This document shows positions 1-64,000 of a DNA stretch of 64,000 nucleotides, piece after piece. The stretch comes from Burkholderiales bacterium (GTDB lineage Bacteria; Pseudomonadota; Gammaproteobacteria; Burkholderiales; Burkholderiaceae_C): contig JAIOOS010000006.1 in assembly GCA_021414305.1 (NCBI GenBank), forward strand, positions 372,001 to 436,000, given 5' to 3'. Made by a program: the position numbers and the translations under genes. Below the pieces are notes generated by a model. The model ran no database searches. It saw only the letters and a list, made by a program, of their open reading frames with translations, and had not been told where the DNA came from. Positions within the stretch are counted from its first letter, which is position 1. Every line of letters begins with the position of its first letter.

Positions 1-474
1 CGCCGCGTTGCGCAGCACCTTGAGCGACGAGGGCTCGGGCGCGGCCTGCTTCAGCCGGGTCGCTTCGAGGAGGGCGGCGTAGGGCGCGCCGAGCGGCGGC
101 CAGCCGCCGACGACGAGCGCGCTCAGCCGGTCGGTGCGGCTCGCGAGCTGCAGGCCGACCGCGCCGCTCCACGAGTAGCCCCAGTAGGCGAAGCGATCGA
201 AGCCGGCGGCCGATGCAACGCCGAGCAGATCGGCGCAGACCCGGTCGACGGTGAGCTCGTTCGGTGCGATGTCGCGGCTGCCGCCGATGCTCGGGTAGTC
301 GACGAGGAGAACCCGGTAGCGGTCGACCAACCGGTCGAGATAGCCGCGCAGCACGGCTTCTGAATCGACGCCGAAGATCTCCACATGCGAAGCCATCAGC
401 GGCAGGCCGATCAGGAGCGGCTCGCCCTGCCCGTGCAGCGCGTAGTGCACGCCGGTGCGCGGATCAAGTGGCAT
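1..474 (-). CDS. alpha/beta hydrolase (3' end beyond window)
   Basis: The 158 residues in view start at the ATG at 474, overlapping the end of the preceding hydrolase gene by 11 bases; the C-terminus runs off the left edge. The start of an alpha/beta-hydrolase fold is clear: an oxyanion region (LLIGLPLMASHVEIF), strand 3 (YRVLLVDYPSIGGS) and a nucleophile-elbow-like GYSWSGAVG with the serine near residue 99. No signal peptide is seen, so it is probably cytoplasmic. It is the last visible gene of a TonB receptor - MFS - hydrolase - hydrolase run and probably cleaves an ester or amide in the imported compound. The substrate cannot be told from sequence. Confidence 0.8.
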   Translation of the reverse strand, partial: MPLDPRTGVHYALHGQGEPLLIGLPLMASHVEIFGVDSEAVLRGYLDRLVDRYRVLLVDYPSIGGSRDIAPNELTVDRVCADLLGVASAAGFDRFAYWGYSWSGAVGLQLASRTDRLSALVVGGWPPLGAPYAALLEATRLKQAAPEPSSLKVLRNAA

Positions 475-1681
475 GGGGCTCGGCCTCGTGGGCCGGTGCT
501 CCAGCGACCGCAGGCGGGGCATCGTGTGCCGCACCGCAGATCGCCGCGCGCATCACCTCGACCGTGAAGTCGGGCAGCTCGTAGACGAAGTTGTGCCCAG
601 ACCCCGCCGGCGCGACGATCCGCCGCGAGCGAGTCGAGGTGGCCAGATAGCGCTCGCGGCTGGCGGCGTAGAAGCGGAACATGCGTTGTGCGTTCGCGGC
701 GCCGCCGCTCTGCGCTTCGGGCAGTAGCGCGATGTCGGCGTCGCTGTCGCTCTTCGGTCCGACCAGCCAGACGGGCAGGTCGCCGAGGTCGCGGTCGTAG
801 ACGACGGTCTCCCAGGCGCAAGCCGCCACGCCTTCGGGCGCGAGCTCGCTGAAGATCGAGGCCTGGGTGAAGAACGAGCCGGCACGCGCTTCGAGCGCCT
901 GCGCAGCATGCACCTCGGGGCCGAGCGCCGCGCGGGTGGCGTCCAGCGCCTTGGCGTAGGCCGGCGTCTGCCGCATCCTGGCTTCGTGGCGGCCGCGCAC
1001 GTCGATGCCGAAAAGCTGCGCAAAGCCGCCGAGCCAGGCGGTGCGGCGCATGTCCTTCAGAGCTTCGAGGCGCGGCCCGAAGACGATGGTCTCGAGCGGG
1101 GTTGGATCGAGCAGCACGAGCGTGCACACGAGCTCGGGACGTCGGCGCGCGATGTTGGCGGCGAGCAGGCCGCCGAACGAGTGCCCGGCCCAGACGAACG
1201 GGCCGCGCTCGCCGGCGCGCTCGAGCGCGAGCGTCATCTCCTCGGCTTCGCGCGCGGTCGTGCGCGGGAAGGGACCGGTGTCGCTCCAGCCGGTGCCCGG
1301 ACGATCGATCAGGATCGAGCGCGTCTCGCCGCGGAAGGCGCGATGCAGGTGATGGATCGCGAAGCCGCTCGCGTGGCCGCCGGCGAACCAGACGACCGGC
1401 GGCCGGCCGGCGCGGGTCTGGCCCTCGGCGAGAACGTGGATGCGGTAGCCGCCGACATCGACGAGCACGCCGGGCGGCGGCAACGCGCGGCGAGTCCTGG
1501 CGAGGGTCGCCAGATGTCGTAGCGAGGCGAGCGCGAGCGCCACGCCGGCGACGACGAACAGCGCCACCACGGCGAGCGGCGCGCCGAGCGCGCGCAGGGC
1601 GAAGCCGAGGGCGGCAACCAGCGCCGCGACGACGAGGCCGCTCACATCGCGCGCGAACAAGGCGAGCAGCGCGTTCTTCAT
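464..1681 (-). CDS. membrane-anchored alpha/beta hydrolase
   Basis: A 405-residue protein. The ATG at 1681 overlaps the MFS transporter stop as ATGA. Residues about 10-60 hold two hydrophobic segments, then a hydrolase fold follows: oxyanion segment (PPVVWFAGGHASGFAIH), IDRPGTGWSD after strand 4, and nucleophile elbow GHSFGGLLA (serine near residue 166). A late GSGHNFVYE supplies the catalytic histidine. The fold resembles haloalkane-dehalogenase/epoxide-hydrolase/esterase-type enzymes, but Ser as nucleophile argues for an esterase, amidase or peptidase. The anchor would hold the enzyme at the inner membrane beside the transporter encoded just upstream. The second hydrolase downstream is not a close copy. 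Confidence 0.85.
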   Translation of the reverse strand: MKNALLALFARDVSGLVVAALVAALGFALRALGAPLAVVALFVVAGVALALASLRHLATLARTRRALPPPGVLVDVGGYRIHVLAEGQTRAGRPPVVWFAGGHASGFAIHHLHRAFRGETRSILIDRPGTGWSDTGPFPRTTAREAEEMTLALERAGERGPFVWAGHSFGGLLAANIARRRPELVCTLVLLDPTPLETIVFGPRLEALKDMRRTAWLGGFAQLFGIDVRGRHEARMRQTPAYAKALDATRAALGPEVHAAQALEARAGSFFTQASIFSELAPEGVAACAWETVVYDRDLGDLPVWLVGPKSDSDADIALLPEAQSGGAANAQRMFRFYAASRERYLATSTRSRRIVAPAGSGHNFVYELPDFTVEVMRAAICGAAHDAPPAVAGAPAHEAEPHAT

Positions 1682-2952
1682 GCGTGCACCGGCGTCGGCG
1701 GTGTCGCGACCTCGATCGCCGCCGGCGCCGCGTGGCCGCGCCTGGGCAGCAGCCAGCCGGCGAGCACGGCGAGCCCGAACGCCGCCGCCGCGCAGGCGAG
1801 CGAGAGCTGGTAGTCGCCGGTGCGGTCGCGCATCAGGCCCGAGAGCCAGGGAGCGAGGCCGCTGCCCGCGGCGGTGGCGATCATCTGCGTGCCCGTCGCC
1901 TGGCCGTAGACGCGGCTGCTGAAGTAGTAGCGGGCGAGAAACGCGCTCAGGCAGCCGTCGCTGCCGGTCGCCAGGCCGAGCACGGCAGCAGCGACGAACA
2001 GCACGGCCGCCGGGCCGCCGGCGAGCATCAGCAGGGTGGCGATCAGAGGCAGCGTCATCAGCACCCAGGCCATGCGCTGCGGCGGCATGCGGTCGACGAG
2101 CCAGCCGGCGAGCAGGTTGCCGACGAAGTGGCTGACGCCGACCAGGCTGACCGCGAAGCCGATCTCCACCGTGCCGATGCCGCGGTCGTGCAGCAGCGCC
2201 GCGAAGTGGATGGCGATGGCGCCGCCGCCGAAACCGAACAGCAGGTTCCAGGCGGCGAGCTTCCACCAGGTGCGGTCGCCGAGGAAGGCGACCATCGGCA
2301 CCTTCTCGACCGCTGCGCCGGGCTGCGGCGCGGCCGGGCGGGCCGGCGCGCCTTCGCCCGGGCGCTCGCGCACCGCCAGCGCCACCGCGAGCGCGCCGCC
2401 CACCAGCGCCATCGCGCCCATGACGAGGAAGGCCGGGCGCCAGCCGGCGCGCGCCATCACGCCGCTGATCACGAGCGGATGCAGCACCGCGCCGACCGAG
2501 GCGCAGGAGAACAGGATGCCGAGGGCGCTGCCGAGACGCTTGTCGAACCAGCCCTGCACCAGCTTGGAAAGGATCAGCGGCGAGGCGCCGAGCGAGGTGA
2601 AGGCGAGCGCGACGACGAGCACGTAGAAGTGCCAGAGCTGGGTGACGAGGGCGAACGCGGCCAGGTTCGCCGCGCCGAGCACCACGCCGATGAAGAGCAG
2701 CGGCCGAAGGCGCGCATGGTCTGCGAGCCAGCCGCCGAGCAGCACCGAGAGCCAGGCGATCGTGGTCGTGAGCGTCAGCGAGAAGGCGATGTCGGCGCGG
2801 CTCCAGCCCAGGCCCTGCTCCAGCGGCACCATGAACAGGCCGAAGGTCGAGCCGAACAGGGCCGGCACGCTGAACACGAAGACCGTACCCGCGCCGGCGA
2901 GCACCCGCCAGGAGGCGGGCGAGTCGAGGATGCGCGGGGCAGCGGGCTGCAA
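1678..2952 (-). CDS. MFS transporter
   Basis: A 424-residue protein with about 12 transmembrane segments. Family marks are GGWLADHARLRP after helix 2 (loop 2-3 motif A) and the repeat GWLVDRMPPQRM in the second half. The central loop (about residues 200-220) is Ala/Pro rich. The start is taken as TTG at 2952, four bases after the TonB-receptor stop; no ATG lies near the expected N-terminus, so the exact start is uncertain. It resembles the oxalate/formate-antiporter-like (MCT-type) MFS branch, which carries small organic acids and esters. Its place between an outer-membrane receptor and two hydrolases suggests it takes the imported ligand or its breakdown product across the inner membrane. 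Confidence 0.85.
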   Translation of the reverse strand: MQPAAPRILDSPASWRVLAGAGTVFVFSVPALFGSTFGLFMVPLEQGLGWSRADIAFSLTLTTTIAWLSVLLGGWLADHARLRPLLFIGVVLGAANLAAFALVTQLWHFYVLVVALAFTSLGASPLILSKLVQGWFDKRLGSALGILFSCASVGAVLHPLVISGVMARAGWRPAFLVMGAMALVGGALAVALAVRERPGEGAPARPAAPQPGAAVEKVPMVAFLGDRTWWKLAAWNLLFGFGGGAIAIHFAALLHDRGIGTVEIGFAVSLVGVSHFVGNLLAGWLVDRMPPQRMAWVLMTLPLIATLLMLAGGPAAVLFVAAAVLGLATGSDGCLSAFLARYYFSSRVYGQATGTQMIATAAGSGLAPWLSGLMRDRTGDYQLSLACAAAAFGLAVLAGWLLPRRGHAAPAAIEVATPPTPVHA

Positions 2953-2956
2953 GGCG

Positions 2957-5182
2957 TCAGTAGTCGTAGCGCAGCGACATCGTGTAGGTGCGGGGGCGCT
3001 GCAGGAAGTATTGCGCGAACGATCCCACGCCGGCCGGCGCGCCGGTGATGCTGAGCACGCCCTTCTCGTTGCCGAGGTTGGCGACGCCGAAGGCCACGGT
3101 CCAGTTCTGGCGCATAAAGCTCACGCCCGCGTCGACCGTGTCGTAGGCGTCGGCGGGCTTGTTGCCGCCCAGGAACATGACGCGGTCGCCGACGTGGGTC
3201 CAGGTCGCGCTGGCCCGACCCGACGATTCCCACGGACCCTGGAAGCGGTAGCTGCCGTCGAGCGCCGTCTGCAGCTTCGGCGTGCCGGGCAGGCGCGAGC
3301 CCGAGGGCGCGGTCACCGAGGTCGGCCCGCCGGAGGGGATCTGCACCTCGGCGGTGGTCTTGGCGTTGACGTAGGCGAACGCGGCGCCGAAGTCGAAGGC
3401 CTCGTTCACGCGGTAGCGCAGGGCCGCCTCGATGCCGGTGCTGCGCGCCTTGCCGACGTTGCCGATGGAACTGCTGGGCAGGCCGTTGACCATCTCGAAG
3501 AAGGTGAACTGCGCGTCTTTCCAGTCGAGGTAGAACGCCGTCAGGTCGACCTGCAGGCCGCGCGCCGGAACGAGGCGCACGCCGGTCTCGTAGTTCCAGA
3601 GCGAATCCGACTTGAAGGGCGTGAAGGTCGTCGGGCCGTTGACGCCGCCGTAGCGGTAGCCCTTGGAGGCGAGCGCGTACCAGAGGTTCTCGCCGAAGCG
3701 GTACTTGACCGTGACCTTGGGCGTGACGCCGTGATCCTCGCCGTCCGGCAGGGTGTAGGCCGAGGGCGCGCCGAAGACGGTGCCGTCCTGCGAGCCGGAG
3801 GTCCTGGTGCGGTAGTAGCGGGCGCCGACGCCGGCGCTCCAGCCGTTGCCGAACGCGTATTCGGTGTCGGCGAAGATCGCCTTCTCGCTGCCGCCGCCTT
3901 CGCTGGTGAGGTCGACCAGGTCGGTGATGCCGAACGCTGCCGAAGGATCGATCTGCTTGCCGGCAAAGCTGCTCTTGCTCTTCTGATAGAACACGCCGGC
4001 GACGTAGCTGAACGGACCGCCGCCGTTGCTGGCGATGCGGATCTCCTGCGAAGTGGCGTGGTCCGAGCTCGACTGCGGCCGGTACACCTCGGGCAGCACC
4101 AAGCCGACGCTGGCGAACAACTCGGTGTCGTCGATCAGGTCCTTCGTCTTGTTCTTCCAGTAGCCGGTGATCGAGGTCAGGGTCGCCGGGCCAAAGTTCC
4201 AGTCGACCGTGAGGCTGTAGAAGTCGTTCTGCACCTTTCGCGTGGAGTCGTTCGGCGCGGTGTGCTCGAGCTTGTTCTTGTCGGGTGAAACGCTGAAGGT
4301 GTCGCCTTGCTTGGTTTCCTGCGTGCTCGCCACCAGGGTGGCCACGACCTCGTTGACCGGCTTGACGGTGACGAGCACACGGCCGCCGGTCTGGTGCACC
4401 TCGTTGGCGTCCTTGTTGCCGGTGCCCAGGTTGTCGATGTAGCCCGGGTCGCGCCGGTCGAAGACGACGACGCGGATACCGGCGCTGCCGGAAGCGAGCG
4501 GCGCGTTCAGCATCGCGTACTCGGAGAACTTGCCGTTCCCGCCGCTCGCGTTCGCGTACTCGCCCTTCACGCTCGCCTCGAACTGGCTCAGGTTGGGCTT
4601 GTTGAACAGGTAGCGCACCGCGCCACCGAGCGAGCCCGAGCCGAACAGCACGCCCTGCGGGCCGCGCAGCACCTCGATCCGGTCGAGGTCGAAGGTGATC
4701 GGGTCCCAGACGATGCCCTTGCCCTGGGCCGAAGCCAGCGGCACGTCTTCCAGATACTGGCCGGTGGGGCCCTGCTGCGCGCCGCTGCCCTCGTTGGTGG
4801 TGCTGGTGCCGATGCCGCGGATCGTGATCGTGTTGCTGGAGATGTCGCCCTTGTTGAACTGCACGCCGGGGGCGAGTTTGAGCACGTCTTCCTGGTCGCG
4901 CGCGCCGCGCCGCTCGAGATCGGCGCCGTCAAGAACGGAGACGGTGCCGGCGACTTCGCGCTGCTTTTCCGCCCGCTTGTTCGCGGTGATGACCACGGCT
5001 TCCATCTGCTGCACGCCGTCGGCCCGGGCCGGCGCCGGGGCAGAGGCGGCGGCCGGCGCCGCGGGGGGCGTCTGCGCCAGCGCCGGGAGCAGCGTGGCCA
5101 GTCCGCCGGTCGCGGCGGCCCAGCGCGCGGCGCGGCGTCGGCGGCGGGTGGAAGAGGCGGCGGCTTCGGCGATGCGCGACAT
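2957..5182 (-). CDS. TonB-dependent outer-membrane receptor
   Basis: A 741-residue protein. The start is ATG 5182, with GGGAG six bases upstream; an in-frame TTG at 5194 is less likely. An Arg-rich N-terminus and a hydrophobic stretch ending ALAQ form the signal peptide. A plug domain (about residues 60-180) has the usual VLDGADLERRGARDQEDVL, ITIRGIG and IEVLRGPQGVLFGSGSLGG motifs; a 22-strand barrel follows and ends in an aromatic residue (SLRYDY). No N-terminal secretin/STN domain is present, so no transmembrane sigma signalling is expected; control probably comes from the adjacent AraC regulator. It belongs to the broad iron-complex/OMR family common in sphingomonads and Burkholderiales; the ligand is unknown. 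Confidence 0.93.
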   Translation of the reverse strand: MSRIAEAAASSTRRRRRAARWAAATGGLATLLPALAQTPPAAPAAASAPAPARADGVQQMEAVVITANKRAEKQREVAGTVSVLDGADLERRGARDQEDVLKLAPGVQFNKGDISSNTITIRGIGTSTTNEGSGAQQGPTGQYLEDVPLASAQGKGIVWDPITFDLDRIEVLRGPQGVLFGSGSLGGAVRYLFNKPNLSQFEASVKGEYANASGGNGKFSEYAMLNAPLASGSAGIRVVVFDRRDPGYIDNLGTGNKDANEVHQTGGRVLVTVKPVNEVVATLVASTQETKQGDTFSVSPDKNKLEHTAPNDSTRKVQNDFYSLTVDWNFGPATLTSITGYWKNKTKDLIDDTELFASVGLVLPEVYRPQSSSDHATSQEIRIASNGGGPFSYVAGVFYQKSKSSFAGKQIDPSAAFGITDLVDLTSEGGGSEKAIFADTEYAFGNGWSAGVGARYYRTRTSGSQDGTVFGAPSAYTLPDGEDHGVTPKVTVKYRFGENLWYALASKGYRYGGVNGPTTFTPFKSDSLWNYETGVRLVPARGLQVDLTAFYLDWKDAQFTFFEMVNGLPSSSIGNVGKARSTGIEAALRYRVNEAFDFGAAFAYVNAKTTAEVQIPSGGPTSVTAPSGSRLPGTPKLQTALDGSYRFQGPWESSGRASATWTHVGDRVMFLGGNKPADAYDTVDAGVSFMRQNWTVAFGVANLGNEKGVLSITGAPAGVGSFAQYFLQRPRTYTMSLRYDY

Positions 5183-5293
5183 AGAGGCTCCCAACTGTTC
5201 GTTGTGTGAGCTACGTTAGGGCCGCCCGCTCCGGGCCAGCGTCGAGGTCGCACCGAAGATTTAGGCGGTCGCACGGCTGCCTGGAACGCGAGC

Positions 5294-6352
5294 TCACTCG
5301 CGCACGCCGCGCGCCGGCAGGGGCAGGCTGAGCGGCGCCCGATGCTGCCGGTAGGCGCGCGGCGTCATGCCGACGCGATCGCGAAAGGCGGCGGCGAAGC
5401 TGCTCTGGTGCTCGTAGCCGACGCGCTCGGCGATCTGCGCGATCGTCAGGCTCGCCTCGAGCAGCAGGAGCTGCGCCTCGCGCACGCGCCGCTCCAGGCA
5501 GTAGTCGGCCATGGTGATGCCGAACGCTTCCTTGAACACCGCCTTCAGCTTGTTCTGGTTGGTGCCTAGCTCCTTCGCCAGGTCGGCGAACAGCGGCGGG
5601 CGGCGATAGTCGCGGTCGAGGCGCGCCATCGCCGCCTGCGCCAGATCGAGGTCGCGGCGCAGGTGCAGCGCGGTGCCGCGCAGGTGCGGCTGGGTCCACA
5701 TCGCGTCGAGCGCGAACGCCGCCAGCTCGGCCACCCGACCCGCCACCTGCACGACCCGCAGCTCGCCGTGCAGACGGGTGTCGAGGGTGTCGGCGATCAA
5801 CGCGGCGACGCGATGGTCGACCGGGAAGGAGGCGATGCGGCCGATCGCCGCTTCGTCGGCAAGCGCGTCGCGCACCTCTTCCGGCAGGTCTTCACCCTCA
5901 AGACCGTAGCGGGCGGCGAAGCTCGAGGAGCGAAAGATGCCGACGATGCCCTGCTGGCGCGAGCCGCCGGCGATGTCGACCGTCACCGGCAGCCCCTTGG
6001 GCATGCAGGCCAGCACGACCTCGGGCCGGTTGAAGATCATCGGCGAGCGGCCGCCGTAGCGGAAGGTCACGTCGCAGGCGAGTGAGGCGCGCAGCATGAT
6101 CAGCGGCTCGTCGGTGAGGTAGGCCCAGCGCGCCATGCGTGGCGGCACGCAGTTGACGACGTTGACCAGCGCATCGTCGTCGAGGCGCAGCACGTCGACG
6201 GTGCCGCTGCCCGGAGACTCCATGTACATGGTGCGGACGATGCTGCGCGACAGCACGCGCGAGCCGCCCGCCTCCTCGGCGGCGCGCTGCCACTCGACAG
6301 CGAAATCGAGCGGAGACGGCGTGTGCCACTCCCGGACGCCGCTGGACGACAT
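5294..6352 (-). CDS. AraC-family transcriptional regulator
   Basis: A 352-residue protein starting at ATG 6352. The C-terminal 100 residues are an AraC/XylS double helix-turn-helix: ADYCLERRVREAQLLLLEA and IAQIAERVGYEHQSSFAAA, followed by RDRVGMTPRAYRQ. The N-terminal 230 residues resemble the sensor part of PchR-like regulators of siderophore uptake (binding motifs not verified). The gene sits between the divergent dipeptidase gene (start 6439) and the TonB-receptor gene (start 5182), the usual place for a regulator of both. PchR-like relatives respond to siderophores taken up by the adjacent receptor, so a siderophore or peptide ligand is a fair but unproven guess. Confidence 0.9.
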   Translation of the reverse strand: MSSSGVREWHTPSPLDFAVEWQRAAEEAGGSRVLSRSIVRTMYMESPGSGTVDVLRLDDDALVNVVNCVPPRMARWAYLTDEPLIMLRASLACDVTFRYGGRSPMIFNRPEVVLACMPKGLPVTVDIAGGSRQQGIVGIFRSSSFAARYGLEGEDLPEEVRDALADEAAIGRIASFPVDHRVAALIADTLDTRLHGELRVVQVAGRVAELAAFALDAMWTQPHLRGTALHLRRDLDLAQAAMARLDRDYRRPPLFADLAKELGTNQNKLKAVFKEAFGITMADYCLERRVREAQLLLLEASLTIAQIAERVGYEHQSSFAAAFRDRVGMTPRAYRQHRAPLSLPLPARGVRE

Positions 6353-6438
6353 TCGCCTGCTCTCCTAAATAACCGATGCCAAAGCCTAACCCGCGAACGG
6401 CGCAGCCGCTTAAGGTGCGGGCTCGCACAGAACAAGAC

Positions 6439-7452
6439 ATGGACAGCAAGACCACGCCCGCCCTCGATTCTCCGGCTGCCGCGCTGCTGCGCGACAGCCT
6501 CGTCTGGGACCATCACACCTGCCTACCGTTGCGTCCGAACGATCTGTCGTTCTTGCCGCAGCTGGCGCGCCACAAGGCCGCCGGCTTCGACGCGGTGACC
6601 GTCAACGTCGGCTTCGGCGACATGGGGCCCGAGACGCACCTGCGCATGCTCGCCGCGCTGCGCCACTGGCTGAAGGCGCGGCCGGCCGAATACCTGCTGA
6701 CAGAGAGCGCCGACGACATCGAGCGCGCCCGCGCCAGCGGCCGGCTCGCCGTCGGCTTCGACATCGAGGGCGCCAACGCGATCGGCGACCAGGCCAGCCT
6801 GGTCGAGCTCTACTACGACCTCGGCGTTCGCTGGATGCTGCTTGCCTACAACCAGGGCAACCGGGTCGGCGGCGGCTGCCAGGAGGAAGACGGCGGCCTC
6901 ACCGTGTTCGGCCGCCAGGTGATCGGCGAGATGGAACGCGTGGGCATGCAGCTCTGCCTCAGCCACACCGGCCATCGCACCGCGCGCGAAGCGATGGCGG
7001 TCGCGACCCGGCCGGTGATCTTCTCGCACAGCAACTGCGCGGCGCTGCATCCGCATCCGCGCAACATCCCCGACGCGCTGATCCGCGCCTGCGCCGCCAC
7101 CGGCGGCGTGGTCGGCATCAACGGCGTCGGCATCTTTCTCGGCCACAACGACACCTCGAGCGAGACCTTCGCGCGCCACGTCGACCACGCGGTGCAGCTG
7201 GTCGGACCGGCGCACGTGTCGATCGCCCTCGACTACGTGTTCGACCTCGCCGAGCTCGAGGAATACTCGAAGACCATGCGCCACACCTTTCCGGCGGGCC
7301 TGGGCTACGAGCTCGGCCCGCGCTTCGTCCCGCCCGAGCAGATCGGCGAGATCGTCGCCACGCTGCAGGCCTGGGGCTACGCCGACCAGGACCTGAAGGC
7401 GATCCTCGGCGGCAACCTGATGCGCCTGGCGCGCACGGTCTGGAAGCCGTGA
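6439..7452 (+). CDS. membrane dipeptidase (peptidase M19 family)
   Basis: A 337-residue protein. I chose ATG 6439 because the family homology (SLVWDHHTCLPL, an HxH-like metal motif) begins shortly after; an upstream in-frame ATG at 6376 would add a charged, unconserved lead. M19 marks include GFDIEGANAI with the bridging acidic residue, MQLCLSHTGHRTA and PVIFSHSNCAALHPHPRN (zinc-binding histidines), and a C-terminal GGNLMRLARTVW. Members hydrolyse dipeptides, including D-amino-acid-containing ones and some beta-lactams; no signal peptide is seen, so this copy appears cytoplasmic. The stop overlaps the next gene's GTG as GTGA. Confidence 0.9.
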   Translation: MDSKTTPALDSPAAALLRDSLVWDHHTCLPLRPNDLSFLPQLARHKAAGFDAVTVNVGFGDMGPETHLRMLAALRHWLKARPAEYLLTESADDIERARASGRLAVGFDIEGANAIGDQASLVELYYDLGVRWMLLAYNQGNRVGGGCQEEDGGLTVFGRQVIGEMERVGMQLCLSHTGHRTAREAMAVATRPVIFSHSNCAALHPHPRNIPDALIRACAATGGVVGINGVGIFLGHNDTSSETFARHVDHAVQLVGPAHVSIALDYVFDLAELEEYSKTMRHTFPAGLGYELGPRFVPPEQIGEIVATLQAWGYADQDLKAILGGNLMRLARTVWKP

Positions 7453-9161
7453 ACCGCAACCCGCAGCAGCAGCTTGCCGAGCTGGCGGAGCGCTACTGGC
7501 AGTTCGAGTGCGAAGAAACGCCGCTGACCGCGGCGCTCGCCAACGTGCCCCTGCCCGATGCCGTGCTGTTTCGCGAATCGGCCACGGACTGGGCGCGCCG
7601 CGATCGGCGCGCCGGTGAGCTGCAGCATGCGCTGGAAGCGATCGACGAAGGCGCGCTCGCCGGCCAGGAGCGGGCGACGCACCGGCTGCTGCGCCGCGAG
7701 CTCGATGCGGTGCGCAGCCACTACGCGGTGCAGGCGCACCTGCGGCCGTGGCTGTTTCCGCTGGGACCCGACTTCCTCGCCGTCTACTGGGCCAACTCGA
7801 CCGCGATCGCCGACGCCGACGATGCGGCGCGCTACCTCGAGCGGCTGCGCACCCTGCCCGCCTTCTGGCGCGACGTCGAGGCCAATCTCGTCGCCGGCGC
7901 GGCGGCCGGCCTCGGCTGGCCTCGCCCGGTGCTCGCCTGCGCCCTGGCCGGGGCGCGCGCCGGGCTCGCCGGCGAGCCTGGAAAGAGTCCCTTCCTCGGC
8001 CCCTTCATTCGTTCGGCGGCGAAGGCGCAGTCGGCGCTGGCGGCGGCCGCGCTGCGTGCCGAGGAAATCGTCGTCACCGAGCTGCGGCCTGCGCAACGGG
8101 CCTACGTCGAGGCGCTGGAGCGGCTCCACGCCGGCGCCCGGGACAGCCTCTCGTGCAGCGAAACCGCTGGCGGCCGCGACTACTACCGCGCCATGGTCCG
8201 GCACTTCACGACCACCGCCGTCGAGCCGGGTGAAGTGCATGCGCTGGGCCTCGCCGAAGTCGAGCGCATCGGCCGGGCGATCGAGGCGGTTGCCGCCCAA
8301 GCGGGTCACGCCGGCGACGTCGCCGGCTACCAGCGCTTCCTGTCCTCCGACCCGCAGTTCGTCTCGCCCTCGGCAGAGGCGTTGCGCGAGACGATGGAGA
8401 GCCTGTGCAAGCGGATCGACCGGCAGATCCCGAAGTTCTTCGGCCGCATTCCGCGCATCACCTACGGGCTCGAGTCGATTCCCGCGGCGGCATCGGCGGC
8501 GATGCCGCCTGCCTACGCGCAGCCGAACCCGGCCGACGGCTCGGCTGCCGGCGTGTTCTGGGTAAGCGGCCTGCCGGCAAAGTGCCCGAGCTACCTGCAC
8601 GTGCCGATCGCGGTGCACGAAGCGTGGCCTGGCCACCTGATGCACATCGCCCTGATCCAGGAGGCGACGGGGCTGCCGACGTTTCGCCGCCATGGCGCGG
8701 TCAAGTACACCGCTTGCGTCGAGGGTTGGGCGCTCTATTGCGAATCGCTCGCCGAGGAGATGGGCCTCTACGTCACGCCGCACCAGCGCTATGGCCGCCT
8801 CGAGATGGAGCTCTGGCGCGCAGTGCGCCTGGTCGTCGACACCGGCATCCACTGGCACGGATGGAGCCGCGAGCAGGCGATCGCAACCATGAGTGGATGC
8901 CTCACCCTCGCGCCGGAAACCATTGCCGGCGAGGTCGACCGCTACGCCGGCATGCCCGCCCAGGCGCTCGGCTACCAGATCGGCAACCTCTCGCTGCGTA
9001 CGCTGCGCGGCCGTGCCGAGGCGACGCTCGGCGCGCGCTTCCGGCACCGGGACTTCCACGATGCAGTGACCGGTGCAGGAGCGGTGACCTTGCCGGTGCT
9101 CGAAGGCCTGGTCGACGAATGGATCGCCGGCCGGACGGCCGAGGCCCCGCCCGCGACCTGA
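7449..9161 (+). CDS. DUF885 family protein (putative peptidase)
   Basis: A 570-residue protein starting at GTG 7449, overlapping the dipeptidase stop by four bases, so the two are translationally coupled. The DUF885 signature VHEAWPGHLMHIAL (near residue 391, an HExxxxH zinc-like site) and the helix with YTACVEGWALYCESLAEEMG (acidic metal ligand) are present. The family is related to carboxypeptidase-type gluzincins (M32/M3-like), and members are usually called X-Pro dipeptidyl-peptidase-like or uncharacterised. No signal peptide is visible. Pairing with an M19 dipeptidase suggests stepwise breakdown of a small peptide in the cytoplasm, consistent with the divergent TonB receptor/MFS import genes. 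Confidence 0.88.
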   Translation: MNRNPQQQLAELAERYWQFECEETPLTAALANVPLPDAVLFRESATDWARRDRRAGELQHALEAIDEGALAGQERATHRLLRRELDAVRSHYAVQAHLRPWLFPLGPDFLAVYWANSTAIADADDAARYLERLRTLPAFWRDVEANLVAGAAAGLGWPRPVLACALAGARAGLAGEPGKSPFLGPFIRSAAKAQSALAAAALRAEEIVVTELRPAQRAYVEALERLHAGARDSLSCSETAGGRDYYRAMVRHFTTTAVEPGEVHALGLAEVERIGRAIEAVAAQAGHAGDVAGYQRFLSSDPQFVSPSAEALRETMESLCKRIDRQIPKFFGRIPRITYGLESIPAAASAAMPPAYAQPNPADGSAAGVFWVSGLPAKCPSYLHVPIAVHEAWPGHLMHIALIQEATGLPTFRRHGAVKYTACVEGWALYCESLAEEMGLYVTPHQRYGRLEMELWRAVRLVVDTGIHWHGWSREQAIATMSGCLTLAPETIAGEVDRYAGMPAQALGYQIGNLSLRTLRGRAEATLGARFRHRDFHDAVTGAGAVTLPVLEGLVDEWIAGRTAEAPPAT

Positions 9162-9216
9162 GCGAGTCCGTTCGCGCGAATGGCAAGCGGGCGCGCGGCT
9201 TGCCCGCCTCCCTGCC

Positions 9217-9882
9217 ATGCGCGGCATCGACTTCAGCTCCTGGCAGGCCGTTCTCTCCACCGTGCTCGGGCTCGGCGTCGTCACGCTCGTGATGGTCGGC
9301 ATTCGCCTGATGTTCATGCTCACGATCCAGCAGCGGCGCGAGCGCGAGAACCGGCAGATCAACGAACGGCTGCGCACCCTGATCGCCGCCTACAAGACGC
9401 TCGGCGGTTCGTTCACCGGCAACCTCGGCGTCGACCCCGCGCACCTGCGCGACCTGCGCGGCGCGGCCGTCGACGACGATGCGGCGCCGGCCTCCGACCG
9501 GCGGCGCCGCATCCGCGACGCGGTCGAGGCCGCGCTCTCCGACATTCTCCTGCTCGGCACCGAGGAGCAGGTTCGCCTCGCCGCGCAGGCGGCGAGCGAC
9601 CTCGCGGCCGGGCGCACGGTGCAGACCGCCGAGCTCGTGATCTCGCTGCGCACCTTCATCCGCGAGGTGCTCGACCTCGATCCGGTGCCGGCGGCGATCG
9701 CGCTGCCGCCGCAGGGGCCGGTGCGCCCGGCGGCCGGGGGCTCGCGTGGCGGCGCGCGCGGCGAAGGCGGCAATGCGCGCGGCGGCGGTGGTGGTGGCCG
9801 CGGCGGTGGCGAAGGCGGCGGCGCCGGCCTCGGCATGGGCCCGGCCGCGAGCCACGGCCCCGACGACGAGCACCGGGTCTAG
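9217..9882 (+). CDS. single-pass membrane protein of unknown function
   Basis: A 221-residue protein starting at ATG 9217. It has one N-terminal transmembrane helix (residues about 12-35), then a charged stretch (QQRRERENRQINERLRTLIA) likely to form a short coiled coil, and an alpha-helical soluble domain to about residue 155. The last 65 residues are low-complexity Gly/Arg (runs of GGGGGGRGGG). Similar proteins occur widely in betaproteobacteria as hypothetical proteins, usually with a shorter tail. It ends 34 bases before the convergent reductase-like gene. No function can be assigned. Confidence 0.75.
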   Translation: MRGIDFSSWQAVLSTVLGLGVVTLVMVGIRLMFMLTIQQRRERENRQINERLRTLIAAYKTLGGSFTGNLGVDPAHLRDLRGAAVDDDAAPASDRRRRIRDAVEAALSDILLLGTEEQVRLAAQAASDLAAGRTVQTAELVISLRTFIREVLDLDPVPAAIALPPQGPVRPAAGGSRGGARGEGGNARGGGGGGRGGGEGGGAGLGMGPAASHGPDDEHRV

Positions 9883-9916
9883 AGCTGGCGCAGCGGCGCA
9901 AACGCCGGCGCCGCGT

Positions 9917-11581
9917 TCAGGCTCGCAAGCGCGCGTCCTCCTGCGCCAGGTACTGGTGGACGAAGGCGATCGCCATGCTGCCCTCGCCCACCGCCGAGGC
10001 GACGCGCTTGACCGGGCCGAGGCGCACGTCGCCGCAGGCGAAGATGCCCGGCACGCTCGCCTCGAGCAGGAACGGGTCGCGATCGTGCGACCAGCGCCCG
10101 GCCTTGACCACCGCGTCGCCGGTGAGCACGTAGCCGTTCCGGTCGCGGGCCAGCGCCTCGGGCAGCCAGCCGGTGTCGGCATCGGCGCCGATGAAGATGA
10201 AGAGGCCGCCGCACTCGTGCCGGGTGACGGCGCGGGTCTGCCGGTCGAGGATGTCGATGCTCTCCAGATGGTCGCCGCCGTGCGCCGCCACCACTTCCGA
10301 ATGCAGCCGCACGGCGATGTTCGACTTGCCGCCGAGCTGATCGACGAGGTAGTGCGACATGCTCCTGGCGAGCGCATCGCCGCGCACGATCAGCGTGACG
10401 CTGCGCGCGTGGTTGGCGAAATGCAGCGCCGCCTGGCCGGCCGAGTTGCCGGCGCCGATGAGGAAGATGTCGTGGCCGTGGGTCGAGCTCGCCTCGCTGC
10501 GCGAAGCGCCGTAGAAGATGCCCTTGCCGATGAGCTTGGCGAAGCCCTCGGTCACGATCCGTCGCCACGACACGCCGGTGGCGAGGATCAGGCTGCGCGC
10601 GCGCACGCTCTCTTCGCCGTCGAGGAAGATCTCGCGGCTGTGCGGGTCGACCTTGGCCACCGTGCGCGTCACCAGCAGTTCGGCGCCGAGGCGGCGCGCC
10701 TGCTGCAGCGCCCGGCTCGCCAGCTCGTCGCCGGAAACGCCGTTCGGAAAGCCGAGGTAGTTCTCGATCCTTGAGGACGTGCCGGCCTGGCCGCCGGGCG
10801 CCTCGCGCTCGATCACCAGCGTGCGCAGCCCTTCGGAGGCGCCGTACACCGCCGCCGCCAGGCCCGCCGGCCCGCCGCCGATGACGACCGCGTCGTACTC
10901 GGCCAGGCGCGGCCGGGTCTGCAGGCCGAGCCGTTCGGCAAGCGTGCGTATCGTCGGCCGGCCGAGCAGCGAACCGTCGGCCAGGCGCACGGCCGGAAGG
11001 TCGGCGGCAACAGGCAGCGCACCGCCCCAGGCGGCCTCCGCGTTGGCCGCATCGGGCGAGAGCCAGTCGTGGGCGATCTGGTTGCGCGAGAGAAAGCGGC
11101 GCACGTCGCCGCAGGCCGGGTCCCAGCGATCGCCGAACACCGCGACCTGCGCTTTCGGCGCCTGCATCGCCACGCCCTGGAGCCCGCCGATGCGCTCGCG
11201 CGCGAGCTTGCCCACCTGCTCGGCGACCTCGGGCGCGGAGGAGGCGATGGCGAAGTAGTGATGCGGCTCGACCCGCATCACGCGCGACGCTTCGGCGGCG
11301 CGGTAGGCGCCGGGAAACGGCGTGGCGAAGGCGAGCGGAACCTCGCCGAAGATCGTGCCCGGCAGGCGCCAGCCGAGCGTTCGCTCGACGCCGTCGAACA
11401 TCTTCACGACCTCGACCTTGCCCGAGAGCACGGCGAACAGCGCGCGCTCGCCGCCCTCGTGAACCGCGTATTCGCCGGGCCGCAGCGACATGTCGGCCGA
11501 GGTCCGCACCAGGCGCTCGAGGTCGGCCTCGGACAGCGTGGAAAACAGCGGAACGGCGCGAACATCCTCGGTCGTCAGCAT
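9917..11581 (-). CDS. cyclic-nucleotide-binding / thioredoxin-reductase-like fusion oxidoreductase
   Basis: A 554-residue protein in three parts. Residues 1-135 are a CNB/cupin-type effector domain (FAVLSGKVEVVK, GTIFGEVPLAFATPFPGAYRA). Residues about 145-215 form a thioredoxin-fold-like segment (VAVFGDRWDPACGDVRRFL). Residues 225-554 are an FAD/NAD(P) reductase with VVIGGGPAGLAAAVYGASEG, an NADPH-binding FLIGAGNSAGQAAL and the closing FAD motif ACGDVRLGPVKRVASAVGEG. The redox CxxC of true thioredoxin reductases is replaced by GIFYGASRSEA, so dithiol transfer to thioredoxin is not expected. The architecture recurs in proteobacteria without an established substrate. A cyclic-nucleotide or small-ligand input to an FAD reductase is the natural reading. 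Confidence 0.88.
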   Translation of the reverse strand: MLTTEDVRAVPLFSTLSEADLERLVRTSADMSLRPGEYAVHEGGERALFAVLSGKVEVVKMFDGVERTLGWRLPGTIFGEVPLAFATPFPGAYRAAEASRVMRVEPHHYFAIASSAPEVAEQVGKLARERIGGLQGVAMQAPKAQVAVFGDRWDPACGDVRRFLSRNQIAHDWLSPDAANAEAAWGGALPVAADLPAVRLADGSLLGRPTIRTLAERLGLQTRPRLAEYDAVVIGGGPAGLAAAVYGASEGLRTLVIEREAPGGQAGTSSRIENYLGFPNGVSGDELASRALQQARRLGAELLVTRTVAKVDPHSREIFLDGEESVRARSLILATGVSWRRIVTEGFAKLIGKGIFYGASRSEASSTHGHDIFLIGAGNSAGQAALHFANHARSVTLIVRGDALARSMSHYLVDQLGGKSNIAVRLHSEVVAAHGGDHLESIDILDRQTRAVTRHECGGLFIFIGADADTGWLPEALARDRNGYVLTGDAVVKAGRWSHDRDPFLLEASVPGIFACGDVRLGPVKRVASAVGEGSMAIAFVHQYLAQEDARLRA

Positions 11582-11624
11582 GGTTCCGATCCTCTCGAGC
11601 GGAGGCGTCGAGACGCCGCGAAGT

Positions 11625-12650
11625 CTAGCGTCCCGCCACCCGTTCGCCGGCCGCCTCCGGCTGGTCGCGCTCGCGCCGCCACGCGCCGGGCGGCATGCCG
11701 ACGGCGCGCTTGAAGGCGCGGGCGAACGCCGCCTCCGAGTCGTAGCCGACCTCGAGCGCGATCTCGGCCACGTGGCTGCGCGTCTCGAGCAGCAGGCGCG
11801 CCGCGGCCTGCATGCGCCACTGCGACAGGTACTGCATCGGCGCCGCGCCGATCAGCTGCATGAAGCGCTCGTGCAGCGCCGAGCGCGAGAGGCCGACCTC
11901 GCGGCCGAGCTCGTCGATGCTCCAGTCGTGCGCCGGCCGCTCGTGCAGCAGGGCCAGCGCGCGGCCGACGAAGCGGTCGCGCAGGCCCGCCAGCCATCCC
12001 CTGCTTTCGGCGGGCAAGGCATCGGCGTAGCGGCGCACGGCATCGACGAACATCATCTCGCTCATCTTCGCCAGCATCGCCTCGCCGCCCGGCCGCCGGG
12101 CGTGCGACTCGGCCACCGCCTGCTGCGTGAAGGCGGCGATCCAGGCGTTGTCTTCGTTGGCCCGCAGGTGCAGGAGGCGGGGCAACGCGGAAATCAGCGG
12201 ATTGAAGGGCTGCAGGTCGCAGCCGATGAAGCCGCAGACGATGTGGGTCTCGGCCTCGGCGTCGGGCGGGGCGGAGGCGACGAGCTTCGTGCCGTTGTAG
12301 GCGAGCCGCAGCGGCAGCTGCTCGATCCGGGCCTCGGCGAACCAGCCGAAGTCGGCGCGGCCGCGCAGGCCCGGCGTGCTCGAGACGACGTGCGCGTCGC
12401 CCTGCGGAAACATGACGACGTCGCCGGCGAAGAGCTGCACCGAAGGCCCGCCCGGAATCGACGCCCAGCAGCTGCCGCGCGCGACCGCGTGGTACTCCAC
12501 CACGTGATCGACGCCGTGCATCAGCAGCGGCGCGAGCTCCCTTCCCGCCGGCGCCTCGGCCGCCCAGTCGCTGCTGCCGGTGATGCTGAAGAAGACGGCG
12601 CCGCGCAGGCGCACGCCGCGCAACACGTCCGAAAGGGTGTCCTGCGTCAC
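11625..12650 (-). CDS. AraC-family regulator with cupin sensor domain
   Basis: A 341-residue protein. I favour GTG 12650 (VTQDTLSDVLRGVRLRG), because close family members begin with exactly this segment; an ATG at 12755 would add 35 unlike residues and overlap the divergent oxidase start. The N-terminal half is an AraC-binding cupin (GAVFFSITGSSDWAAEAP, LLMHGVDHVVEYHAVARG, LFAGDVVMFPQGDAHVV). The C-terminal half carries the double HTH (IDELGREVGLSRSALHERF, VAEIALEVGYDSEAAFARA). Such regulators normally control the divergent oxidoreductase gene. A 9-bp perfect inverted repeat covers the proposed start codon (see separate entry) and could be the operator. Confidence 0.88.
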   Translation of the reverse strand: MTQDTLSDVLRGVRLRGAVFFSITGSSDWAAEAPAGRELAPLLMHGVDHVVEYHAVARGSCWASIPGGPSVQLFAGDVVMFPQGDAHVVSSTPGLRGRADFGWFAEARIEQLPLRLAYNGTKLVASAPPDAEAETHIVCGFIGCDLQPFNPLISALPRLLHLRANEDNAWIAAFTQQAVAESHARRPGGEAMLAKMSEMMFVDAVRRYADALPAESRGWLAGLRDRFVGRALALLHERPAHDWSIDELGREVGLSRSALHERFMQLIGAAPMQYLSQWRMQAAARLLLETRSHVAEIALEVGYDSEAAFARAFKRAVGMPPGAWRRERDQPEAAGERVAGR

Positions 12651-12660
12651 AACGCAGGAC
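12639..12660. promoter_or_regulatory. 22-bp palindrome over the AraC regulator start
   Basis: GTCCTGCGT-CACA-ACGCAGGAC is a perfect 9-bp inverted repeat with a 4-base spacer. It lies in the divergent region between the cupin-AraC gene and the FAD oxidase gene and covers the proposed GTG start codon (12648-12650). It could be an operator for autoregulation or, as RNA, a hairpin hiding the start codon. Neither has been shown. Confidence 0.5.
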
Positions 12661-12753
12661 GCGCGAGCAAGCGACGCAGACGCGGGGTAGAGCGCAGGAG
12701 CGGGCGCGCCGAAAGAATCGCTACACCTCTCGAACCTCTCTGCGGAGAACCCC

Positions 12754-14202
12754 ATGCACTCATCGACTTACCTCACGCTGGACAAGGATGTCCGGCAACT
12801 GCGCCAGGCCGACATCGACGCGCTCGCCGGTCGCATCAGCGGCGGCGTGCTCGGCCGCGGCGACGCGGGCTACGACGAGGCACGCAAGGTCTGGAATGCT
12901 ACCGTCGATCATCATCCGGCGCTGATCGCCCGCTGCCTGGGCGAAGCCGACGTGCAGGCCGCGGTGCGCTTCGCCGCCGAGCACCGGATGCTGCTCAGCG
13001 TTCGCGGCGGCGGCCACCACATCGCCGGCAACGCGGTCGTCGAAGGCGGCCTGATGATCGATCTCTCGGCCATTCGCGCGGTGCGCATCGACGCCGGCGA
13101 CCAGACCGCGCAGGTCGGACCCGGCGCCCTGCTCGCCGACTTCGACCGCGAAGCGCAGGCGCACGGGCTGGCCACGCCGCTCGGCATCAACTCGACCACC
13201 GGCGTCGCGGGGCTGACGCTCGGCGGCGGTTTCGGCTGGCTGACGCGCAAGCACGGCCTCACGGTCGACAACCTGATCGGCGCGGCCGTCGTCACCGGCG
13301 ACGGCGCGCTGCACAAGGTCTCGGCGACCTCCGAGCCCGAGCTGTTCTGGGCGCTGCGCGGCGGCGGCGGCAACTTCGGCGTCGTCACCTCGTTCGAGTT
13401 CCGACTTCATCCGGTCGGCCCGGAAGTGTGGGCCGGCCTGGTCGTCTATCCGTTCGCGCAGGCGCGCCAGGTGCTGCGCGCCTGGCGTGACTTCACCGGC
13501 AGCGCGCCCGACGAGCTGAGCGTCTGGACCGTGCTGCGCAAGGCGCCTCCCCTGCCCTTCATTCCCGCCGCCGATCACGGCAGCGACGTCGTGATCTTTC
13601 CGCTCGTCTACAGCGGCGACGTCGCGGCCGGCGAGCGCGCCGCCGCGGCGGTCACCCGATTCGGCGACCCCATAGCCGTCGCGATGGGACCGACGCCCTA
13701 TGCCGGCTTCCAGCAGGCCTTCGATCCGCTGCTCACGCCGGGCGGCCGCAACTACTGGAAGTCGAACAACTTCAGCAGCCTGAGCGACGCCGCACTCGAC
13801 CTGATGATCGACGCCGCCAAGGCCTCGCCGGGTCCGGAGTGCGAGATCTTCGTCGCCCAGCTCGGCGGCGCGATGGCCCGGGTGGAGCCCGCGGCCACGG
13901 CCTACGTCGGCCGCGACGCCCGCTACATCATGAACGTGCACGGCCGCTGGGTCGACCGGAGCGACGACGATCGCGTCCGCGCCTGGGCGCGCAAGGTGTT
14001 CAGCGATTCGACGCCGCACGCCACCGGCGGCGGCTACGTCAACTTCCTGACCGACGACGAAGGCGAGCGCGTGGTCGCCGCCTACGGCGCCAACTACGCG
14101 CGGCTGCAGGCGGTGAAGCGGCGCTACGACCCGGCCAACCTGTTCCGCGCCAACCTGAACATCGTGCCGGCCGCGGCAGCGCAGTCGAGAGCATCGCCGT
14201 GA
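12754..14202 (+). CDS. FAD-linked oxidase, berberine-bridge type
   Basis: A 482-residue protein starting at ATG 12754 with GGAG about seven bases upstream. The PCMH-type FAD domain covers residues about 40-215: LLSVRGGGHHIAGN (the first His of the pair is the usual 8-alpha-histidyl FAD site), GLATPLGINSTTGVAGLTLG and LRGGGGNFGVVTSFEFRL. The Cys used by bicovalent members is absent (GINSTTG), so a single covalent link is expected, as in 6-hydroxy-D-nicotine oxidase. The C-terminal BBE segment is complete (YGANYARLQAVKRRYDPANLFR). No signal peptide is seen. It oxidises an unknown small molecule with oxygen. The stop overlaps the next gene as GTGA. Confidence 0.9.
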   Translation: MHSSTYLTLDKDVRQLRQADIDALAGRISGGVLGRGDAGYDEARKVWNATVDHHPALIARCLGEADVQAAVRFAAEHRMLLSVRGGGHHIAGNAVVEGGLMIDLSAIRAVRIDAGDQTAQVGPGALLADFDREAQAHGLATPLGINSTTGVAGLTLGGGFGWLTRKHGLTVDNLIGAAVVTGDGALHKVSATSEPELFWALRGGGGNFGVVTSFEFRLHPVGPEVWAGLVVYPFAQARQVLRAWRDFTGSAPDELSVWTVLRKAPPLPFIPAADHGSDVVIFPLVYSGDVAAGERAAAAVTRFGDPIAVAMGPTPYAGFQQAFDPLLTPGGRNYWKSNNFSSLSDAALDLMIDAAKASPGPECEIFVAQLGGAMARVEPAATAYVGRDARYIMNVHGRWVDRSDDDRVRAWARKVFSDSTPHATGGGYVNFLTDDEGERVVAAYGANYARLQAVKRRYDPANLFRANLNIVPAAAAQSRASP

Positions 14203-15454
14203 CCGGCGTCGACGCCAGAGGCTGCGCGATCTCGGGCGCCACGCCGGCCGCCGCCGACGGCTTCGAGCGCGCTCTCGCCGCCCTGCTCGCCTGGCGCACC
14301 GGCGCGGAGGAGCAGATCGCGGCGACCCTGCAGGAGGCGCCGCGCTTCGTGATGGCGCACGTGCTGCAGGCCTGGCTGCTGGCGTGCAGCCGCGATCCGC
14401 ATCGGGTCGCGGCCGCGGGCGCGTCGTTCGCGCGCGCCACCGCGCTGGCCGCCAACGAACGCGAACGCGCCCACCTCGCGGCGCTCGCCGCCGTGCTTGC
14501 CGACAACTACGAGCTCGCGAAGGCGCGCCTGGGAACGCTGCTCGGCCAGGAGCCGCGCGATCCGCTCGCCCTGCACGCGGCGCACTCGTTCGACTACGTC
14601 ACCGGCGACACCTTGCGCCTGCGCGATCGCGTCGCCGCCGTGCTGCCGGCCTGGTCGGGCGACCTGCCGGGCCATCACGCGCTGCTGGCGATGCACGCGT
14701 TCGGCCTCGAGGAGTGCGGCGAGCACGCGCACGCCGAGCAGGTGGCGCACGCCGCGCTGGCAGCCAACCCGCTCGATGCCCGCGCCCACCACGTGCTGGC
14801 CACGTTTACGAGATGACGGGGCGGGCCGACGACGGCCTGCGCTGGATGAACGCGCACGAGTCGGTGTGGACCGACGGTGTCGCCGGCACCCATTGCTGGT
14901 GGCACCTCGCCCTGTTCCACCTGGGCAATGGGCGGGCCGATGCCGCGCTCGCGCTGTACGACGAGCGCGTGCGCGCGGCCCGCTCCGAAGCGGTCGCCGA
15001 CCTGATCGACGCCTCTGCGCTGCTCTGGCGGGTCGAGCTCCAGGGCGGCGAACCCGGCGACCGCTGGAGCGAGCTCGCGGCAGCGTGGGCGCCGCACATC
15101 GATGACCGCTTCTGCAGCTTCACCGACATGCACGCGATGCTGGCTTTCGCCGGTGCGCAGGATTGGGAGCGCGCGCGGCGCCTCGAGCTGTCCCTGGTTT
15201 CGAGCCTGCCGCTGAGAACGCGCCATGCCGAGACGACCCGCCGGCTCGGCCTGCCGGCCTGCCGCGCGCTTGCCGCCTTCGGCCGCGGCGACGACGGTCT
15301 CGCGGTCTCGCTGCTTGCCGCGCTGCCGCCGCAGGCGCGCCGCATGGGCGGCAGCCACGCGCAGCGCGACGTGCTTCAGCTCACGCTGCGCCGGGCCGTG
15401 GAGCGAATGCGCCGACTTCGGCCCGGCGATCGGATCGAGCTGGCCGCGGCCTAG
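14199..15454 (+). pseudogene. TTC38-like tetratricopeptide protein, frameshifted
   Basis: The gene starts at GTG 14199, overlapping the oxidase stop. The first frame reads as a helical-repeat protein to DARAHHVLATFTR and stops at 14816. The same protein continues in the +1-shifted frame as HVYEMTGRADDGLRW and runs to 15454. The join lies at 14799-14803, where GGCC-ACGTTTAC would read through as GCC-CAC-GTT-TAC if one C were restored. The repaired product is about 418 residues, similar to TTC38 (tetratricopeptide repeat 38) family proteins, of unknown function. Codon use is normal on both sides, so this is either a very recent mutation or a base lost in assembly. Confidence 0.85.
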
Positions 15455-15502
15455 CGGCCCGCCGCCCGCGGGCCCGTGGCGAGGGACAGGGCGGCCTGCG
15501 CG

Positions 15503-17491
15503 TCAGGCCGTTCGCTTCAGCGCATGCACCGGCACGGCATCCGGGCTGCCGGGCAGCACGGCCGGCGGCAGGGCCTGGGTGGGCTCGCGACCCGAAAGCG
15601 CCGCATGCGTCGCGGAGTCGATCAGCACCGCGCCGGCCTGGCCGCTCGCCAGGGCTTCGAGCCGCGCCGCCCGCTCGACCGCGGCGCCGACGCACACGTA
15701 GGCCATGCGCCGCGCCGTGCCGGCGTAGCCGGCGACGACCTCGCCGCCGGCGATGCCGACGTGCAAGGCGATCGCCGGCTTGCCGAGCGCGGCGCGCTCG
15801 GCGTTGAACTGGGCCACCAGCTCCAGCATTTCCAGGGCCGCCCGCACCGCCGCTCCCGCTGCGTCGCCAGGCACTGAAGAAGAAGCGCGCGCGTCGAACG
15901 CGGCGCTGAGGCCGTCGCCCGCGATCTGGCTGACCACGCCGCCCTGCCCCTCGATCGCGTCGAGCATCAGCGTCGTCCAGCTGCTCAGCAGCTCGAGCGT
16001 TTCCTGCGCCGCCTGCTGCGACACGAGCGCGTCGAGATCGCGCAGGCGGGCGACCAGGATCGTCGCTTCGGTCCGCCGGCCCGGCGCAGCGCCGGGCTCG
16101 GCCTGCGGACCCGCGGAAAGGTCCGGCGCCAGGCGGGCGAGCAGCTCGCGCTCCCGATCGCGCAGGTGCTTGCGCTCCAGGCTCGATTCGACCCGGGCCT
16201 TGAGCAGCACCGGGTTCACCGGCTTGTGCAGGTAGTCGTCGGCGCCGAGCTCGAGGCAGCGCGCGACCTGGGCCACGCCTTCGAGCGAGCTGGTGACGAT
16301 CACCGGTACCGCGTGCAGGTCCGGGTCGGCGGCGCGTTGCTCGAGCAGGCCGAAGCCGTCGAGCTCGGGCATCTCGAGGTCGAGCAGCAGCAGGTCGAAG
16401 CGCTCGTGGCGCAGCTTCTCGAGCGCCGCGCGGCCGTTCTCGGCGCTCGCGACCGAATGGCCCATCAGCTCGAGCGAGCGGCAGAGCAGCAGGCGGTTGA
16501 CCTTGTTGTCGTCGGCGACGAGGAGGCGCGAGCCGCGCGCGGCGGCGCCGGTGCCGGCCGGCGGCGCCGTTCGCTGCATCGTCGCTTCCACCGCCGGTGC
16601 TTGCGTTGCCGGCGCGTTCGTTGCCGGCGCCTTCTCCGACGCCGCTGCGGCGGGCGCGACCGTGAACTGATAGCCGCGTCCCGGCACGGTGGCGATCGCC
16701 TGCGCGCCCAACACCTTGCGCAAGGCCGAGATCTGCACCTGCAGGTTGTTTTCCTCGACCACCAGGCCGGGCCAGACCACCTCGATCAGCTCCTCCTTCG
16801 GCACCACCCGCTCACGCCGCGCCACCAGGGCCGTGAGCAAGTCGAAGGCGCGGCTGCCGAGCGCCACCGGCGTGCCGTCGACGAGCAGCCGCCGCTCGGC
16901 GACGAGAACGGCAAACCGGCCGAACGTGCTGCCGGGGACGACTTGCCCGGCGGAGTCGCCCGCGGCGACGGCAAACGCGCGAACCGTGCCGGGGATGTTC
17001 TTGACGGCCTGCTCGCCGAGATCGGTGAAGCGGGCGGCGACGCGGCCGCCGGCGGCCTCGTGCACGGTGCGGGAGACGACGACGCCGTCCGGCGGCGCCA
17101 GCGTCTGCAGGCGCGCGGCGATGTTCACGCCGTCGCCGTAGACGCTGCCGTCGTCCTTCTCGATGACGTCGCCGAGATGGATGCCGATCCGAAACGGCAG
17201 GCGCAGCGCGGCCGCCTGCGCGCTCGCGGCCGCGGCCAGCTGCACGGCGAGGGCCGCGCGGAGGGCTGCGGCAACGCTGCCGAAGGCGGCGAGCACCGAA
17301 TCGCCGGCCATGTCGATGACGCGGCCGCGCTCGGCCTCGATGCTCGCGCGGAACCGGGCGCGGGCGGCGTCGAGGGCCTGCAGGGCGAGCCGGTCGTCGG
17401 CCGCCATGAGGGCAGAGTAGCCAACACCGTCGGCGCAGAGGATGGCCAGCAGCCGATGCTGGGGCCGGGTGGGCTCCTTGGCGGCGTTCAT
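15503..17491 (-). CDS. cyclase - winged helix - receiver - pseudo-cyclase signalling protein
   Basis: A 662-residue protein starting at ATG 17491, overlapping the HPt stop (ATGA). Residues 12-172 are a class III nucleotide cyclase with both metal aspartates (D21 in CADGVGYS, D64 in GDSVLAAF) and the transition-state Asn/Arg (N123, R127 in VNIAARLQ). Residues 188-277 are an OmpR/CadC-type winged helix ([39 protein letters not shown]). After a Pro/Ala linker, residues 322-438 are a receiver (D327, D328, phosphorylatable D371 in [12 protein letters not shown]423). Residues 475-640 are a second cyclase fold, probably inactive: R482 replaces the first metal Asp and E606 the catalytic Asn, while D526 and R610 remain. 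No membrane segment is seen. It is the likely output of the phosphorelay encoded upstream. Confidence 0.9.
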
Positions 17492-17819
17492 GGCCGAGCC
17501 AGGGCGCGAAGCGCCACGAGCGTGGTCTCGAACTCCCGGGCGAGGACGTCGATGTCGCCGGAATCGGCCGGCAGGCCGCCGAGCTCGAGCTCGCGCGCCA
17601 TCGCCGCCAGTCGGGTCGCGCCGAAGGTGCTGCTGTTGCTCTTCAGCGAATGCGCGGCGCGGCGGAAGCGCTCGGCCGCGCCGGCGGCGAGCGCGCCGCG
17701 CATCTCCGCGAGCAGCGGCGGCGCCTCCTCGGCGAAGGTGTCCACCAGCTCGGCGACGAAGTCGGCGCCGGCATTGGCCTGCAGCTCGTCGAAGGTGTGC
17801 GGATCGATGACGGTCGAGG

Positions 17820-17823
<4 letters not shown>
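17488..17823 (-). CDS. HPt phosphotransfer protein
   Basis: A 111-residue single-domain histidine phosphotransfer protein. The core is [20 protein letters not shown], whose HSLKS histidine (near residue 58) accepts and passes phosphate, followed by the conserved LAAMARELE helix. It starts at ATG 17823, overlapping the hybrid kinase stop (ATGA), and its own stop overlaps the cyclase gene start (ATGA). It would carry phosphate from the receivers of the kinase to the receiver of the cyclase protein. Length and motif are typical of stand-alone HPt proteins. Confidence 0.93.
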
Positions 17824-22556
<4,733 letters not shown>

Positions 22557-22682
22557 GGCGGCTCCTGGGGCAGTGCGTTGTCGATGTCCGCACTGTGGCC
22601 GCCGCGCCCCCCTTTCGTCCTTTGCCGGGCTGAAACCGGCCTGAAGCGTTATGAAACGCTCCGGCCGTTCACGCGTCCGTCC

Positions 22683-23690
22683 CTAAGGCGTGGCCTTGAG
22701 CAGGATGACCAGGTCGTTGAAGTCGGGCTCGGTCGGGCCGCCGTAGCCGTCGTCGAAGGTCAGCGTCCAGCCCTGGGCGAAGTCGCCGGTGATGCGCAGG
22801 GCCGGCGTGAAGATCAGCGGCGTGCTCGGCAGGGTGCCGGCGAGCACCGAGACCTGGAGCGCCGTGCCCGCGGCGAACAGGGCTCCCCCGTTGATGGGGA
22901 CGGCGACGCCGATCGTGTCGGAGCAGCCGTTCGCGAACACCGTCTGCACGATCGGCGCGGTGACGATCACCTTGTTGCCGGCCGCGGAGCACGAATGGCT
23001 GACCAGCGTCATCGTCACCTGCGAAGCCTGGGTGAGGCTGAGGATGCAGTTGCCGGTGGTGCAGCCGAGGCTCGTGGCCGGCGGCGCGACGACGATGGTC
23101 TGCGGGCTGGTGCTGGTCTTGCCGTTGGCGTCGGTCACGGTGAGGGTGACGGTGTAGGTGGAGAGCGGCGCGAGCGCGTAGCTGTGGCTCGCCGGGCTCG
23201 CGGCGGGAAGCGTGGTGCCGTCGCCGAAGTTCCAGGACCGCGACTGGAAGACGCTGCCTGCGTCGTAGGTGCTGGTGTCGGTGAAGGTGCAGTCCAGCGA
23301 CACGCAGCTCGCGGTGAAACTGGCGTGCGGCGCGGCCGGCACCGGCGGCGTGGTCACGCTGACCTGCCTCGTCACGGTGCCCCGCAGGCCGCGCGAGTCG
23401 ATGGCGATCAGGGTGACGGTGTAGGCGCTCGCCGCCGCATAGGCGTGCACCACGTTCTGCGTGGTGACGGTGGGCGTGGCGTCGCCGAAGTCCCAGATGT
23501 AGCCGATGAGGGTGTCGGCCGTGTCCTGGTTGGTGCTGAGGTTGGTGAAGGTGCAGGCCAGGTCCGTGCACGAGAAGGCGAAGTTCGCCGTCGGCGGGGT
23601 GTTCACCGGACCGGAGCTCGACCCCCCTCCGCCGCAGGCGGACAGGGCAACGACGAGAAGGCAGGAAAACGCTCTGAACCAGGTACGCAT
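22683..23690 (-). CDS. PKD-domain lipoprotein
   Basis: The start is ATG 23690, which has GGAGG upstream and gives a standard lipoprotein signal (MRTWFRAFSCLLVVALSAC, lipobox LSAC followed by a Gly/Ser tether). Two PKD-type beta-sandwich repeats follow: residues about 35-115 (YIWDFGDATPTVTTQNVVHAY) and 118-205 (SRSWNFGDGTTLPAASPASH). Each has paired cysteines (FSCTDLACTF; ASCVSLDCTF). The C-terminal 130 residues are a further beta-rich domain ending in an acidic EPDFNDLVILL segment. It is presumably outer-membrane anchored and may bind surface polymers or proteins; the function is unknown. It lies between the kinase and the catabolic operon and is probably its own unit. Confidence 0.85.
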   Translation of the reverse strand: MRTWFRAFSCLLVVALSACGGGGSSSGPVNTPPTANFAFSCTDLACTFTNLSTNQDTADTLIGYIWDFGDATPTVTTQNVVHAYAAASAYTVTLIAIDSRGLRGTVTRQVSVTTPPVPAAPHASFTASCVSLDCTFTDTSTYDAGSVFQSRSWNFGDGTTLPAASPASHSYALAPLSTYTVTLTVTDANGKTSTSPQTIVVAPPATSLGCTTGNCILSLTQASQVTMTLVSHSCSAAGNKVIVTAPIVQTVFANGCSDTIGVAVPINGGALFAAGTALQVSVLAGTLPSTPLIFTPALRITGDFAQGWTLTFDDGYGGPTEPDFNDLVILLKATP

Positions 23691-23774
23691 GGGGCCTGCC
23701 TCCACGGAAAGAACGTCAGTAGGCAATATGCGCGCCCGCCGACTCCTTTCGGTTCGCGTTCCCGACAGGCGGCG

Positions 23775-25037
23775 TCATCCGCCCGACGCGAGCTCCCGCT
23801 CCAGAACCTTCGGATTGTCCCGCCAGCGCTCCAGCCACTCCTGGGCCACGTCGCCCGGATACACGTCCTCGATGCCCTCCTTCAGCGCCTTGACGATGGC
23901 GCTCGCCAGCGCCGCCGGAGCGACCTTGGGCGGCGGCAGGTTCTGGTTCCATTCGTCGTCGATCGGCCCGGGGAAGACGTTGATCACGCGGATGCCGCTC
24001 GGCCGCATCTCGGCGCGCAGGCACTGCGCGAGCGAGTACGCCGCCGCCTTCGAGGCGGAGAAGGTGCCGTGCGGCGGAAAGTTGGACAGGGCGTAGACCG
24101 AGAGCAGGTTGACCCAGGCCGCGGCATGCGTCTCGCCGTCGGCGGAGCGACCCTTCAGCGCCGGGCCGAACTCCTGCGCCAGGCGCAGCAGGCCGAAGTA
24201 GTTGATGTCCATCTCCGCCTTGGCGACGTCGGTGCCGCGCCGCGCGGCGATGCCGAAGGCGCGGTGCACCTCGGCGTTGTTGACGACGATGTCGACCTTG
24301 CCGCCGATCTCGCCGGCGAGCTCGGTCACCGAGCGGCCGTTGGTCAGGTCGAGCGGCACCAGCGTCACCTGCGGCAGCGCGGTGACGTCGTCGAGGCCGG
24401 GCAGCTTCTTCCACGGCTCGGCGTGGCCCACCCAGACGATCTCGGCGCCGGCCTTGACCAGCGCCTTGACCAGCGCCTGGCCGACCTCGGTCTTGCCGTC
24501 GGTGACGAGGATCTTCCTGAACTTGGGGTCGCTGGTCATCTCGCGCAGCATCTTGTCGTCGGCCATGTTCGCTGTCTCCTCCGGCGGAAATCCGATCAGC
24601 ACCGCGGCGCCGGCGCGGTCGAGGCGGGCGCCGACGCGCACGCGCACGTCTCCGGGCCCCTGCGGCGATGGCACGTCGCCATGCAGGTGCACGATCACGC
24701 TGGGGCCGGCGTCGAGCCGCACCAGCCCCAGCCGCCACGGCAGCCGCTCGCGGTAGAACGGGTCGTTGCTGTGATGAAGCACGGTCTCGCTCAGCAGCGC
24801 GCCGGCGCCCGACTGCGCCGTCCACTTCAGCTCAGGCGAGAGGCAGCGGTGGCAGGCGTCGCGCGGCGGGTACTGCACCGCCTGGCAGCGCTTGCACACC
24901 TGCAGCTCGAACCGGCCCTCGGCCGCGGCCGCGGTCAGGCCCAGCGCGGTGCGGCCGCGCGCCCACGGCGGCAGGTTCATCTGCCGGGTGCGCAGCACCG
25001 GGTTCTTGCGCCGCGGCTTCATCAGCGGCATGGTCAT
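23775..25037 (-). CDS. DUF35 OB-fold - SDR fusion
   Basis: A 420-residue protein starting at ATG 25037, overlapping the thiolase stop (ATGA). Residues 1-155 are a DUF35 acyl-CoA-associated protein: a zinc ribbon (CKRCQAVQYPPRDACHRC) followed by an OB fold. From residue 158 (MADDKMLREM) a complete short-chain dehydrogenase/reductase follows: VTDGKTEVGQALV as cofactor loop (an unusual DGKTEVG in place of TGxxxGxG), VDIVVNNAEVH, a serine strand NLLSVYALSNF, the fingerprint Y-x-x-x-K varied to FSASKAA (Phe in place of catalytic Tyr) and INVFPGPIDDEW. The atypical cofactor loop and the missing Tyr suggest altered or lost dehydrogenase activity. DUF35 proteins normally pair with thiolase-fold partners, and the thiolase-like gene is just upstream. 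An internal start at 24566 may give the SDR part alone. Confidence 0.88.
   Translation of the reverse strand: MTMPLMKPRRKNPVLRTRQMNLPPWARGRTALGLTAAAAEGRFELQVCKRCQAVQYPPRDACHRCLSPELKWTAQSGAGALLSETVLHHSNDPFYRERLPWRLGLVRLDAGPSVIVHLHGDVPSPQGPGDVRVRVGARLDRAGAAVLIGFPPEETANMADDKMLREMTSDPKFRKILVTDGKTEVGQALVKALVKAGAEIVWVGHAEPWKKLPGLDDVTALPQVTLVPLDLTNGRSVTELAGEIGGKVDIVVNNAEVHRAFGIAARRGTDVAKAEMDINYFGLLRLAQEFGPALKGRSADGETHAAAWVNLLSVYALSNFPPHGTFSASKAAAYSLAQCLRAEMRPSGIRVINVFPGPIDDEWNQNLPPPKVAPAALASAIVKALKEGIEDVYPGDVAQEWLERWRDNPKVLERELASGG
24575..24582 (-). promoter_or_regulatory. internal ribosome binding site before the SDR half
   Basis: On the minus strand GGAGGAGA lies eight bases before an in-frame ATG at 24566, exactly where SDR homology begins (MADDKML). 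The site sits inside the DUF35-SDR reading frame with no stop between. It suggests that the SDR was once a separate gene or is still also translated on its own. Confidence 0.5.
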
Positions 25038-26242
25038 GACGCGCCCTCGCCCCCCGCCCTCTCCCTCGGCGCGGGAGAGGGAGCCCGACCCAGGATCACG
25101 GCGCCGGTGCACAGGCACCGGTCGTACGTGACCATGCCGAAGCCGGAGACCAGGCCGAGCTGCGCATCGGGCACGGCCCGCTCGCCGGCCTCGCCGGTGA
25201 GCTGGCGGATCGCCTCGGTCAGGCCGAGAAAGCCGCCGGCGCAGCCGGCCTGGCCGGCCGAGAGCTGGCCGCCGCTGGTGTTGTTGGCGAAGTCGCCGTC
25301 GTGCGTGAGCGTGCGCGCGCGCACGAAGGCCGGGCCCTCGCCCTTCTCGCAGAAGCCCAGGTCCTCGAACTGCAGCATCACCACGACCGGATAGTCGTCG
25401 TAGGTCTGCACGAAGTCGATCGCCTCGGGGCCGGCGCCCGCCTGCGCATAGAGCTCGTCGCGGTCGACGCGCCAGCCGCCGCGCAGCAGCACCGGGTCGT
25501 CGGCGTAGGCGTTGTGCCGCTCGATCGCGCCGCGCAGCAGGACGTGCGCCAGACCGAGGTCCTTCGCCCGCGCCTCGCTCATCACCAGGAAGGCCTCGGC
25601 GCCGGCGCAGGGCATGACGCAGTCGAACAGGTGGATCGGGTCGGAGATCGGCCGCGCCTGCATGTACTGCGCCAGCGTCAGCGGCACCTTGAACACGGCG
25701 TTCGGGTTCTTCAGCGCGTTGGCCCGCTGGGCGACGCAGATCCGGCCGAAGTCCTCGCGCGTCGCGCCGTACTCGCGCATGTAGGCGGCGGTGATGAAGG
25801 CGAAGATCGAGTTCGGCCCGCCCGAGCCGTAGGGATAGCTCGCGTCGCGCGCGAAGTGCGAGAAGCCGCCGAGCATCTGCCGGAACGACTCGACGTGATT
25901 GGCGTCGGCGGCGACGCAGGCGACGACGTCGGCGTCGCCCGCCTGCACCGCGCGCGCGGCGCGGCGCAGCGCCATCACCCCGGAGGCGCCGCCGGTCGGG
26001 ATGTGGTCGAGCCAGCGCGGCGAGAGGCCCAGGTGCTGGGTCACGCCGACGGCGGTGTCGGGCGAGAGCGAGAAGCTGCTGACGGTCAGGCCGTCGATCT
26101 GCTCCTTCTTCAGGCCCGAGCGCTCGACCAGCGCGTCGAGCGCCTGGCCGACGAACCAGTGCGCGCCGTGCGTCGAATAGCGCCGGTACGGCACCGTCAC
26201 CGGCACGGCGACGGCGACCCCTTCGTACGACGCGCGCGGCAC
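25034..26242 (-). CDS. thiolase-like protein (SCP-x type), catalytic residues altered
   Basis: A 402-residue protein starting at GTG 26242, one base after the ligase stop. The thiolase fold is clear (GDADVVACVAADANH, PISDPIHLFDCVMPCAGAEA, GDFANNTSGGQLSAGQAG). The nucleophilic Cys of true thiolases is missing (PTGGASGVMAL), and the catalytic GHP motif reads GQAG, with Gln for His; a C-terminal Cys region (DRCLCTGAVIL) remains. Lipid-transfer/thiolase-like proteins of this kind often work with a DUF35 partner, as in the Ltp2/ChsH2 retro-aldolase that cleaves steroid side chains, and the next gene encodes a DUF35 domain. A retro-aldol carbon-carbon cleavage of a CoA ester is therefore a better guess than classical thiolysis. 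Confidence 0.87.
   Translation of the reverse strand: MPRASYEGVAVAVPVTVPYRRYSTHGAHWFVGQALDALVERSGLKKEQIDGLTVSSFSLSPDTAVGVTQHLGLSPRWLDHIPTGGASGVMALRRAARAVQAGDADVVACVAADANHVESFRQMLGGFSHFARDASYPYGSGGPNSIFAFITAAYMREYGATREDFGRICVAQRANALKNPNAVFKVPLTLAQYMQARPISDPIHLFDCVMPCAGAEAFLVMSEARAKDLGLAHVLLRGAIERHNAYADDPVLLRGGWRVDRDELYAQAGAGPEAIDFVQTYDDYPVVVMLQFEDLGFCEKGEGPAFVRARTLTHDGDFANNTSGGQLSAGQAGCAGGFLGLTEAIRQLTGEAGERAVPDAQLGLVSGFGMVTYDRCLCTGAVILGRAPSPAPRERAGGEGAS
25057..25081. repeat. 9-bp perfect hairpin CCCTCTCCC/GGGAGAGGG at a gene junction
   Basis: CCCTCTCCC (25057-25065) and GGGAGAGGG (25073-25081) flank a 7-base loop. The element lies in the last codons of the thiolase-like gene, 20 bases before the next start at 25037. 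It has the look of the short REP-like hairpins scattered between genes of many Burkholderiales and Xanthomonadales. It encodes the odd, unconserved APSPAPRERAGGEGAS tail of the thiolase-like protein. Confidence 0.55.
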
Positions 26243-26243
26243 G

Positions 26244-28154
26244 TCAGGCGCCGTCGTCGCCGTCGTCGCCCTTGCCCGGCGGGGCCTCGGCGGGCGGGCG
26301 GGTCCGCGGGGCGGCGGGAACCCGCGGCTTGAGCACCGGCGGCGGCGCGATCCCGGCGATGCCGGCGAGCGCGCCCGGGTCCGGGCCGGTCAGCTCGCCC
26401 GCGGCGGTCAGCCCGAGCGCGCCGCTCAGCGTGCCCGCGCCGGTCAGGCCGCCGGCGCCGGTGAGATCGCCGGCGCTGGTCAGGCTGCCGAGCGCCGAGA
26501 CGCCGGCCTGGCCGGCGGCCGCATCGATGCGCTTCTGCCGGCGCTTGAGCATCCGCATGTCATGGCATTGCGGAGTGCCGGGCAGGCGCTTGGCCAGCTC
26601 GCGCAGCTCGCCGCGCTGCACTTTCTGCGAAGGCGTCAGGGGCAGGGCGTCGACGAAGGCGACATAGCCCGGCGCCTTGAAGTACGACAGCCGGGCCAGT
26701 GCGTGGCGGACGATGCTCGCCGCGATCTTCTCGGGCGGCGGCAGGTTGGCCGCCTTGCGCAGGACGATGCAGGCGAGCACCTCGTCGCCGCGCGTCGGGT
26801 CGGGCGTCGCCGCGACCGCGCTCGCCGCCACCGCGGGGTGGGTGTCCAGGACGCTTTCCACCTCGACCGCGGAGATGTTCTCGCCGCTGCGCCGGATCAC
26901 GTTCTTGCGCCGGTCGACGAAGCGGAAGTCGCCGTCGGCGCTGCGCCGCACCACGTCGCCGGTGTGGAACCAGCCGCCGGCCCAGGCGCCCTCGGTCGCC
27001 ATCTCGTCCTTCAGGTAGCCGAGGAAGAAGTCGCGGCGCGGGTCGTCGCCGGCCGCGCGCACCAGCAGCTCGCCGGGCACATCGACACCGGTGTCGGCGC
27101 CCCTCTCGTCGACGATCCGGGTCTCGACGAAGAAGTCGGCCCGGCCGAAGCAGCGCGTGCCGACGTGGCGCGGCTCGCGGTTGGCCATGATGCAGGCCGC
27201 CGCGCCGGTCTCGGTCATCGCCCAGGCCTCGAGCAGCGGCAGGCCGAAGCGCGCCTCGAAGTCGGCATGGTGGCGCGGGTCGACGCCGGCGCCGAAGCCG
27301 AAGCGCAGCTCGTGCATGCGGTCGGCCTCGCCGGGCGGCGCCGAGAGCAGCATCGCCGGCATCACGCCGAGGTAGTGCGCGACCGTGGCGCCGCTCTCGC
27401 GCACGCTTTGCCACCAGGAGCCCGGATGGAAGCGGTCGAGCTGGACGATGCAGCCGCCGGAAAGGATGGCGGCCATGGCCGAGAACGCGAGCGCGTTCAT
27501 GTGGCTGAGCGGCAGCGGCGTGATGAAGCGCTCGACGTCGGAGCGCACCGTGGCGAGCTCGCCGAGACCGAGGTACCACTCGCCGGCGCGCAGGAAGTAG
27601 CCGTTGGCGAGGCGGCAGCCCTTCGGCTTGCCGGTCGTGCCCGAGGTGTAGAGCAGCGCGCACTCGGTGTTGCGGCCGATCGGCTGGGCGACCGGCCGCA
27701 GGATCGCGCGCACCGGCGGAATGTGGCCCGAGACTTCGGGGCGGATCGTGTCGAGCTGGACGTTGGCGCTGCTCGCCGCTTCGCGCAGCGCGCCTTCGCG
27801 CCCCGGCATCACCACCGCCAGGGCGATCTCGCTGTGGCCGATGAGATAGATCAGCTCGGCCGCGCGCATGTCGGCGTGGATCGGCACGATGCTGATCCCC
27901 AGGCCGTTGAGGGCGAGCCAGTGGGTGAAGAACGCCGGCCGGTTCTCGAGCAGCAGGCCGACGCGGTGGCCGCAGGAATAGCCGGCGTTCGAATAGGCCT
28001 TGCGCAGCCTGTCGACCTCCCTGGCCACCTCGCGCCAGGTGCGCGGGCCGGGCTCGATGCCGTAGGCCTCGGCGGTGACCGGCTCGACATGGATGAAGGG
28101 GGCGTCGCCGCGCCGGGCCGCGACCCGCTTGAATTCGGCGTAGACAGTGGACAT
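26244..28154 (-). CDS. acyl-CoA ligase (AMP-binding) with repetitive tail
   Basis: A 636-residue protein starting at ATG 28154. The adenylate-forming motifs are complete: P-loop LLYTSGTTGKPKG (168-180), AWAMTETGAA, the WFHTGDVV hinge region, RRKNVIRRSGENIS and the C-terminal lysine in LTPSQKVQRGEL. It would activate a carboxylic acid to its CoA thioester with ATP, probably the entry acid or an intermediate of this pathway. The catalytic part ends near residue 540. The remainder is a low-complexity tail of short L-T/S-G-A repeats (GDLTGAGGLTGAGTLSGALG) and then Pro-rich sequence, ending in an acidic GDDGDDGA; this is not part of the family. The gap to the oxygenase beta gene is 9 bases. Confidence 0.92.
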   Translation of the reverse strand: MSTVYAEFKRVAARRGDAPFIHVEPVTAEAYGIEPGPRTWREVAREVDRLRKAYSNAGYSCGHRVGLLLENRPAFFTHWLALNGLGISIVPIHADMRAAELIYLIGHSEIALAVVMPGREGALREAASSANVQLDTIRPEVSGHIPPVRAILRPVAQPIGRNTECALLYTSGTTGKPKGCRLANGYFLRAGEWYLGLGELATVRSDVERFITPLPLSHMNALAFSAMAAILSGGCIVQLDRFHPGSWWQSVRESGATVAHYLGVMPAMLLSAPPGEADRMHELRFGFGAGVDPRHHADFEARFGLPLLEAWAMTETGAAACIMANREPRHVGTRCFGRADFFVETRIVDERGADTGVDVPGELLVRAAGDDPRRDFFLGYLKDEMATEGAWAGGWFHTGDVVRRSADGDFRFVDRRKNVIRRSGENISAVEVESVLDTHPAVAASAVAATPDPTRGDEVLACIVLRKAANLPPPEKIAASIVRHALARLSYFKAPGYVAFVDALPLTPSQKVQRGELRELAKRLPGTPQCHDMRMLKRRQKRIDAAAGQAGVSALGSLTSAGDLTGAGGLTGAGTLSGALGLTAAGELTGPDPGALAGIAGIAPPPVLKPRVPAAPRTRPPAEAPPGKGDDGDDGA

Positions 28155-28163
28155 TCGTTCGGT

Positions 28164-28658
28164 TCAGATGAAGAGTTGGACCGCCGGCAGCGCGGCGTCG
28201 CTGTTGATGAGGTCGACGCGCTTTTGCCGGATGCGCAGCGCGCCGGCCTCGACGACGAGGCGGTGCCAGCAGACGCCGACGAAGGTGTTCAGCTCGTCAC
28301 CCTGCGACTCGGTGTACTGGAACACGGTGCGCAGCAGCTGCTCGCCGGGCCGCGCCGGATCCGCGGGCTCGACGGTCGGCGTCTGCAGCAGGTGGAGGCT
28401 GCGCGTGGGCGGCTGCTGCGAGAAGGCGCGCGGGCTCTTCAGCCGCTCGATGCGCAGCTCGCGCAGCAGCTTGTCCTCGTAGAGATGCGAGGTGTGGTCC
28501 AGGCCTTCCGGCTGGTCGGGCACCAGCGGCACCCAGTAGATGGCGTCGTCGGTGAAGAGCGCGTTCCACTCCGCATAGCGCTTCTCGTCGAGCAGGCGCG
28601 CCTCGCGGACCACGAAGTCGACGAGCTGGCGCTCGCTGAAGGTCGTGCTGTCGCTCAT
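28164..28658 (-). CDS. aromatic-ring-hydroxylating dioxygenase beta subunit
   Basis: A 164-residue protein with the SnoaL/NTF2-like fold of Rieske dioxygenase small subunits: LVDFVVREARLLDEKRYAEW, LFTDDAIYWVPLV, SHLYEDKLLRELRIERL, and a C-terminal VGVCWHRLVVEAGALRIRQK. It starts at ATG 28658 and overlaps the alpha-subunit stop by four bases (ATGA), so equal expression is likely. The beta subunit stabilises the alpha3beta3 hexamer and has no catalytic role of its own. Its closest families are benzoate/anthranilate/salicylate-type and p-cumate/aryl-acid-type small subunits, but the substrate cannot be fixed. Confidence 0.92.
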   Translation of the reverse strand: MSDSTTFSERQLVDFVVREARLLDEKRYAEWNALFTDDAIYWVPLVPDQPEGLDHTSHLYEDKLLRELRIERLKSPRAFSQQPPTRSLHLLQTPTVEPADPARPGEQLLRTVFQYTESQGDELNTFVGVCWHRLVVEAGALRIRQKRVDLINSDAALPAVQLFI

Positions 28659-29983
28659 CGCCCGGCTCCCATCGCCATCGTCATGTAGCGCGCCCAGGCG
28701 CGGTACTGGTTGCGCATCGAGATCTCGCTCGTGCCGACGGTCGTGAGATCGCGCTCGCCGATCTCCGCCGGGTCGAAGTTGCGGTGCAGGCTGACCCAGG
28801 GATTGCCGCTGGCGTGCAGCCCCGCCTGGATGCCGCGATAGGCCTGCAGGTCGTCGTGGCCGACGACCGAGAACGGAGAGTTGATGAGGCGGCTGTACAT
28901 CGCCGTGCGCTGCAGCATCTCGGGCGGCGCGCCGGCGAGGCGGAAGGTCCAGCTTTCGACCAGCGTCTTGTCGACGGCGATCGGCTTGACCACGCGAATC
29001 GCCTGGATCGCGCCCTTGATCGTGAGGTTGGGGTAGTACACCGTGTTGTGCCGGGCCAGGCCGAGGATCCGCGCCGTGCGCTCTTCGCCGTAGGCCGCCT
29101 TCATGGCGGCGTCGTAGGCCGGCATCGCCGAGTACTTGCTGTGGATGCTGAAGTGCACGCCGGAGAAACTGTGCCCGTTGTCGAACACGCGCACACCCAT
29201 GTCCTCGAAAAACTTGTAATCGGACATGAAAGGCGTGAACTGTTCGATGGCCATGGGCTTGGCCAGATCGGCGGGCTTGTCGGCCCACATCCGCTTGGCC
29301 GTTCCGGCCGACGACTCGTGCACCACCATCGGATGCATGGTGTCGTTGAGGTTCTCGACGAACATCTTCCAGTTGCACTGGTGCAGGAAGCGGAGGCACC
29401 CGCCGGCGATCTCGAGCCGGCCCTCGGGCGAACGGTCGGCCATGTTGTCGATCGAGCTGAGCGACTCGCCGAAGTACTCCTCGAAGCCGGGGCCGGCGTC
29501 GTTGATCCTGGCGAAGATGAAGCCGCGGTAGACGCGCACGTTCTTCACCGCGACCAGGCCCTTGCCGCTCTCGCACTCGTGCACCGCGGTGCCGTCGTAG
29601 CCGTTCTTCAGCGGCATGTTGAGCAGCGACCCGTCGGTGCGGAAGGTCCAGGCGTGGTACGGGCAGCGAAAGTGCTTGCCGGTGTTGCCCGAGGGCGCGC
29701 TCACCAGGCGCGAGCCCTTGTGCGCGCAGCGGTTCATCAGCACCCGGATCGTGTCGTCCTGGTGGCGCACGACGATCAGCGGCTGGCCGGCGATCTCGTT
29801 GCGGATGTAGTCGCCGGGCTTCGGCAGCTGCGAGTCGTGGCCGACGTAGTTCCAGGTGTTGGCGAAGAAATGCTCCTGCTCGAGGGCGAACAGGTCGGGG
29901 TCGATGTAGAGATCGCGGTGCACCCGGTCGGGCTGCACCAGCGCCTGGATCGCCTCGGGATCGTCGCGATAGGAAGTGCTCAT
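28655..29983 (-). CDS. Rieske aromatic-ring-hydroxylating dioxygenase alpha subunit
   Basis: A 442-residue protein starting at ATG 29983. The Rieske [2Fe-2S] ligands are C86-x-H88 (NRCAHKG) and C107-x2-H110 (CPYHAWTF). The mononuclear iron site is in ENLNDTMHPMVVH, with H217 and H222 as ligands and D214 as the bridging residue. It uses two electrons and O2 to hydroxylate an aromatic ring or to demethylate/decarboxylate. No reductase or dedicated ferredoxin gene lies in the operon, so electrons must come from elsewhere; the ferredoxin reduced by the co-encoded IorAB is one candidate. The alpha/beta pairing places it with dioxygenases rather than homotrimeric monooxygenases. Confidence 0.93.
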   Translation of the reverse strand: MSTSYRDDPEAIQALVQPDRVHRDLYIDPDLFALEQEHFFANTWNYVGHDSQLPKPGDYIRNEIAGQPLIVVRHQDDTIRVLMNRCAHKGSRLVSAPSGNTGKHFRCPYHAWTFRTDGSLLNMPLKNGYDGTAVHECESGKGLVAVKNVRVYRGFIFARINDAGPGFEEYFGESLSSIDNMADRSPEGRLEIAGGCLRFLHQCNWKMFVENLNDTMHPMVVHESSAGTAKRMWADKPADLAKPMAIEQFTPFMSDYKFFEDMGVRVFDNGHSFSGVHFSIHSKYSAMPAYDAAMKAAYGEERTARILGLARHNTVYYPNLTIKGAIQAIRVVKPIAVDKTLVESWTFRLAGAPPEMLQRTAMYSRLINSPFSVVGHDDLQAYRGIQAGLHASGNPWVSLHRNFDPAEIGERDLTTVGTSEISMRNQYRAWARYMTMAMGAGR

Positions 29984-30004
29984 GTCCGCTCTCTGTTCTC
30001 CGCG

Positions 30005-31597
30005 TCAGGCGAGCGCGTGCCGCGCCAGCGTGGCGCTCAGCTTGCTGCCATGCTCGTCGGCCAGCGCCGCCTCGCGCAGCTCGCGCAGGGTGGCCGGCGC
30101 GAGCGCCGGGCCGGCCTTGCTCAGGGCAGCCATCACCGTTTCGTAGTTGCGCACGCCGCGCTCGTGGGTCTCGCTGTAGCCCTTGACCAGCCGCTGGCAC
30201 TGCGCCACCTCCGCCGCCAGCTCGGGATTCGTCGCCGCCGCCGCGGCGATGCGCGCCAGCCAGGCCTCGATCGCCGCGTTCTCGGCGGCGTAGCGCGTGG
30301 TCGCGCGGCGCCAGCGCTTCATGCCCGCGATCAGGTAGAGCAGGAGAAAGCCGCCGAGCGAGCTGGTGGTGACGACCCGGCCCTTCCGCGTGAAGCGCTC
30401 GACCGTGCTGCGCAGCCAGCCCGGGCGCTCGATCCGCCGGCCGATCGCCGCGGGCAGGGTCTCGGCGATCTCGCGCACGCCCGGATGCAGGTACTCGTCG
30501 ATCGCCAGCACCTGGTCGGCGCCGGAGCGGACCTCGGTCTTGACGCGCTCGAAGCGCGAGCCCCGCGTCTTCAGCCCGGCGACGCGGATCGTGTCCTCGT
30601 ACGACATCCAGAGCGCGAGATGACGCGCGGTCTCGTCGAGCAGCCGCCCTTCGGCGCCGGCGAGGGCGGCGATCCTGGCCATGCGGTCGAGGTAGAGGTC
30701 GGCGTAGGCCGGATCCTGGTAGTCGACGAGGCGGCGCACGCCTTCGCGCAGGATCGGCCGGGCCGACCCGGCGAAGCCGGTGTCGATCCGGCCGAGCAGG
30801 GCGCGGATGCGCGGATCGAGCGCGGCGCCCGCGGGCAGCGTCGCCAGGCCGGGCGGCGCCGGCGAACCCGGCGAAGCCGGCGGCGCATCGGTCGTGCCGT
30901 CGAGCGCAGCGGCGAGGGGCCGCGCGGCGGTATCGCCATGCGCCCGGTCCGCCATCGCCGGGTGATCGACCGCCCCGCCCTGCACCTGCGCGTACGCCGC
31001 GGCGAAGGCCTTGAGGCTGCTCGCCACGCCGACGCCGCCGCGGCTGATCGTCGCCTCGAACTGGGCCCGGCTGAACGGCAGCACGCCGGTGCCGGCGAGC
31101 GCGCCGAACAGCACCGCCCCGATGACGCTGCCGTTCTCCTCGGCCACCGCGGCCATGTCGAAGCGGACGAAGCGCTTCGCCGCCTGCGCCGCGTGCGCGA
31201 GCAGGGCGTCGCTGTCCACCCGGCCGTCGCCGAGCGCGCTCTTCTCGGCGATCGAGAAGACGCGGTGGGTCGAGGCGAGGAGCAGCGTCCGGTCGGGCGT
31301 GACCAGGCCGCGCTGGATCGCCCGGCCGCCTTCCATCAGCTCGGAGGCGAGGACGACGTCGACGTCGCCCGGCAGCGGCATCAGCGCCAGCACCGGATGG
31401 CCGCGGTCGGCCTCGGCCTGCTGCTGGGGATAGAGCTCGACGTAGTAGATGGTCGCGCCGGTGCGCTGGGCGACGCCGGGCACCGAGGTCGTCTGCGCCA
31501 GGTGGCCGTTGGCCTCGCCGAGGTCGACGATCCAGTCGGCGAGGACGCCGCCGCCCTCGCCGCCCATGGCCATGATCGCGATCTTCAGGGGTTGCAC
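30005..31597 (-). CDS. iorB: indolepyruvate:ferredoxin oxidoreductase beta subunit with DUF6537
   Basis: A 530-residue protein. The start is GTG 31597 (VQPLKIAIMAMGGEGGG), where family homology begins. Residues 1-190 are the gamma-type 2-oxoacid oxidoreductase domain (IAIMAMGGEGGGVLADW, TTSVPGVAQRTGATIYYVE, MPLPGDVDVVLASELMEGGR). A Pro/Ala-rich linker (about 215-250) leads to a long helical DUF6537 domain (about 260-500), typical of proteobacterial IorB, which is longer than the archaeal subunit of about 200 residues. With IorA it oxidatively decarboxylates aryl pyruvates to aryl-acetyl-CoA, reducing ferredoxin. The start lies 23 bases after the persulfide dioxygenase gene. Confidence 0.9.
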   Translation of the reverse strand: MQPLKIAIMAMGGEGGGVLADWIVDLGEANGHLAQTTSVPGVAQRTGATIYYVELYPQQQAEADRGHPVLALMPLPGDVDVVLASELMEGGRAIQRGLVTPDRTLLLASTHRVFSIAEKSALGDGRVDSDALLAHAAQAAKRFVRFDMAAVAEENGSVIGAVLFGALAGTGVLPFSRAQFEATISRGGVGVASSLKAFAAAYAQVQGGAVDHPAMADRAHGDTAARPLAAALDGTTDAPPASPGSPAPPGLATLPAGAALDPRIRALLGRIDTGFAGSARPILREGVRRLVDYQDPAYADLYLDRMARIAALAGAEGRLLDETARHLALWMSYEDTIRVAGLKTRGSRFERVKTEVRSGADQVLAIDEYLHPGVREIAETLPAAIGRRIERPGWLRSTVERFTRKGRVVTTSSLGGFLLLYLIAGMKRWRRATTRYAAENAAIEAWLARIAAAAATNPELAAEVAQCQRLVKGYSETHERGVRNYETVMAALSKAGPALAPATLRELREAALADEHGSKLSATLARHALA

Positions 31598-31620
31598 GAG
31601 GTCCTCGCCTGCTCTCGCGA

Positions 31621-32370
31621 TCAGCCCTGCGGGCTCTCGGTCATGCGGCCGCAGTAGGCCTGCATCTGCTCGGGCAGGTCCTTCGGGCAGACGCCGCACC
31701 GCCGGTTGCCCGGCACCGCCCAGTCGATGAACTTCGGGTAGGGCAGCTTCAGGCCGGCCATGATCCGCTCGAACTCCTCGCGCGTCTTGCCGACGCCCAG
31801 GCGGGGGTTGCGGCGCTTTTCCTGGCCGATCGAGGAGACCTGCCGATCCTGGTAGTCGTGCCCCGGATAGACCAGGCACTCGTCGGGCAGCGCGAACAGC
31901 TTGCCGGTGACGCTGTCGTAGAGAGTCCCGGCATCGCCCTCCTGGAAGTCGGTGCGACCGCAGCCATCGATCAGCAGCGCGTCGCCGGTGAAAACGCGAT
32001 CGTCGAGAGCGAAGGCGAAGTGGCCGGCGGTGTGGCCGGGCGTGTGCATCGGTCGCAGCGCCAGCTCGCCGACGGTGAAGGGCACGTCGTCGACCACGCC
32101 GAGGTCGGCGCACGGCAGGCGGTCGATCGCCGCCGCGGCGATCTTGCTGCCGACCTGCTGCCGCAGGTGCAGCGCGGCGGTGATGTGGTCGGCGTGAACG
32201 TGCGTATCGAGCGTCCACGCGAGCTTCAGCCCCAGGCTCGCCACCGTCGCCAGGTCGCGATCGATCGAATTGACCACCGGATCGATCAGCACCGCCTGGC
32301 CGGTTTCCTCGCAGCCGAGCAGGTAGGTGTAGGTACTCGACAGGGGCTCGAACAACTGGCGAAAGAGCAT
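31621..32370 (-). CDS. ETHE1-like persulfide dioxygenase (metallo-beta-lactamase fold)
   Basis: A 249-residue protein starting at ATG 32370 with GGAGA upstream. The metallo-beta-lactamase motifs are THVHADHITAA, MHTPGHTAGH, FTGDALLIDGCGRTDFQEGD and VYPGHDYQD. The GRTDFQxGD and the Asp and His pattern match mononuclear-iron persulfide dioxygenases of the ETHE1/Blh type, which oxidise glutathione persulfide to sulfite. A C-terminal NRRCGVCPKDLPEQM is usual in bacterial members. It is unexpected inside an aromatic/CoA operon, between the iorA and iorB genes. Either it handles persulfide or another thiol (CoA) adduct, or it acts as a thioesterase-like glyoxalase II relative; I favour sulfur chemistry. 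Confidence 0.88.
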   Translation of the reverse strand: MLFRQLFEPLSSTYTYLLGCEETGQAVLIDPVVNSIDRDLATVASLGLKLAWTLDTHVHADHITAALHLRQQVGSKIAAAAIDRLPCADLGVVDDVPFTVGELALRPMHTPGHTAGHFAFALDDRVFTGDALLIDGCGRTDFQEGDAGTLYDSVTGKLFALPDECLVYPGHDYQDRQVSSIGQEKRRNPRLGVGKTREEFERIMAGLKLPYPKFIDWAVPGNRRCGVCPKDLPEQMQAYCGRMTESPQG

Positions 32371-32401
32371 GGCGATCTCCGGTGCGGGGGCGAGGCCGGC
32401 C

Positions 32402-34549
32402 TCAGAACGCGAGCCGGGCGCGGGCGCGGGCGTCGCGCCGCTGCAGCCAGCCGATCACGGCCCCGCGCAGCCGCTCGGCGAGCCGGTCCCAGCCGCTCGG
32501 ATTGCTGACGATGCGCGCCTTGTAGAACGAGGGGCAGAGCACCGCCGCGTGCGAGACCTCGCCGCAGACGCCGCAGCCGACGCAGCTGTCGAGCACGGTC
32601 GCGACCGGATCGGTGCGCAAGGGATCCGGATTCGGCTTGATCGAGAGCGAGGGACAGCCCGAGAGGCGGATGCACGAGTGGTCGCCGGTGCAGGTGTCGG
32701 CGTCGACGCCGAAGCGCTCGCGCACCACCCGCTCGCCGCGCGCCACCGCCGCCTTCACCAGCGGCTTGACCCGGCGCTGCCGGTTGAGCTGGCATTCCGA
32801 CTGCGCGATCAGCACCTTCGGGCCCTTCTCCTTCGAGGTCAGGGCCTCGCGCAGCGCGTCGCGCATGCCGGCGACGTCGTAGGTGCGGCGGATCGTGCGC
32901 ACCCAGTCGACGCCGACGCCGCGCACCGCCTTCTCGATCGCATGGCCGGTGCTGCGCGTCGGATTGGCCAGCTTCGAGGAAAGCAGGTCCTGGCCGCCGG
33001 TGGCGGAGGTGTAGTTGTTGTCGACGACGATCGTCAGGTTGTCGCTGCGGTTGAACACCGCGTTGGCGATGCCGCTGGTCAGGCCGTTGTGCCAGAAGCC
33101 GCCGTCGCCCATCACCGAGATCGCCCGCTTGCTCGCGTCGACGGTGAAGGCGGAGGCGCCGGCCGTGCCGAGGCCGTAGCCCATGGTCGTGTTGCCGATG
33201 TGGAACGGCGGAAGGATCGAGAACAGGTGGCAGCCGATGTCGGCGCTGACGTGATGCGCGCCGAGCTCCTTCTCCACCAGCTTCATCGCGCTGAAGATCG
33301 GCCGCTCCGGGCAGCCGGTGCAAAAGCCCGGCGGGCGGCCGTGCACCACCTCGGCGAGCGGCTTCTCCATGGCGAGCGGAATCACCCGCGCCGGCTTCGG
33401 CGGCAGCGTCGCCGGCTCGACCCGGCCGTAGTGCTCGAGGAAGGCGCGCGTGCCCTTCAGCACCTCGGCGCCGGTGTACTCGCCGGCGGGCGCCAGGAAG
33501 TCCTTGCCGTGCAGTACGGTCTGCAGGTCGGCCTGGCGCAGCACGGTCGCCAGGGTCTGCTCGATGAAGTTCGGCTGGCCCTCCTCGACCAGCAGCACCG
33601 CCTTCTTGCCGGCGCAAAAGCGCGTCACCTCGGCCGGCACCACCGGGTAGGCGACGTTCATCACGTAGAGCGGGATCTTCGAATTGCCATAGACGTCGGC
33701 CAGGCCGAGCCGCTCGAGCGAGCGCACCAGGGTGTTGTAGTTGCCGCCCTGGACGACGATGCCGATGTCGCTCGCCCCCTCGGCGAAGAACTCGTTGAGC
33801 CGGTGCTCCTCGATGTAGCGCAGCGCCGCCGGCCAGCGCTCCTTGATCTTTTCCTGCTCGTGCACGTAGGTCGCGGGCGGCAGGGCGATGCGCGCGGTGT
33901 CGCGCCGGGGTGCGGCCAGCGCGTCGCCGGCGAGGAAGCTCGCGGTCCGGTTGGCCTCGGCGACGAACCGGCCGTGCACGTGGCAGGCGCGGATGCGCAG
34001 CATCAGCATCACCGGCGTGTGGCTCGCCTCCGAGAGCGCGAAGCCGTGCTTCACCGCCGCGACCATCGAGGGCAGGTTCGGCCGCGGGTCGAGCAGCCAG
34101 ATCTGCGACTTCATCGCGAACGCGTGGCTACGCTCCTGCATGATCGAGGAGCCCTCGCCGTAGTCCTCGCCGACGATCACCAGCGCGCCGCCGGTGACCC
34201 CGCCCGAGGCCAGGTTGGCCAGCGCGTCGGCGGCGACGTTGACGCCGACCGGCCCCTTGAACGTGACCGCGCCGCGCAGCGGGTAGTTGACCGAAGCCGC
34301 GAGCGTCGCCGCGGCGGTGGCCTCGCTGGCCGAGCTCTCGAAGCGGATGCCGTGCTCCGAGAGGATGTCCTGGGCGTCGGCGAGCACGTCCATCAGGTGC
34401 GAGATCGGCGCGCCCTGGTAGCCGGCGACGTAGGACACGCCGGACTCGAGCAGCGCCTTGGTGACGGCAAGGATGCCTTCGCCGCGGAACACTTCGCCCG
34501 CGCCGAGCCTGAGCTTCTTCACTTCCTCGACGAACGATCTCTCGGCCAT
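32402..34549 (-). CDS. iorA: indolepyruvate:ferredoxin oxidoreductase alpha subunit
   Basis: A 715-residue protein starting at ATG 34549 (MAERSFVEEVKKL), first gene of the operon. The pyrimidine-binding domain (about 20-200) has AGYQGAPISHLMD and FKGPVGVNVAADALAN. The TPP-binding domain (about 400-570) has the GDG...NN motif (MGDGGFWHNGLTSG and VDNNYTSATGG) and FCTGCPERP. The C-terminus carries two 4Fe-4S clusters of ferredoxin type (CTGDHSCIRLSGCPSL; SCVGCGVCGEVSHAAVLCPS). It oxidises aryl pyruvates (indole-, phenyl-, hydroxyphenylpyruvate) with CoA and ferredoxin. In aerobic proteobacteria this enzyme is linked to aromatic amino-acid and indole-acetate metabolism. Confidence 0.93.
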   Translation of the reverse strand: MAERSFVEEVKKLRLGAGEVFRGEGILAVTKALLESGVSYVAGYQGAPISHLMDVLADAQDILSEHGIRFESSASEATAAATLAASVNYPLRGAVTFKGPVGVNVAADALANLASGGVTGGALVIVGEDYGEGSSIMQERSHAFAMKSQIWLLDPRPNLPSMVAAVKHGFALSEASHTPVMLMLRIRACHVHGRFVAEANRTASFLAGDALAAPRRDTARIALPPATYVHEQEKIKERWPAALRYIEEHRLNEFFAEGASDIGIVVQGGNYNTLVRSLERLGLADVYGNSKIPLYVMNVAYPVVPAEVTRFCAGKKAVLLVEEGQPNFIEQTLATVLRQADLQTVLHGKDFLAPAGEYTGAEVLKGTRAFLEHYGRVEPATLPPKPARVIPLAMEKPLAEVVHGRPPGFCTGCPERPIFSAMKLVEKELGAHHVSADIGCHLFSILPPFHIGNTTMGYGLGTAGASAFTVDASKRAISVMGDGGFWHNGLTSGIANAVFNRSDNLTIVVDNNYTSATGGQDLLSSKLANPTRSTGHAIEKAVRGVGVDWVRTIRRTYDVAGMRDALREALTSKEKGPKVLIAQSECQLNRQRRVKPLVKAAVARGERVVRERFGVDADTCTGDHSCIRLSGCPSLSIKPNPDPLRTDPVATVLDSCVGCGVCGEVSHAAVLCPSFYKARIVSNPSGWDRLAERLRGAVIGWLQRRDARARARLAF

Positions 34550-34652
34550 GCCTTTTCCCGGGTCTCGAACCACGATGTTCGCATGTCCGGCGGGCCCTAC
34601 ATTAGAGGCCGGCCGACAACATGCGCCGAGAAGAAGCACAGAGGAGGAATTC

Positions 34653-35864
34653 GTGAAGGACGAGCTCGTTTACCCGCGCGAGAACTCGCTCGGCGCCATC
34701 ACCCTGGTGCTCGGCCTGATCGGCTGGCTGCTGATCGTCGTCGGCACCTTCGGCCTGGCCCTGGTCTACCTGCTGTTCGGCTTCGTCTTCTACGTGTTCG
34801 CGCATTCGGCGTTCATCTCCTGGCTGCGCGGCAACGCGGTGCTGCTCTCGCAGGCGCAGCTTCCCGACCTGCGCGCCCGCTTCGAGGACTGCTGCAAGCG
34901 GCTCGGGATCGAGGAGCCGCCCGAGGCCTACGTGATGCAGGGCGGGGGCATGCTCAACGCCTTCGCCACCCGCTTTCTCGGCCGCAACTACGTGGTGCTG
35001 CTCTCGGACATCGTCGACGCGATGGACGGGCATCCCGACGGCGTGAACTTCTACTTCGGCCACGAGCTCGGCCACATCCGCCGCCACCACCTCACGGGCA
35101 ACCTGCTGCGCGCGCCGGTGCTGTGGCTGCCGCTGCTCGGCGCCGCCTACTCGCGGGCCAAGGAATCGACCTGCGACCGGCACGGCCGGGCGTGCTGCAG
35201 CTCGCCCGAATCGGCGGCGCGCGCGCTGGTGGCGCTGGCCGCGGGCGCCGAGCGCTGGAAGCAGGTCGACCTGCCCGCGTTCGCCGGCCAGGCGGCCCTC
35301 TCGAGCGGCTTCTGGATGTCGTTCCACGAGCTGACCAACGGCTACCCGTGGCTGACCAAGCGCACGGCGCGCGTGCTCGACCCGGCCGCGCCGATGCCCG
35401 GCCGCAACCCGTTCGCCTGGTTCCTCGCCCTGTTCGTGCCGTACGCCGGGCGGGCCGGCGGCGGGCTCGGCGGCGTGATCGTCGTCGTCGCCGTCATCGG
35501 CGTCCTCGCCGCGGTCGCCTTGCCGGCCTATCAGGACTACACCGTCCGCGCCCGGCTGCAGGGCGCGTACCTCGGCAGCGAGCCGGTGCGCCAGGCGCTC
35601 GGCGACTGGTTCGTGAAGCACGACAAGGAAGCGCCCTCCTCGCTCCAGGAGGCCGGCATCCCTCCGGCGCTGCCCGATGGCAGCACCCTCGCCTTCGACC
35701 CCGAGCAGATGGTGCTGACGGTCGAGACGCCGAACGGCGACCTGGTGTTCGTGCCGGAGAACCTGAACGACCCGAAGCTGGTCTGGCGCTGCATCCCGGG
35801 CGAAGGCGTCAAGCGGGCGACGTTGCCGCCGGCGTGCCGGGAGGAAGTCGCACCGCCGCGCTGA
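34653..35864 (+). CDS. M48 metalloprotease fused to a type IV pilin-like module
   Basis: A 403-residue protein. The start is GTG 34653, with AGGAGGA 4 bases upstream. Two N-terminal transmembrane helices (about 13-50) precede an M48 peptidase domain with zinc motif H137-E-L-G-H141 (YFGHELGHIRRHH) and a later glutamate ligand near E171. From residue 273 the protein continues as GGVIVVVAVIGVLAAVALPA and then YQDYTVRARL, which closely copies the N-terminal helix of type IV pilins but lacks the cleavage site and Glu5 (no G-FTLIE). A pilin-like beta region of about 90 residues follows (SSLQEAGIPPALPDGSTLAF). HtpX-like membrane proteases degrade misfolded membrane proteins; the role of the pilin part is unknown. 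It is transcribed away from iorA. Confidence 0.88.
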   Translation: MKDELVYPRENSLGAITLVLGLIGWLLIVVGTFGLALVYLLFGFVFYVFAHSAFISWLRGNAVLLSQAQLPDLRARFEDCCKRLGIEEPPEAYVMQGGGMLNAFATRFLGRNYVVLLSDIVDAMDGHPDGVNFYFGHELGHIRRHHLTGNLLRAPVLWLPLLGAAYSRAKESTCDRHGRACCSSPESAARALVALAAGAERWKQVDLPAFAGQAALSSGFWMSFHELTNGYPWLTKRTARVLDPAAPMPGRNPFAWFLALFVPYAGRAGGGLGGVIVVVAVIGVLAAVALPAYQDYTVRARLQGAYLGSEPVRQALGDWFVKHDKEAPSSLQEAGIPPALPDGSTLAFDPEQMVLTVETPNGDLVFVPENLNDPKLVWRCIPGEGVKRATLPPACREEVAPPR

Positions 35865-35907
35865 GGCGGCGCCCCGGGGGGCCTGGCCAGCCGGCGCGGA
35901 GGAAGCG

Positions 35908-37128
35908 TCAGCCGACGCGCTCGGCGTCGTAGCCTTCGGCGCGCATCGCCTCGAGGATGGTCTGGATGTGCGCGGCGCCGCGCGTCTGCACCACCACCTC
36001 GATCTGCACCCGTTCGACCGAGAGCGAGGTGAAGGCGCGCTGGTGCTGCACCTCGTCGATGTTGGCGCCGAGCCGGGCGAGCAGCGCGGCGACATCGGCG
36101 AGCGCGCCAGGCACGTCGCGCACGTCGACACGCAGCCGGGCGAGACGGCCCGACTTGACCATGCCGCGCTCGATGATCTCGGCCAGCACCAGCGGCTCGA
36201 TGTTGCCGCCGCACAGCACCAGCCCCACCTTGCGCCCGGCAAAGGCGGCCTTGTCCTTCATCACCGCGGCCAGGCCGACGGCGCCGGCGCCCTCGACCAC
36301 GGTCTTCTCGATCTCGAGCAGCATCAGGATCGCCTGCTCGATGTCGTCTTCGGAGACGAGGACGACGTCGTCGACCAGGTCGCGGATCACCGGCAGCGTC
36401 AGCGCCCCGGGCGACTTGACGCCGATGCCGTCGGCGATCGTCGCCTGGCGGCTCTCGCGTTGCTGGCCATGCTTGGCGTTCCAGGCCGCCGGGAAGCGCT
36501 CGGTCTGCACGCCGACGATGCGGATGTCGGGCCGGCGCGCCCGGGCGGCGGTGGCCATGCCGGCGATCAGCCCGCCGCCGCCGATGGCGACGACGAGCGT
36601 GTCGAGCGAAGGCTGCTGCGCCAGCATCTCGAGCGCGACCGTGCCCTGGCCGGCGATCACCGCCAGGTCGTCGTAGGGATGGATCATGGTCAGGCCGCGC
36701 TCGGACGCGAGCTCGAGGCCGAAGACGCGGGCGTCGTCGAAGGTGTCGCCGCGCAGCACCACTTCGGCGCCGAAGCCGCGCGTGTTCTCCACCTTCACCG
36801 AGGAGGCGAAGCGCGGCATGACGATCGTCGCCGCGATGCCCATCCGCTGGGCGTGATAGGCCACGGCCTGGGCGTGGTTGCCGGCGGAGACGGCGAGCAC
36901 GCCGCTGGCGCGCTCGGCCGCGGTGAGCTGCGCCATCTTGTTGAACGCACCCCGCTCCTTGAACGAAGCGGTGAACTGCAGGTTCTCGAACTTGAGGAAG
37001 ACCTCGCAGCCGCAGATCGCCGACAGGGTGCGCGATTCCAGGCACGGGGTCGCGCCGATCTCGCCCTTCAGCCGCGCCGCGGCGCGGTCGATCTCGGCGG
37101 CCAGGGAAGGGTCGGCGGCGGTGCTCAT
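35908..37128 (-). CDS. ilvA: threonine dehydratase (threonine ammonia-lyase)
   Basis: A 406-residue PLP enzyme starting at ATG 37128. PLP lysine K57 lies in ASFKERGAFNK; the phosphate loop is AIGGGGLIAGM; asparagine in SAGNHAQAVA contacts the pyridine ring. The C-terminal 80 residues (from about 325) form one ACT domain (RLARLRVDVRDVPGALADVA, QIEVVVQTRG). Length and single ACT match the biodegradative/medium-length threonine ammonia-lyases found in many bacteria, which convert threonine to 2-oxobutyrate and ammonia. The biosynthetic IlvA of E. coli is longer with two ACT-like domains, so the symbol reflects the reaction rather than the exact subtype. It is a single gene, convergent with the M48 protease gene. 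Confidence 0.9.
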   Translation of the reverse strand: MSTAADPSLAAEIDRAAARLKGEIGATPCLESRTLSAICGCEVFLKFENLQFTASFKERGAFNKMAQLTAAERASGVLAVSAGNHAQAVAYHAQRMGIAATIVMPRFASSVKVENTRGFGAEVVLRGDTFDDARVFGLELASERGLTMIHPYDDLAVIAGQGTVALEMLAQQPSLDTLVVAIGGGGLIAGMATAARARRPDIRIVGVQTERFPAAWNAKHGQQRESRQATIADGIGVKSPGALTLPVIRDLVDDVVLVSEDDIEQAILMLLEIEKTVVEGAGAVGLAAVMKDKAAFAGRKVGLVLCGGNIEPLVLAEIIERGMVKSGRLARLRVDVRDVPGALADVAALLARLGANIDEVQHQRAFTSLSVERVQIEVVVQTRGAAHIQTILEAMRAEGYDAERVG

Positions 37129-37345
37129 TTCGGCATTCTCGCGCGGCCGGCGGCGGACACATTGCGACACGCTCGCGTGCGAAATTTCACGGTTGGCGAC
37201 CGTCTGTCGGCGGGCGCGCACCGGCTCGATACCGCCTGTCGCCTTTCGGGTGCGTTTCCCCCCGGTCACGGGGTTGTCCGTGCGTGGGGGGTGGTCGACA
37301 TTCGCGCCTCGCGTCATCCCGTCGGCGCCGACCTGAAAGCAAGAC

Positions 37346-38011
37346 ATGTCCAAGAAGCTCGTCTCCTCCCTCGCCGCCCTGGCGCTCGTTTCCTTCTGCG
37401 GCTTGTCGCAGGCGGAAAGCGTTTCGTTCAGTGGCTTCGCCCACGGCTCGCAAACCGTCACCGCCACGCTGACCGGGCCGAACGTTCCCGTCAGCAAGAC
37501 GGTCTCGGCGGGCGGGTTCTCGACCATCGTCAACGGCGGCCCGTCGTTCGAGAGCTATTGCATCGACCTGTACCAGACGATCAACTTCGGCGCCCCGCCG
37601 TACACCGACTACAGCTTCGCCGGCCTCGGCCACCTGTTCACCAACGCCAACGCCTACACCGACCTCGGCCGGCTGTTCGCGACCGCGGGCCTGGTCAACA
37701 ACTCCGTTTCCGAAGCCGCCTTCCAGATCGCCGTCTGGGAGATCGCCTACGAAGCCACGGGCACGGCGTACAACCTGGCGAGCGGCGCCGCGACCTTCGC
37801 CGGCGGCACGGCCGCATCGTCGGGCGCGCTGACGCTGGCCACCACCTGGCTCAACAGCCTCTTCGGCAGCGGCCCGGCCATCACCGTGATGGACAGCCGC
37901 GAGCATCAGGACATCGTCTTCGCGCCGATCCCCGAGCCCGAGACCTATGCGCTGTTCATGGCCGGCCTCGCGGCCGTCGGCTTCATGGCCAAGCGGCGTC
38001 GCAAGGCCTGA
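37346..38011 (+). CDS. PEP-CTERM sorting-domain protein 1
   Basis: A 221-residue secreted protein starting at ATG 37346. A Sec signal peptide (MSKKLVSSLAALALVSFCG, cleaved near SQA) leads to a beta-rich, Ser/Thr/Asn-rich mature domain of about 170 residues with one cysteine. The C-terminus is a textbook PEP-CTERM tag: PEP motif at PEPETYALFMAGLAAVGFM, a hydrophobic helix and then KRRRKA. Exosortase (encoded at the right end of the window) recognises and cleaves at this tag. The body resembles thioester-forming-type CIDLYQ-containing PEP-CTERM proteins, but no catalytic function is clear. A strong terminator follows. Confidence 0.92.
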   Translation: MSKKLVSSLAALALVSFCGLSQAESVSFSGFAHGSQTVTATLTGPNVPVSKTVSAGGFSTIVNGGPSFESYCIDLYQTINFGAPPYTDYSFAGLGHLFTNANAYTDLGRLFATAGLVNNSVSEAAFQIAVWEIAYEATGTAYNLASGAATFAGGTAASSGALTLATTWLNSLFGSGPAITVMDSREHQDIVFAPIPEPETYALFMAGLAAVGFMAKRRRKA

Positions 38012-38071
38012 TCCTGCCCGCCCGGCTCCGCCGGGAATCGAAAAAGGCGAGCCTGGCTCGCCTTTTTTCAT
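37931..38071 (+). repeat. PEP-CTERM tail plus terminator cassette, copy 1
   Basis: The DNA for the last ~27 codons of PEP-CTERM gene 1 and the following terminator recurs at 38814-38943 after PEP-CTERM gene 2. The coding part matches at nearly every base (GAGCCCGAGACCTATGCGCT shared), and the terminator is identical over 32 bases, while the short stretch between them and the upstream gene bodies differ. This points to copying or conversion of a sorting cassette. Confidence 0.75.
38041..38068 (+). terminator. rho-independent terminator after PEP-CTERM gene 1
   Basis: AAAAAGGCGAGCC, T, GGCTCGCC and a run of six T. The stem of 8 GC-rich pairs extends through the A/T flanks. It ends the first PEP-CTERM transcript 30-57 bases after the stop. 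The A tract on the 5' side makes it plausible in both directions. Confidence 0.9.
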
Positions 38072-38136
38072 TTCTGCGCACGCGGCGTCTCGTCCTACGG
38101 CTCATCCCTCGTGCACGGGGATGCTTCAAACAGTCG

Positions 38137-38151
38137 CGGCCAGCCCAATGC
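38137..38151 (+). promoter_or_regulatory. weak candidate sigma-54 promoter before PEP-CTERM gene 2
   Basis: CGGCCAGCCCAATGC has the essential GG and GC dinucleotides at the correct 10-base spacing and matches 7 of 11 consensus positions. It would place the transcript start near 38163, about 37 bases before the ATG. Such matches arise by chance in GC-rich DNA, so this is only a candidate, made more interesting by the strong site at 40972. Confidence 0.25.
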
Positions 38152-38199
38152 AAGCACGGGGTTGATCTCTAGCCCTTCATTTCTCTCAGGAGTCTGTCC

Positions 38200-38895
38200 A
38201 TGAATACACAAGTTTCCGAACCTGCGGGTCGCCTGACGCAGCTCAAGAAGAGCGCGCTGGCCCTGGCCGCCGGAGCGGTACTCGGATTGGGCAGCGGCGC
38301 CGCCAGCGCCCAGGAAACGACGTTCGCGGGCTATACGAACGGCTGCTTCGGCCTGGGCTGCTTGCCGGCCAGCGTTCCCGGTCCGCAAACGGTCACCCTG
38401 GCAGGCTCGGGCCTGACCTACAACAATTCGACCTTCAACGCGGCGAGCGCGGACGACGGATTTCTCTCGCTCGGCTCGACCGGCGCAACGACTCCCGCCG
38501 GCAATGTCGACAACCTCGGCTCGTTCAGCCTGACCGGCGACCCGTACAGCTACGTCGGCGCCTTCTTCGACTTGCTGGTGACGTTCACGGCGCCTCCGGG
38601 AACGACTCCGGGCACCGCACTCTTCACCGACAAGATCATCGGCTCGGTGGCTGCCGACGGCCACGGTGGCATCTTCATCGACTTCGACAACGCGATCCAG
38701 ACCTTCGTGTTCGGCAATGGTGGCACCTTCGACTTCTTCGTCAACGACGTCTCCCTGATCGCGGGCAGGACCATCGGCCTCTCCGGAACGATCACTTCGT
38801 CGGTGAGCGCCGTCCCGGAGCCCGAGACCTATGCGCTGTTCATGGCGGGCCTGGCGGCCGTCGGCTTCATGACACGGCGGCGCCGCAAGGCCTGA
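38200..38895 (+). CDS. PEP-CTERM sorting-domain protein 2
   Basis: A 231-residue protein starting at ATG 38200 with AGGAGT upstream. The signal peptide (KSALALAAGAVLGLGSGAAS) is cleaved at SAQ. The mature part is beta-rich, with TFAGYTNGCFGLGCLP at its start and a repeated Gly/Thr/Ser pattern typical of structural surface proteins. The C-terminal PEP-CTERM tag PEPETYALFMAGLAAVGFM with TRRRRKA is almost the same as in the preceding gene. The body is unrelated to that of PEP-CTERM protein 1. It is the likely client of exosortase B and may sit in or bind the exopolysaccharide made by the rest of the locus. No enzymatic motif is seen. Confidence 0.92.
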   Translation: MNTQVSEPAGRLTQLKKSALALAAGAVLGLGSGAASAQETTFAGYTNGCFGLGCLPASVPGPQTVTLAGSGLTYNNSTFNAASADDGFLSLGSTGATTPAGNVDNLGSFSLTGDPYSYVGAFFDLLVTFTAPPGTTPGTALFTDKIIGSVAADGHGGIFIDFDNAIQTFVFGNGGTFDFFVNDVSLIAGRTIGLSGTITSSVSAVPEPETYALFMAGLAAVGFMTRRRRKA

Positions 38896-38912
38896 TCCGT
38901 CCGCTTCGAATG

Positions 38913-38940
38913 AAAAAGGCGAGCCTGGCTCGCCTTTTTT
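38913..38940 (+). terminator. rho-independent terminator after PEP-CTERM gene 2
   Basis: The same 28-base hairpin and T run as at 38041-38068. Identity extends from 38912 to 38943 (32 bases). It lies 17 bases after the PEP-CTERM 2 stop and 50 bases before the sensor-kinase start. Confidence 0.9.
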
Positions 38941-38989
38941 CATGGTGCGGCCCGTTGGGCCCCGGTCCGGCCCTGTTCACAATGGCGCC

Positions 38990-40888
38990 ATGCATGATGC
39001 CGATGCTTCCGTCAGCCCACGACGGCGGCTTCCTCGCTGGCAGCGATGGCTGCTCGTTCTCGGCGCGGTCGCGTCGTGCGCTCTCGTTCGCGCGGCCGAC
39101 CCGACGACGACGCAGCCGCCGGTCAGGCTCGACAAGGCGCTGATGGCGGTCAGCGCCAGCCCGGTCTTCCCGGTCGGCGTGCCGACGACGTCGGTGACGC
39201 TGCCCGACGACTGGGCGGCGACGAATCCGCGCCACGACGGCATCGTCTGGTACCGGGTGGCGTTCCGCTTCGCCGAAGCCACGCTGCCGGATGATCTGCT
39301 CGCGCTCTATGTCGAGCAGGCCTGCACCAACCTGCAGGTCCTGCTCAACGGCCACCTGATCTACAGCGGCGGCCGGATGGTCGAGCCGACCACGCGCAAT
39401 TGCGCCCGGCCGCACCTGATCACGCTGCCGCCTGCGCTGCTGAACGCCAATGGCAACGCCCTCGACCTGCGCGTGCTCGGCCACCCTGTGGAGAGCGTGG
39501 GCTCGGTCCGCCGGGCCGGCGGACTCTCGGCGCTCGAGCTCGGCATGCAGTCGACGCTGTCCGTCGCCCACTCCGGTCGCACCTTCTGGGAGCCGGCGTG
39601 GATCCGGGGCACCAGCCTGGTCCTGGTCGGCCTCGGTTGCCTGATGCTCGCGATCGGCTGGCTGCACAAGCGGGAGGTCTATTTTTCGTACTTCGGCTGG
39701 CTCTGCCTCGGCTGGGCGATCGTGTCGACGGCGATCTGGGCGCGCGACCTGCCCTGGAACAACGGCGTCAGCGAGTTCATGTTGAGTTCAGCCTGGCCCA
39801 TCCTGCTGGCGTTCGCCGTGCAGTTCCTCCTGAGCTTCGCCGGCCTGCGCTCGCGGATGATCGAGAACGTGCTGGCCCTGCAATGGGTGGCGCTGCCGCT
39901 GTCGCTGGTCGTGGCCGGCCCCGACCACCGGTTCGTCGTCGCCAACGTCTGGTACGCCCTGCTCGCCGCCGAGGTGGCGATCATCGTCGGCCTCTACCTC
40001 GTCACCGCACGCCGGCAGCGGCCACAGGACTTCGGCCCGCTGCTGATCGCAAGCGTCATCGGCGCGGCGGCCCTGGCGCTGGAGCTCGGCGTGCAATGGA
40101 GCGAGGGCGACCCCGACCCGGTGTCGATCGCCGAGTGCGTCGTGCCGGGCCTGCTGATCTACCTCGGCGGGCGGCTGTTCCTGATGTTTGCCCGGGCGCT
40201 GCGCGAGACCGTCGCCGACCGCAACCGGCTCGCGGAGCAGATGCACCGGATGAGTACCGAGATGGAGGCCCGGGTCGACCAGCTCACCGTGCAGAAGGTC
40301 GAGGAGCTGACCGCGCGGCGGGTCGAGCAGTTCACGCAGCAGGAGCGGCGGCGCATCGCCTCCGACCTGCACGACGATCTCGGCGCGAAGCTGCTGACCA
40401 TCGTTCATACCAGCGACAGCGCGCGCATCCCGCAGCTCGCCCGCGAGGCGCTCGACGAGATGCGCCTGTCGGTGCGCGGCCTTGCCGGCAAGCCGGTTCG
40501 CCTCGACGAGGCGCTGGCCGACTGGCGCGCCGAGGTGATGACCCGGCTGCAGCAGGCCGCCGTCGAGGCGCGCTGGGCGAACCCGCAGGAGGCGCTGGAG
40601 CAGACCCTCTCGGCGCGCGTGTTCATGCAGGTGACGCGGATCCTGCGCGAGGCGATCAGCAATGTCATTAAACACAGCTCGGCCACGGTCTGCGAGGTCC
40701 GCTGCCGGGTGGTCGGCAAGACCCTCGAGGTCCGCGTCCGCGACGACGGCCGCGGCATCACCGCCGACCTGCAGCGCGGCCAGGGCATGACGACCATGAA
40801 GCGGCGGGCCAAGCAGATCGAGGGCCAGTGTCTCGTCGAGTCCCGTGCCGGGTTCGGTGTAGTGATTTCGCTCACGGTTCCCCTTTAA
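38990..40888 (+). CDS. membrane sensor histidine kinase (HisKA_3 type)
   Basis: A 632-residue protein. I chose ATG 38990; an ATG at 38942 lies right at the end of the terminator. A signal anchor (about 15-35) leads to a periplasmic beta-sandwich of ~150 residues, then seven transmembrane helices (about 200-390), the 7TM-DISM-like plan. A coiled coil (MEARVDQLTVQKVEELTARR) precedes the dimerisation helix ERRRIASDLHDDLGAKLL with the phosphorylated His, and a NarX-type ATPase (EAISNVIKHSSAT, RDDGRGI, GQGMTTMKRRA). It would phosphorylate the LuxR-type regulator encoded next. A periplasmic carbohydrate-like sensor fits a role in exopolysaccharide control. Confidence 0.9.
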   Translation: MHDADASVSPRRRLPRWQRWLLVLGAVASCALVRAADPTTTQPPVRLDKALMAVSASPVFPVGVPTTSVTLPDDWAATNPRHDGIVWYRVAFRFAEATLPDDLLALYVEQACTNLQVLLNGHLIYSGGRMVEPTTRNCARPHLITLPPALLNANGNALDLRVLGHPVESVGSVRRAGGLSALELGMQSTLSVAHSGRTFWEPAWIRGTSLVLVGLGCLMLAIGWLHKREVYFSYFGWLCLGWAIVSTAIWARDLPWNNGVSEFMLSSAWPILLAFAVQFLLSFAGLRSRMIENVLALQWVALPLSLVVAGPDHRFVVANVWYALLAAEVAIIVGLYLVTARRQRPQDFGPLLIASVIGAAALALELGVQWSEGDPDPVSIAECVVPGLLIYLGGRLFLMFARALRETVADRNRLAEQMHRMSTEMEARVDQLTVQKVEELTARRVEQFTQQERRRIASDLHDDLGAKLLTIVHTSDSARIPQLAREALDEMRLSVRGLAGKPVRLDEALADWRAEVMTRLQQAAVEARWANPQEALEQTLSARVFMQVTRILREAISNVIKHSSATVCEVRCRVVGKTLEVRVRDDGRGITADLQRGQGMTTMKRRAKQIEGQCLVESRAGFGVVISLTVPL

Positions 40889-40926
40889 TCGGTGCGACGA
40901 CGGGCTTGGCCCTTGCTAGCATCCCC

Positions 40927-40942
40927 GTAGCGCATACGCGAC
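40927..40942. promoter_or_regulatory. inverted repeat upstream of the sigma-54 promoter
   Basis: GT-A-GCG-CATA-CGC-G-AC: half-sites GTxGCG and CGCxAC, centred about 37 bases before the -24 element. This is a plausible binding site for an activator, though bEBP sites are usually 80-150 bases upstream. No protein is assigned. Confidence 0.3.
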
Positions 40943-40971
40943 GAGAACCACGGGCCGGATTTACCATCGGC

Positions 40972-40986
40972 GGGCACGCGGTTTGC
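40972..40986 (+). promoter_or_regulatory. sigma-54 (-24/-12) promoter for the EPS regulator/transferase genes
   Basis: GGGCACGCGGTTTGC matches 10 of the 11 defined positions of TGGCACG-N4-TTGC (only the first T differs), with GG and GC correctly spaced. It lies in the 169-base gap between the sensor-kinase stop and the LuxR-regulator start, with transcription expected near 40998. In PEP-CTERM organisms, exopolysaccharide and PEP-CTERM genes are known to be under RpoN with a PrsR-type activator, so the placement fits. Confidence 0.75.
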
Positions 40987-41057
40987 CTTACTGGTTTTTT
41001 GCGCGCGATCCTTCGCCTGCGATCAAGCGAAAGTGCTATCGCGTCGAGGAGAGAAGC

Positions 41058-41741
41058 ATGACGACGAATATCCTCCTGCTCGAAGACATTCCCGAAGCGG
41101 CCGCGTGGCTCAAGCTGCAGATCGCGCAGGTCTTCCCCGATGCCGTGTTCTTCGACGCTTCGCGCGTCAACGCGGCGCTGAAGATCATCGCCGCCACCCA
41201 TCTCGACGTCGCCCTGATCGACCTCGGGCTGCCCGACGGGTCGGGCGTCGATGCGGTTGCCGCGCTGCGGGAGTCGCAGCCGCACGCCCAGGCCGTGGTC
41301 GTGACGATCCACGACGACGACGACCATCTGTTCCCTGCCCTGCAGGCCGGCGCCTTCGGCTACCTGCTGAAGGACCAGGCGGGGCCGGCCACGGTGGAGC
41401 AGTTCCGGCGCATGAGCCAGGGCGAACCGCCGCTCTCGCCGGCGATCGCCCGCCGCGTCATGGCCCACTTCGCCTCGCGCTCTTCGCAGCGCGGCCGCCC
41501 CCGCTCGATGCCGCACGTGGCGCTGACCGATCGCGAGAACGAGGTGCTGTTGCGCGTCGCCAAGGGCTTCACCCTGCCCGAGATCGCGGTGCAGCTCGAG
41601 CTCTCGCGCCACACCATTTCCGACTACGTGAAGCAGATCTACCGCAAGCTCAACGTCAGCTCGCGCGCCGAAGCAGCGCTCGAAGCGCAGCGTCTCGGCC
41701 TGTTCGGGCGGGGACGACGCGCACAGGAACACGTGGTCTAG
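41058..41741 (+). CDS. LuxR/NarL-type response regulator
   Basis: A 227-residue protein starting at ATG 41058 with GAGGAG upstream. The receiver (1-120) has acidic E9/D10 in LLLEDIPEA, phosphorylatable aspartate D55 in ALIDLGLPDGSG, and K108 in YLLKDQAG. The C-terminal LuxR HTH (about 153-215) is LTDRENEVLLRVAKGFTLPE followed by IAVQLELSRHTISDYVKQIY and a closing KLNVSSRAEAA. It pairs with the kinase gene directly upstream but is separated from it by a sigma-54 promoter, so the regulator can be expressed independently. It probably controls this EPS locus. Confidence 0.93.
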   Translation: MTTNILLLEDIPEAAAWLKLQIAQVFPDAVFFDASRVNAALKIIAATHLDVALIDLGLPDGSGVDAVAALRESQPHAQAVVVTIHDDDDHLFPALQAGAFGYLLKDQAGPATVEQFRRMSQGEPPLSPAIARRVMAHFASRSSQRGRPRSMPHVALTDRENEVLLRVAKGFTLPEIAVQLELSRHTISDYVKQIYRKLNVSSRAEAALEAQRLGLFGRGRRAQEHVV

Positions 41742-41742
41742 G

Positions 41743-41760
41743 CACCGGATCGCCCCGGTG
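41743..41760 (+). other. short hairpin between the regulator and transferase genes
   Basis: CACCGG and CCGGTG flank a 6-base loop (ATCGCC) just after the regulator stop. There is no T tract, so it is not a normal terminator; it may stabilise or process the transcript. Confidence 0.3.
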
Positions 41761-41804
41761 AGCACGCTGGCCGCACGACGCGGCGGACTTTCCGCTGACG
41801 GTTG

Positions 41805-43205
41805 ATGTTCGACGACCCGCACAAGCGAACGTTCTTCAACGCCCCGCAGTCCGTGACGACGTTCGTCGCGGCCTTGCTCGAGCCGGGGATCAGCGTGCTG
41901 ACTTTCGTCGCGGCGACGCTGTCCTTCGACCCCCCGATCATCGGACGGGACGTTGCCGTTTGCATTCTGATCCTTGCCCTGACGTTTCCCGGACGCAACC
42001 GCTTCCGCGACAACCTGCTCGGCGCGGCGGTCGACATCGTTTCTTCGTGGCTGGTGCTTCTCGCCATCCTCGCGCTATGCGCCTTCGCCGCGGACAGCTG
42101 GCCCAAGGGAGACAGCCCCAGATCGACGGTGATCTGGATCTGGGCCCTCGCCACTCCCGTCCTGCAGTGGCTGGCCACCGTGGGCGGCAAGTTCGTCTTG
42201 AACCGCCACGCCGCAAGGCCGGAGAGCCGGCGCATCGCGGTGGTGGTCGGCGCGAGCGCCCTGGGCACCAAGGTCGCGCGTGCGCTGCAGGCCGGCGACG
42301 ACATCGGCGTCGACTTCGCCGGCTACTTCGACGACCGCCTCGACGACCGCATCGACCCCGAAGCGCAGGCCAAGGTGCTGGGCAAGCTGAACGACATCGC
42401 TGCCTACGTCGTGGCGCACGGCGTGCGCGACGTCTACATCACCTTGCCGCTCGGTTCGCAGCCGCGCATCGTCGACCTGCTCGAGCAGCTCCAGGGAACG
42501 ACGGCGTCGCTGTTCTTCGTGCCCGACGTGTTCGGCATCAGCATCATCCAAGGGCGCCTGCAGGACATCAACGGCATTCCGGTGGTCGGCATCTGCGAGA
42601 CGCCCTTCACCGGCACCAACGAACTCGCCAAGCGGCTGAGCGACCTGGTGCTGGCCTCCGCGATCCTGGTGCTGATCTCGCCCGTGATGCTGTTCATCGC
42701 CTGCGGCGTCAAGCTCAGCTCGCCCGGCCCGGTGATCTTCCGCCAGCGCCGCAACGGCCTCGACGGCGACGAGATCGTGGTCTACAAGTTCCGCTCGATG
42801 ACGACGCAGGAGAACGGCCCCGAGATCCGCCAGGCGACGCGCAACGACCCGCGGGTGACGCCCTTCGGCGCGTTCCTGCGCCGCAACTCCCTTGACGAGC
42901 TGCCGCAGTTCCTGAACGTCATCCAGGGCAGCATGAGCATCGTCGGCCCGAGGCCGCACGCGGTCACGCACAACGAGCAGTACCGGCAGATCATCAAGGC
43001 CTACATGGTCCGGCACAAGGTCAAGCCGGGCATCACCGGCTGGGCGCAGATCCATGGCCACCGCGGCGAGACCGACACGATCGAGAAGATGCGCGCCCGC
43101 GTCGAGTACGACCTCGAGTACCTGCGCAACTGGTCGATCGGCCTCGACCTGCGCATCATCGCCAGCACCGTTCGCCTGGTGTTCTTCGACCGGCAGGCCT
43201 ACTGA
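41805..43205 (+). CDS. undecaprenyl-phosphate sugar (glucose) phosphotransferase
   Basis: A 466-residue protein starting at ATG 41805 (a TTG directly before it is in frame but unlikely). Four N-terminal transmembrane helices and a CoA-binding-like domain (RRIAVVVGASALGTKVARA) lead to helix 5 and the C-terminal polyprenyl-glycosyl-1-phosphate transferase domain: SSPGPVIFRQRRNGLDG, VVYKFRSMTT, RRNSLDELPQFLNVI, MSIVGPRPHAVTHNEQY and VKPGITGWAQIHGHRG. This is the WcaJ/EpsB-type initiating enzyme that loads the first sugar-1-phosphate onto the lipid carrier at the inner membrane. It defines this as a lipid-linked (Wzx/Wzy-type) polysaccharide. Confidence 0.95.
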   Translation: MFDDPHKRTFFNAPQSVTTFVAALLEPGISVLTFVAATLSFDPPIIGRDVAVCILILALTFPGRNRFRDNLLGAAVDIVSSWLVLLAILALCAFAADSWPKGDSPRSTVIWIWALATPVLQWLATVGGKFVLNRHAARPESRRIAVVVGASALGTKVARALQAGDDIGVDFAGYFDDRLDDRIDPEAQAKVLGKLNDIAAYVVAHGVRDVYITLPLGSQPRIVDLLEQLQGTTASLFFVPDVFGISIIQGRLQDINGIPVVGICETPFTGTNELAKRLSDLVLASAILVLISPVMLFIACGVKLSSPGPVIFRQRRNGLDGDEIVVYKFRSMTTQENGPEIRQATRNDPRVTPFGAFLRRNSLDELPQFLNVIQGSMSIVGPRPHAVTHNEQYRQIIKAYMVRHKVKPGITGWAQIHGHRGETDTIEKMRARVEYDLEYLRNWSIGLDLRIIASTVRLVFFDRQAY

Positions 43206-43225
43206 AGTCTGCGGCGCGAACGCCG

Positions 43226-44290
43226 GTGAACGTCGTCAACCTCAGCGAGCTCGATCCGGCGTGGAACTGGCTGAGCGGGCGGGCCCACCCGGCGCGCCCG
43301 GTGCATTGGGCACACGCGAGCGCGAAGGCTTCGCCGGTTCCGGGCTGGCTGCCGCGCGCCACCACGCTGCGCCGGGCGCTCGCCGGCTGGCGCAGCATCG
43401 GCCTCCTCGGCGACGACCCGCGCTCGCTGCTGGTCTCGCACGGGCCGCGGATGACGATGTACGGCGCCTTCGCCGGCCGCCTGCGCCGCCGCCGCCCTCG
43501 GCACCTCGCCTACTCCTTCAACTTCACCGAGCTGCCGCAGGGCCGGATGCGCCGCGCCATGGCCGACGCGTTCGCGTCGGTCGACCGCTTCGTCTGCTTT
43601 TCGCAGATGGAGCGGGAGCTCTACGCTCGCCACTTCGACCTCGACCCGATGCGGATCGACATGATCCACTGGGCCGCCCGCCCCCCAGACGTCGACCCCG
43701 GGGCGGCGCCGCGGATCCGGGGCGACTACGTCTGCGCCCTCGGCAGCCAGGGGCGCGACTATGCGACGCTGATCGCCGCGATGCGCACCCTGCCGATGAT
43801 CAAGCTCGTGATCGTCGCCACAGCGGAGTCGCTCGCGGGACTGGCGATCCCTGGCAATGTCGAGGTGCTGATCGGCGTCCCTCTGGCCCAGGCGATGAAC
43901 GTGCTGCAGCACAGCCGGTTCTCGGTGGTTCCGCTGCGCGGCGCCGAGGTGCCGTGCGGGCACGTGACGCTGGTCTCCGCCATGCATTGCGCCAAGGCGA
44001 CGGTCGTTTCCGACTCTTCGGGCGTGTCGGACTACGTGACGCAGGAGGTCACCGGGCTGGCGGTGCCGGTGGCCGACGTTCCTGCGCTGGCCGGCGCCAT
44101 CGAGCGGCTCTGGGCAGACGCGGCCGCAGCCCGCGCCCTGGGCGACGCCGCGAAGGCGTTCGCCACGGCGCACTGCGGCGAAGATACGGTGGTGGCGTAT
44201 CTGGAAAACTATCTGAACACGCATCAGCTCTCGATTCCGGGCCGGGGAACCCCCCGAGCGACGCCAAAACCCACAGGAGACTCACGATGA
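43226..44290 (+). CDS. glycosyltransferase (GT4-like)
   Basis: A 354-residue protein starting at GTG 43226, 20 bases after the sugar-transferase gene. The C-terminal nucleotide-binding half shows ALGSQGRDYATLIAAM, the low-conservation donor region VPLRGAEVPCGHVTLVSAMH and SSGVSDYVTQEVTGLAVPV, a GT4-type donor pocket. The N-terminal half (SELDPAWNWLSGRAHPARPV) is shorter than usual. No signal or membrane segment is seen. It probably adds an early sugar of the repeat unit. The last codons overlap the start region of the EpsL gene (44287). Confidence 0.85.
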   Translation: MNVVNLSELDPAWNWLSGRAHPARPVHWAHASAKASPVPGWLPRATTLRRALAGWRSIGLLGDDPRSLLVSHGPRMTMYGAFAGRLRRRRPRHLAYSFNFTELPQGRMRRAMADAFASVDRFVCFSQMERELYARHFDLDPMRIDMIHWAARPPDVDPGAAPRIRGDYVCALGSQGRDYATLIAAMRTLPMIKLVIVATAESLAGLAIPGNVEVLIGVPLAQAMNVLQHSRFSVVPLRGAEVPCGHVTLVSAMHCAKATVVSDSSGVSDYVTQEVTGLAVPVADVPALAGAIERLWADAAAARALGDAAKAFATAHCGEDTVVAYLENYLNTHQLSIPGRGTPRATPKPTGDSR

Positions 44291-45597
44291 CCCAGCCCCG
44301 CGACCGCCTGGCGACCCCGCTTTCGGCCGGCCTCTCCTGCCTGCTGTGGGCCGCCGGCGCGATGGCGCAGGACGGCGCCCCGCCCGCTCCGGCAACGGCC
44401 AGCGCCGCGGAGCCGACGCCCTGGTACGTCGGCGCCAGCCAGGGCTTCACCCACGAGACCAATGTCTACCGGGTCCCGTCGTCGCCGGGAGACACCTACT
44501 CGACGACCACCGTGTTCGGCGGCTTCGACCAGCGCATCGGCCGGCAGCGCCTGTTCGGCGACGCCAGCGTCGGACTGAATCGCTATTTCGACGAGAAGCA
44601 GCTCGACAACACCAGCTATGCCTTCGCGCTCGGCCTCGACTGGGAGACCGTCGGCAGCCTGTCCGGCGATCTCGATGCGAGGTGGAGCCAGTACCTCGCC
44701 GCACCCGCCGCCAGTGCAGGCATTCCGTCGACGACCCTGAACCTGGCGGACTCGAGGTCGATCAGCGCGGCCGCGCGCTGGGGCGGCAGCTCGCTGCTGA
44801 CGCTCGAAGGCACCGTGCGCCACTCGAGCCTCGACTACTCCGACGCGGCCTATGTCTCGTCCGAATCGAGCGGCAACGCCGGCAGCCTGACGCTGTACTA
44901 CGGCAAGGGCGGACCGCTCCGGCTCGGGGTCGGCGCGCGCTACGACCGCACCGAGACGCCCAAGGCGGTGTTCTTTCCGCTGACGGCCGAGTACGAGTCG
45001 AACACGCTCACCGGCCGCCATGTCGATTTCCACGCCGACTACGACGTGAGCGGACGGGTCACGACCAACCTGCGTCTCAGCTACACCAAACAGAGCAACT
45101 CGCTGATCGAGGCTTCGGACTTCTCCGGACTCACCGGGCGGCTCGCGGTGGTCTGGCAGGCGACGGGCCGGATCGCCGTCAACGCCTACGCCTCGCGCGA
45201 ATCGGGCTTCGACTCGGCTTTCAACAGCTCGACCTTCGTGCCGCCCGGATCGCCTCCGGGCACGCCGCCCGTCACCCAGCTGTACGAGAACAACCGGCTC
45301 ACCTACTCGGCCGACCTCAGCGCCGTCTACTCCGCGACCGCGAAGATCGACGTGACCGCCGGCGGGCACTACGCGCGAGCGAAGGTGCTGTCGACGACGA
45401 GCGACACCGTCACCGTGTCCTCGGTGGAGAGCACCGACCTGCAGAGGATGTTCTACCTCTCCGCCAACTACGCGTTCACGCGCAACGGCACGGCCTACTG
45501 CAAGCTCTCGCGCGAGCTGCGCAATGTGTCTGGCGGCGTCGGCTATTCGTACGACGCGAACAGCATCGGCTGCTCGGTCCGCTACACCTACCGCTGA
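44287..45597 (+). CDS. epsL: outer-membrane beta-barrel protein, EpsL-like
   Basis: A 436-residue protein starting at ATG 44287 with CAGGAGA upstream. A signal peptide ends at AMAQ. The rest is alternating beta-strand sequence with Tyr/aromatic girdles, GVGARYDRTETP turns and a final VRYTYR, as in outer-membrane barrels. It fits the XrtB/PEP-CTERM-associated polysaccharide outer-membrane protein EpsL in length and position next to the initiating transferase and exosortase B system. A role in polymer export or surface anchoring is likely, by family. Assignment to EpsL rests on context and general pattern. Confidence 0.8.
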   Translation: MTQPRDRLATPLSAGLSCLLWAAGAMAQDGAPPAPATASAAEPTPWYVGASQGFTHETNVYRVPSSPGDTYSTTTVFGGFDQRIGRQRLFGDASVGLNRYFDEKQLDNTSYAFALGLDWETVGSLSGDLDARWSQYLAAPAASAGIPSTTLNLADSRSISAAARWGGSSLLTLEGTVRHSSLDYSDAAYVSSESSGNAGSLTLYYGKGGPLRLGVGARYDRTETPKAVFFPLTAEYESNTLTGRHVDFHADYDVSGRVTTNLRLSYTKQSNSLIEASDFSGLTGRLAVVWQATGRIAVNAYASRESGFDSAFNSSTFVPPGSPPGTPPVTQLYENNRLTYSADLSAVYSATAKIDVTAGGHYARAKVLSTTSDTVTVSSVESTDLQRMFYLSANYAFTRNGTAYCKLSRELRNVSGGVGYSYDANSIGCSVRYTYR

Positions 45598-45615
45598 CGC
45601 CGGCAAGCGCCGCCG

Positions 45616-45987
45616 CTAGCGGGTCGGCGGGTAGAGGAAGGTTCGCCCCACCGGCTGCCAGTCGCGGCCGAGCATCTTCCACTCGAGCACGGCGCCCGGC
45701 GCGGCGCCTTCGATGACGATGTAGTACGGCCGGCCGACATCGAAGTCGACCACCGACTGGCGCGCCGCGGTGAGGAACACCGAGCCGCCGCCGCGAACGC
45801 GGAACTCGTGCTTGCCCGGCAGCATGGAGACGACCCAGCCCTTGCCGCCCTCAAGGCCCGTGCCCGGACCCAGGCTGCCGCAGCTGCCCTGCTGATGCGC
45901 TTCCTGCGCCTTCCAGTCGACGGCCGCGGCGGCGAGCGCGAGCCCGTTCGCGAGAACGAGCGACAGGGCGAGGGCGATCTTCTTCAT
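45616..45987 (-). CDS. small secreted protein of unknown function
   Basis: A 123-residue protein starting at ATG 45987. The signal peptide is MKKIALALSLVLANGLALAA. The mature protein of ~100 residues is beta-rich, with one cysteine (QQGSCGSLGPG) and a VVSMLPGKHEFRVRGGG turn region. It ends 18 bases from the EpsL stop, convergent. No known family is recognised. Location inside the EPS locus suggests, but does not show, a periplasmic or extracellular role there. Confidence 0.7.
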   Translation of the reverse strand: MKKIALALSLVLANGLALAAAAVDWKAQEAHQQGSCGSLGPGTGLEGGKGWVVSMLPGKHEFRVRGGGSVFLTAARQSVVDFDVGRPYYIVIEGAAPGAVLEWKMLGRDWQPVGRTFLYPPTR

Positions 45988-46267
45988 GGGCGGTGAGGCC
46001 ATGCTACCCCGCGATGCGGCCGGGGCCCCGGCGCGGGCGTGAACTACGCACGGGCGCAATCGCTACGAATTGTGAGCAAGGTAAGGCAATGGAAGCGCGA
46101 GAACCGACGCCCCGTGGAGGTGCCGAACGTCGCTCGTTCGCCCCGAGGCCTGCATCCCTTTGTCACAACTCCTGTTTCAAGTTCGCCGGCAGGCGCCCGA
46201 AATCACCGGAACATCGCGCCCCGTCGACGTCCCGCCCGAAGCCCGCCTTTCCTTTCCCGATTCCCTG

Positions 46268-47821
46268 ATGACCACGAAGAAAATTGCAACAATCCCGGGC
46301 GTGGCTGCCGGTGTTTCCCTCCTGATGATTTGCCTCGTCTCCGCCTGCGGCGGAGGGACCGGGGGCCCGGAGATGATCGCCGCCGACGCGTTCGCTTCCG
46401 CGGGCGCCGAGGCCGCATCGAGCGTGGTCGCTGCCACGACCGTCCGGCCCCCTGACGGCGGAACCGGGACCGCCGCGCCACCGCCGACTGCGCCGCCGGC
46501 CACCGTGCCGCCGGCCACCGTGCCGCCAGCCACCGTGCCGCCGGCCACCGTGCCCCCGGCCACCGTGCCGCCGCCTGCCACACCGCCGCCCGCTACGCCC
46601 CCGGCGACCACACCGCCGCCCGTCACGCCGCCGACCACCCCGCCACCGACCTCGACGCCCCCCGGATTGCCACCGGCGACCCCGCCGGCAATGGTCACGG
46701 CCTGGGTCAGGCTGGCCATGGAAAACGACTCGTTCGTCGTCGCCGGGTCGCAGGCCGTGCGCTTCGGCGATGGCTTGAACTGGGTCGCCAAGACTGCGAC
46801 CACGACGGGCACCTGCTCGGTCGGCTACTTCGGCTCGGATCCGAGGGCCGGAAAAGTCAAGTTCTGCGAAGTGCAGGTGTCCGTACCGGCCGTGGCCCAG
46901 ACCGGCAAGGCGCCGGTGGTGAACACCGCGCTCATTCCGAAGCCGAGCAACGCCTACTCGACCCCGCGAGTGCGCACGCTCAGCGCCGCCGAGCTGGCCT
47001 ATCTGGTCAATCAACCCTCGCCCTCGACCATCGGCTCGTTCCGCGAGCCGTGCAACTATTCCCACATGGCCTTCGACGACCCGATCGTCTATCCGGGCCA
47101 GCCGGGCGCTGGGCATCTGCATACCTTCCTGGGCAACGACCAGGCGAATGCATCGAGCACCGCCGACAGCCTGATGGGCTCGGGCAATTCGACCTGCACG
47201 GGCGGCACGCTCAATCGCACCTCGTACTGGATGCCGACCCTGATCGACATTCGCACCGGTCAGCCGGTGGTTCCGTCCGAGTCGGTCTTCTATTACAAGC
47301 TCGGCTACCTCGGCGTCAAGGCAGGAAGCGTCCGGTCGTTTCCGAAGGGCCTGCGGATGATCGCCGGCGATCCCGGAAATACCTCGCCCATCAAGTCGGG
47401 CAACGCCGGACTCGAATGCGTCAGCGGCGGCGGGCACCAGCCCGCCATGCCGAGTTGCCCGGTGGGCGACGATCTCAACCTCTCGGTCATCTTTCCGCAA
47501 TGCTGGGACGGCGTGAATCTCGACAGCCCGGACCACCAGAGCCACATGGCGTATGCCACCGGCAAGGGTTGCCCGAGCACCCACCCGGTGCCGCTGCCGG
47601 AGATCGCGCTGAACGTCCACTACAAGATCAGCGAGCCGAACAGCGGCGCGTTCCTGAAGCTGAGCTCGGACAACTACTCCGGCCCCGGCGGCTATTCGAT
47701 GCACGCCGACTGGTTCAACGGCTGGGACTCGTCGACCAACGACGCCTTCGTCAAGGGCTGCATCAACGGCAACATGGATTGCCACGCCTACCTGCTCGGC
47801 GACGGACGCATCCTCTACTGA
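46268..47821 (+). CDS. DUF1996 lipoprotein with Pro-rich repeat linker
   Basis: A 517-residue protein. I chose ATG 46268, which gives a lipoprotein signal (TIPGVAAGVSLLMICLVSAC); an ATG-like start at 46160 would bury it. A Pro/Thr/Ala-rich linker (about residues 65-140) includes five PPATV units. A DUF1996 domain of about 370 residues follows: FREPCNYSHMAFDDPIVYPG, GAGHLHTFLGNDQANA, RTSYWMPTLID, MIAGDP and a C-terminal HADWFNGWD. The conserved His/Asp/Cys pattern suggests a metal-dependent or carbohydrate-active fold; DUF1996 proteins of fungi and bacteria are secreted and of unknown function. Surface display on a flexible stalk within an EPS locus makes a polysaccharide-binding or -modifying role likely. 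Confidence 0.88.
   Translation: MTTKKIATIPGVAAGVSLLMICLVSACGGGTGGPEMIAADAFASAGAEAASSVVAATTVRPPDGGTGTAAPPPTAPPATVPPATVPPATVPPATVPPATVPPPATPPPATPPATTPPPVTPPTTPPPTSTPPGLPPATPPAMVTAWVRLAMENDSFVVAGSQAVRFGDGLNWVAKTATTTGTCSVGYFGSDPRAGKVKFCEVQVSVPAVAQTGKAPVVNTALIPKPSNAYSTPRVRTLSAAELAYLVNQPSPSTIGSFREPCNYSHMAFDDPIVYPGQPGAGHLHTFLGNDQANASSTADSLMGSGNSTCTGGTLNRTSYWMPTLIDIRTGQPVVPSESVFYYKLGYLGVKAGSVRSFPKGLRMIAGDPGNTSPIKSGNAGLECVSGGGHQPAMPSCPVGDDLNLSVIFPQCWDGVNLDSPDHQSHMAYATGKGCPSTHPVPLPEIALNVHYKISEPNSGAFLKLSSDNYSGPGGYSMHADWFNGWDSSTNDAFVKGCINGNMDCHAYLLGDGRILY
46496..46570 (+). repeat. five tandem 15-bp units encoding PPATV
   Basis: Five head-to-tail copies of CCGGCCACCGTGCCG, with single-base changes in copies 3 and 4. 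They encode A/P-A-T-V-P repeats in the stalk of the DUF1996 lipoprotein. The repeat length (a multiple of three) allows copy-number change without frameshift. Confidence 0.9.
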
Positions 47822-47872
47822 CCGTCCCGGGGCTGATCCGGGCGTGACGCCCGGGCCCACAATCGCAGGCCC

Positions 47873-48637
47873 ATGTCCGCCGATACCTGCGTCATCGTTT
47901 CCTTCTACGACGAACGCGACGACGGCGAGCTGGTCCGGCTGCTGCGCCAGCTTCGCTCAGGCGATGCCGGGGCCGCCTTCGACCTGCGCGTGGTGGTGAA
48001 CTCGCCGCGCGGCGAAGCGTTGCGGCTTCCCGATGACCTGGCCTCGGTCAACACGACGGTCCGGCAGAACACGGGTTTCAACATCGGCGCCTGGAACCAT
48101 GGCTGGCTGAACAATCCGGGCTACGCGTTCTACGTCTTCCTGCAGGACGAGTGCGAGATCGTCAGGACCGGCTGGCTCGCGCGCTACCGCAAGCTTCTCT
48201 CGGAGCCCGGCGTCGGCGCGGCGGGCGAGAGCCTGCTGATCTGGCCGGGCTGGCGCCGCTTCGCCAGGCAGTGGCCCGAAGCCACCGCGGAGTGCGCGGC
48301 CATCGCCCGCCAACGCGCCATCGCGTTGGGGAAATCGCCCTCGCATCTGCAGACGCTCGCCATCGGGGCGAGCGCGGCGTGCCTGGAAGCGACCGGCGGA
48401 TTCCTCCTGGCCGACGGAAAGGCCCAGGCCATCGCCACGGAAATCATGTTCTCGCGGCTCTGCCTCGCTCGCGGATTCGCGATCAGGCAATCCGCGTGGC
48501 GCCCGTTCGAATACATCATGCATCCGCAATGGCGATCGTTGCGCGACGACTCCGCGAAGGTCTCGTGGAACGTCAATCGCGCGCTGAAGCGGTTCTTCGG
48601 TCAGCCATTCAGAACGCCAGCTCCAGCTCGGGAATAG
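47873..48637 (+). CDS. glycosyltransferase-like protein
   Basis: A 254-residue protein starting at ATG 47873. The fold resembles a GT-A/GT2-type enzyme: CVIVSFYDERDDGELVRLLR at the start, NTGFNIGAWNHGW, and an acidic FLQDECEIVRTGWLARY in the place of the DxD motif. The C-terminal half is helical and basic. No transmembrane segment is seen. It is the only transferase gene on the plus strand here and its 3' end overlaps the convergent FkbM gene by 29 bases. The acceptor is unknown. Confidence 0.75.
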   Translation: MSADTCVIVSFYDERDDGELVRLLRQLRSGDAGAAFDLRVVVNSPRGEALRLPDDLASVNTTVRQNTGFNIGAWNHGWLNNPGYAFYVFLQDECEIVRTGWLARYRKLLSEPGVGAAGESLLIWPGWRRFARQWPEATAECAAIARQRAIALGKSPSHLQTLAIGASAACLEATGGFLLADGKAQAIATEIMFSRLCLARGFAIRQSAWRPFEYIMHPQWRSLRDDSAKVSWNVNRALKRFFGQPFRTPAPARE

Positions 48638-49397
48638 CGGGATTGCAGGGCGAATCGAGGCCCTGCAGCGGCAGGTTCGCGCGCTTTTCGCTGCCGGCGC
48701 CGAACCGCCGGTTGACGAAGGTCACCTCCAGGGCATCGGGCAGGCCGTCTTCGGCGCGCCCGCAATAGTTGTTGCCGTGCACATGGGCCACGTTGAAGTG
48801 CTCGAGCAGCAGGCCGAGCTGGGCGATGAAGACCGCCCTGAGCGGATCGGTATCGTGGAACTCCACGATCAGGATGTCGACCCGATCGGCGCGCTTGACG
48901 ATTTCCGGAATGACGCGGTATTCGCCGCCTTCGATGTCCATCTTCAGGAGCAGATGGCGTGACGCCTCGACCCGCTCGAAGATCATGTCGATGGTGGCGT
49001 CCATCGGCGATTCCCGGCGGTTGAAGACCCGCTGCGCGTAGTGCCGCGTCGCGCCCTGGAAGAAGCGCGGGTAGTCACGCCATACCGAAAGACGCGCGAG
49101 CGGTCCGCCGAGCCGCTCGCGGCCGCGCAGGACGTTGAGCACGCCCGCGGCGAAGTGCTTGGCGAACAGCCGGGTGTCGACGGTGTGGTCGTAGCAGTGG
49201 ATCGGGATCTCGGAATGCATGCTGCGGATGCTCTTCTCGAAATTCCAGTCGACCGAGACGCCGAACGAGATCAGCCCGTCGATGCCCGCGAGCGGCCGCC
49301 CGGGGATGAGGTAGCCCCCGTCGCAGGCGCTGCCCACCCGGGTCAGGTCGGCGTACACCAGCGGCTGGAGGATCTGTAGCTCTTTCGGCAGTTTCAT
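48609..49397 (-). CDS. FkbM-family methyltransferase
   Basis: A 262-residue protein, start ATG 49397. The SAM-dependent core is LISFGVSVDWNFEKSI, CYDHTVDT, and the FkbM signature region LLKMDIEGGEYRVIPEIVKR with VDILIVEFHD. The last helices (ALEVTFVNRRFG) complete the fold. FkbM enzymes O-methylate sugars or hydroxyl groups; here the likely target is a sugar of the repeat unit. It is the last gene of the large minus-strand operon and overlaps the convergent transferase-like gene by 29 bases at its 3' end. Confidence 0.88.
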   Translation of the reverse strand: MKLPKELQILQPLVYADLTRVGSACDGGYLIPGRPLAGIDGLISFGVSVDWNFEKSIRSMHSEIPIHCYDHTVDTRLFAKHFAAGVLNVLRGRERLGGPLARLSVWRDYPRFFQGATRHYAQRVFNRRESPMDATIDMIFERVEASRHLLLKMDIEGGEYRVIPEIVKRADRVDILIVEFHDTDPLRAVFIAQLGLLLEHFNVAHVHGNNYCGRAEDGLPDALEVTFVNRRFGAGSEKRANLPLQGLDSPCNPAIPELELAF

Positions 49398-49416
49398 GCG
49401 TTCTCTTCGATGTCGG

Positions 49417-50391
49417 CTAGGACTTGACCAGCCGGTAATAGCCGGCGCGGCGGGCCCAGGTCTTGAGCCGTTGCGTCGCCTCGTAGGTGGAGCGCGTCAG
49501 CTCCTCGAACGGGGCCGGCGGGCGTGCCTCGAGCACCCGGCCCGGAGCCGGCAGGTCGCCAGCGTCGAGCGCCTCGGGGATCCACCACTTGGCGACGCCG
49601 CCGCCGTGGAAGCACTTCATCTCCCGGAAGCGCTCCGAGCGCAGCACCGCGCGTCCGGAGGCGCCAAAGCGCCGCTGCACGCGCTTCCACTGCGAGTTGC
49701 GCCAGCAGTGCCAATGGACCGGGTCGAGGTAGCCGCCGCCCGAGCGCATCGCCAGCGCGGCCCAGACGATCGCCTCGACGTGCATCGCGCGCGGCAGCGC
49801 GGTTCCGCCGAGGCGCGCGATCAGCTCGTCGAGCCAGTCGAGATCGAGGCCGTTGCTCGCCTGGGCAACGCCGATGTCGACATGATGGGCGAGGGCGATG
49901 CCCGCGTCGTAGGCGCGCATCACCACCTCGTGCGGCAGCAGGCAGCTTGGCGGCTGATGCATCAGGAGCAGGCCGCTCGCCGGCGTGGGCTCGAAGCGGA
50001 ACTCGTTCGGGAAGTACAGGTCCGGATCGAGGATCACCATCTCGCCGCCCGGCGGCGCGAACAGGAGCGGATCGGTGATCTTGCGCCAGCACGGGTGGCC
50101 GAAGCGGAACGCCGCGATGTTCGGATGGCGGGCCAGCACGGTCGACGCCAGCTCGTCGGCCTCGGCCTGCGCGGCCACGCGCCAGCGGTGCCGGTCCGGC
50201 ACCTGCAGCGCCTGCATCGCCTCGACCAGGGCGGTCTTGTCTTCGGCACTGTCGGTGATGAGGGTCAGGTCGATGTCGTCGAGGCTGCGCGCGACCAGGC
50301 TCTCCATGGCCCGGCGCGCGTACGGCAGCGAGCGCGAGCTGAGAACGCAGTAGACGCCGCGGCGCGAAGGAGGAATGGAGCTGGTGTTCAT
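49417..50391 (-). CDS. glycosyltransferase (GT-A fold, DxD type)
   Basis: A 324-residue protein starting at ATG 50391, overlapping the GT4 stop (ATGA). A GT-A-type fold is suggested by YCVLSSRSLPYARRAMESLV and the metal motif VILDPDLYFPN. The middle (HHVDIGVAQASNGLDLDWLD, MHVEAIVWAALAMRS) and the conserved C-terminal MKCFHGGGVAKWWI suggest a specialised polysaccharide transferase rather than GT2. No transmembrane helix is seen. It acts at the cytoplasmic face on the lipid-linked unit. Exact sugar and linkage are unknown. Confidence 0.8.
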   Translation of the reverse strand: MNTSSIPPSRRGVYCVLSSRSLPYARRAMESLVARSLDDIDLTLITDSAEDKTALVEAMQALQVPDRHRWRVAAQAEADELASTVLARHPNIAAFRFGHPCWRKITDPLLFAPPGGEMVILDPDLYFPNEFRFEPTPASGLLLMHQPPSCLLPHEVVMRAYDAGIALAHHVDIGVAQASNGLDLDWLDELIARLGGTALPRAMHVEAIVWAALAMRSGGGYLDPVHWHCWRNSQWKRVQRRFGASGRAVLRSERFREMKCFHGGGVAKWWIPEALDAGDLPAPGRVLEARPPAPFEELTRSTYEATQRLKTWARRAGYYRLVKS

Positions 50392-51719
50392 CGGAGAGGC
50401 CCGGAGGGTTCCTGGAGAGGGGCTGAGGGAGCGCAAGGGCCGCCGGCGCGAACGATTGCGTCGCCGTACAGGGCGAGCACGCGATCGACCTTGAGCTCCC
50501 AGTCGAACTCGTGTCGAACCTTGCGCAGGCCTTCGGCGCCGAGGCGGCGGCGAACCGGCTCGGAGCTCGCCATCGCGATCATCGCCGAGGCGAAGCCGGC
50601 GATGATCGCGTCGCGCGAATCGGGCGGCACCAGCACGCCGCAAGACGGATCGAGGTAATCGAGCGGCCCGCCCCAGGCGGTGGCGATGACCGGCTTGGCC
50701 ATCGACATCGCTTCCAGCACGACGGCGCCGCCGCACTCGAGCAGGCTCGGCAGGACCAGGCAATCGGCGTCGCGCAGCCGTTCGGCGCACTCGGATTGCG
50801 CCAGCCAGCCGGCGAAGAAGACGCTGCCGATCGCCGACGCATCGGCGCCGGCGATGCCGAGCTCCTGCGCCAGCGCTTCGAGCCGGCTGCGCTCGCTGCC
50901 GTCGCCCAGGATCCAGAGCCGCATCGGTTGCGCGCCGCTCCGCGCTTGCGCAAAGGCCCGCAGCAGCAGATCGACCGCCTTCCAGTCGACGAGCCGGCCC
51001 ATGTAGACGAAAGTGGTCGCCGCATCGCCGGAGCGCGCGGCGCCTGCCTCGGGCGCGCGCCAGACGCTCAGGTCGACGCCGTTCTCGACGAGCTCGACGA
51101 CCTCGGTACACACGCCTGCCGGCAGGGCCTCGCGGGTCCGCCGGTTCGCCACCAGCAGGGCCGCGGCGCGGCGCTTGCCCGGCATCAGGCGGTTGAGCAG
51201 CGTGGCGCTGGCGCGGCCGAAGCCGATCAGGGCGCGCTCGAAGACGCCGCGCTGGCGGCGGAACGCCGGCGGGTAGTCCATGCCCCCATTCATCGGCCCG
51301 ATCAGCACCGGCGCGCCGAGACCGTGCAGCATCGACGGCTCGCGCGGCGAGACCGGCATCGGCTGGTGCACGACCGTGATGCCGTGCTCGCGGACCAGGC
51401 GGCGCGCCAGACGGCGCTGCGCGAGCTGGGTCGACAGGCGCGAAAGAAAACCGGTCGTCGCGTACGAGATCGCATCGGGCAGGTGCTTGCCGATCCGCCA
51501 CATCGCCCGGTGCCAGGCGCTGTCTTCGATGTAGTGGATCCGCTCGTCGCCGGGGTAGAGCTGCGCGAGCTCGTCGCGGGTGCGCGCGTGCGTCAGCAGC
51601 CAGACCGGAACGCCGCGCCGGCGCAGGACGCGGAAATAGTGCAGCGGCAGCGCCGCTTCTCCGCCGAAGCGGGCCGAGGCGTGCTCGGCGGCGATCAGGA
51701 CGCGCGGCCCTTCAGTCAT
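50388..51719 (-). CDS. glycosyltransferase family 4
   Basis: A 443-residue protein starting at ATG 51719. The N-terminal half has the open GT-B sheet (RVLIAAEHASARFGGEAALP, HGITVVHQPMPVSPREPS). The C-terminal half carries FVYMGRLVDWKAVDLLLRAF, LWILGDGSERSRLEALAQEL and the E-x7-E donor site SLLECGGAVVLEAMSMAKPV followed by ATAWGGPLDYLD. It is a retaining GT4 working with a nucleotide sugar. It is in the operon between two acetyltransferase and transferase genes. Confidence 0.92.
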   Translation of the reverse strand: MTEGPRVLIAAEHASARFGGEAALPLHYFRVLRRRGVPVWLLTHARTRDELAQLYPGDERIHYIEDSAWHRAMWRIGKHLPDAISYATTGFLSRLSTQLAQRRLARRLVREHGITVVHQPMPVSPREPSMLHGLGAPVLIGPMNGGMDYPPAFRRQRGVFERALIGFGRASATLLNRLMPGKRRAAALLVANRRTREALPAGVCTEVVELVENGVDLSVWRAPEAGAARSGDAATTFVYMGRLVDWKAVDLLLRAFAQARSGAQPMRLWILGDGSERSRLEALAQELGIAGADASAIGSVFFAGWLAQSECAERLRDADCLVLPSLLECGGAVVLEAMSMAKPVIATAWGGPLDYLDPSCGVLVPPDSRDAIIAGFASAMIAMASSEPVRRRLGAEGLRKVRHEFDWELKVDRVLALYGDAIVRAGGPCAPSAPLQEPSGPLR

Positions 51720-52269
51720 GGCGCGCTTCGGCCGTCGGCGCAAGGATGATTCGCGCCGGAATGCCGACCGCCGTCGCCCCCGCGGGCACGTCGCAGAGCA
51801 CGACGGCGTTGGCGCCGATCACCGCGTGCTCGCCGATCGTCACGCCGCCGAGAACCTTGGCGCCGGCGCCGATGTCGACGTGCCCCACGAGCACCGGCGC
51901 GCCGGGCACCGAGCCGCCGGTGCCGAGGGTCACCTGCTGGAAGAGGAGGCAGTTCGGGCCGATGCGTGCCTCGGGATGGATGACCACCCCGTTCGGATGC
52001 GGCAACAGCAGGCCGCCGTCGATCCGGCAGACGAGCGGAATGTCGGCGCCGGTGACGACGGCCCAGAAGCGATGGCGCAGGAGCGCGAGCGCACGCCGCA
52101 GCGCCCGGTCCGGACGGGTCGATCCCTGCGCCTTCTGGTACGCGCGAAGGCTGCCCAGCAGGGCCCGCGACGGTTGCCAGGCGCCGAAGCGATACGCCTC
52201 GCGCGACCAGTCGGGCACCTGCGCCGAGACGGTCGGGCCGGGGGCTTTGCTGGGGATGTCTGGCTTCAT
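51712..52269 (-). CDS. serine acetyltransferase-like hexapeptide acetyltransferase
   Basis: A 185-residue protein; ATG 52269 is preferred over a start at 52308. It has the left-handed beta-helix of CysE-type enzymes: ARIGPNCLLFQQVTLGTG, VLVGHVDIGAGAKVLGGVTI and GEHAVIGANAVVLCDVPAG, with IHPEARI and the extended loop. It is too short for a housekeeping CysE (about 270 residues) and is more likely an O-acetyltransferase decorating an EPS sugar with acetyl-CoA. A second such gene lies at 56909-57415. Confidence 0.85.
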   Translation of the reverse strand: MKPDIPSKAPGPTVSAQVPDWSREAYRFGAWQPSRALLGSLRAYQKAQGSTRPDRALRRALALLRHRFWAVVTGADIPLVCRIDGGLLLPHPNGVVIHPEARIGPNCLLFQQVTLGTGGSVPGAPVLVGHVDIGAGAKVLGGVTIGEHAVIGANAVVLCDVPAGATAVGIPARIILAPTAEARHD

Positions 52270-52279
52270 GTCGAAGGGC

Positions 52280-53434
52280 TCATTCGTGACCCAGCAGGGG
52301 CCGGGCACACAGCAGCCGGCGCAGGTCGGCCTCGGCGGCCGGACCGGCGCCGACCACCTCGAAGCCGCCGCGCTCGCCGAACCAGCCCTTGGCGAGCAGA
52401 AGCACGGCGGCGACCGGGTTGGCGACAGCGCCGACGCGGGACAGGTCGATCGTGAGGCGCGAGCCGAGCGCGGCGCACTCGGCCAGGGCGTTGCGCAAAG
52501 CAGCCAGGGCCGCCTCCGAGGCCGCGCCGGGACGGAGCACGGTTTGCGCGCCGGACCGATCGATCTCGACCAACGGCTCGGCGCCGCCCTTCGCAGGCCC
52601 GCGTCGCCTGGCGGCCCAGGCCTCCGGCAGCACCCGGGTCACGACCAGCCCGGCCGCGCGGACCGCATCTCCGGCGTAACGCCTCCAGAGCGCCGGCTCC
52701 TCCTTGATCCGCCACGCCCACTCGAGGCCGCTGCGCTGCGCCCACCGCGGCGCGCGCCGAACCGTGCCGGCGGCGAAGTTCATCACCGCGCCGAGGTGAC
52801 AGAGCACCGGTGCCTCGAGCCGCGCCGCGTTGTGGCCGATCCAGGCCTGGCCCTTCTGCGCGCCGAGGGCGACGATCACGAAGTGCGCGCCGCTGCGGTT
52901 GATGCGCTCGATCAGCGCCGGCTCGCTCATCGCCTCGATCGGGCCGAAGCCGGCCTCGTCGTGGCCGACGCAGCGAATGCCGCCGCCGCGCGCGTTGACG
53001 CGCTCGCCGGCCTGCGCGGCCGCGCCGGGCGGGCCGCCGAACAGGTAGACGGAGAGCGGCGGTCCCGAGTGCGCCTGCAGCGCCTCGAACAGATCGGAGC
53101 CGGCGACCCGCTCGGTCACCGGCAGGCCGAGCAGGCGCGCGATCCAGACCAGCGGCATGCCGTCGACCAGGCTGAGATCGCTGCGCAGCACCGAGTCGCG
53201 AAATGCGGCGTCGCGGCGCGCGGCGATCGCGAAGTTGAGGTTGGGCGTCGCCACCCAGCAGCGGCGCCTGGCGAAAGCGGCCTCGCGGATGCGCTCGACC
53301 GCTTCGGCCAGGCCGATCGCGTCGAAGGGCAGGCCGAGCAGGCAGACCAGCGGCCGGGCGAAGTCGGCGCGCCGCGCCGGAATCGACGCCGGCGCGTGCG
53401 GGCTCGAGAACGGGGCGTCAGCGACCGGGTCCAT
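52280..53434 (-). CDS. WecG/TagA/CpsF glycosyltransferase with C-terminal STAS-like domain
   Basis: A 384-residue protein. Residues 30-265 are a WecG/TagA/CpsF transferase: CWVATPNLNFAIAARRDAAF, LSLVDGMPLVWIARLLG (acidic catalytic motif DGMP), RVAGSDLFEALQ, VALGAQKGQAWIGHNAARL and LGAVMNFAAGTVRRAPRW, ending WRRYAGDAV. The last 105 residues are a separate alpha/beta domain (ALAECAALGSRLTIDLSRVG), which resembles a STAS domain (lacking a clear phosphorylatable serine). Such fusions occur in betaproteobacterial EPS loci. It adds a sugar (ManNAc-type, by family) to the lipid-linked intermediate. Confidence 0.85.
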   Translation of the reverse strand: MDPVADAPFSSPHAPASIPARRADFARPLVCLLGLPFDAIGLAEAVERIREAAFARRRCWVATPNLNFAIAARRDAAFRDSVLRSDLSLVDGMPLVWIARLLGLPVTERVAGSDLFEALQAHSGPPLSVYLFGGPPGAAAQAGERVNARGGGIRCVGHDEAGFGPIEAMSEPALIERINRSGAHFVIVALGAQKGQAWIGHNAARLEAPVLCHLGAVMNFAAGTVRRAPRWAQRSGLEWAWRIKEEPALWRRYAGDAVRAAGLVVTRVLPEAWAARRRGPAKGGAEPLVEIDRSGAQTVLRPGAASEAALAALRNALAECAALGSRLTIDLSRVGAVANPVAAVLLLAKGWFGERGGFEVVGAGPAAEADLRRLLCARPLLGHE

Positions 53435-54626
53435 CGCGCTTGGTCCGTACCCACTCGACCTGGCGCCGGCCGAGCAGGCGCAGGTACATCGGCAGCTTGG
53501 CGGCCACGTAGAGCGGCAGGCCGAGCAGCTCGCGGCCGCCGAGCAGCGCCCTGCCCTCGCGCCGCCAGGCCAGGATCACTGCCGCGCCGACGAGCACCAG
53601 CGCGGCCGCGGCGATGCCGAACGGTCGCGGGTCGCCGAACGCCAGCCACCAGGCGGCATCGGCCGCGCAGAGCGCGGCGAGCAGCAGCACCAGCGCGGCC
53701 AACGGCGGGACCATCAGGTCGAGCGCCATCGCCACCAGGCCGGGCCGGCCGCGCACCAGGCCGAGGCCGACCAGGCGCGGGCCGACCGTGAAAAGCGTCG
53801 ACAGGTGCCCGTGCTCCCAGCGCGTGCGCTGCGTGCGGGCGCCGGCGCGATCGGTGGGAAACGTGCTGGCAACGCCGGCGGCGGGGCAGAACAGCGGCGC
53901 CGTGCCGGCGCGGGCGAGGTCGAGGCCGAGTTGCATGTCTTCGACGAGATGACCCGAGGCGAGCGGCGCGTCACGCAGCATCGGCCAGGGAAAGGCCATG
54001 CCGGTGCCCATCAGCTGGCACGGCCAGCCGAGCACCGCGGCGCCGAGCGGCCGCAGCTTGTTGCGCACGAGCCAGGCAAAAGCGGCGATCCGCATCTCCA
54101 GGCGGGCGCCAGCAGGCGCGTGCATCAGGTAGAGCCCCTGCGCCGGCCGCCCGCTCTGCAGGCAGGTGGCGGCCAGACGCTGCAGCGCGCCGGGCGCGGC
54201 GATGCAGTCGGCATCAAGGATCAGCACCGCGGCCGGCGGCGCCGCCTCGAGCCATCGCACGCCGTGGTCGAGCGCATAGCCCTTGCCGCGGCGCGCGCCG
54301 TCGTGCCGCTCGATCACCTCGGCGCCCGCGGCCCGCGCCACTGCCGCGGTGGCGTCGCCGCAGTTGTCAGCGACGACGAGCAGGCGATCGCCCGGCAGGA
54401 GTTGCGCGAGTGCCGCACGGATCGCCGGCTCGATGCCCGCGGCCTCGTCGTGCGCGGGCATCAGCACGGCGAGTGTGCCGGCGCGTGCCGGCTGCGGACC
54501 CGGCGCCGAGCGGGCCGCGCCGCCGAGCGCGGCGGCGACGATCTGCAGCAGCAGCAGCGACGCCGGAACGAGCGCCAGCACCGAGAGCGCCAGCAGGGCC
54601 AGGCCGACGCCGTCGTGCCAGCTCAC
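53418..54626 (-). CDS. membrane glycosyltransferase family 2
   Basis: A 402-residue protein starting at GTG 54626, overlapping the GT4 stop. One N-terminal transmembrane helix and three or four C-terminal ones flank the GT2 domain: LAVLMPAHDEAAGIEPAI, VVADNCGDATA, the DxD motif ILDADCIA, a GTGMAFPWPM acceptor region, LVEDMQLGLDLARAG and the QRTRWEHG (Q/RxxRW) motif. The plan resembles processive beta-glycosyltransferases and membrane GT2s. It probably extends the chain or unit. The 3' end overlaps the WecG-like gene start by 17 bases. Confidence 0.9.
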   Translation of the reverse strand: MSWHDGVGLALLALSVLALVPASLLLLQIVAAALGGAARSAPGPQPARAGTLAVLMPAHDEAAGIEPAIRAALAQLLPGDRLLVVADNCGDATAAVARAAGAEVIERHDGARRGKGYALDHGVRWLEAAPPAAVLILDADCIAAPGALQRLAATCLQSGRPAQGLYLMHAPAGARLEMRIAAFAWLVRNKLRPLGAAVLGWPCQLMGTGMAFPWPMLRDAPLASGHLVEDMQLGLDLARAGTAPLFCPAAGVASTFPTDRAGARTQRTRWEHGHLSTLFTVGPRLVGLGLVRGRPGLVAMALDLMVPPLAALVLLLAALCAADAAWWLAFGDPRPFGIAAAALVLVGAAVILAWRREGRALLGGRELLGLPLYVAAKLPMYLRLLGRRQVEWVRTKRDGPGR

Positions 54627-55888
54627 GCGGCCTCCTTCATCGGCGCCGACGGCGAAGCCGCGCTCGAGGCGCGGAACAGCTTCGCCAGCTTCGCCGCCTC
54701 GATGTCGACGTCGTGCCGCGCCAGCACCCGCGCATGCGCCGCCTCGCCCATCCGCTCGAGCGTTTCGGTCGGCGCAGCCAGGCATGCGGCCATCGCTCCG
54801 GCCAGGCCGTCGACGTCGCCGGCGGCGATCAACCAGCCGCTCTCGCCGTCGCGCACCAGCTCCGGAATGCCGGCGACGAAAGTCGTGATCACCGGCCGCC
54901 GCAGGGCCATCGCTTCCATGATGACCACCGGCAGGCCTTCGGCGAAGCTCGGCAGGACCAGCGCGCGGGCGGCCAGGATCTCCTCGCGCACCTGGTCGTT
55001 GGCGATCCAGCCGGTGATGCGCACGTTCGCACGCAGCCCGAGCTGGTCGATCAGGGCCTCGACCTCGGCACGCATCTCGCCGTCGCCGGCGAGGACGAGC
55101 TCGACCGGGTGACCGGCATCGACGACGCGCTTCGTCGCCTCGACCAGCAGGAGCTGGCCCTTCTGCTCGCACAGCCGGCCGACGCAGACCAGGCGCGGCG
55201 CCGCCGACGCACCGGCCGGCGCGCCGCGATGGAAGGCCTGCTCCAGCCCGCAGTGCACGACCTCGACCTTCGGCCAGTGGGCGGCCGGCAGCCAGCGCAG
55301 GAGCTGGCTGCGGCCGAACGAGCTGACGGCGACGACGAAGGCCGAACGACGGGCCTTCTCGCCGAGGCCGAGCGCCTGCGGGCTGTCGAACTCCTCCGGG
55401 CCGTGCACGGTGAAGCTGTAGGGCGGCCCGCCGAGCTCGCGCGCCAGCATCGCGACCTCCGCTCCGTTGGTGCCGAAGTGCGCGTGCAGGTGGGTGCACC
55501 GCGCGGCGTCGGTCCACTGCACGACGCGGCAGGCCTCGGCGAGATAGGCGAGGTGATGAAAGACGGTGCGCTCGGAGCGGCGCCACATCGAGGCGGCGAG
55601 GCGCGCCGCGCGCAGGAAGCGCAGCGGTCGCGTCAATGCCATGACCAGCGCCGATCCGAGCGGCGCCGCGATGCCGCTCTGCAACAGGTAGCGGGTGCGC
55701 TCGCGCTCGGCGCGGTCGGCCGGGTCGGGCAGCGCGTCGGCCCAGCCGCGCACGGCGATGCGCGTGACCGCGATGCCCTGCCGCTCGAGCGCCAGGATCT
55801 CGCGCCGGATGAAGCTGTGGCTCACCTTCGGATAGTGGTTCACGAGGTAGGCCACGCGCAGCGCGCCGGCTTCGAGCGCTTCGCTCAT
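54623..55888 (-). CDS. glycosyltransferase family 4
   Basis: A 421-residue protein starting at ATG 55888. The N-terminal acceptor domain begins with RVAYLVNHYPKVSHSFIRRE and includes HLHAHFGTNGAEVAMLA. The donor domain has LVCVGRLCEQKGQLLLVEAT, LVLAGDGEMRAEVEALI and the E-x7-E motif PSFAEGLPVVIMEAMALRRP with TFVAGIPELVRDGESG. No membrane helix is seen. It belongs to the colanic-acid WcaL/EpsD-like group of retaining enzymes. Overlap with both neighbours shows it is part of the operon. Confidence 0.93.
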   Translation of the reverse strand: MSEALEAGALRVAYLVNHYPKVSHSFIRREILALERQGIAVTRIAVRGWADALPDPADRAERERTRYLLQSGIAAPLGSALVMALTRPLRFLRAARLAASMWRRSERTVFHHLAYLAEACRVVQWTDAARCTHLHAHFGTNGAEVAMLARELGGPPYSFTVHGPEEFDSPQALGLGEKARRSAFVVAVSSFGRSQLLRWLPAAHWPKVEVVHCGLEQAFHRGAPAGASAAPRLVCVGRLCEQKGQLLLVEATKRVVDAGHPVELVLAGDGEMRAEVEALIDQLGLRANVRITGWIANDQVREEILAARALVLPSFAEGLPVVIMEAMALRRPVITTFVAGIPELVRDGESGWLIAAGDVDGLAGAMAACLAAPTETLERMGEAAHARVLARHDVDIEAAKLAKLFRASSAASPSAPMKEAA

Positions 55889-55898
55889 GCCACGGCCG

Positions 55899-56924
55899 TC
55901 ACTTGTATTCGATCAGCACGGCGGGCTGCCGGCGAAGATGCATGAGGGCCGACTTCGCCTGACCGAAGGCTTCGGGGAACTTGCCGGCGACGAGGAAGAA
56001 GGCGCGGGCCCATCGGCCCCGGTCGATGCCTCGCGATCGATAGGCCAGCCTGAGAACCTGCAAAGGGTAGACGGCGAGGGCCCAGAGCGCCACCGGTCCG
56101 ACGATCGCTGCGGCCAGGGCAACGACCAGTGGCAGGGCCAGGCCCCAGAACCAGGCACTGCGCCACTCGCGCACCCAGTGCCGCTCCGGCGGCGCGCCGT
56201 GCAGGCGCACGCCCTCGGCATAGGCGAAGCCGGCGCGGACGTTGCGCTGCCACCATTGGCCGAAGCGGGTCATCGCGGCGTCGTGCAGCGTCATCTCGGC
56301 ATCGAGCCGCCAGATCTTCCAGCCTTGGGCGCGCAGACGCACGCACAGCTCCGGCTCCTCGCCGGCGACCAGGTCGTCGCGAAAGCCCTCGACCTGGCGG
56401 AAGGCGCTCGCCCGCATCATCGCGTCGCCGCCGCAGGCGCGGGCTTCGCCGATCGGCGTGTTCCATTCCAGGTCGCACAGCAAGTTGTAGACCGAACGCT
56501 CGGGAAAGCGCTCGCGCCGCCGACCGCAGACGGCCGCGACCTGCGGCTCTGCTTCGAGGAAGGCGCGCGCGCTGGCAAGCCAGCCCGGCGCCAGCTCGCA
56601 GTCGCCGTCGACGAACTGGACGAAGGCGAGCTCGGGCACCAGCGCCTGCAGGCGGCGCATGCCTTCGTTGCGCGCCCGCGCGGCGGTGAATGGCCGGCGC
56701 GTGTCGAGGGCGACCACGGTGGCGCCCAGGCTGCCGGCGAGTGCGGCCGAGCCGTCGCTCGAGCCCGAGTCGACATAGACCACCGGCAGCGCGGCGGCGC
56801 GCACCGACTCCAGGCAGCGGCGCAGGCGCTCGCCTTCGTTGCGGCCGATCGCGACCACGCCCGCGAGGGGCGAACGCGCCTCGCCCTGCGGCGGCGATGC
56901 CGGCGCGCTCAGGTCCGCTTCCAT
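55899..56924 (-). CDS. glycosyltransferase family 2
   Basis: A 341-residue protein. ATG 56924 overlaps the acetyltransferase gene by 16 bases. The GT2 core is GVVAIGRNEGERLRRCLESV, VVYVDSGSSDGSA, FVQFVDGDCELAPGWL (DxD-type), VCGRRRERFPERSVYN and GGDAMMRASAFRQVEGF, then GEEPELCVRLRAQGW. Two hydrophobic segments lie near the C-terminus (about 258-295). This is a typical EPS transferase of the WcaA/ExoU-like type. The gene order glycosyltransferase/acetyltransferase suggests that an acetylated sugar is added here. Confidence 0.9.
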   Translation of the reverse strand: MEADLSAPASPPQGEARSPLAGVVAIGRNEGERLRRCLESVRAAALPVVYVDSGSSDGSAALAGSLGATVVALDTRRPFTAARARNEGMRRLQALVPELAFVQFVDGDCELAPGWLASARAFLEAEPQVAAVCGRRRERFPERSVYNLLCDLEWNTPIGEARACGGDAMMRASAFRQVEGFRDDLVAGEEPELCVRLRAQGWKIWRLDAEMTLHDAAMTRFGQWWQRNVRAGFAYAEGVRLHGAPPERHWVREWRSAWFWGLALPLVVALAAAIVGPVALWALAVYPLQVLRLAYRSRGIDRGRWARAFFLVAGKFPEAFGQAKSALMHLRRQPAVLIEYK

Positions 56925-57415
56925 GGCCTGCAGGTCGCCGGCACGCCGACCGCGATGCTGTCGTCGGGCACGTCGGCGATGACAACGGCGTTGGCGCCGA
57001 TGCGCACGTTGTTGCCGATGCGTATCCGGCCCAGCACCTTGGCGCCGGCGCCGATGTCGACGTTGTTGCCGATGACCGGCGCGCACGGATCGTCGACCCG
57101 GGCCAGGCCGACGACGACGCCGGTGCGGATCCGGCAGTCGTCGCCGAAGCGTGCGAAGCCGCTGACGACGATGCCGCCGCTGTGGTCGATCACGAAGTTG
57201 CGACCGATCTCCACCTCGCACGGCAGCTCGATCCCGGCCACGACCTGCACCCACTTGAAGGCAATGCGGTAGAGCAGCGAGAAGAACTTGCGCAGCAAGG
57301 GCGGCTCGACGCCGTAGCGCCAGCGGCCGAAGCGGTAGACGACCAGCGCCCAGAAGCCCTGCGCGCCCCAGCGGCCCTCGTGGGCGCGCAAGTCGTTGGA
57401 GATGTTGTCGAACAT
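56909..57415 (-). CDS. serine acetyltransferase-like O-acetyltransferase
   Basis: A 168-residue protein starting at ATG 57415. The N-terminal helices (LRAHEGRWGAQGFWALVVYR) are followed by hexapeptide repeats: CEVEIGRNFVIDHSGGIVVS, GDDCRIRTGVVVGLARVDDP, PVIGNNVDIGAGAKVLGRIR and IGNNVRIGANAVVIADVPDD. It is short, and the CysE catalytic HxDH region is present as IDHSGG. Such proteins in EPS loci are O-acetyltransferases for sugars or serine residues. It is related to, but not a near copy of, the acetyltransferase at 51712-52269. Confidence 0.85.
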   Translation of the reverse strand: MFDNISNDLRAHEGRWGAQGFWALVVYRFGRWRYGVEPPLLRKFFSLLYRIAFKWVQVVAGIELPCEVEIGRNFVIDHSGGIVVSGFARFGDDCRIRTGVVVGLARVDDPCAPVIGNNVDIGAGAKVLGRIRIGNNVRIGANAVVIADVPDDSIAVGVPATCRPWKRT

Positions 57416-57422
57416 CGGCGTC

Positions 57423-58376
57423 TCAACGCGTCGGCCGCGTCGCCCACGCGGTGCGGCGCAGCAGCGAACCGGTCGCCGCGGTGTGCGCGAGGCAGGCCTC
57501 GACGTCGCGCCAGCCGCGGCCCTTGAGCAGCGCCTTCAGCGCCAGCACCGCATCGCCGAGGGCAGTGAGCAGCATCGCCAGCCAAAGCCCCATGAGGCCG
57601 TGGTGCTTGCGGTAGTAGAGCAAGGCGCTCTCGATCTGCAGCGCCGGGATCTGCCGGCCGCTGGCGGAGAGCTCCGAATCCGACTTCGCGCTCTCGCCGC
57701 CGATGTGAACGACGGTCGTGTCGGGGAAGTACATCACCTGGCCGCCCGCCGCCTTCTCGGCCCGGCAATGGTCGACCTCCTCGTAGTAGAGGAAGTAGCG
57801 CGGATCGAACAGGCCGATGCGCTCGACCACCTCGCGCCGCAGCAGGCAGTAGCAGCCCGGCACCCAGTCGCATTCGCGCGCCGAGGCGTGGTCCCAGGCC
57901 ATGTCGTCGACCAGCCTGGCGCCGCGGAACACGCGGTCGAATCCGGTGCGGACCAGGAACTCGTTCCACGGCGTCGGAAAGTAGCGGCACGAGGGCTGCA
58001 GCACGCCGTCGCGGCCCACCAGGCGCACGCCGAGCACGGTGCAGGCGGGATGGGCGTCGAGGTAGCGGACCGTGCGCTCGATGCCGCCGGCATCGACGAA
58101 CGCATCGGTGTTCAGCAGCAGCAGGTAACGGCCGCGCGCCAGGGCCAGCGCCTGGTTGTTGGCGCGTCCGAAGCCGACGTTCTCGGCATTGACGATCAGT
58201 TCCACGTCGGGGTAGCGCTCCCGGATCAGGGCGGCGGAGCCGTCGCGGGAGGCATTGTCGACGACGATCTTCTGCACCGAGAGCTGGCCGATCGCAGCCT
58301 CGACCGCGCCGAACATCTCGTCCAGGAGGTGGGCGGTGTTGTAGTTGACGACGATGATCGTGAGGTCGCAGGCCAT
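57423..58376 (-). CDS. glycosyltransferase family 2 (rhamnosyltransferase-like)
   Basis: A 317-residue protein starting at ATG 58376, one base after the methyltransferase stop. Domain marks: LTIIVVNYNTAHLLDEM, IVVDNASRDGSAALI, NVGFGRANNQALALARG, YLLLLNTDAFV (DxD-type), LQPSCRYFPTPWNEF, WVPGCYCLLRREVVERIG and FYLYYEEVDHC-like LYYEEVDHCRAE. The NVGFGRANN and LNTDAFV signatures place it with dTDP-rhamnosyl-/galactofuranosyl-type GT2 enzymes. A C-terminal amphipathic stretch may bind the membrane. Confidence 0.92.
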   Translation of the reverse strand: MACDLTIIVVNYNTAHLLDEMFGAVEAAIGQLSVQKIVVDNASRDGSAALIRERYPDVELIVNAENVGFGRANNQALALARGRYLLLLNTDAFVDAGGIERTVRYLDAHPACTVLGVRLVGRDGVLQPSCRYFPTPWNEFLVRTGFDRVFRGARLVDDMAWDHASARECDWVPGCYCLLRREVVERIGLFDPRYFLYYEEVDHCRAEKAAGGQVMYFPDTTVVHIGGESAKSDSELSASGRQIPALQIESALLYYRKHHGLMGLWLAMLLTALGDAVLALKALLKGRGWRDVEACLAHTAATGSLLRRTAWATRPTR

Positions 58377-58377
58377 C

Positions 58378-59379
58378 TCAGCCTCCCGCCTTCGTGACCA
58401 CGGCGATGAGCTCTTCGCCGACGTCCCTGCCGCGCCGGGTGCCGATCGTTTCGGCGACCTGCAGCGTCCAGATGGCGAGGTGGTCGACCAGGCGCTGCCA
58501 CGCGCCCTCGGCGGTCGCCTGGCTCGCCCGGAGCACGTAGTCGGCGCCCTGCGCGGTGGTGAAGATGTCGGCCTGCGTCATGCCGGCGCGGCCCAGCAGG
58601 GCGCCGAGCGAGGTGTGGCCGTACAGGAAGAGGTGCCGCGGCTGCTCGAGGCCGCGCCAGCGCTCGCCGAAATGGCGGTGGCCGAGGCTATCGACGTTGG
58701 GCGTGACGAGCACCAGGTGTCCCCCTGGCGCGAGGATGCGCCAGCACTCGGCGAGGAATTCGATCGGCTCGCGCACGTGCTCGAGCACGTGGCGGGCGGT
58801 GATCGCGTCGAACGAACCGGCCGGATAGCCGATGGCGGCCAGCTCGCCCAGGTCGACCGCGATGCCGTGCGTCGCCTCGGCCGCCCGCGCCGCGGCCGGG
58901 TCGAAGTCGGTACCGCGCACCGACCAGCCGCGATCGCGCATCGCGGCGGCGAGAAATCCGCTGCCGCAGCCGACGTCGAGCAGCGTGCCCGGCCGTACCG
59001 TGTCGAGGTACACGGCGGCGTGCCGGCGGCGCTCGGGCTCGAGCTTCAGCAGCCTCGAGGCCCAGCGATCGAGGCGGTGGAAGGTTGCGCCGTAGTCGGG
59101 AGCGGCGCCCTCGGCAACGGCCCCACCCGGCGCCGCCGAGGTGTAGTAGCCGTCGTAGGCCCGGCCCAGATCGTCTGCGATCACCATCGGATCCTGCCAG
59201 ACCAGGGCACAGCGGGGGTCGCGGCAGCGATTCAGAGTCCAGCTTCCGGGCACGTGGAAGAAGTGGTCGCTGACGTCGGCGTGGAGCAGCTCGCCGGCCG
59301 ATCCGCACAGAAGACAGTGCGGCCGCGGCGCGGTACGCAGCGGCGGTCGGGCCAGGGCCTCGGCGCTGGCCGGCTTCAC
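58378..59379 (-). CDS. class I SAM-dependent methyltransferase with zinc-finger-like N-terminus
   Basis: A 333-residue protein. GTG 59379 overlaps the flippase stop (GTGA). Residues 20-55 hold CLLCGSAGEL and CRDPRCALVWQDP, a four-cysteine cluster seen in sugar C-methyltransferases and related EPS enzymes. The SAM domain is LLDVGCGSGFLAAAMRDRGW, with ITARHVLEHVREPIEFLAEC and LAPGGHLVLVTPNVDS. The target is likely a sugar or a polyprenyl-linked glycan. Confidence 0.9.
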   Translation of the reverse strand: MKPASAEALARPPLRTAPRPHCLLCGSAGELLHADVSDHFFHVPGSWTLNRCRDPRCALVWQDPMVIADDLGRAYDGYYTSAAPGGAVAEGAAPDYGATFHRLDRWASRLLKLEPERRRHAAVYLDTVRPGTLLDVGCGSGFLAAAMRDRGWSVRGTDFDPAAARAAEATHGIAVDLGELAAIGYPAGSFDAITARHVLEHVREPIEFLAECWRILAPGGHLVLVTPNVDSLGHRHFGERWRGLEQPRHLFLYGHTSLGALLGRAGMTQADIFTTAQGADYVLRASQATAEGAWQRLVDHLAIWTLQVAETIGTRRGRDVGEELIAVVTKAGG

Positions 59380-60743
59380 CGGGCCACCAGCCTTTCCAGT
59401 CCCCAGCCGACGCCATAGCCGATCGGCAGGGCGACGAGCACGCCGAGATCGCGCGCGAAGTCGTTGATCCGCAGCACGGCGTTGAAGCGGTAGCTGAGCA
59501 GGGCGATCACCACCTGGTGCAAAGCGAAACCCCAGATCGCGCCGCGAATGCCATCGACGTGGAAACCCACCAGCAGGGCGAGGAACACGCTGGCGAAACG
59601 TGCGAAGTTGAGGAAAGCGACGAACTTGGGCTCGCCGAGCGCGAGGTAGAGCTGCTGGGTGGCGTCGTAGCGCGCCCAGACCAGCGAGACCGCGAGGATC
59701 TGCAGCATCCACCCGGCCTCGGCGTAGCGGTGGTCGTAGAGGATGCCGACGATGAGCTGGCCGGTGGCGGCGAGAAAGCCCGCGCAGAACAGGAGCGTCA
59801 GGTCGGTGGGAATGCGCACCCGATAGAACACCTCCTTCAGCCGCGCCCGGTCGCCGCGCGCGGTCTCGCTCAGCACCGGCATCACGACCGTGGAGTAGAG
59901 CTTGGTGAACACGCCCTGCACGGCAGCCACCAGCGTCCCCGCGATCGCGAACTGGCCGAGCTCGCTGGCCGAGACCAGGCCGCCGAGGACGATGCGGTCG
60001 GCATGGAGCGCGAACACGCCGACGAACGAGGAGACGAATATCCACTTGCCGAAGGCGACGATCTCCTTCAGCGCCGTCGGGTCCCAGCGCAAGCGGTCGG
60101 CATGCCCGGGAAGGGCGAGGTGGCTCAACAGCACGCTGGCTGCGCCGGCCACCAGCTGGCCGACCACCAGCGCCCAGATCGAACGCGTCGCCCAGGCGAT
60201 CGCGACCATCGCGAGGAACGCCGAGATCTGGCAGACCAGCTCGATCTGGATCAGCCGCTTCTGGTTGAGGGCGCGCTCGGCGACCGGGGCCCGGGTCGAC
60301 TGGAAGCCGCCGATCACGACCGAGAACGACGAGACCGCCATCACCCAGGGCAGGATCGGCGCGCCGTAGACCGTGTCGCCGGCGAGATAGCCGAGCCGGC
60401 CGGCGACGAAGATCGTGGCGGATACCGCCAGGGCCACCGCCCAGATGACCAGGCCGCGCACGATCTGCACGGTCCAGGCGGTGTCGAGAAACACCGGATC
60501 GTCGCCGCGCCGGCTCTGGATGATGTTCTGGCGGATGCCCAGGTCGGTGAGCAGCGATGCGATCACGTTGACCATCACGGCGATCGCCATCACGCCGAAC
60601 ATGCTCGGCGCGAGGAAGCGCGTCATGATCAGCGTGGTGGCGAGGCGGATGACCTGGCCGAGGCCGAAGCCGAGCACCGACCAGCGGCCGGCGCTCAAGG
60701 CGCGCTGCTTGAGCCCGCGAATGGAAACGACCGGATCGGGCAA
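59376..60743 (-). CDS. oligosaccharide flippase (Wzx, MOP superfamily)
   Basis: A protein of about 455 residues with 12-14 transmembrane helices. No ATG or GTG lies near the expected start; TTG 60743 (LPDPVVSIRGLKQ) is the best candidate and is uncertain. The N-terminal LKQRALSAGRWSVLGFGLGQ and TRFLAPSMFGVMAIA are typical of the Wzx/RfbX family (WzxC-like), and DRIVLGGLVSASELGQFAIA marks the second bundle. It flips the undecaprenyl-linked repeat unit to the periplasmic side for polymerisation by the O-antigen-ligase-like gene just upstream. Only 8 bases separate it from that gene. Confidence 0.9.
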   Translation of the reverse strand: MPDPVVSIRGLKQRALSAGRWSVLGFGLGQVIRLATTLIMTRFLAPSMFGVMAIAVMVNVIASLLTDLGIRQNIIQSRRGDDPVFLDTAWTVQIVRGLVIWAVALAVSATIFVAGRLGYLAGDTVYGAPILPWVMAVSSFSVVIGGFQSTRAPVAERALNQKRLIQIELVCQISAFLAMVAIAWATRSIWALVVGQLVAGAASVLLSHLALPGHADRLRWDPTALKEIVAFGKWIFVSSFVGVFALHADRIVLGGLVSASELGQFAIAGTLVAAVQGVFTKLYSTVVMPVLSETARGDRARLKEVFYRVRIPTDLTLLFCAGFLAATGQLIVGILYDHRYAEAGWMLQILAVSLVWARYDATQQLYLALGEPKFVAFLNFARFASVFLALLVGFHVDGIRGAIWGFALHQVVIALLSYRFNAVLRINDFARDLGVLVALPIGYGVGWGLERLVAR

Positions 60744-60751
60744 GCGAATGC

Positions 60752-62272
60752 TCAGGACGAGCCCATGGCGAAGGTTCGGCGCGGCGCACGCTCCGGCACG
60801 GTCTCGCTCGCCACCAGGCGTGCGTAGCCGATGGCCAGGCCGGCAGCGCACCAGTAGAGGATGGGGATGAAGGAAACGTCGCTCACCGTCGCGATCGTCA
60901 CCAGCACCGCGACCAGCATGCCCAGGATCGCCTGCCCCTGCCCGAACCGCTCGGAGTCCTCGACCGGCTGGCGCCGGAGCGCGGCGACCACCGCCCAGAT
61001 CGCGGCGGCGAACACGCCGCAGAAAAGCGCCAGGCCGACATAACCGTAGCGCAGCGGGATGAGCAGGTAGGTGTTGACGACGTCGATCAGGTTTCCCGTG
61101 CGCAGTTCCTGCATCGGCTCGGAATACATGAAGTACGGCGAGCCGAACAGCGGGTTCTGGGCGATGACCTTGATCGACACCTCGAACAGCTGCTGCCGGT
61201 ACGACACGTTGCCCTCGTCGATGTTGCCGACGAACGGCAGGTAGGCGATCACCTTCTCGCCCCAGGGCGACACGACCAGGACCGCGGCCACGACCGCGGC
61301 CGGCACGACGAGGCGCAACAGGCGCCGGCCCGGCTGGCGGCTGGCCACGGTCATGGCGACGATGCCGCATGCGGCGCCCACCCAGGGCCCGCGCGAGACC
61401 GAGGCGATCAGGCCGACGCCGAGAGCGATCGCGGCCACGGTCCACTCGCGCGGCGCCGGGTTCGCGCGGCGCAGGCCGAAATGGAGCAGCAGGGCGATCG
61501 CCATCAGGTAGCCGAGGACGATCGAGTGGCCGGTCGACGCCACCGCGCGCAGCGTGTCGCCCCGGCCGAGGTAGGTCGCCCCCTCCGTATTCATGCCCAG
61601 GGCTTCCGGCAGGGCCGCGTAGAGCAGCCAGTGCTTGAGGAACTCGAAGGCGGCGATCGGCACGAGGACCAGCGCCGAGACGACCAGGGACAGCAGGAGG
61701 TCGCGCAGGTCCTGCGCCGAGCGCAGCGAGCGGCTCGCCACGTAGTACGGCAGGAAGGCGTCGAGGTAGGCGTAGAAGGCCGAGCGCAGCGTGTTGGTCA
61801 GCGTGTCGGCGCGGTACTGGAGCACGAGTTGCAGCAGCAGGTAGGCGACGACCAGCCAGTCGGCGACGTGCTTGCCGAAAGCCGGGCTGCCGGGCTCGCG
61901 CCGGCGCAGGGCGAACGGCAGCAGCACGATCAGCGCCAGCAGGCGCGGCAGGCTCAGCTCGAACAGCTTGTTGACGATGCCCAGCCCCGGCAGGGCAGCG
62001 GCGAACGGCGGCACCGCGAACAGCAGGAAGACGTAGAGCGCGAGCGGGTTGCGCTCCCGGCGGGCGAACAGCAGCAGGCTGCCTGCGAGGAGGACGAAGA
62101 TCCAGAAGTTGTTCGCCAGGAAAGCGACGGCGGTCACGGCGAGCCAGAGATTGCGCCGGCGCCGGAAGTCCTCGTCGGCCATGCCCATGGCGATCACCGG
62201 CCGGCGGAGCACGAGAAAGGTCAGGACCGACAGGACGGCGATGACGACCAGCGCACGCAGATGCTCCGACAT
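60752..62272 (-). CDS. O-antigen ligase / EPS polymerase-like membrane protein (Wzy_C)
   Basis: A 506-residue protein with about 12 transmembrane helices, starting at ATG 62272. The Wzy_C/WaaL-type region is the periplasmic loop after VGLIASVSRGPWVGAACGIV, with YRQQLFEVSIKVIAQNPLFG in the family position. Arg/His residues in the loops would bind the lipid-linked donor. In Wzx/Wzy-type loci this protein polymerises repeat units. It is the first gene of a 13-gene minus-strand operon that ends at 48609, so its upstream region (62273-62416) carries the operon promoter as well as that of epsI. Confidence 0.9.
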   Translation of the reverse strand: MSEHLRALVVIAVLSVLTFLVLRRPVIAMGMADEDFRRRRNLWLAVTAVAFLANNFWIFVLLAGSLLLFARRERNPLALYVFLLFAVPPFAAALPGLGIVNKLFELSLPRLLALIVLLPFALRRREPGSPAFGKHVADWLVVAYLLLQLVLQYRADTLTNTLRSAFYAYLDAFLPYYVASRSLRSAQDLRDLLLSLVVSALVLVPIAAFEFLKHWLLYAALPEALGMNTEGATYLGRGDTLRAVASTGHSIVLGYLMAIALLLHFGLRRANPAPREWTVAAIALGVGLIASVSRGPWVGAACGIVAMTVASRQPGRRLLRLVVPAAVVAAVLVVSPWGEKVIAYLPFVGNIDEGNVSYRQQLFEVSIKVIAQNPLFGSPYFMYSEPMQELRTGNLIDVVNTYLLIPLRYGYVGLALFCGVFAAAIWAVVAALRRQPVEDSERFGQGQAILGMLVAVLVTIATVSDVSFIPILYWCAAGLAIGYARLVASETVPERAPRRTFAMGSS

Positions 62273-62416
62273 CGCTCAGCTCCGGCGGCGGGCGTGCGGG
62301 TTCGCACGAAGCCGGTGCGCGCCTGCGGCGGGCGCCCCCTGGCGGCGCGGGGAGATGCGTCGGCGCCGCGCCGGCTCGGCGACAATTCCGGCGCCTGTAT
62401 GTCGCGGAGACCGTCC

Positions 62417-63112
62417 ATGAAGCTCGGATTCACTGCCCTGGTGCTCGCCGCGCTGATGTGCGGCGCCTCGGTCGCGGGCATCGCGGCCCGTCCGGGTGCC
62501 AAGGGTCCCGACAACGGCATGGGCATCAAGCTCGAAGTGGCCGTGCCGACGCGCTTTGGCGACTGGGTGATGCTGACCGATCAGCCGACGCAGGTCGTCA
62601 ATCCGCAAACGCAAGAACTCCTGAATTCGATCTATAGCCAGATCGTCAGCCGAACGTATGTCCACAAGGACGGCTACCGGATCATGCTGTCGATGGCCTA
62701 CGGCGACGACCAGCGCGGCGGCCTGCAGGCGCACCGGCCCGAGGTCTGCTATCCGGCCCAAGGCTTCAAGGTCAGCAGCAACGTCGACGGCACCCTGACG
62801 ACGCCTTACGGGCCGATCGAAGTCCGGCGGCTGACAACGAACTTCGGCGCGCGCAACGAGCCGGTGACCTACTGGCTGACGGTGGGCGACCAGGTGATCA
62901 AGAACAGCTTCGACAAGCGGATGGCCGAGCTCCGGCTCGCCCTCACCGGGCAGATCCCTGACGGGCTGCTGTTCCGGATCTCCTCGATCGACGCCGATCC
63001 GGCACGGGCGTTCGCTATGCAGCAACGCTTCGCCGCCGACATGATGTCGGTCGTCCCCGGGGAAACGCGTCGCAAGCTGAGCGGACTGGCGTCGCCGGCC
63101 AGCGCGAGCTGA
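62417..63112 (+). CDS. epsI: EpsI-family exosortase-associated protein
   Basis: A 231-residue protein. ATG 62417 (GGAGA seven bases upstream) is preferred to ATG 62399. A signal anchor (FTALVLAALMCGASVAGIAA) leads to the EpsI domain: VPTRFGDWVML, SIYSQIVSRTYVHKDGYRI, GLQAHRPEVCYPAQGFKV (the family Cys) and YWLTVGDQVI. EpsI is found next to exosortase B and is thought to act with it in EPS assembly, in the periplasm. It is divergent from the O-antigen-ligase operon and ends exactly where the opposite-strand exosortase gene ends. Confidence 0.92.
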   Translation: MKLGFTALVLAALMCGASVAGIAARPGAKGPDNGMGIKLEVAVPTRFGDWVMLTDQPTQVVNPQTQELLNSIYSQIVSRTYVHKDGYRIMLSMAYGDDQRGGLQAHRPEVCYPAQGFKVSSNVDGTLTTPYGPIEVRRLTTNFGARNEPVTYWLTVGDQVIKNSFDKRMAELRLALTGQIPDGLLFRISSIDADPARAFAMQQRFAADMMSVVPGETRRKLSGLASPASAS

Positions 63113-64000
63113 TCACAGCGCGCCCGCCCGGCGCGCCTCGCGGCCGCCGAGCAGCCGCGCCAGCAACGCGTCGAAAGCGAAGAAGAAGGCCAGCGCCACC
63201 AGCATCAGCACGATGCCGGCGAAGCCGTGCAGGAAGCCCTGCCCCGCCTCGTCGCCGAGGTGGTAGGTGATCAGCACCAGCGCGATCACGCGAACGATGT
63301 TGGCGGCGAAGGCGATCGGCAGGATGCTGGCCAGCATCAGCGCGTTGTGCAGGCGGCTGGCCCGCGCCATGAGGTACATGAAGAGCGTGCCGAGCGCCGT
63401 CAGGCTGTACATCGAGTGCAGCCCGGAGCAGGCGTCGGCGACGAGCATCTGGTACTGGCCGATCGTCAGGACCACGCCGCTGCGCGAGATCGGGTAGCCG
63501 ACCCGGTACAGCAGCTCGACGACGATCGCCGAGATCCATTGCTTGAGCGGGCCGGTGATCGCGTCGACCAGGATGCCCGGCAGCGGGATCATGAAGATGA
63601 AATAGAACAGCGGGAACCAGGCCAGGCGCAGCGCCGCCGGCCCCTTGATCAGGAGCAGCACGCCGGCGACGACGAAGGGCTGCGAGGCGAATTCGAGGAT
63701 CGAGATGCCGACCACCCGGCCGGCCACGTACACCAGCAGGCCGAGGGAGAACAGCAGCCAGCCGCGCACCGGCGCCGGCGCCGCGGGCAGCGCCATCAGC
63801 GGCCGGCGAATCCCCCAGAACAGCCAGACGATGACGGCCAGCACCAGGGCGCCGTGGGCATGGTCCTCGGACTGCCAGAGGCCGTTGGCCGCGTTCCAGT
63901 AGAGCGGCAGGTACATCGCCGCGAAGCCGGCGAGGACGATCCACCACGCGGCGTTCCGGTCCGCGCCCAGCGGGGCGGGCGACGGCGACGGAAGGACGCT
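63113..64000 (-). CDS. xrtB: exosortase B (5' end beyond window)
   Basis: At least 295 residues; the frame is open to the right edge, so the start lies outside, though ATG 63916 is a possible alternative. It has about eight transmembrane helices. The exosortase triad is complete: Cys in VADACSGLHSMYSL, Arg in AFAANIVRVIALV and His in GFLHGFAGI. It is a cysteine transpeptidase-like membrane enzyme that processes PEP-CTERM tails, here probably those of the two PEP-CTERM proteins at 37.3-38.9 kb, and belongs to the exosortase B group associated with EpsI/EpsL. The stop codon abuts the epsI stop. Confidence 0.93.
   Translation of the reverse strand, partial: SVLPSPSPAPLGADRNAAWWIVLAGFAAMYLPLYWNAANGLWQSEDHAHGALVLAVIVWLFWGIRRPLMALPAAPAPVRGWLLFSLGLLVYVAGRVVGISILEFASQPFVVAGVLLLIKGPAALRLAWFPLFYFIFMIPLPGILVDAITGPLKQWISAIVVELLYRVGYPISRSGVVLTIGQYQMLVADACSGLHSMYSLTALGTLFMYLMARASRLHNALMLASILPIAFAANIVRVIALVLITYHLGDEAGQGFLHGFAGIVLMLVALAFFFAFDALLARLLGGREARRAGAL

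Follow-up and report, generated by a model that had tools for sequence, protein, structure and literature searches.

The locus described here raises the question of which compound is degraded by the products of eight closely packed genes, and of what is done there by a protein pair, IorAB, that profile families still name after indolepyruvate. The genes lie on the minus strand at positions 23775-34549 of the window, i.e., the whole analysed stretch of 64,000 nucleotides from a Burkholderiales bacterium, and a check of the ORF coordinates revealed that all eight reading frames are intact. The series begins with iorA (34549-32402; 715 aa), which is followed after 31 bases by an MBL/ETHE1-like gene (32370-31621; 249 aa) and, after a further 23, by iorB (31597-30005; 530 aa, GTG start). 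A gap of 21 bases leads to the gene of a Rieske oxygenase alpha subunit (iadD; 29983-28655), which overlaps the beta subunit gene (iadE; 28658-28164) by 4 bases. Nine bases further on lies an AMP-forming acyl-CoA ligase gene (iadF; 28154-26244), separated by a single base from the gene of a thiolase-fold protein (iadG; 26242-25034, GTG start), which in turn overlaps by 4 bases a DUF35-SDR gene (iadH; 25037-23775) encoding a zinc-ribbon/OB (DUF35) domain fused to a degenerate SDR domain. The tight packing on one strand makes the eight genes a candidate operon. The arrangement given in the preliminary description, with gaps of 1-31 bases or overlaps, was confirmed by the ORF positions, and its family names were backed by Pfam and NCBIfam profile matches. 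IadF contains PF00501 and PF13193 and ends in a repetitive C-terminal tail, with an 18-bp repeat at 26381-26497. The likeness of the MBL protein to ETHE1 was seen in its matches to the solved persulfide dioxygenases PDB 8zbd (303 bits) and 4ysb (259 bits), and its gene also lies between iorA and iorB in congeners G001 and G003.

Sequence comparison indicates that the cluster is the iadA-B-D-E-F-G-H part of the Variovorax-type iad locus for indole-3-acetic acid (IAA). The Rieske alpha subunit matched Variovorax IadD (PDB 9o71) with 848 bits over 435 residues, compared to 158 bits for the next solved enzyme other than IadD, and the beta subunit scored 234 bits against the beta chains of 7yls, 8h2t, and 9o71. 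Identity to the V. paradoxus NBRC 15149 proteins was 79% for IorA, 79% for IadD, 66% for IadF, 82% for IadG, and 83% for IadH. The genes iorA and iorB correspond to iadA and iadB, which PMC9613470 calls exclusive markers of iad-like operons; both are present in the operon, and iadF, iadG, and iadH all lie downstream of iadDE, as expected of an iad-like locus. A search for co-occurrence, as proposed in the preliminary description, recovered the order Rieske alpha and beta, ligase, thiolase, and DUF35-SDR in Variovorax, Ramlibacter, Achromobacter, Azoarcus, Roseibium, Ruegeria, and Sulfitobacter, and this recurrence across several genera argues that the cluster is more than a chance assembly. 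The expectation that the genes serve aerobic, CoA-dependent breakdown of an indolic substance thus fits the iad assignment, while the statement that no described pathway matched gives way to it, the same cluster being already assigned to auxin degradation.

Further genes of the route were found on the same contig, approximately 99-122 kb from the operon, in a second cluster containing iadI, iadJ, transport genes (a solute-binding protein and ABC genes), and 2-aminobenzoyl-CoA-type genes. The iadI and iadJ homologues lie outside the operon (C7:295-297 kb); IadI scored 372 bits against isatin hydrolase A (5nna) and is 87% identical to IadI of V. paradoxus NBRC 15149. The genome holds most of the iad set with which other bacteria degrade the plant hormone auxin. 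The second cluster also encodes a 2-aminobenzoyl-CoA monooxygenase/reductase-type protein, whose matching model carries a salicylyl-CoA name, and a benzoate-type CoA ligase, so that 2-aminobenzoyl-CoA could arise from anthranilate instead. The monooxygenase was present in 41 of 42 iad genomes. Within the family, all 11 genomes with IadD (cut-off E<=1e-190) carried it, against 103 of the 189 without (Fisher p 0.0017, uncorrected for kinship); as a mark of iad genomes it lends weak support, given how many genomes without IadD also have it.

The preliminary description had taken the thiolase-like/DUF35 pair as a possible retro-aldolase, and the IadG residues make this probable. A YDDY motif occurs in 38 of 38 aligned rows, all of which have Gly at the place of the nucleophilic Cys, and the best PDB matches of IadG include 9myr and 6ok1. 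IadH contains PF12172, PF01796, and PF00106, with the catalytic Tyr of its SDR domain replaced by Phe or Trp in 62 of 66 rows. The steroid side-chain retro-aldolases Sal-Shy and Ltp2-ChsH2 share with IadG the thiolase fold, the YDxY/F motif (whose meaning for retro-aldolases is treated in PMC12329534), a Gly at the nucleophilic-Cys position, and a DUF35 partner. They differ in that the third motif residue of IadG is Asp, rather than Cys or His, and in that the DUF35 of IadH is fused to a degenerate SDR domain, not to a hydratase. IadG is accordingly predicted to be a retro-aldolase rather than a thiolase, with IadH as its predicted partner. This residue evidence casts doubt on a 2025 preprint's proposal of ketothiolase and alcohol-dehydrogenase functions for IadG and IadH (PMC12633357).

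IorA, the TPP- and Fe-S-binding alpha subunit, scored 270 bits against TIGR03336 (IOR_alpha equivalog), below the cut-off of 651, and gave no match in the PDB at E<=1e-5. The beta subunit, IorB, contains PF01558 (POR) and PF20169 (DUF6537) and reached 697 bits against NF006179/PRK08312 (cut-off 348). Genomic context analyses revealed that IorAB occurs with isatin hydrolase where the fetched stretch has no match to IadDE (L124, L136, L139): in L139, iorA, iorB, and the isatin hydrolase gene are consecutive, and L136 also encodes a styrene/indole-type monooxygenase, a flavin reductase, and the monooxygenase/reductase known from the second cluster. The same pairing without IAA oxygenase genes was found in plasmid stretches L142-L147 and L149, the last from an actinobacterium. 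The window IorA shares a 12-row clade (support 100/99) with those of L124, L136, L142, and L144. Isatin hydrolase was present in 40 of 50 plasmid records having an IadB-type IorB, covering 14 of 18 genus labels, and in none of the 60 listed of 155 plasmid records with a fused IOR, counts that include many near-duplicates. This IorB was found without isatin hydrolase in the other 10 of the 50 records, as in a Delftia stretch (L148), and isatin hydrolase without this IorB in 17 of 57, including Roseibium and Labrenzia plasmids of the iad-carrying kind. In the fetched stretches, isatin hydrolase stood without iorAB at 7 of 19 places (L125, L128, L133, L137, L138, L140, L141); the L138 stretch covers only 3 kb on one side, and the genomes of L125, L133, and L137 have iorAB in another of the fetched stretches.

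Published data add a chemical context. In B. japonicum, IAA induces iorB and iorA 7.6- and 30.7-fold, respectively (PMC3788728). Of the intermediates that the consulted literature names for the IAA route, isatinate alone is a 2-oxoacid. In Variovorax, C8H7NO3 (the formula of isatinate) and C7H7NO are described as accumulating strongly only in iadC-K2-overexpressing strains (PMC12633357). The link of this build-up to the absence of iadAB from the iadC-K2 strains is our own; accumulation of C8H7NO3 may stem from overexpression alone. In the same account, iadC-K2 without iadAB fully restored anthranilate, so IorAB is not required for anthranilate in Variovorax. The cluster itself being already matched to iad, what is new here is the likely role of IorAB. 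We consider it likely that the operon is part of an iad locus with a persulfide-dioxygenase-like gene added, in which IorAB oxidises isatinate (2-aminophenylglyoxylate) and not arylpyruvates. It is also fairly probable that IadAB and its orthologues constitute a new isatinate:ferredoxin oxidoreductase (2-aminobenzoyl-CoA-forming), and that a mobile isatin hydrolase-IorAB module links the degradation of indole, isatin, and auxin straight to the 2-aminobenzoyl-CoA pathway in Proteobacteria and Actinobacteria.

The proposed route would begin with oxygenation of IAA by IadDE, as published for Variovorax, with electrons supplied here by a reductase other than IadC, and continue through IadJ to dioxindole-3-acetate, again as in Variovorax. 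IadF would form the CoA ester of dioxindole-3-acetate, a beta-hydroxyacyl-CoA. As its residues suggest, IadG, bound to the DUF35 portion of IadH, would then release isatin and acetyl-CoA from this ester in a retro-aldol cleavage. IadI, by homology an isatin hydrolase, would open isatin to isatinate, and IorAB, judging from its gene neighbourhoods, would convert isatinate by oxidative decarboxylation to 2-aminobenzoyl-CoA, CO2, and reduced ferredoxin. Further conversion of 2-aminobenzoyl-CoA would then fall to the monooxygenase/reductase-type protein encoded in the second cluster.

The family names, the founding biochemistry of IOR (the P. furiosus enzyme, as cited in PMC3788728), and the finding that iorB precedes iadD in 72 of 81 loci would also suit a front-end role, in which IorAB turns tryptophan-derived indolepyruvate into indole-3-acetyl-CoA that enters the iad route. 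This role is nevertheless unlikely, since published IadDE acts on free IAA, which lies downstream of indolepyruvate and releases the operon, and since IorAB accompanies isatin hydrolase where the stretch has no IAA oxygenase. An Azospirillum stretch with iorAB and iad genes has no annotated aminotransferase, although a Caballeronia stretch does have one of class V, and a separate fused indolepyruvate oxidoreductase is encoded elsewhere in the window genome. The claim of the preliminary description that IorAB here makes arylacetyl-CoA from arylpyruvates is therefore probably wrong. The ipfABDEF genes of ibuprofen degradation likewise include ones for Rieske subunits, for a DUF35 protein, and for a ligase that forms CoA esters. 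They include a thiolase-type ipfD/ipfE pair (PMC9195938), and an arylacetyl-CoA could by analogy be dihydroxylated by the Rieske enzyme and lose its acyl chain to the thiolase-like pair, giving a catechol. With Ipf weighed by description, the match of the Rieske subunits to IadDE led us to drop this route as very improbable, and the isatin hydrolase and IadJ homologues in the genome also speak against it.

A third reading takes the operon as a non-functional iad copy that has lost iadC, iadR, and contiguity. In keeping with it, the locus is split between two places, and neither an iadC nor an iadR orthologue was found in the genome (93.7% complete), where the best homologues reached 42% for the IadC reductase and 29% (E 1.5e-11) for IadR; the operon itself contains no iadC, and no IAA-responsive MarR repressor gene of the kind located next to iadA was found beside it. 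What the operon does in this strain is thus a prediction. Decay is nonetheless improbable in view of the eight intact ORFs and of the 11 loci, among the 72 with iorB ahead of iadD, that have no iadC, which indicate that this gene is not universal in iad-like loci. The iadC-less state involves at least four supported changes in the tree and recurs in congeners G001 and G005 before iadD, G001 and G003 sharing the iorA/MBL/iorB order, and V. paradoxus is reported to remove IAA without needing iadC (PMC12633357). A family scan of 9 selected ORFs from 5 of 15 iadC-less loci revealed no reductase gene; these ORFs encode a TctC receptor, ADH, PALP, an M20 peptidase, TRAP genes, Fic, HsdM, and one familyless protein. 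Ferredoxin reduced by IadAB may feed electrons to the Rieske oxygenase in the iadC-less lineage. IorAB as an electron donor replacing IadC was retained only as a speculation, because the iadC-less loci L042, L053, L058, and L069, covered over 6-10 kb upstream of iadD, also have no iorAB.

In the consulted portions of the IAA and indole breakdown literature, the fate of isatinate has no named enzyme, and iadA and iadB are auxin-degrader markers without a tested role. If IorAB takes isatinate, a step without an assigned enzyme in bacterial auxin and indole disposal would be filled, the breakdown of auxin and that of indole would end in a common module, the carbon would exit in the form of a CoA ester instead of anthranilate, and the indolepyruvate annotations of this IorAB subfamily would be misleading. 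If the isatin hydrolase-IorAB module is real, free anthranilate would be by-passed and ATP saved.

Compared to the iad locus of Variovorax paradoxus CL14 and Achromobacter, the window locus shares the order of iadA, B, D, E, F, G, and H, the proteins being 66-83% identical to those of V. paradoxus NBRC 15149, and its genome likewise has iadI (87%), iadJ, and transporter genes. It differs in having neither iadC nor an adjacent MarR gene, in the distance of about 99 kb to iadI, iadJ, and the transporter genes, and in its extra persulfide-dioxygenase-like gene and repetitive iadF tail. With IOR, in its archaeal/anaerobe and fused bacterial forms, the window IorAB has the alpha/beta architecture and cofactor domains in common, but its IorA falls far under the equivalog cut-off (270 vs 651 bits) and the pair is linked to isatin hydrolase. 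Phenylglyoxylate:acceptor oxidoreductase is a multi-subunit Pad enzyme of anaerobes. Likened by description, it carries out the same overall chemistry as that proposed for the IorAB step, in which an arylglyoxylate and CoA would yield an aroyl-CoA and CO2.

All eight ORFs were found where the preliminary description had placed them (23775-34549, minus strand), spaced by gaps of 1-31 bases or by 4-base overlaps, and its family names were borne out by Pfam and NCBIfam. GTG start codons are used by iorB (31597, minus strand) and by the thiolase-like gene iadG (26242, minus strand). The statement that no described pathway matches the set did not stand, since the Rieske subunits correspond to IadDE of the indole-3-acetic acid (IAA) degradation pathway and iorA/iorB to iadA/iadB, which the accessible text of PMC9613470 presents as exclusive markers of iad-like operons. 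The preprint PMC12633357, in its accessible part, also assigns roles to IadF (acyl-CoA synthase), IadG (acetyl-CoA acetyltransferase), IadH (alcohol dehydrogenase), IadI (possible broad amidase) and IadJ (dehydrogenase), and the pathway had therefore been described previously. The Rieske alpha subunit aligned over 435 residues with the solved chain of Variovorax IadD (9o71), scoring 848 bits against 158 bits for the next non-IadD enzyme, and the beta subunit matched IadE at 234 bits (next enzyme, 45 bits). Identity to the V. paradoxus NBRC 15149 locus was 79% for iorA, 67% for iorB, 79% for iadD, 70% for iadE, 66% for iadF, 82% for iadG and 83% for iadH. Among the loci of the best 80 of 588 IadD relatives, a set that leans to Variovorax, the commonest order was MarR, iorA, iorB, iadC, iadD, iadE, iadF, iadG, iadH, iadI, iadJ.

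The iadF product has 636 aa, compared with about 540 aa in Variovorax, and its repetitive C-terminus (26381-26497) consists of an 18-bp repeat encoding Leu-Thr-Gly-Ala-Gly-like hexapeptides; iadF ORFs of 680 aa (locus L014) and 626 aa (L078, a close relative's iad operon) suggest a like tail there. In the latter operon, opposite-strand Fic and HsdM genes part iadE from iadF (L078:5518-9326). L078 is very probably the assembly of congener G001, because both give the 2-aminobenzoyl-CoA monooxygenase-type gene at C28:2395-4695, and the two were counted once. The operon is flanked by a divergent M48-family peptidase gene next to iorA (34458-35864), whose product resembles a type IV pilin segment in its C-terminal part, and, just 3', by a lipoprotein-like PKD-domain gene (22683-23726).

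Between iorA and iorB lies a persulfide-dioxygenase-like gene (31621-32370), which occupies the same site in congeners G001 and G003. These 3 of 60 genomes searched (E<=1e-90), all of one genus, were the only ones to carry it; the other 57, three congeners included, gave no match, and in congener G005 iorA adjoins iorB directly. The gene has no evident pathway role. In all three congeneric genomes with IadD (own, G001, G005), iorB immediately precedes iadD.

No iadC orthologue (best PDR-type matches 42, 42, and 41%) and no iadR (best MarR 29%) were detected in the genome, absences that are provisional because it is 93.7% complete. Among 72 loci with iorB upstream of iadD (71 of the best 80 of 588, plus the window), iadC was present in 61 and absent in 11. 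Mapped on the IadD tree, absence of iadC (15 rows, 4 of them without iorAB) required 9 changes, at least 4 of which are forced by supported branches; the window, L078 and L014 formed one clade (100/99). According to the available text of PMC12633357, IAA removal by V. paradoxus still works without iadC, while root rescue requires it.

The genes iadI and iadJ were located on the same contig at 295-297 kb; the operon, at 396-407 kb, is about 99 kb away. The iadI product shows 87% identity to its V. paradoxus counterpart and matched the solved isatin hydrolase 5nna at 372 bits; iadJ showed 70% identity. They are followed by a second Rieske alpha gene (55%), a gene for a solute-binding protein, ABC genes and one for an AMP ligase. 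Farther along, a protein of the 2-aminobenzoyl-CoA monooxygenase/reductase type scored 1410 bits against NF006101, a model that bears the name salicylyl-CoA 5-hydroxylase/oxidoreductase. Also encoded there are a MarR-like protein (31% to IadR), an enoyl-CoA hydratase, an acyl-CoA dehydrogenase and a protein resembling benzoate-CoA ligase, whose 362 bits fall slightly short of the cut-off of 375. The second, IadD-like alpha gene (294.1-295.4 kb; L101:11064-12371) adjoins iadJ, and no beta subunit gene was seen beside it in that stretch; its counterpart in L054 and L123 has one. The window locus is a split, iadC-less iad locus, and in that part ordinary.

Indolepyruvate is outside the published iad intermediates, because that pathway begins with free IAA; isatinate is a 2-oxoacid. 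The role of IorAB was tested by a search seeded with isatin hydrolase instead of IAA genes. At E<=1e-60, isatin hydrolase occurred at 20 places in 17 of 399 genomes of the order, and the 19 places outside the window genome were fetched with their flanks. iorA and/or iorB were nearby in 12 of these stretches (12 of 16 genomes), three of which lacked an IadDE match: L124 holds iorA, iorB, iadG, iadH and iadI; L139 has iorA, iorB and isatin hydrolase in a row (overlap 8, gap 58); and L136 carries a flavin monooxygenase of the styrene/indole type (571 bits to 7z4x; 220 bits to the StyA model, under its cut-off) together with a flavin reductase, an SDR, isatin hydrolase, an amine-oxidase-like protein, an AraC regulator, iorA, iorB and a gene of the 2-aminobenzoyl-CoA monooxygenase type. 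Judged by gene content, the L136 set would lead from indole through isatin and isatinate to 2-aminobenzoyl-CoA, and indolepyruvate would have no evident place in it.

Plasmids showed the same pairing. Of 72,556 records, 50 contained an IadB-type IorB, 57 isatin hydrolase and 40 both, counts that are inflated by near-duplicate records, which also makes a Fisher p computed from them unusable; by genus label, counted by eye, co-occurrence was 14/18. In 22 of the 40, IorB and the isatin hydrolase place with the highest score were no more than 12 kb apart. The fused-IOR control matched 155 records, and none of the 60 listed was among the 57 with isatin hydrolase. IorAB accompanied isatin hydrolase without an IadDE match in Burkholderia multivorans, Novosphingobium, Caballeronia, Paracoccus, Sulfitobacter indolifex, Pukyongiella and Tsukamurella (L142-L147 and L149, respectively). 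The S. indolifex arrangement is instructive: iorAB is absent from the stretch fetched around its iad locus (L012), and the same plasmid bears a separate isatin hydrolase-MarR-iorA-iorB module. On an IorA tree of 31 sequences, with fused IOR as a very distant outgroup, L124, L136, L142, L144 and the window's IorA fell in one 12-row clade (100/99). The sole IorA in the tree without isatin hydrolase on its record, from a Delftia acidovorans plasmid (L148), had the longest ingroup branch (1.55 vs. median 0.18) and perhaps acts on a different arylglyoxylate or arylpyruvate; this divergent pair lies near IS1071 within a Rieske/protocatechuate-dioxygenase/maleylacetate-reductase cluster. A short, seemingly truncated IorB match (224 residues, 68% identity) was seen on six Hydrogenophaga and Variovorax (linuron soil) plasmids (MN536506, NZ_CP044974, NZ_CP044977, NZ_CP044551, NZ_LR594677, NZ_LR594690).

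Independent published hints, taken from the accessible parts of each source, bear on the reading that IorAB may act on isatinate. IAA raises B. japonicum iorB 7.6-fold and iorA 30.7-fold (PMC3788728), and in Variovorax a repressor released by IAA binds ahead of iadA. Strong build-up of C8H7NO3 and C7H7NO was reported only in iadC-K2 overexpression strains (PMC12633357), whose background lacks genes 77-53; as iadA and iadC are genes 72 and 70, iadB would be gene 71 and these strains would lack iadAB. We read the two compounds as isatinate leaking via 2-aminobenzaldehyde without IadAB, overexpression being an equally possible cause; against our reading, anthranilate was fully restored in the same strains (PMC12633357). 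A 2018 review (PMC6221969) counts what isatin does among the open questions and reports that Cupriavidus SHE depends vitally on a 2-aminobenzoyl-CoA cluster. Among the open-access titles and abstract beginnings listed, none named isatinate as a substrate of an IOR-type enzyme. For the widespread IorAB pair, the window locus suggests a new reaction that can be tested.

IadH and IadG were also examined by alignment. SDR enzymes rely on a catalytic Tyr and a nucleotide-binding motif. In the IadH alignment (66 rows; 15 of 81 loci dropped), Phe or Trp takes the place of this Tyr in 62 rows and the other 4 retain it; the nucleotide-binding motif appears degenerate. Among solved chains, IadG matched a lipid-transfer-type protein (9myr), Ltp2 (6ok1) and benzoylsuccinyl-CoA thiolase (7pxp); all 38 rows of its alignment (43 of 81 loci were left out because the match was missing, broken or short) showed a YDDY motif and Gly at the thiolase Cys position. 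The accessible text of PMC12329534 gives YDHF (Ltp2) and YDCY (Sal) as retro-aldolase catalytic motifs, and reports that Sal has Gly where a thiolase has its Cys. IadG is therefore read as a predicted aldolase on dioxindole-3-acetyl-CoA and IadH as its putative DUF35 partner, of doubtful dehydrogenase activity. IadG has the Gly of Sal and the YDxY/F pattern of Sal and Ltp2, with Asp as third motif residue instead of Cys or His, and the retro-aldolase reading of the pair departs from the acetyltransferase and alcohol dehydrogenase roles proposed in the available part of PMC12633357.
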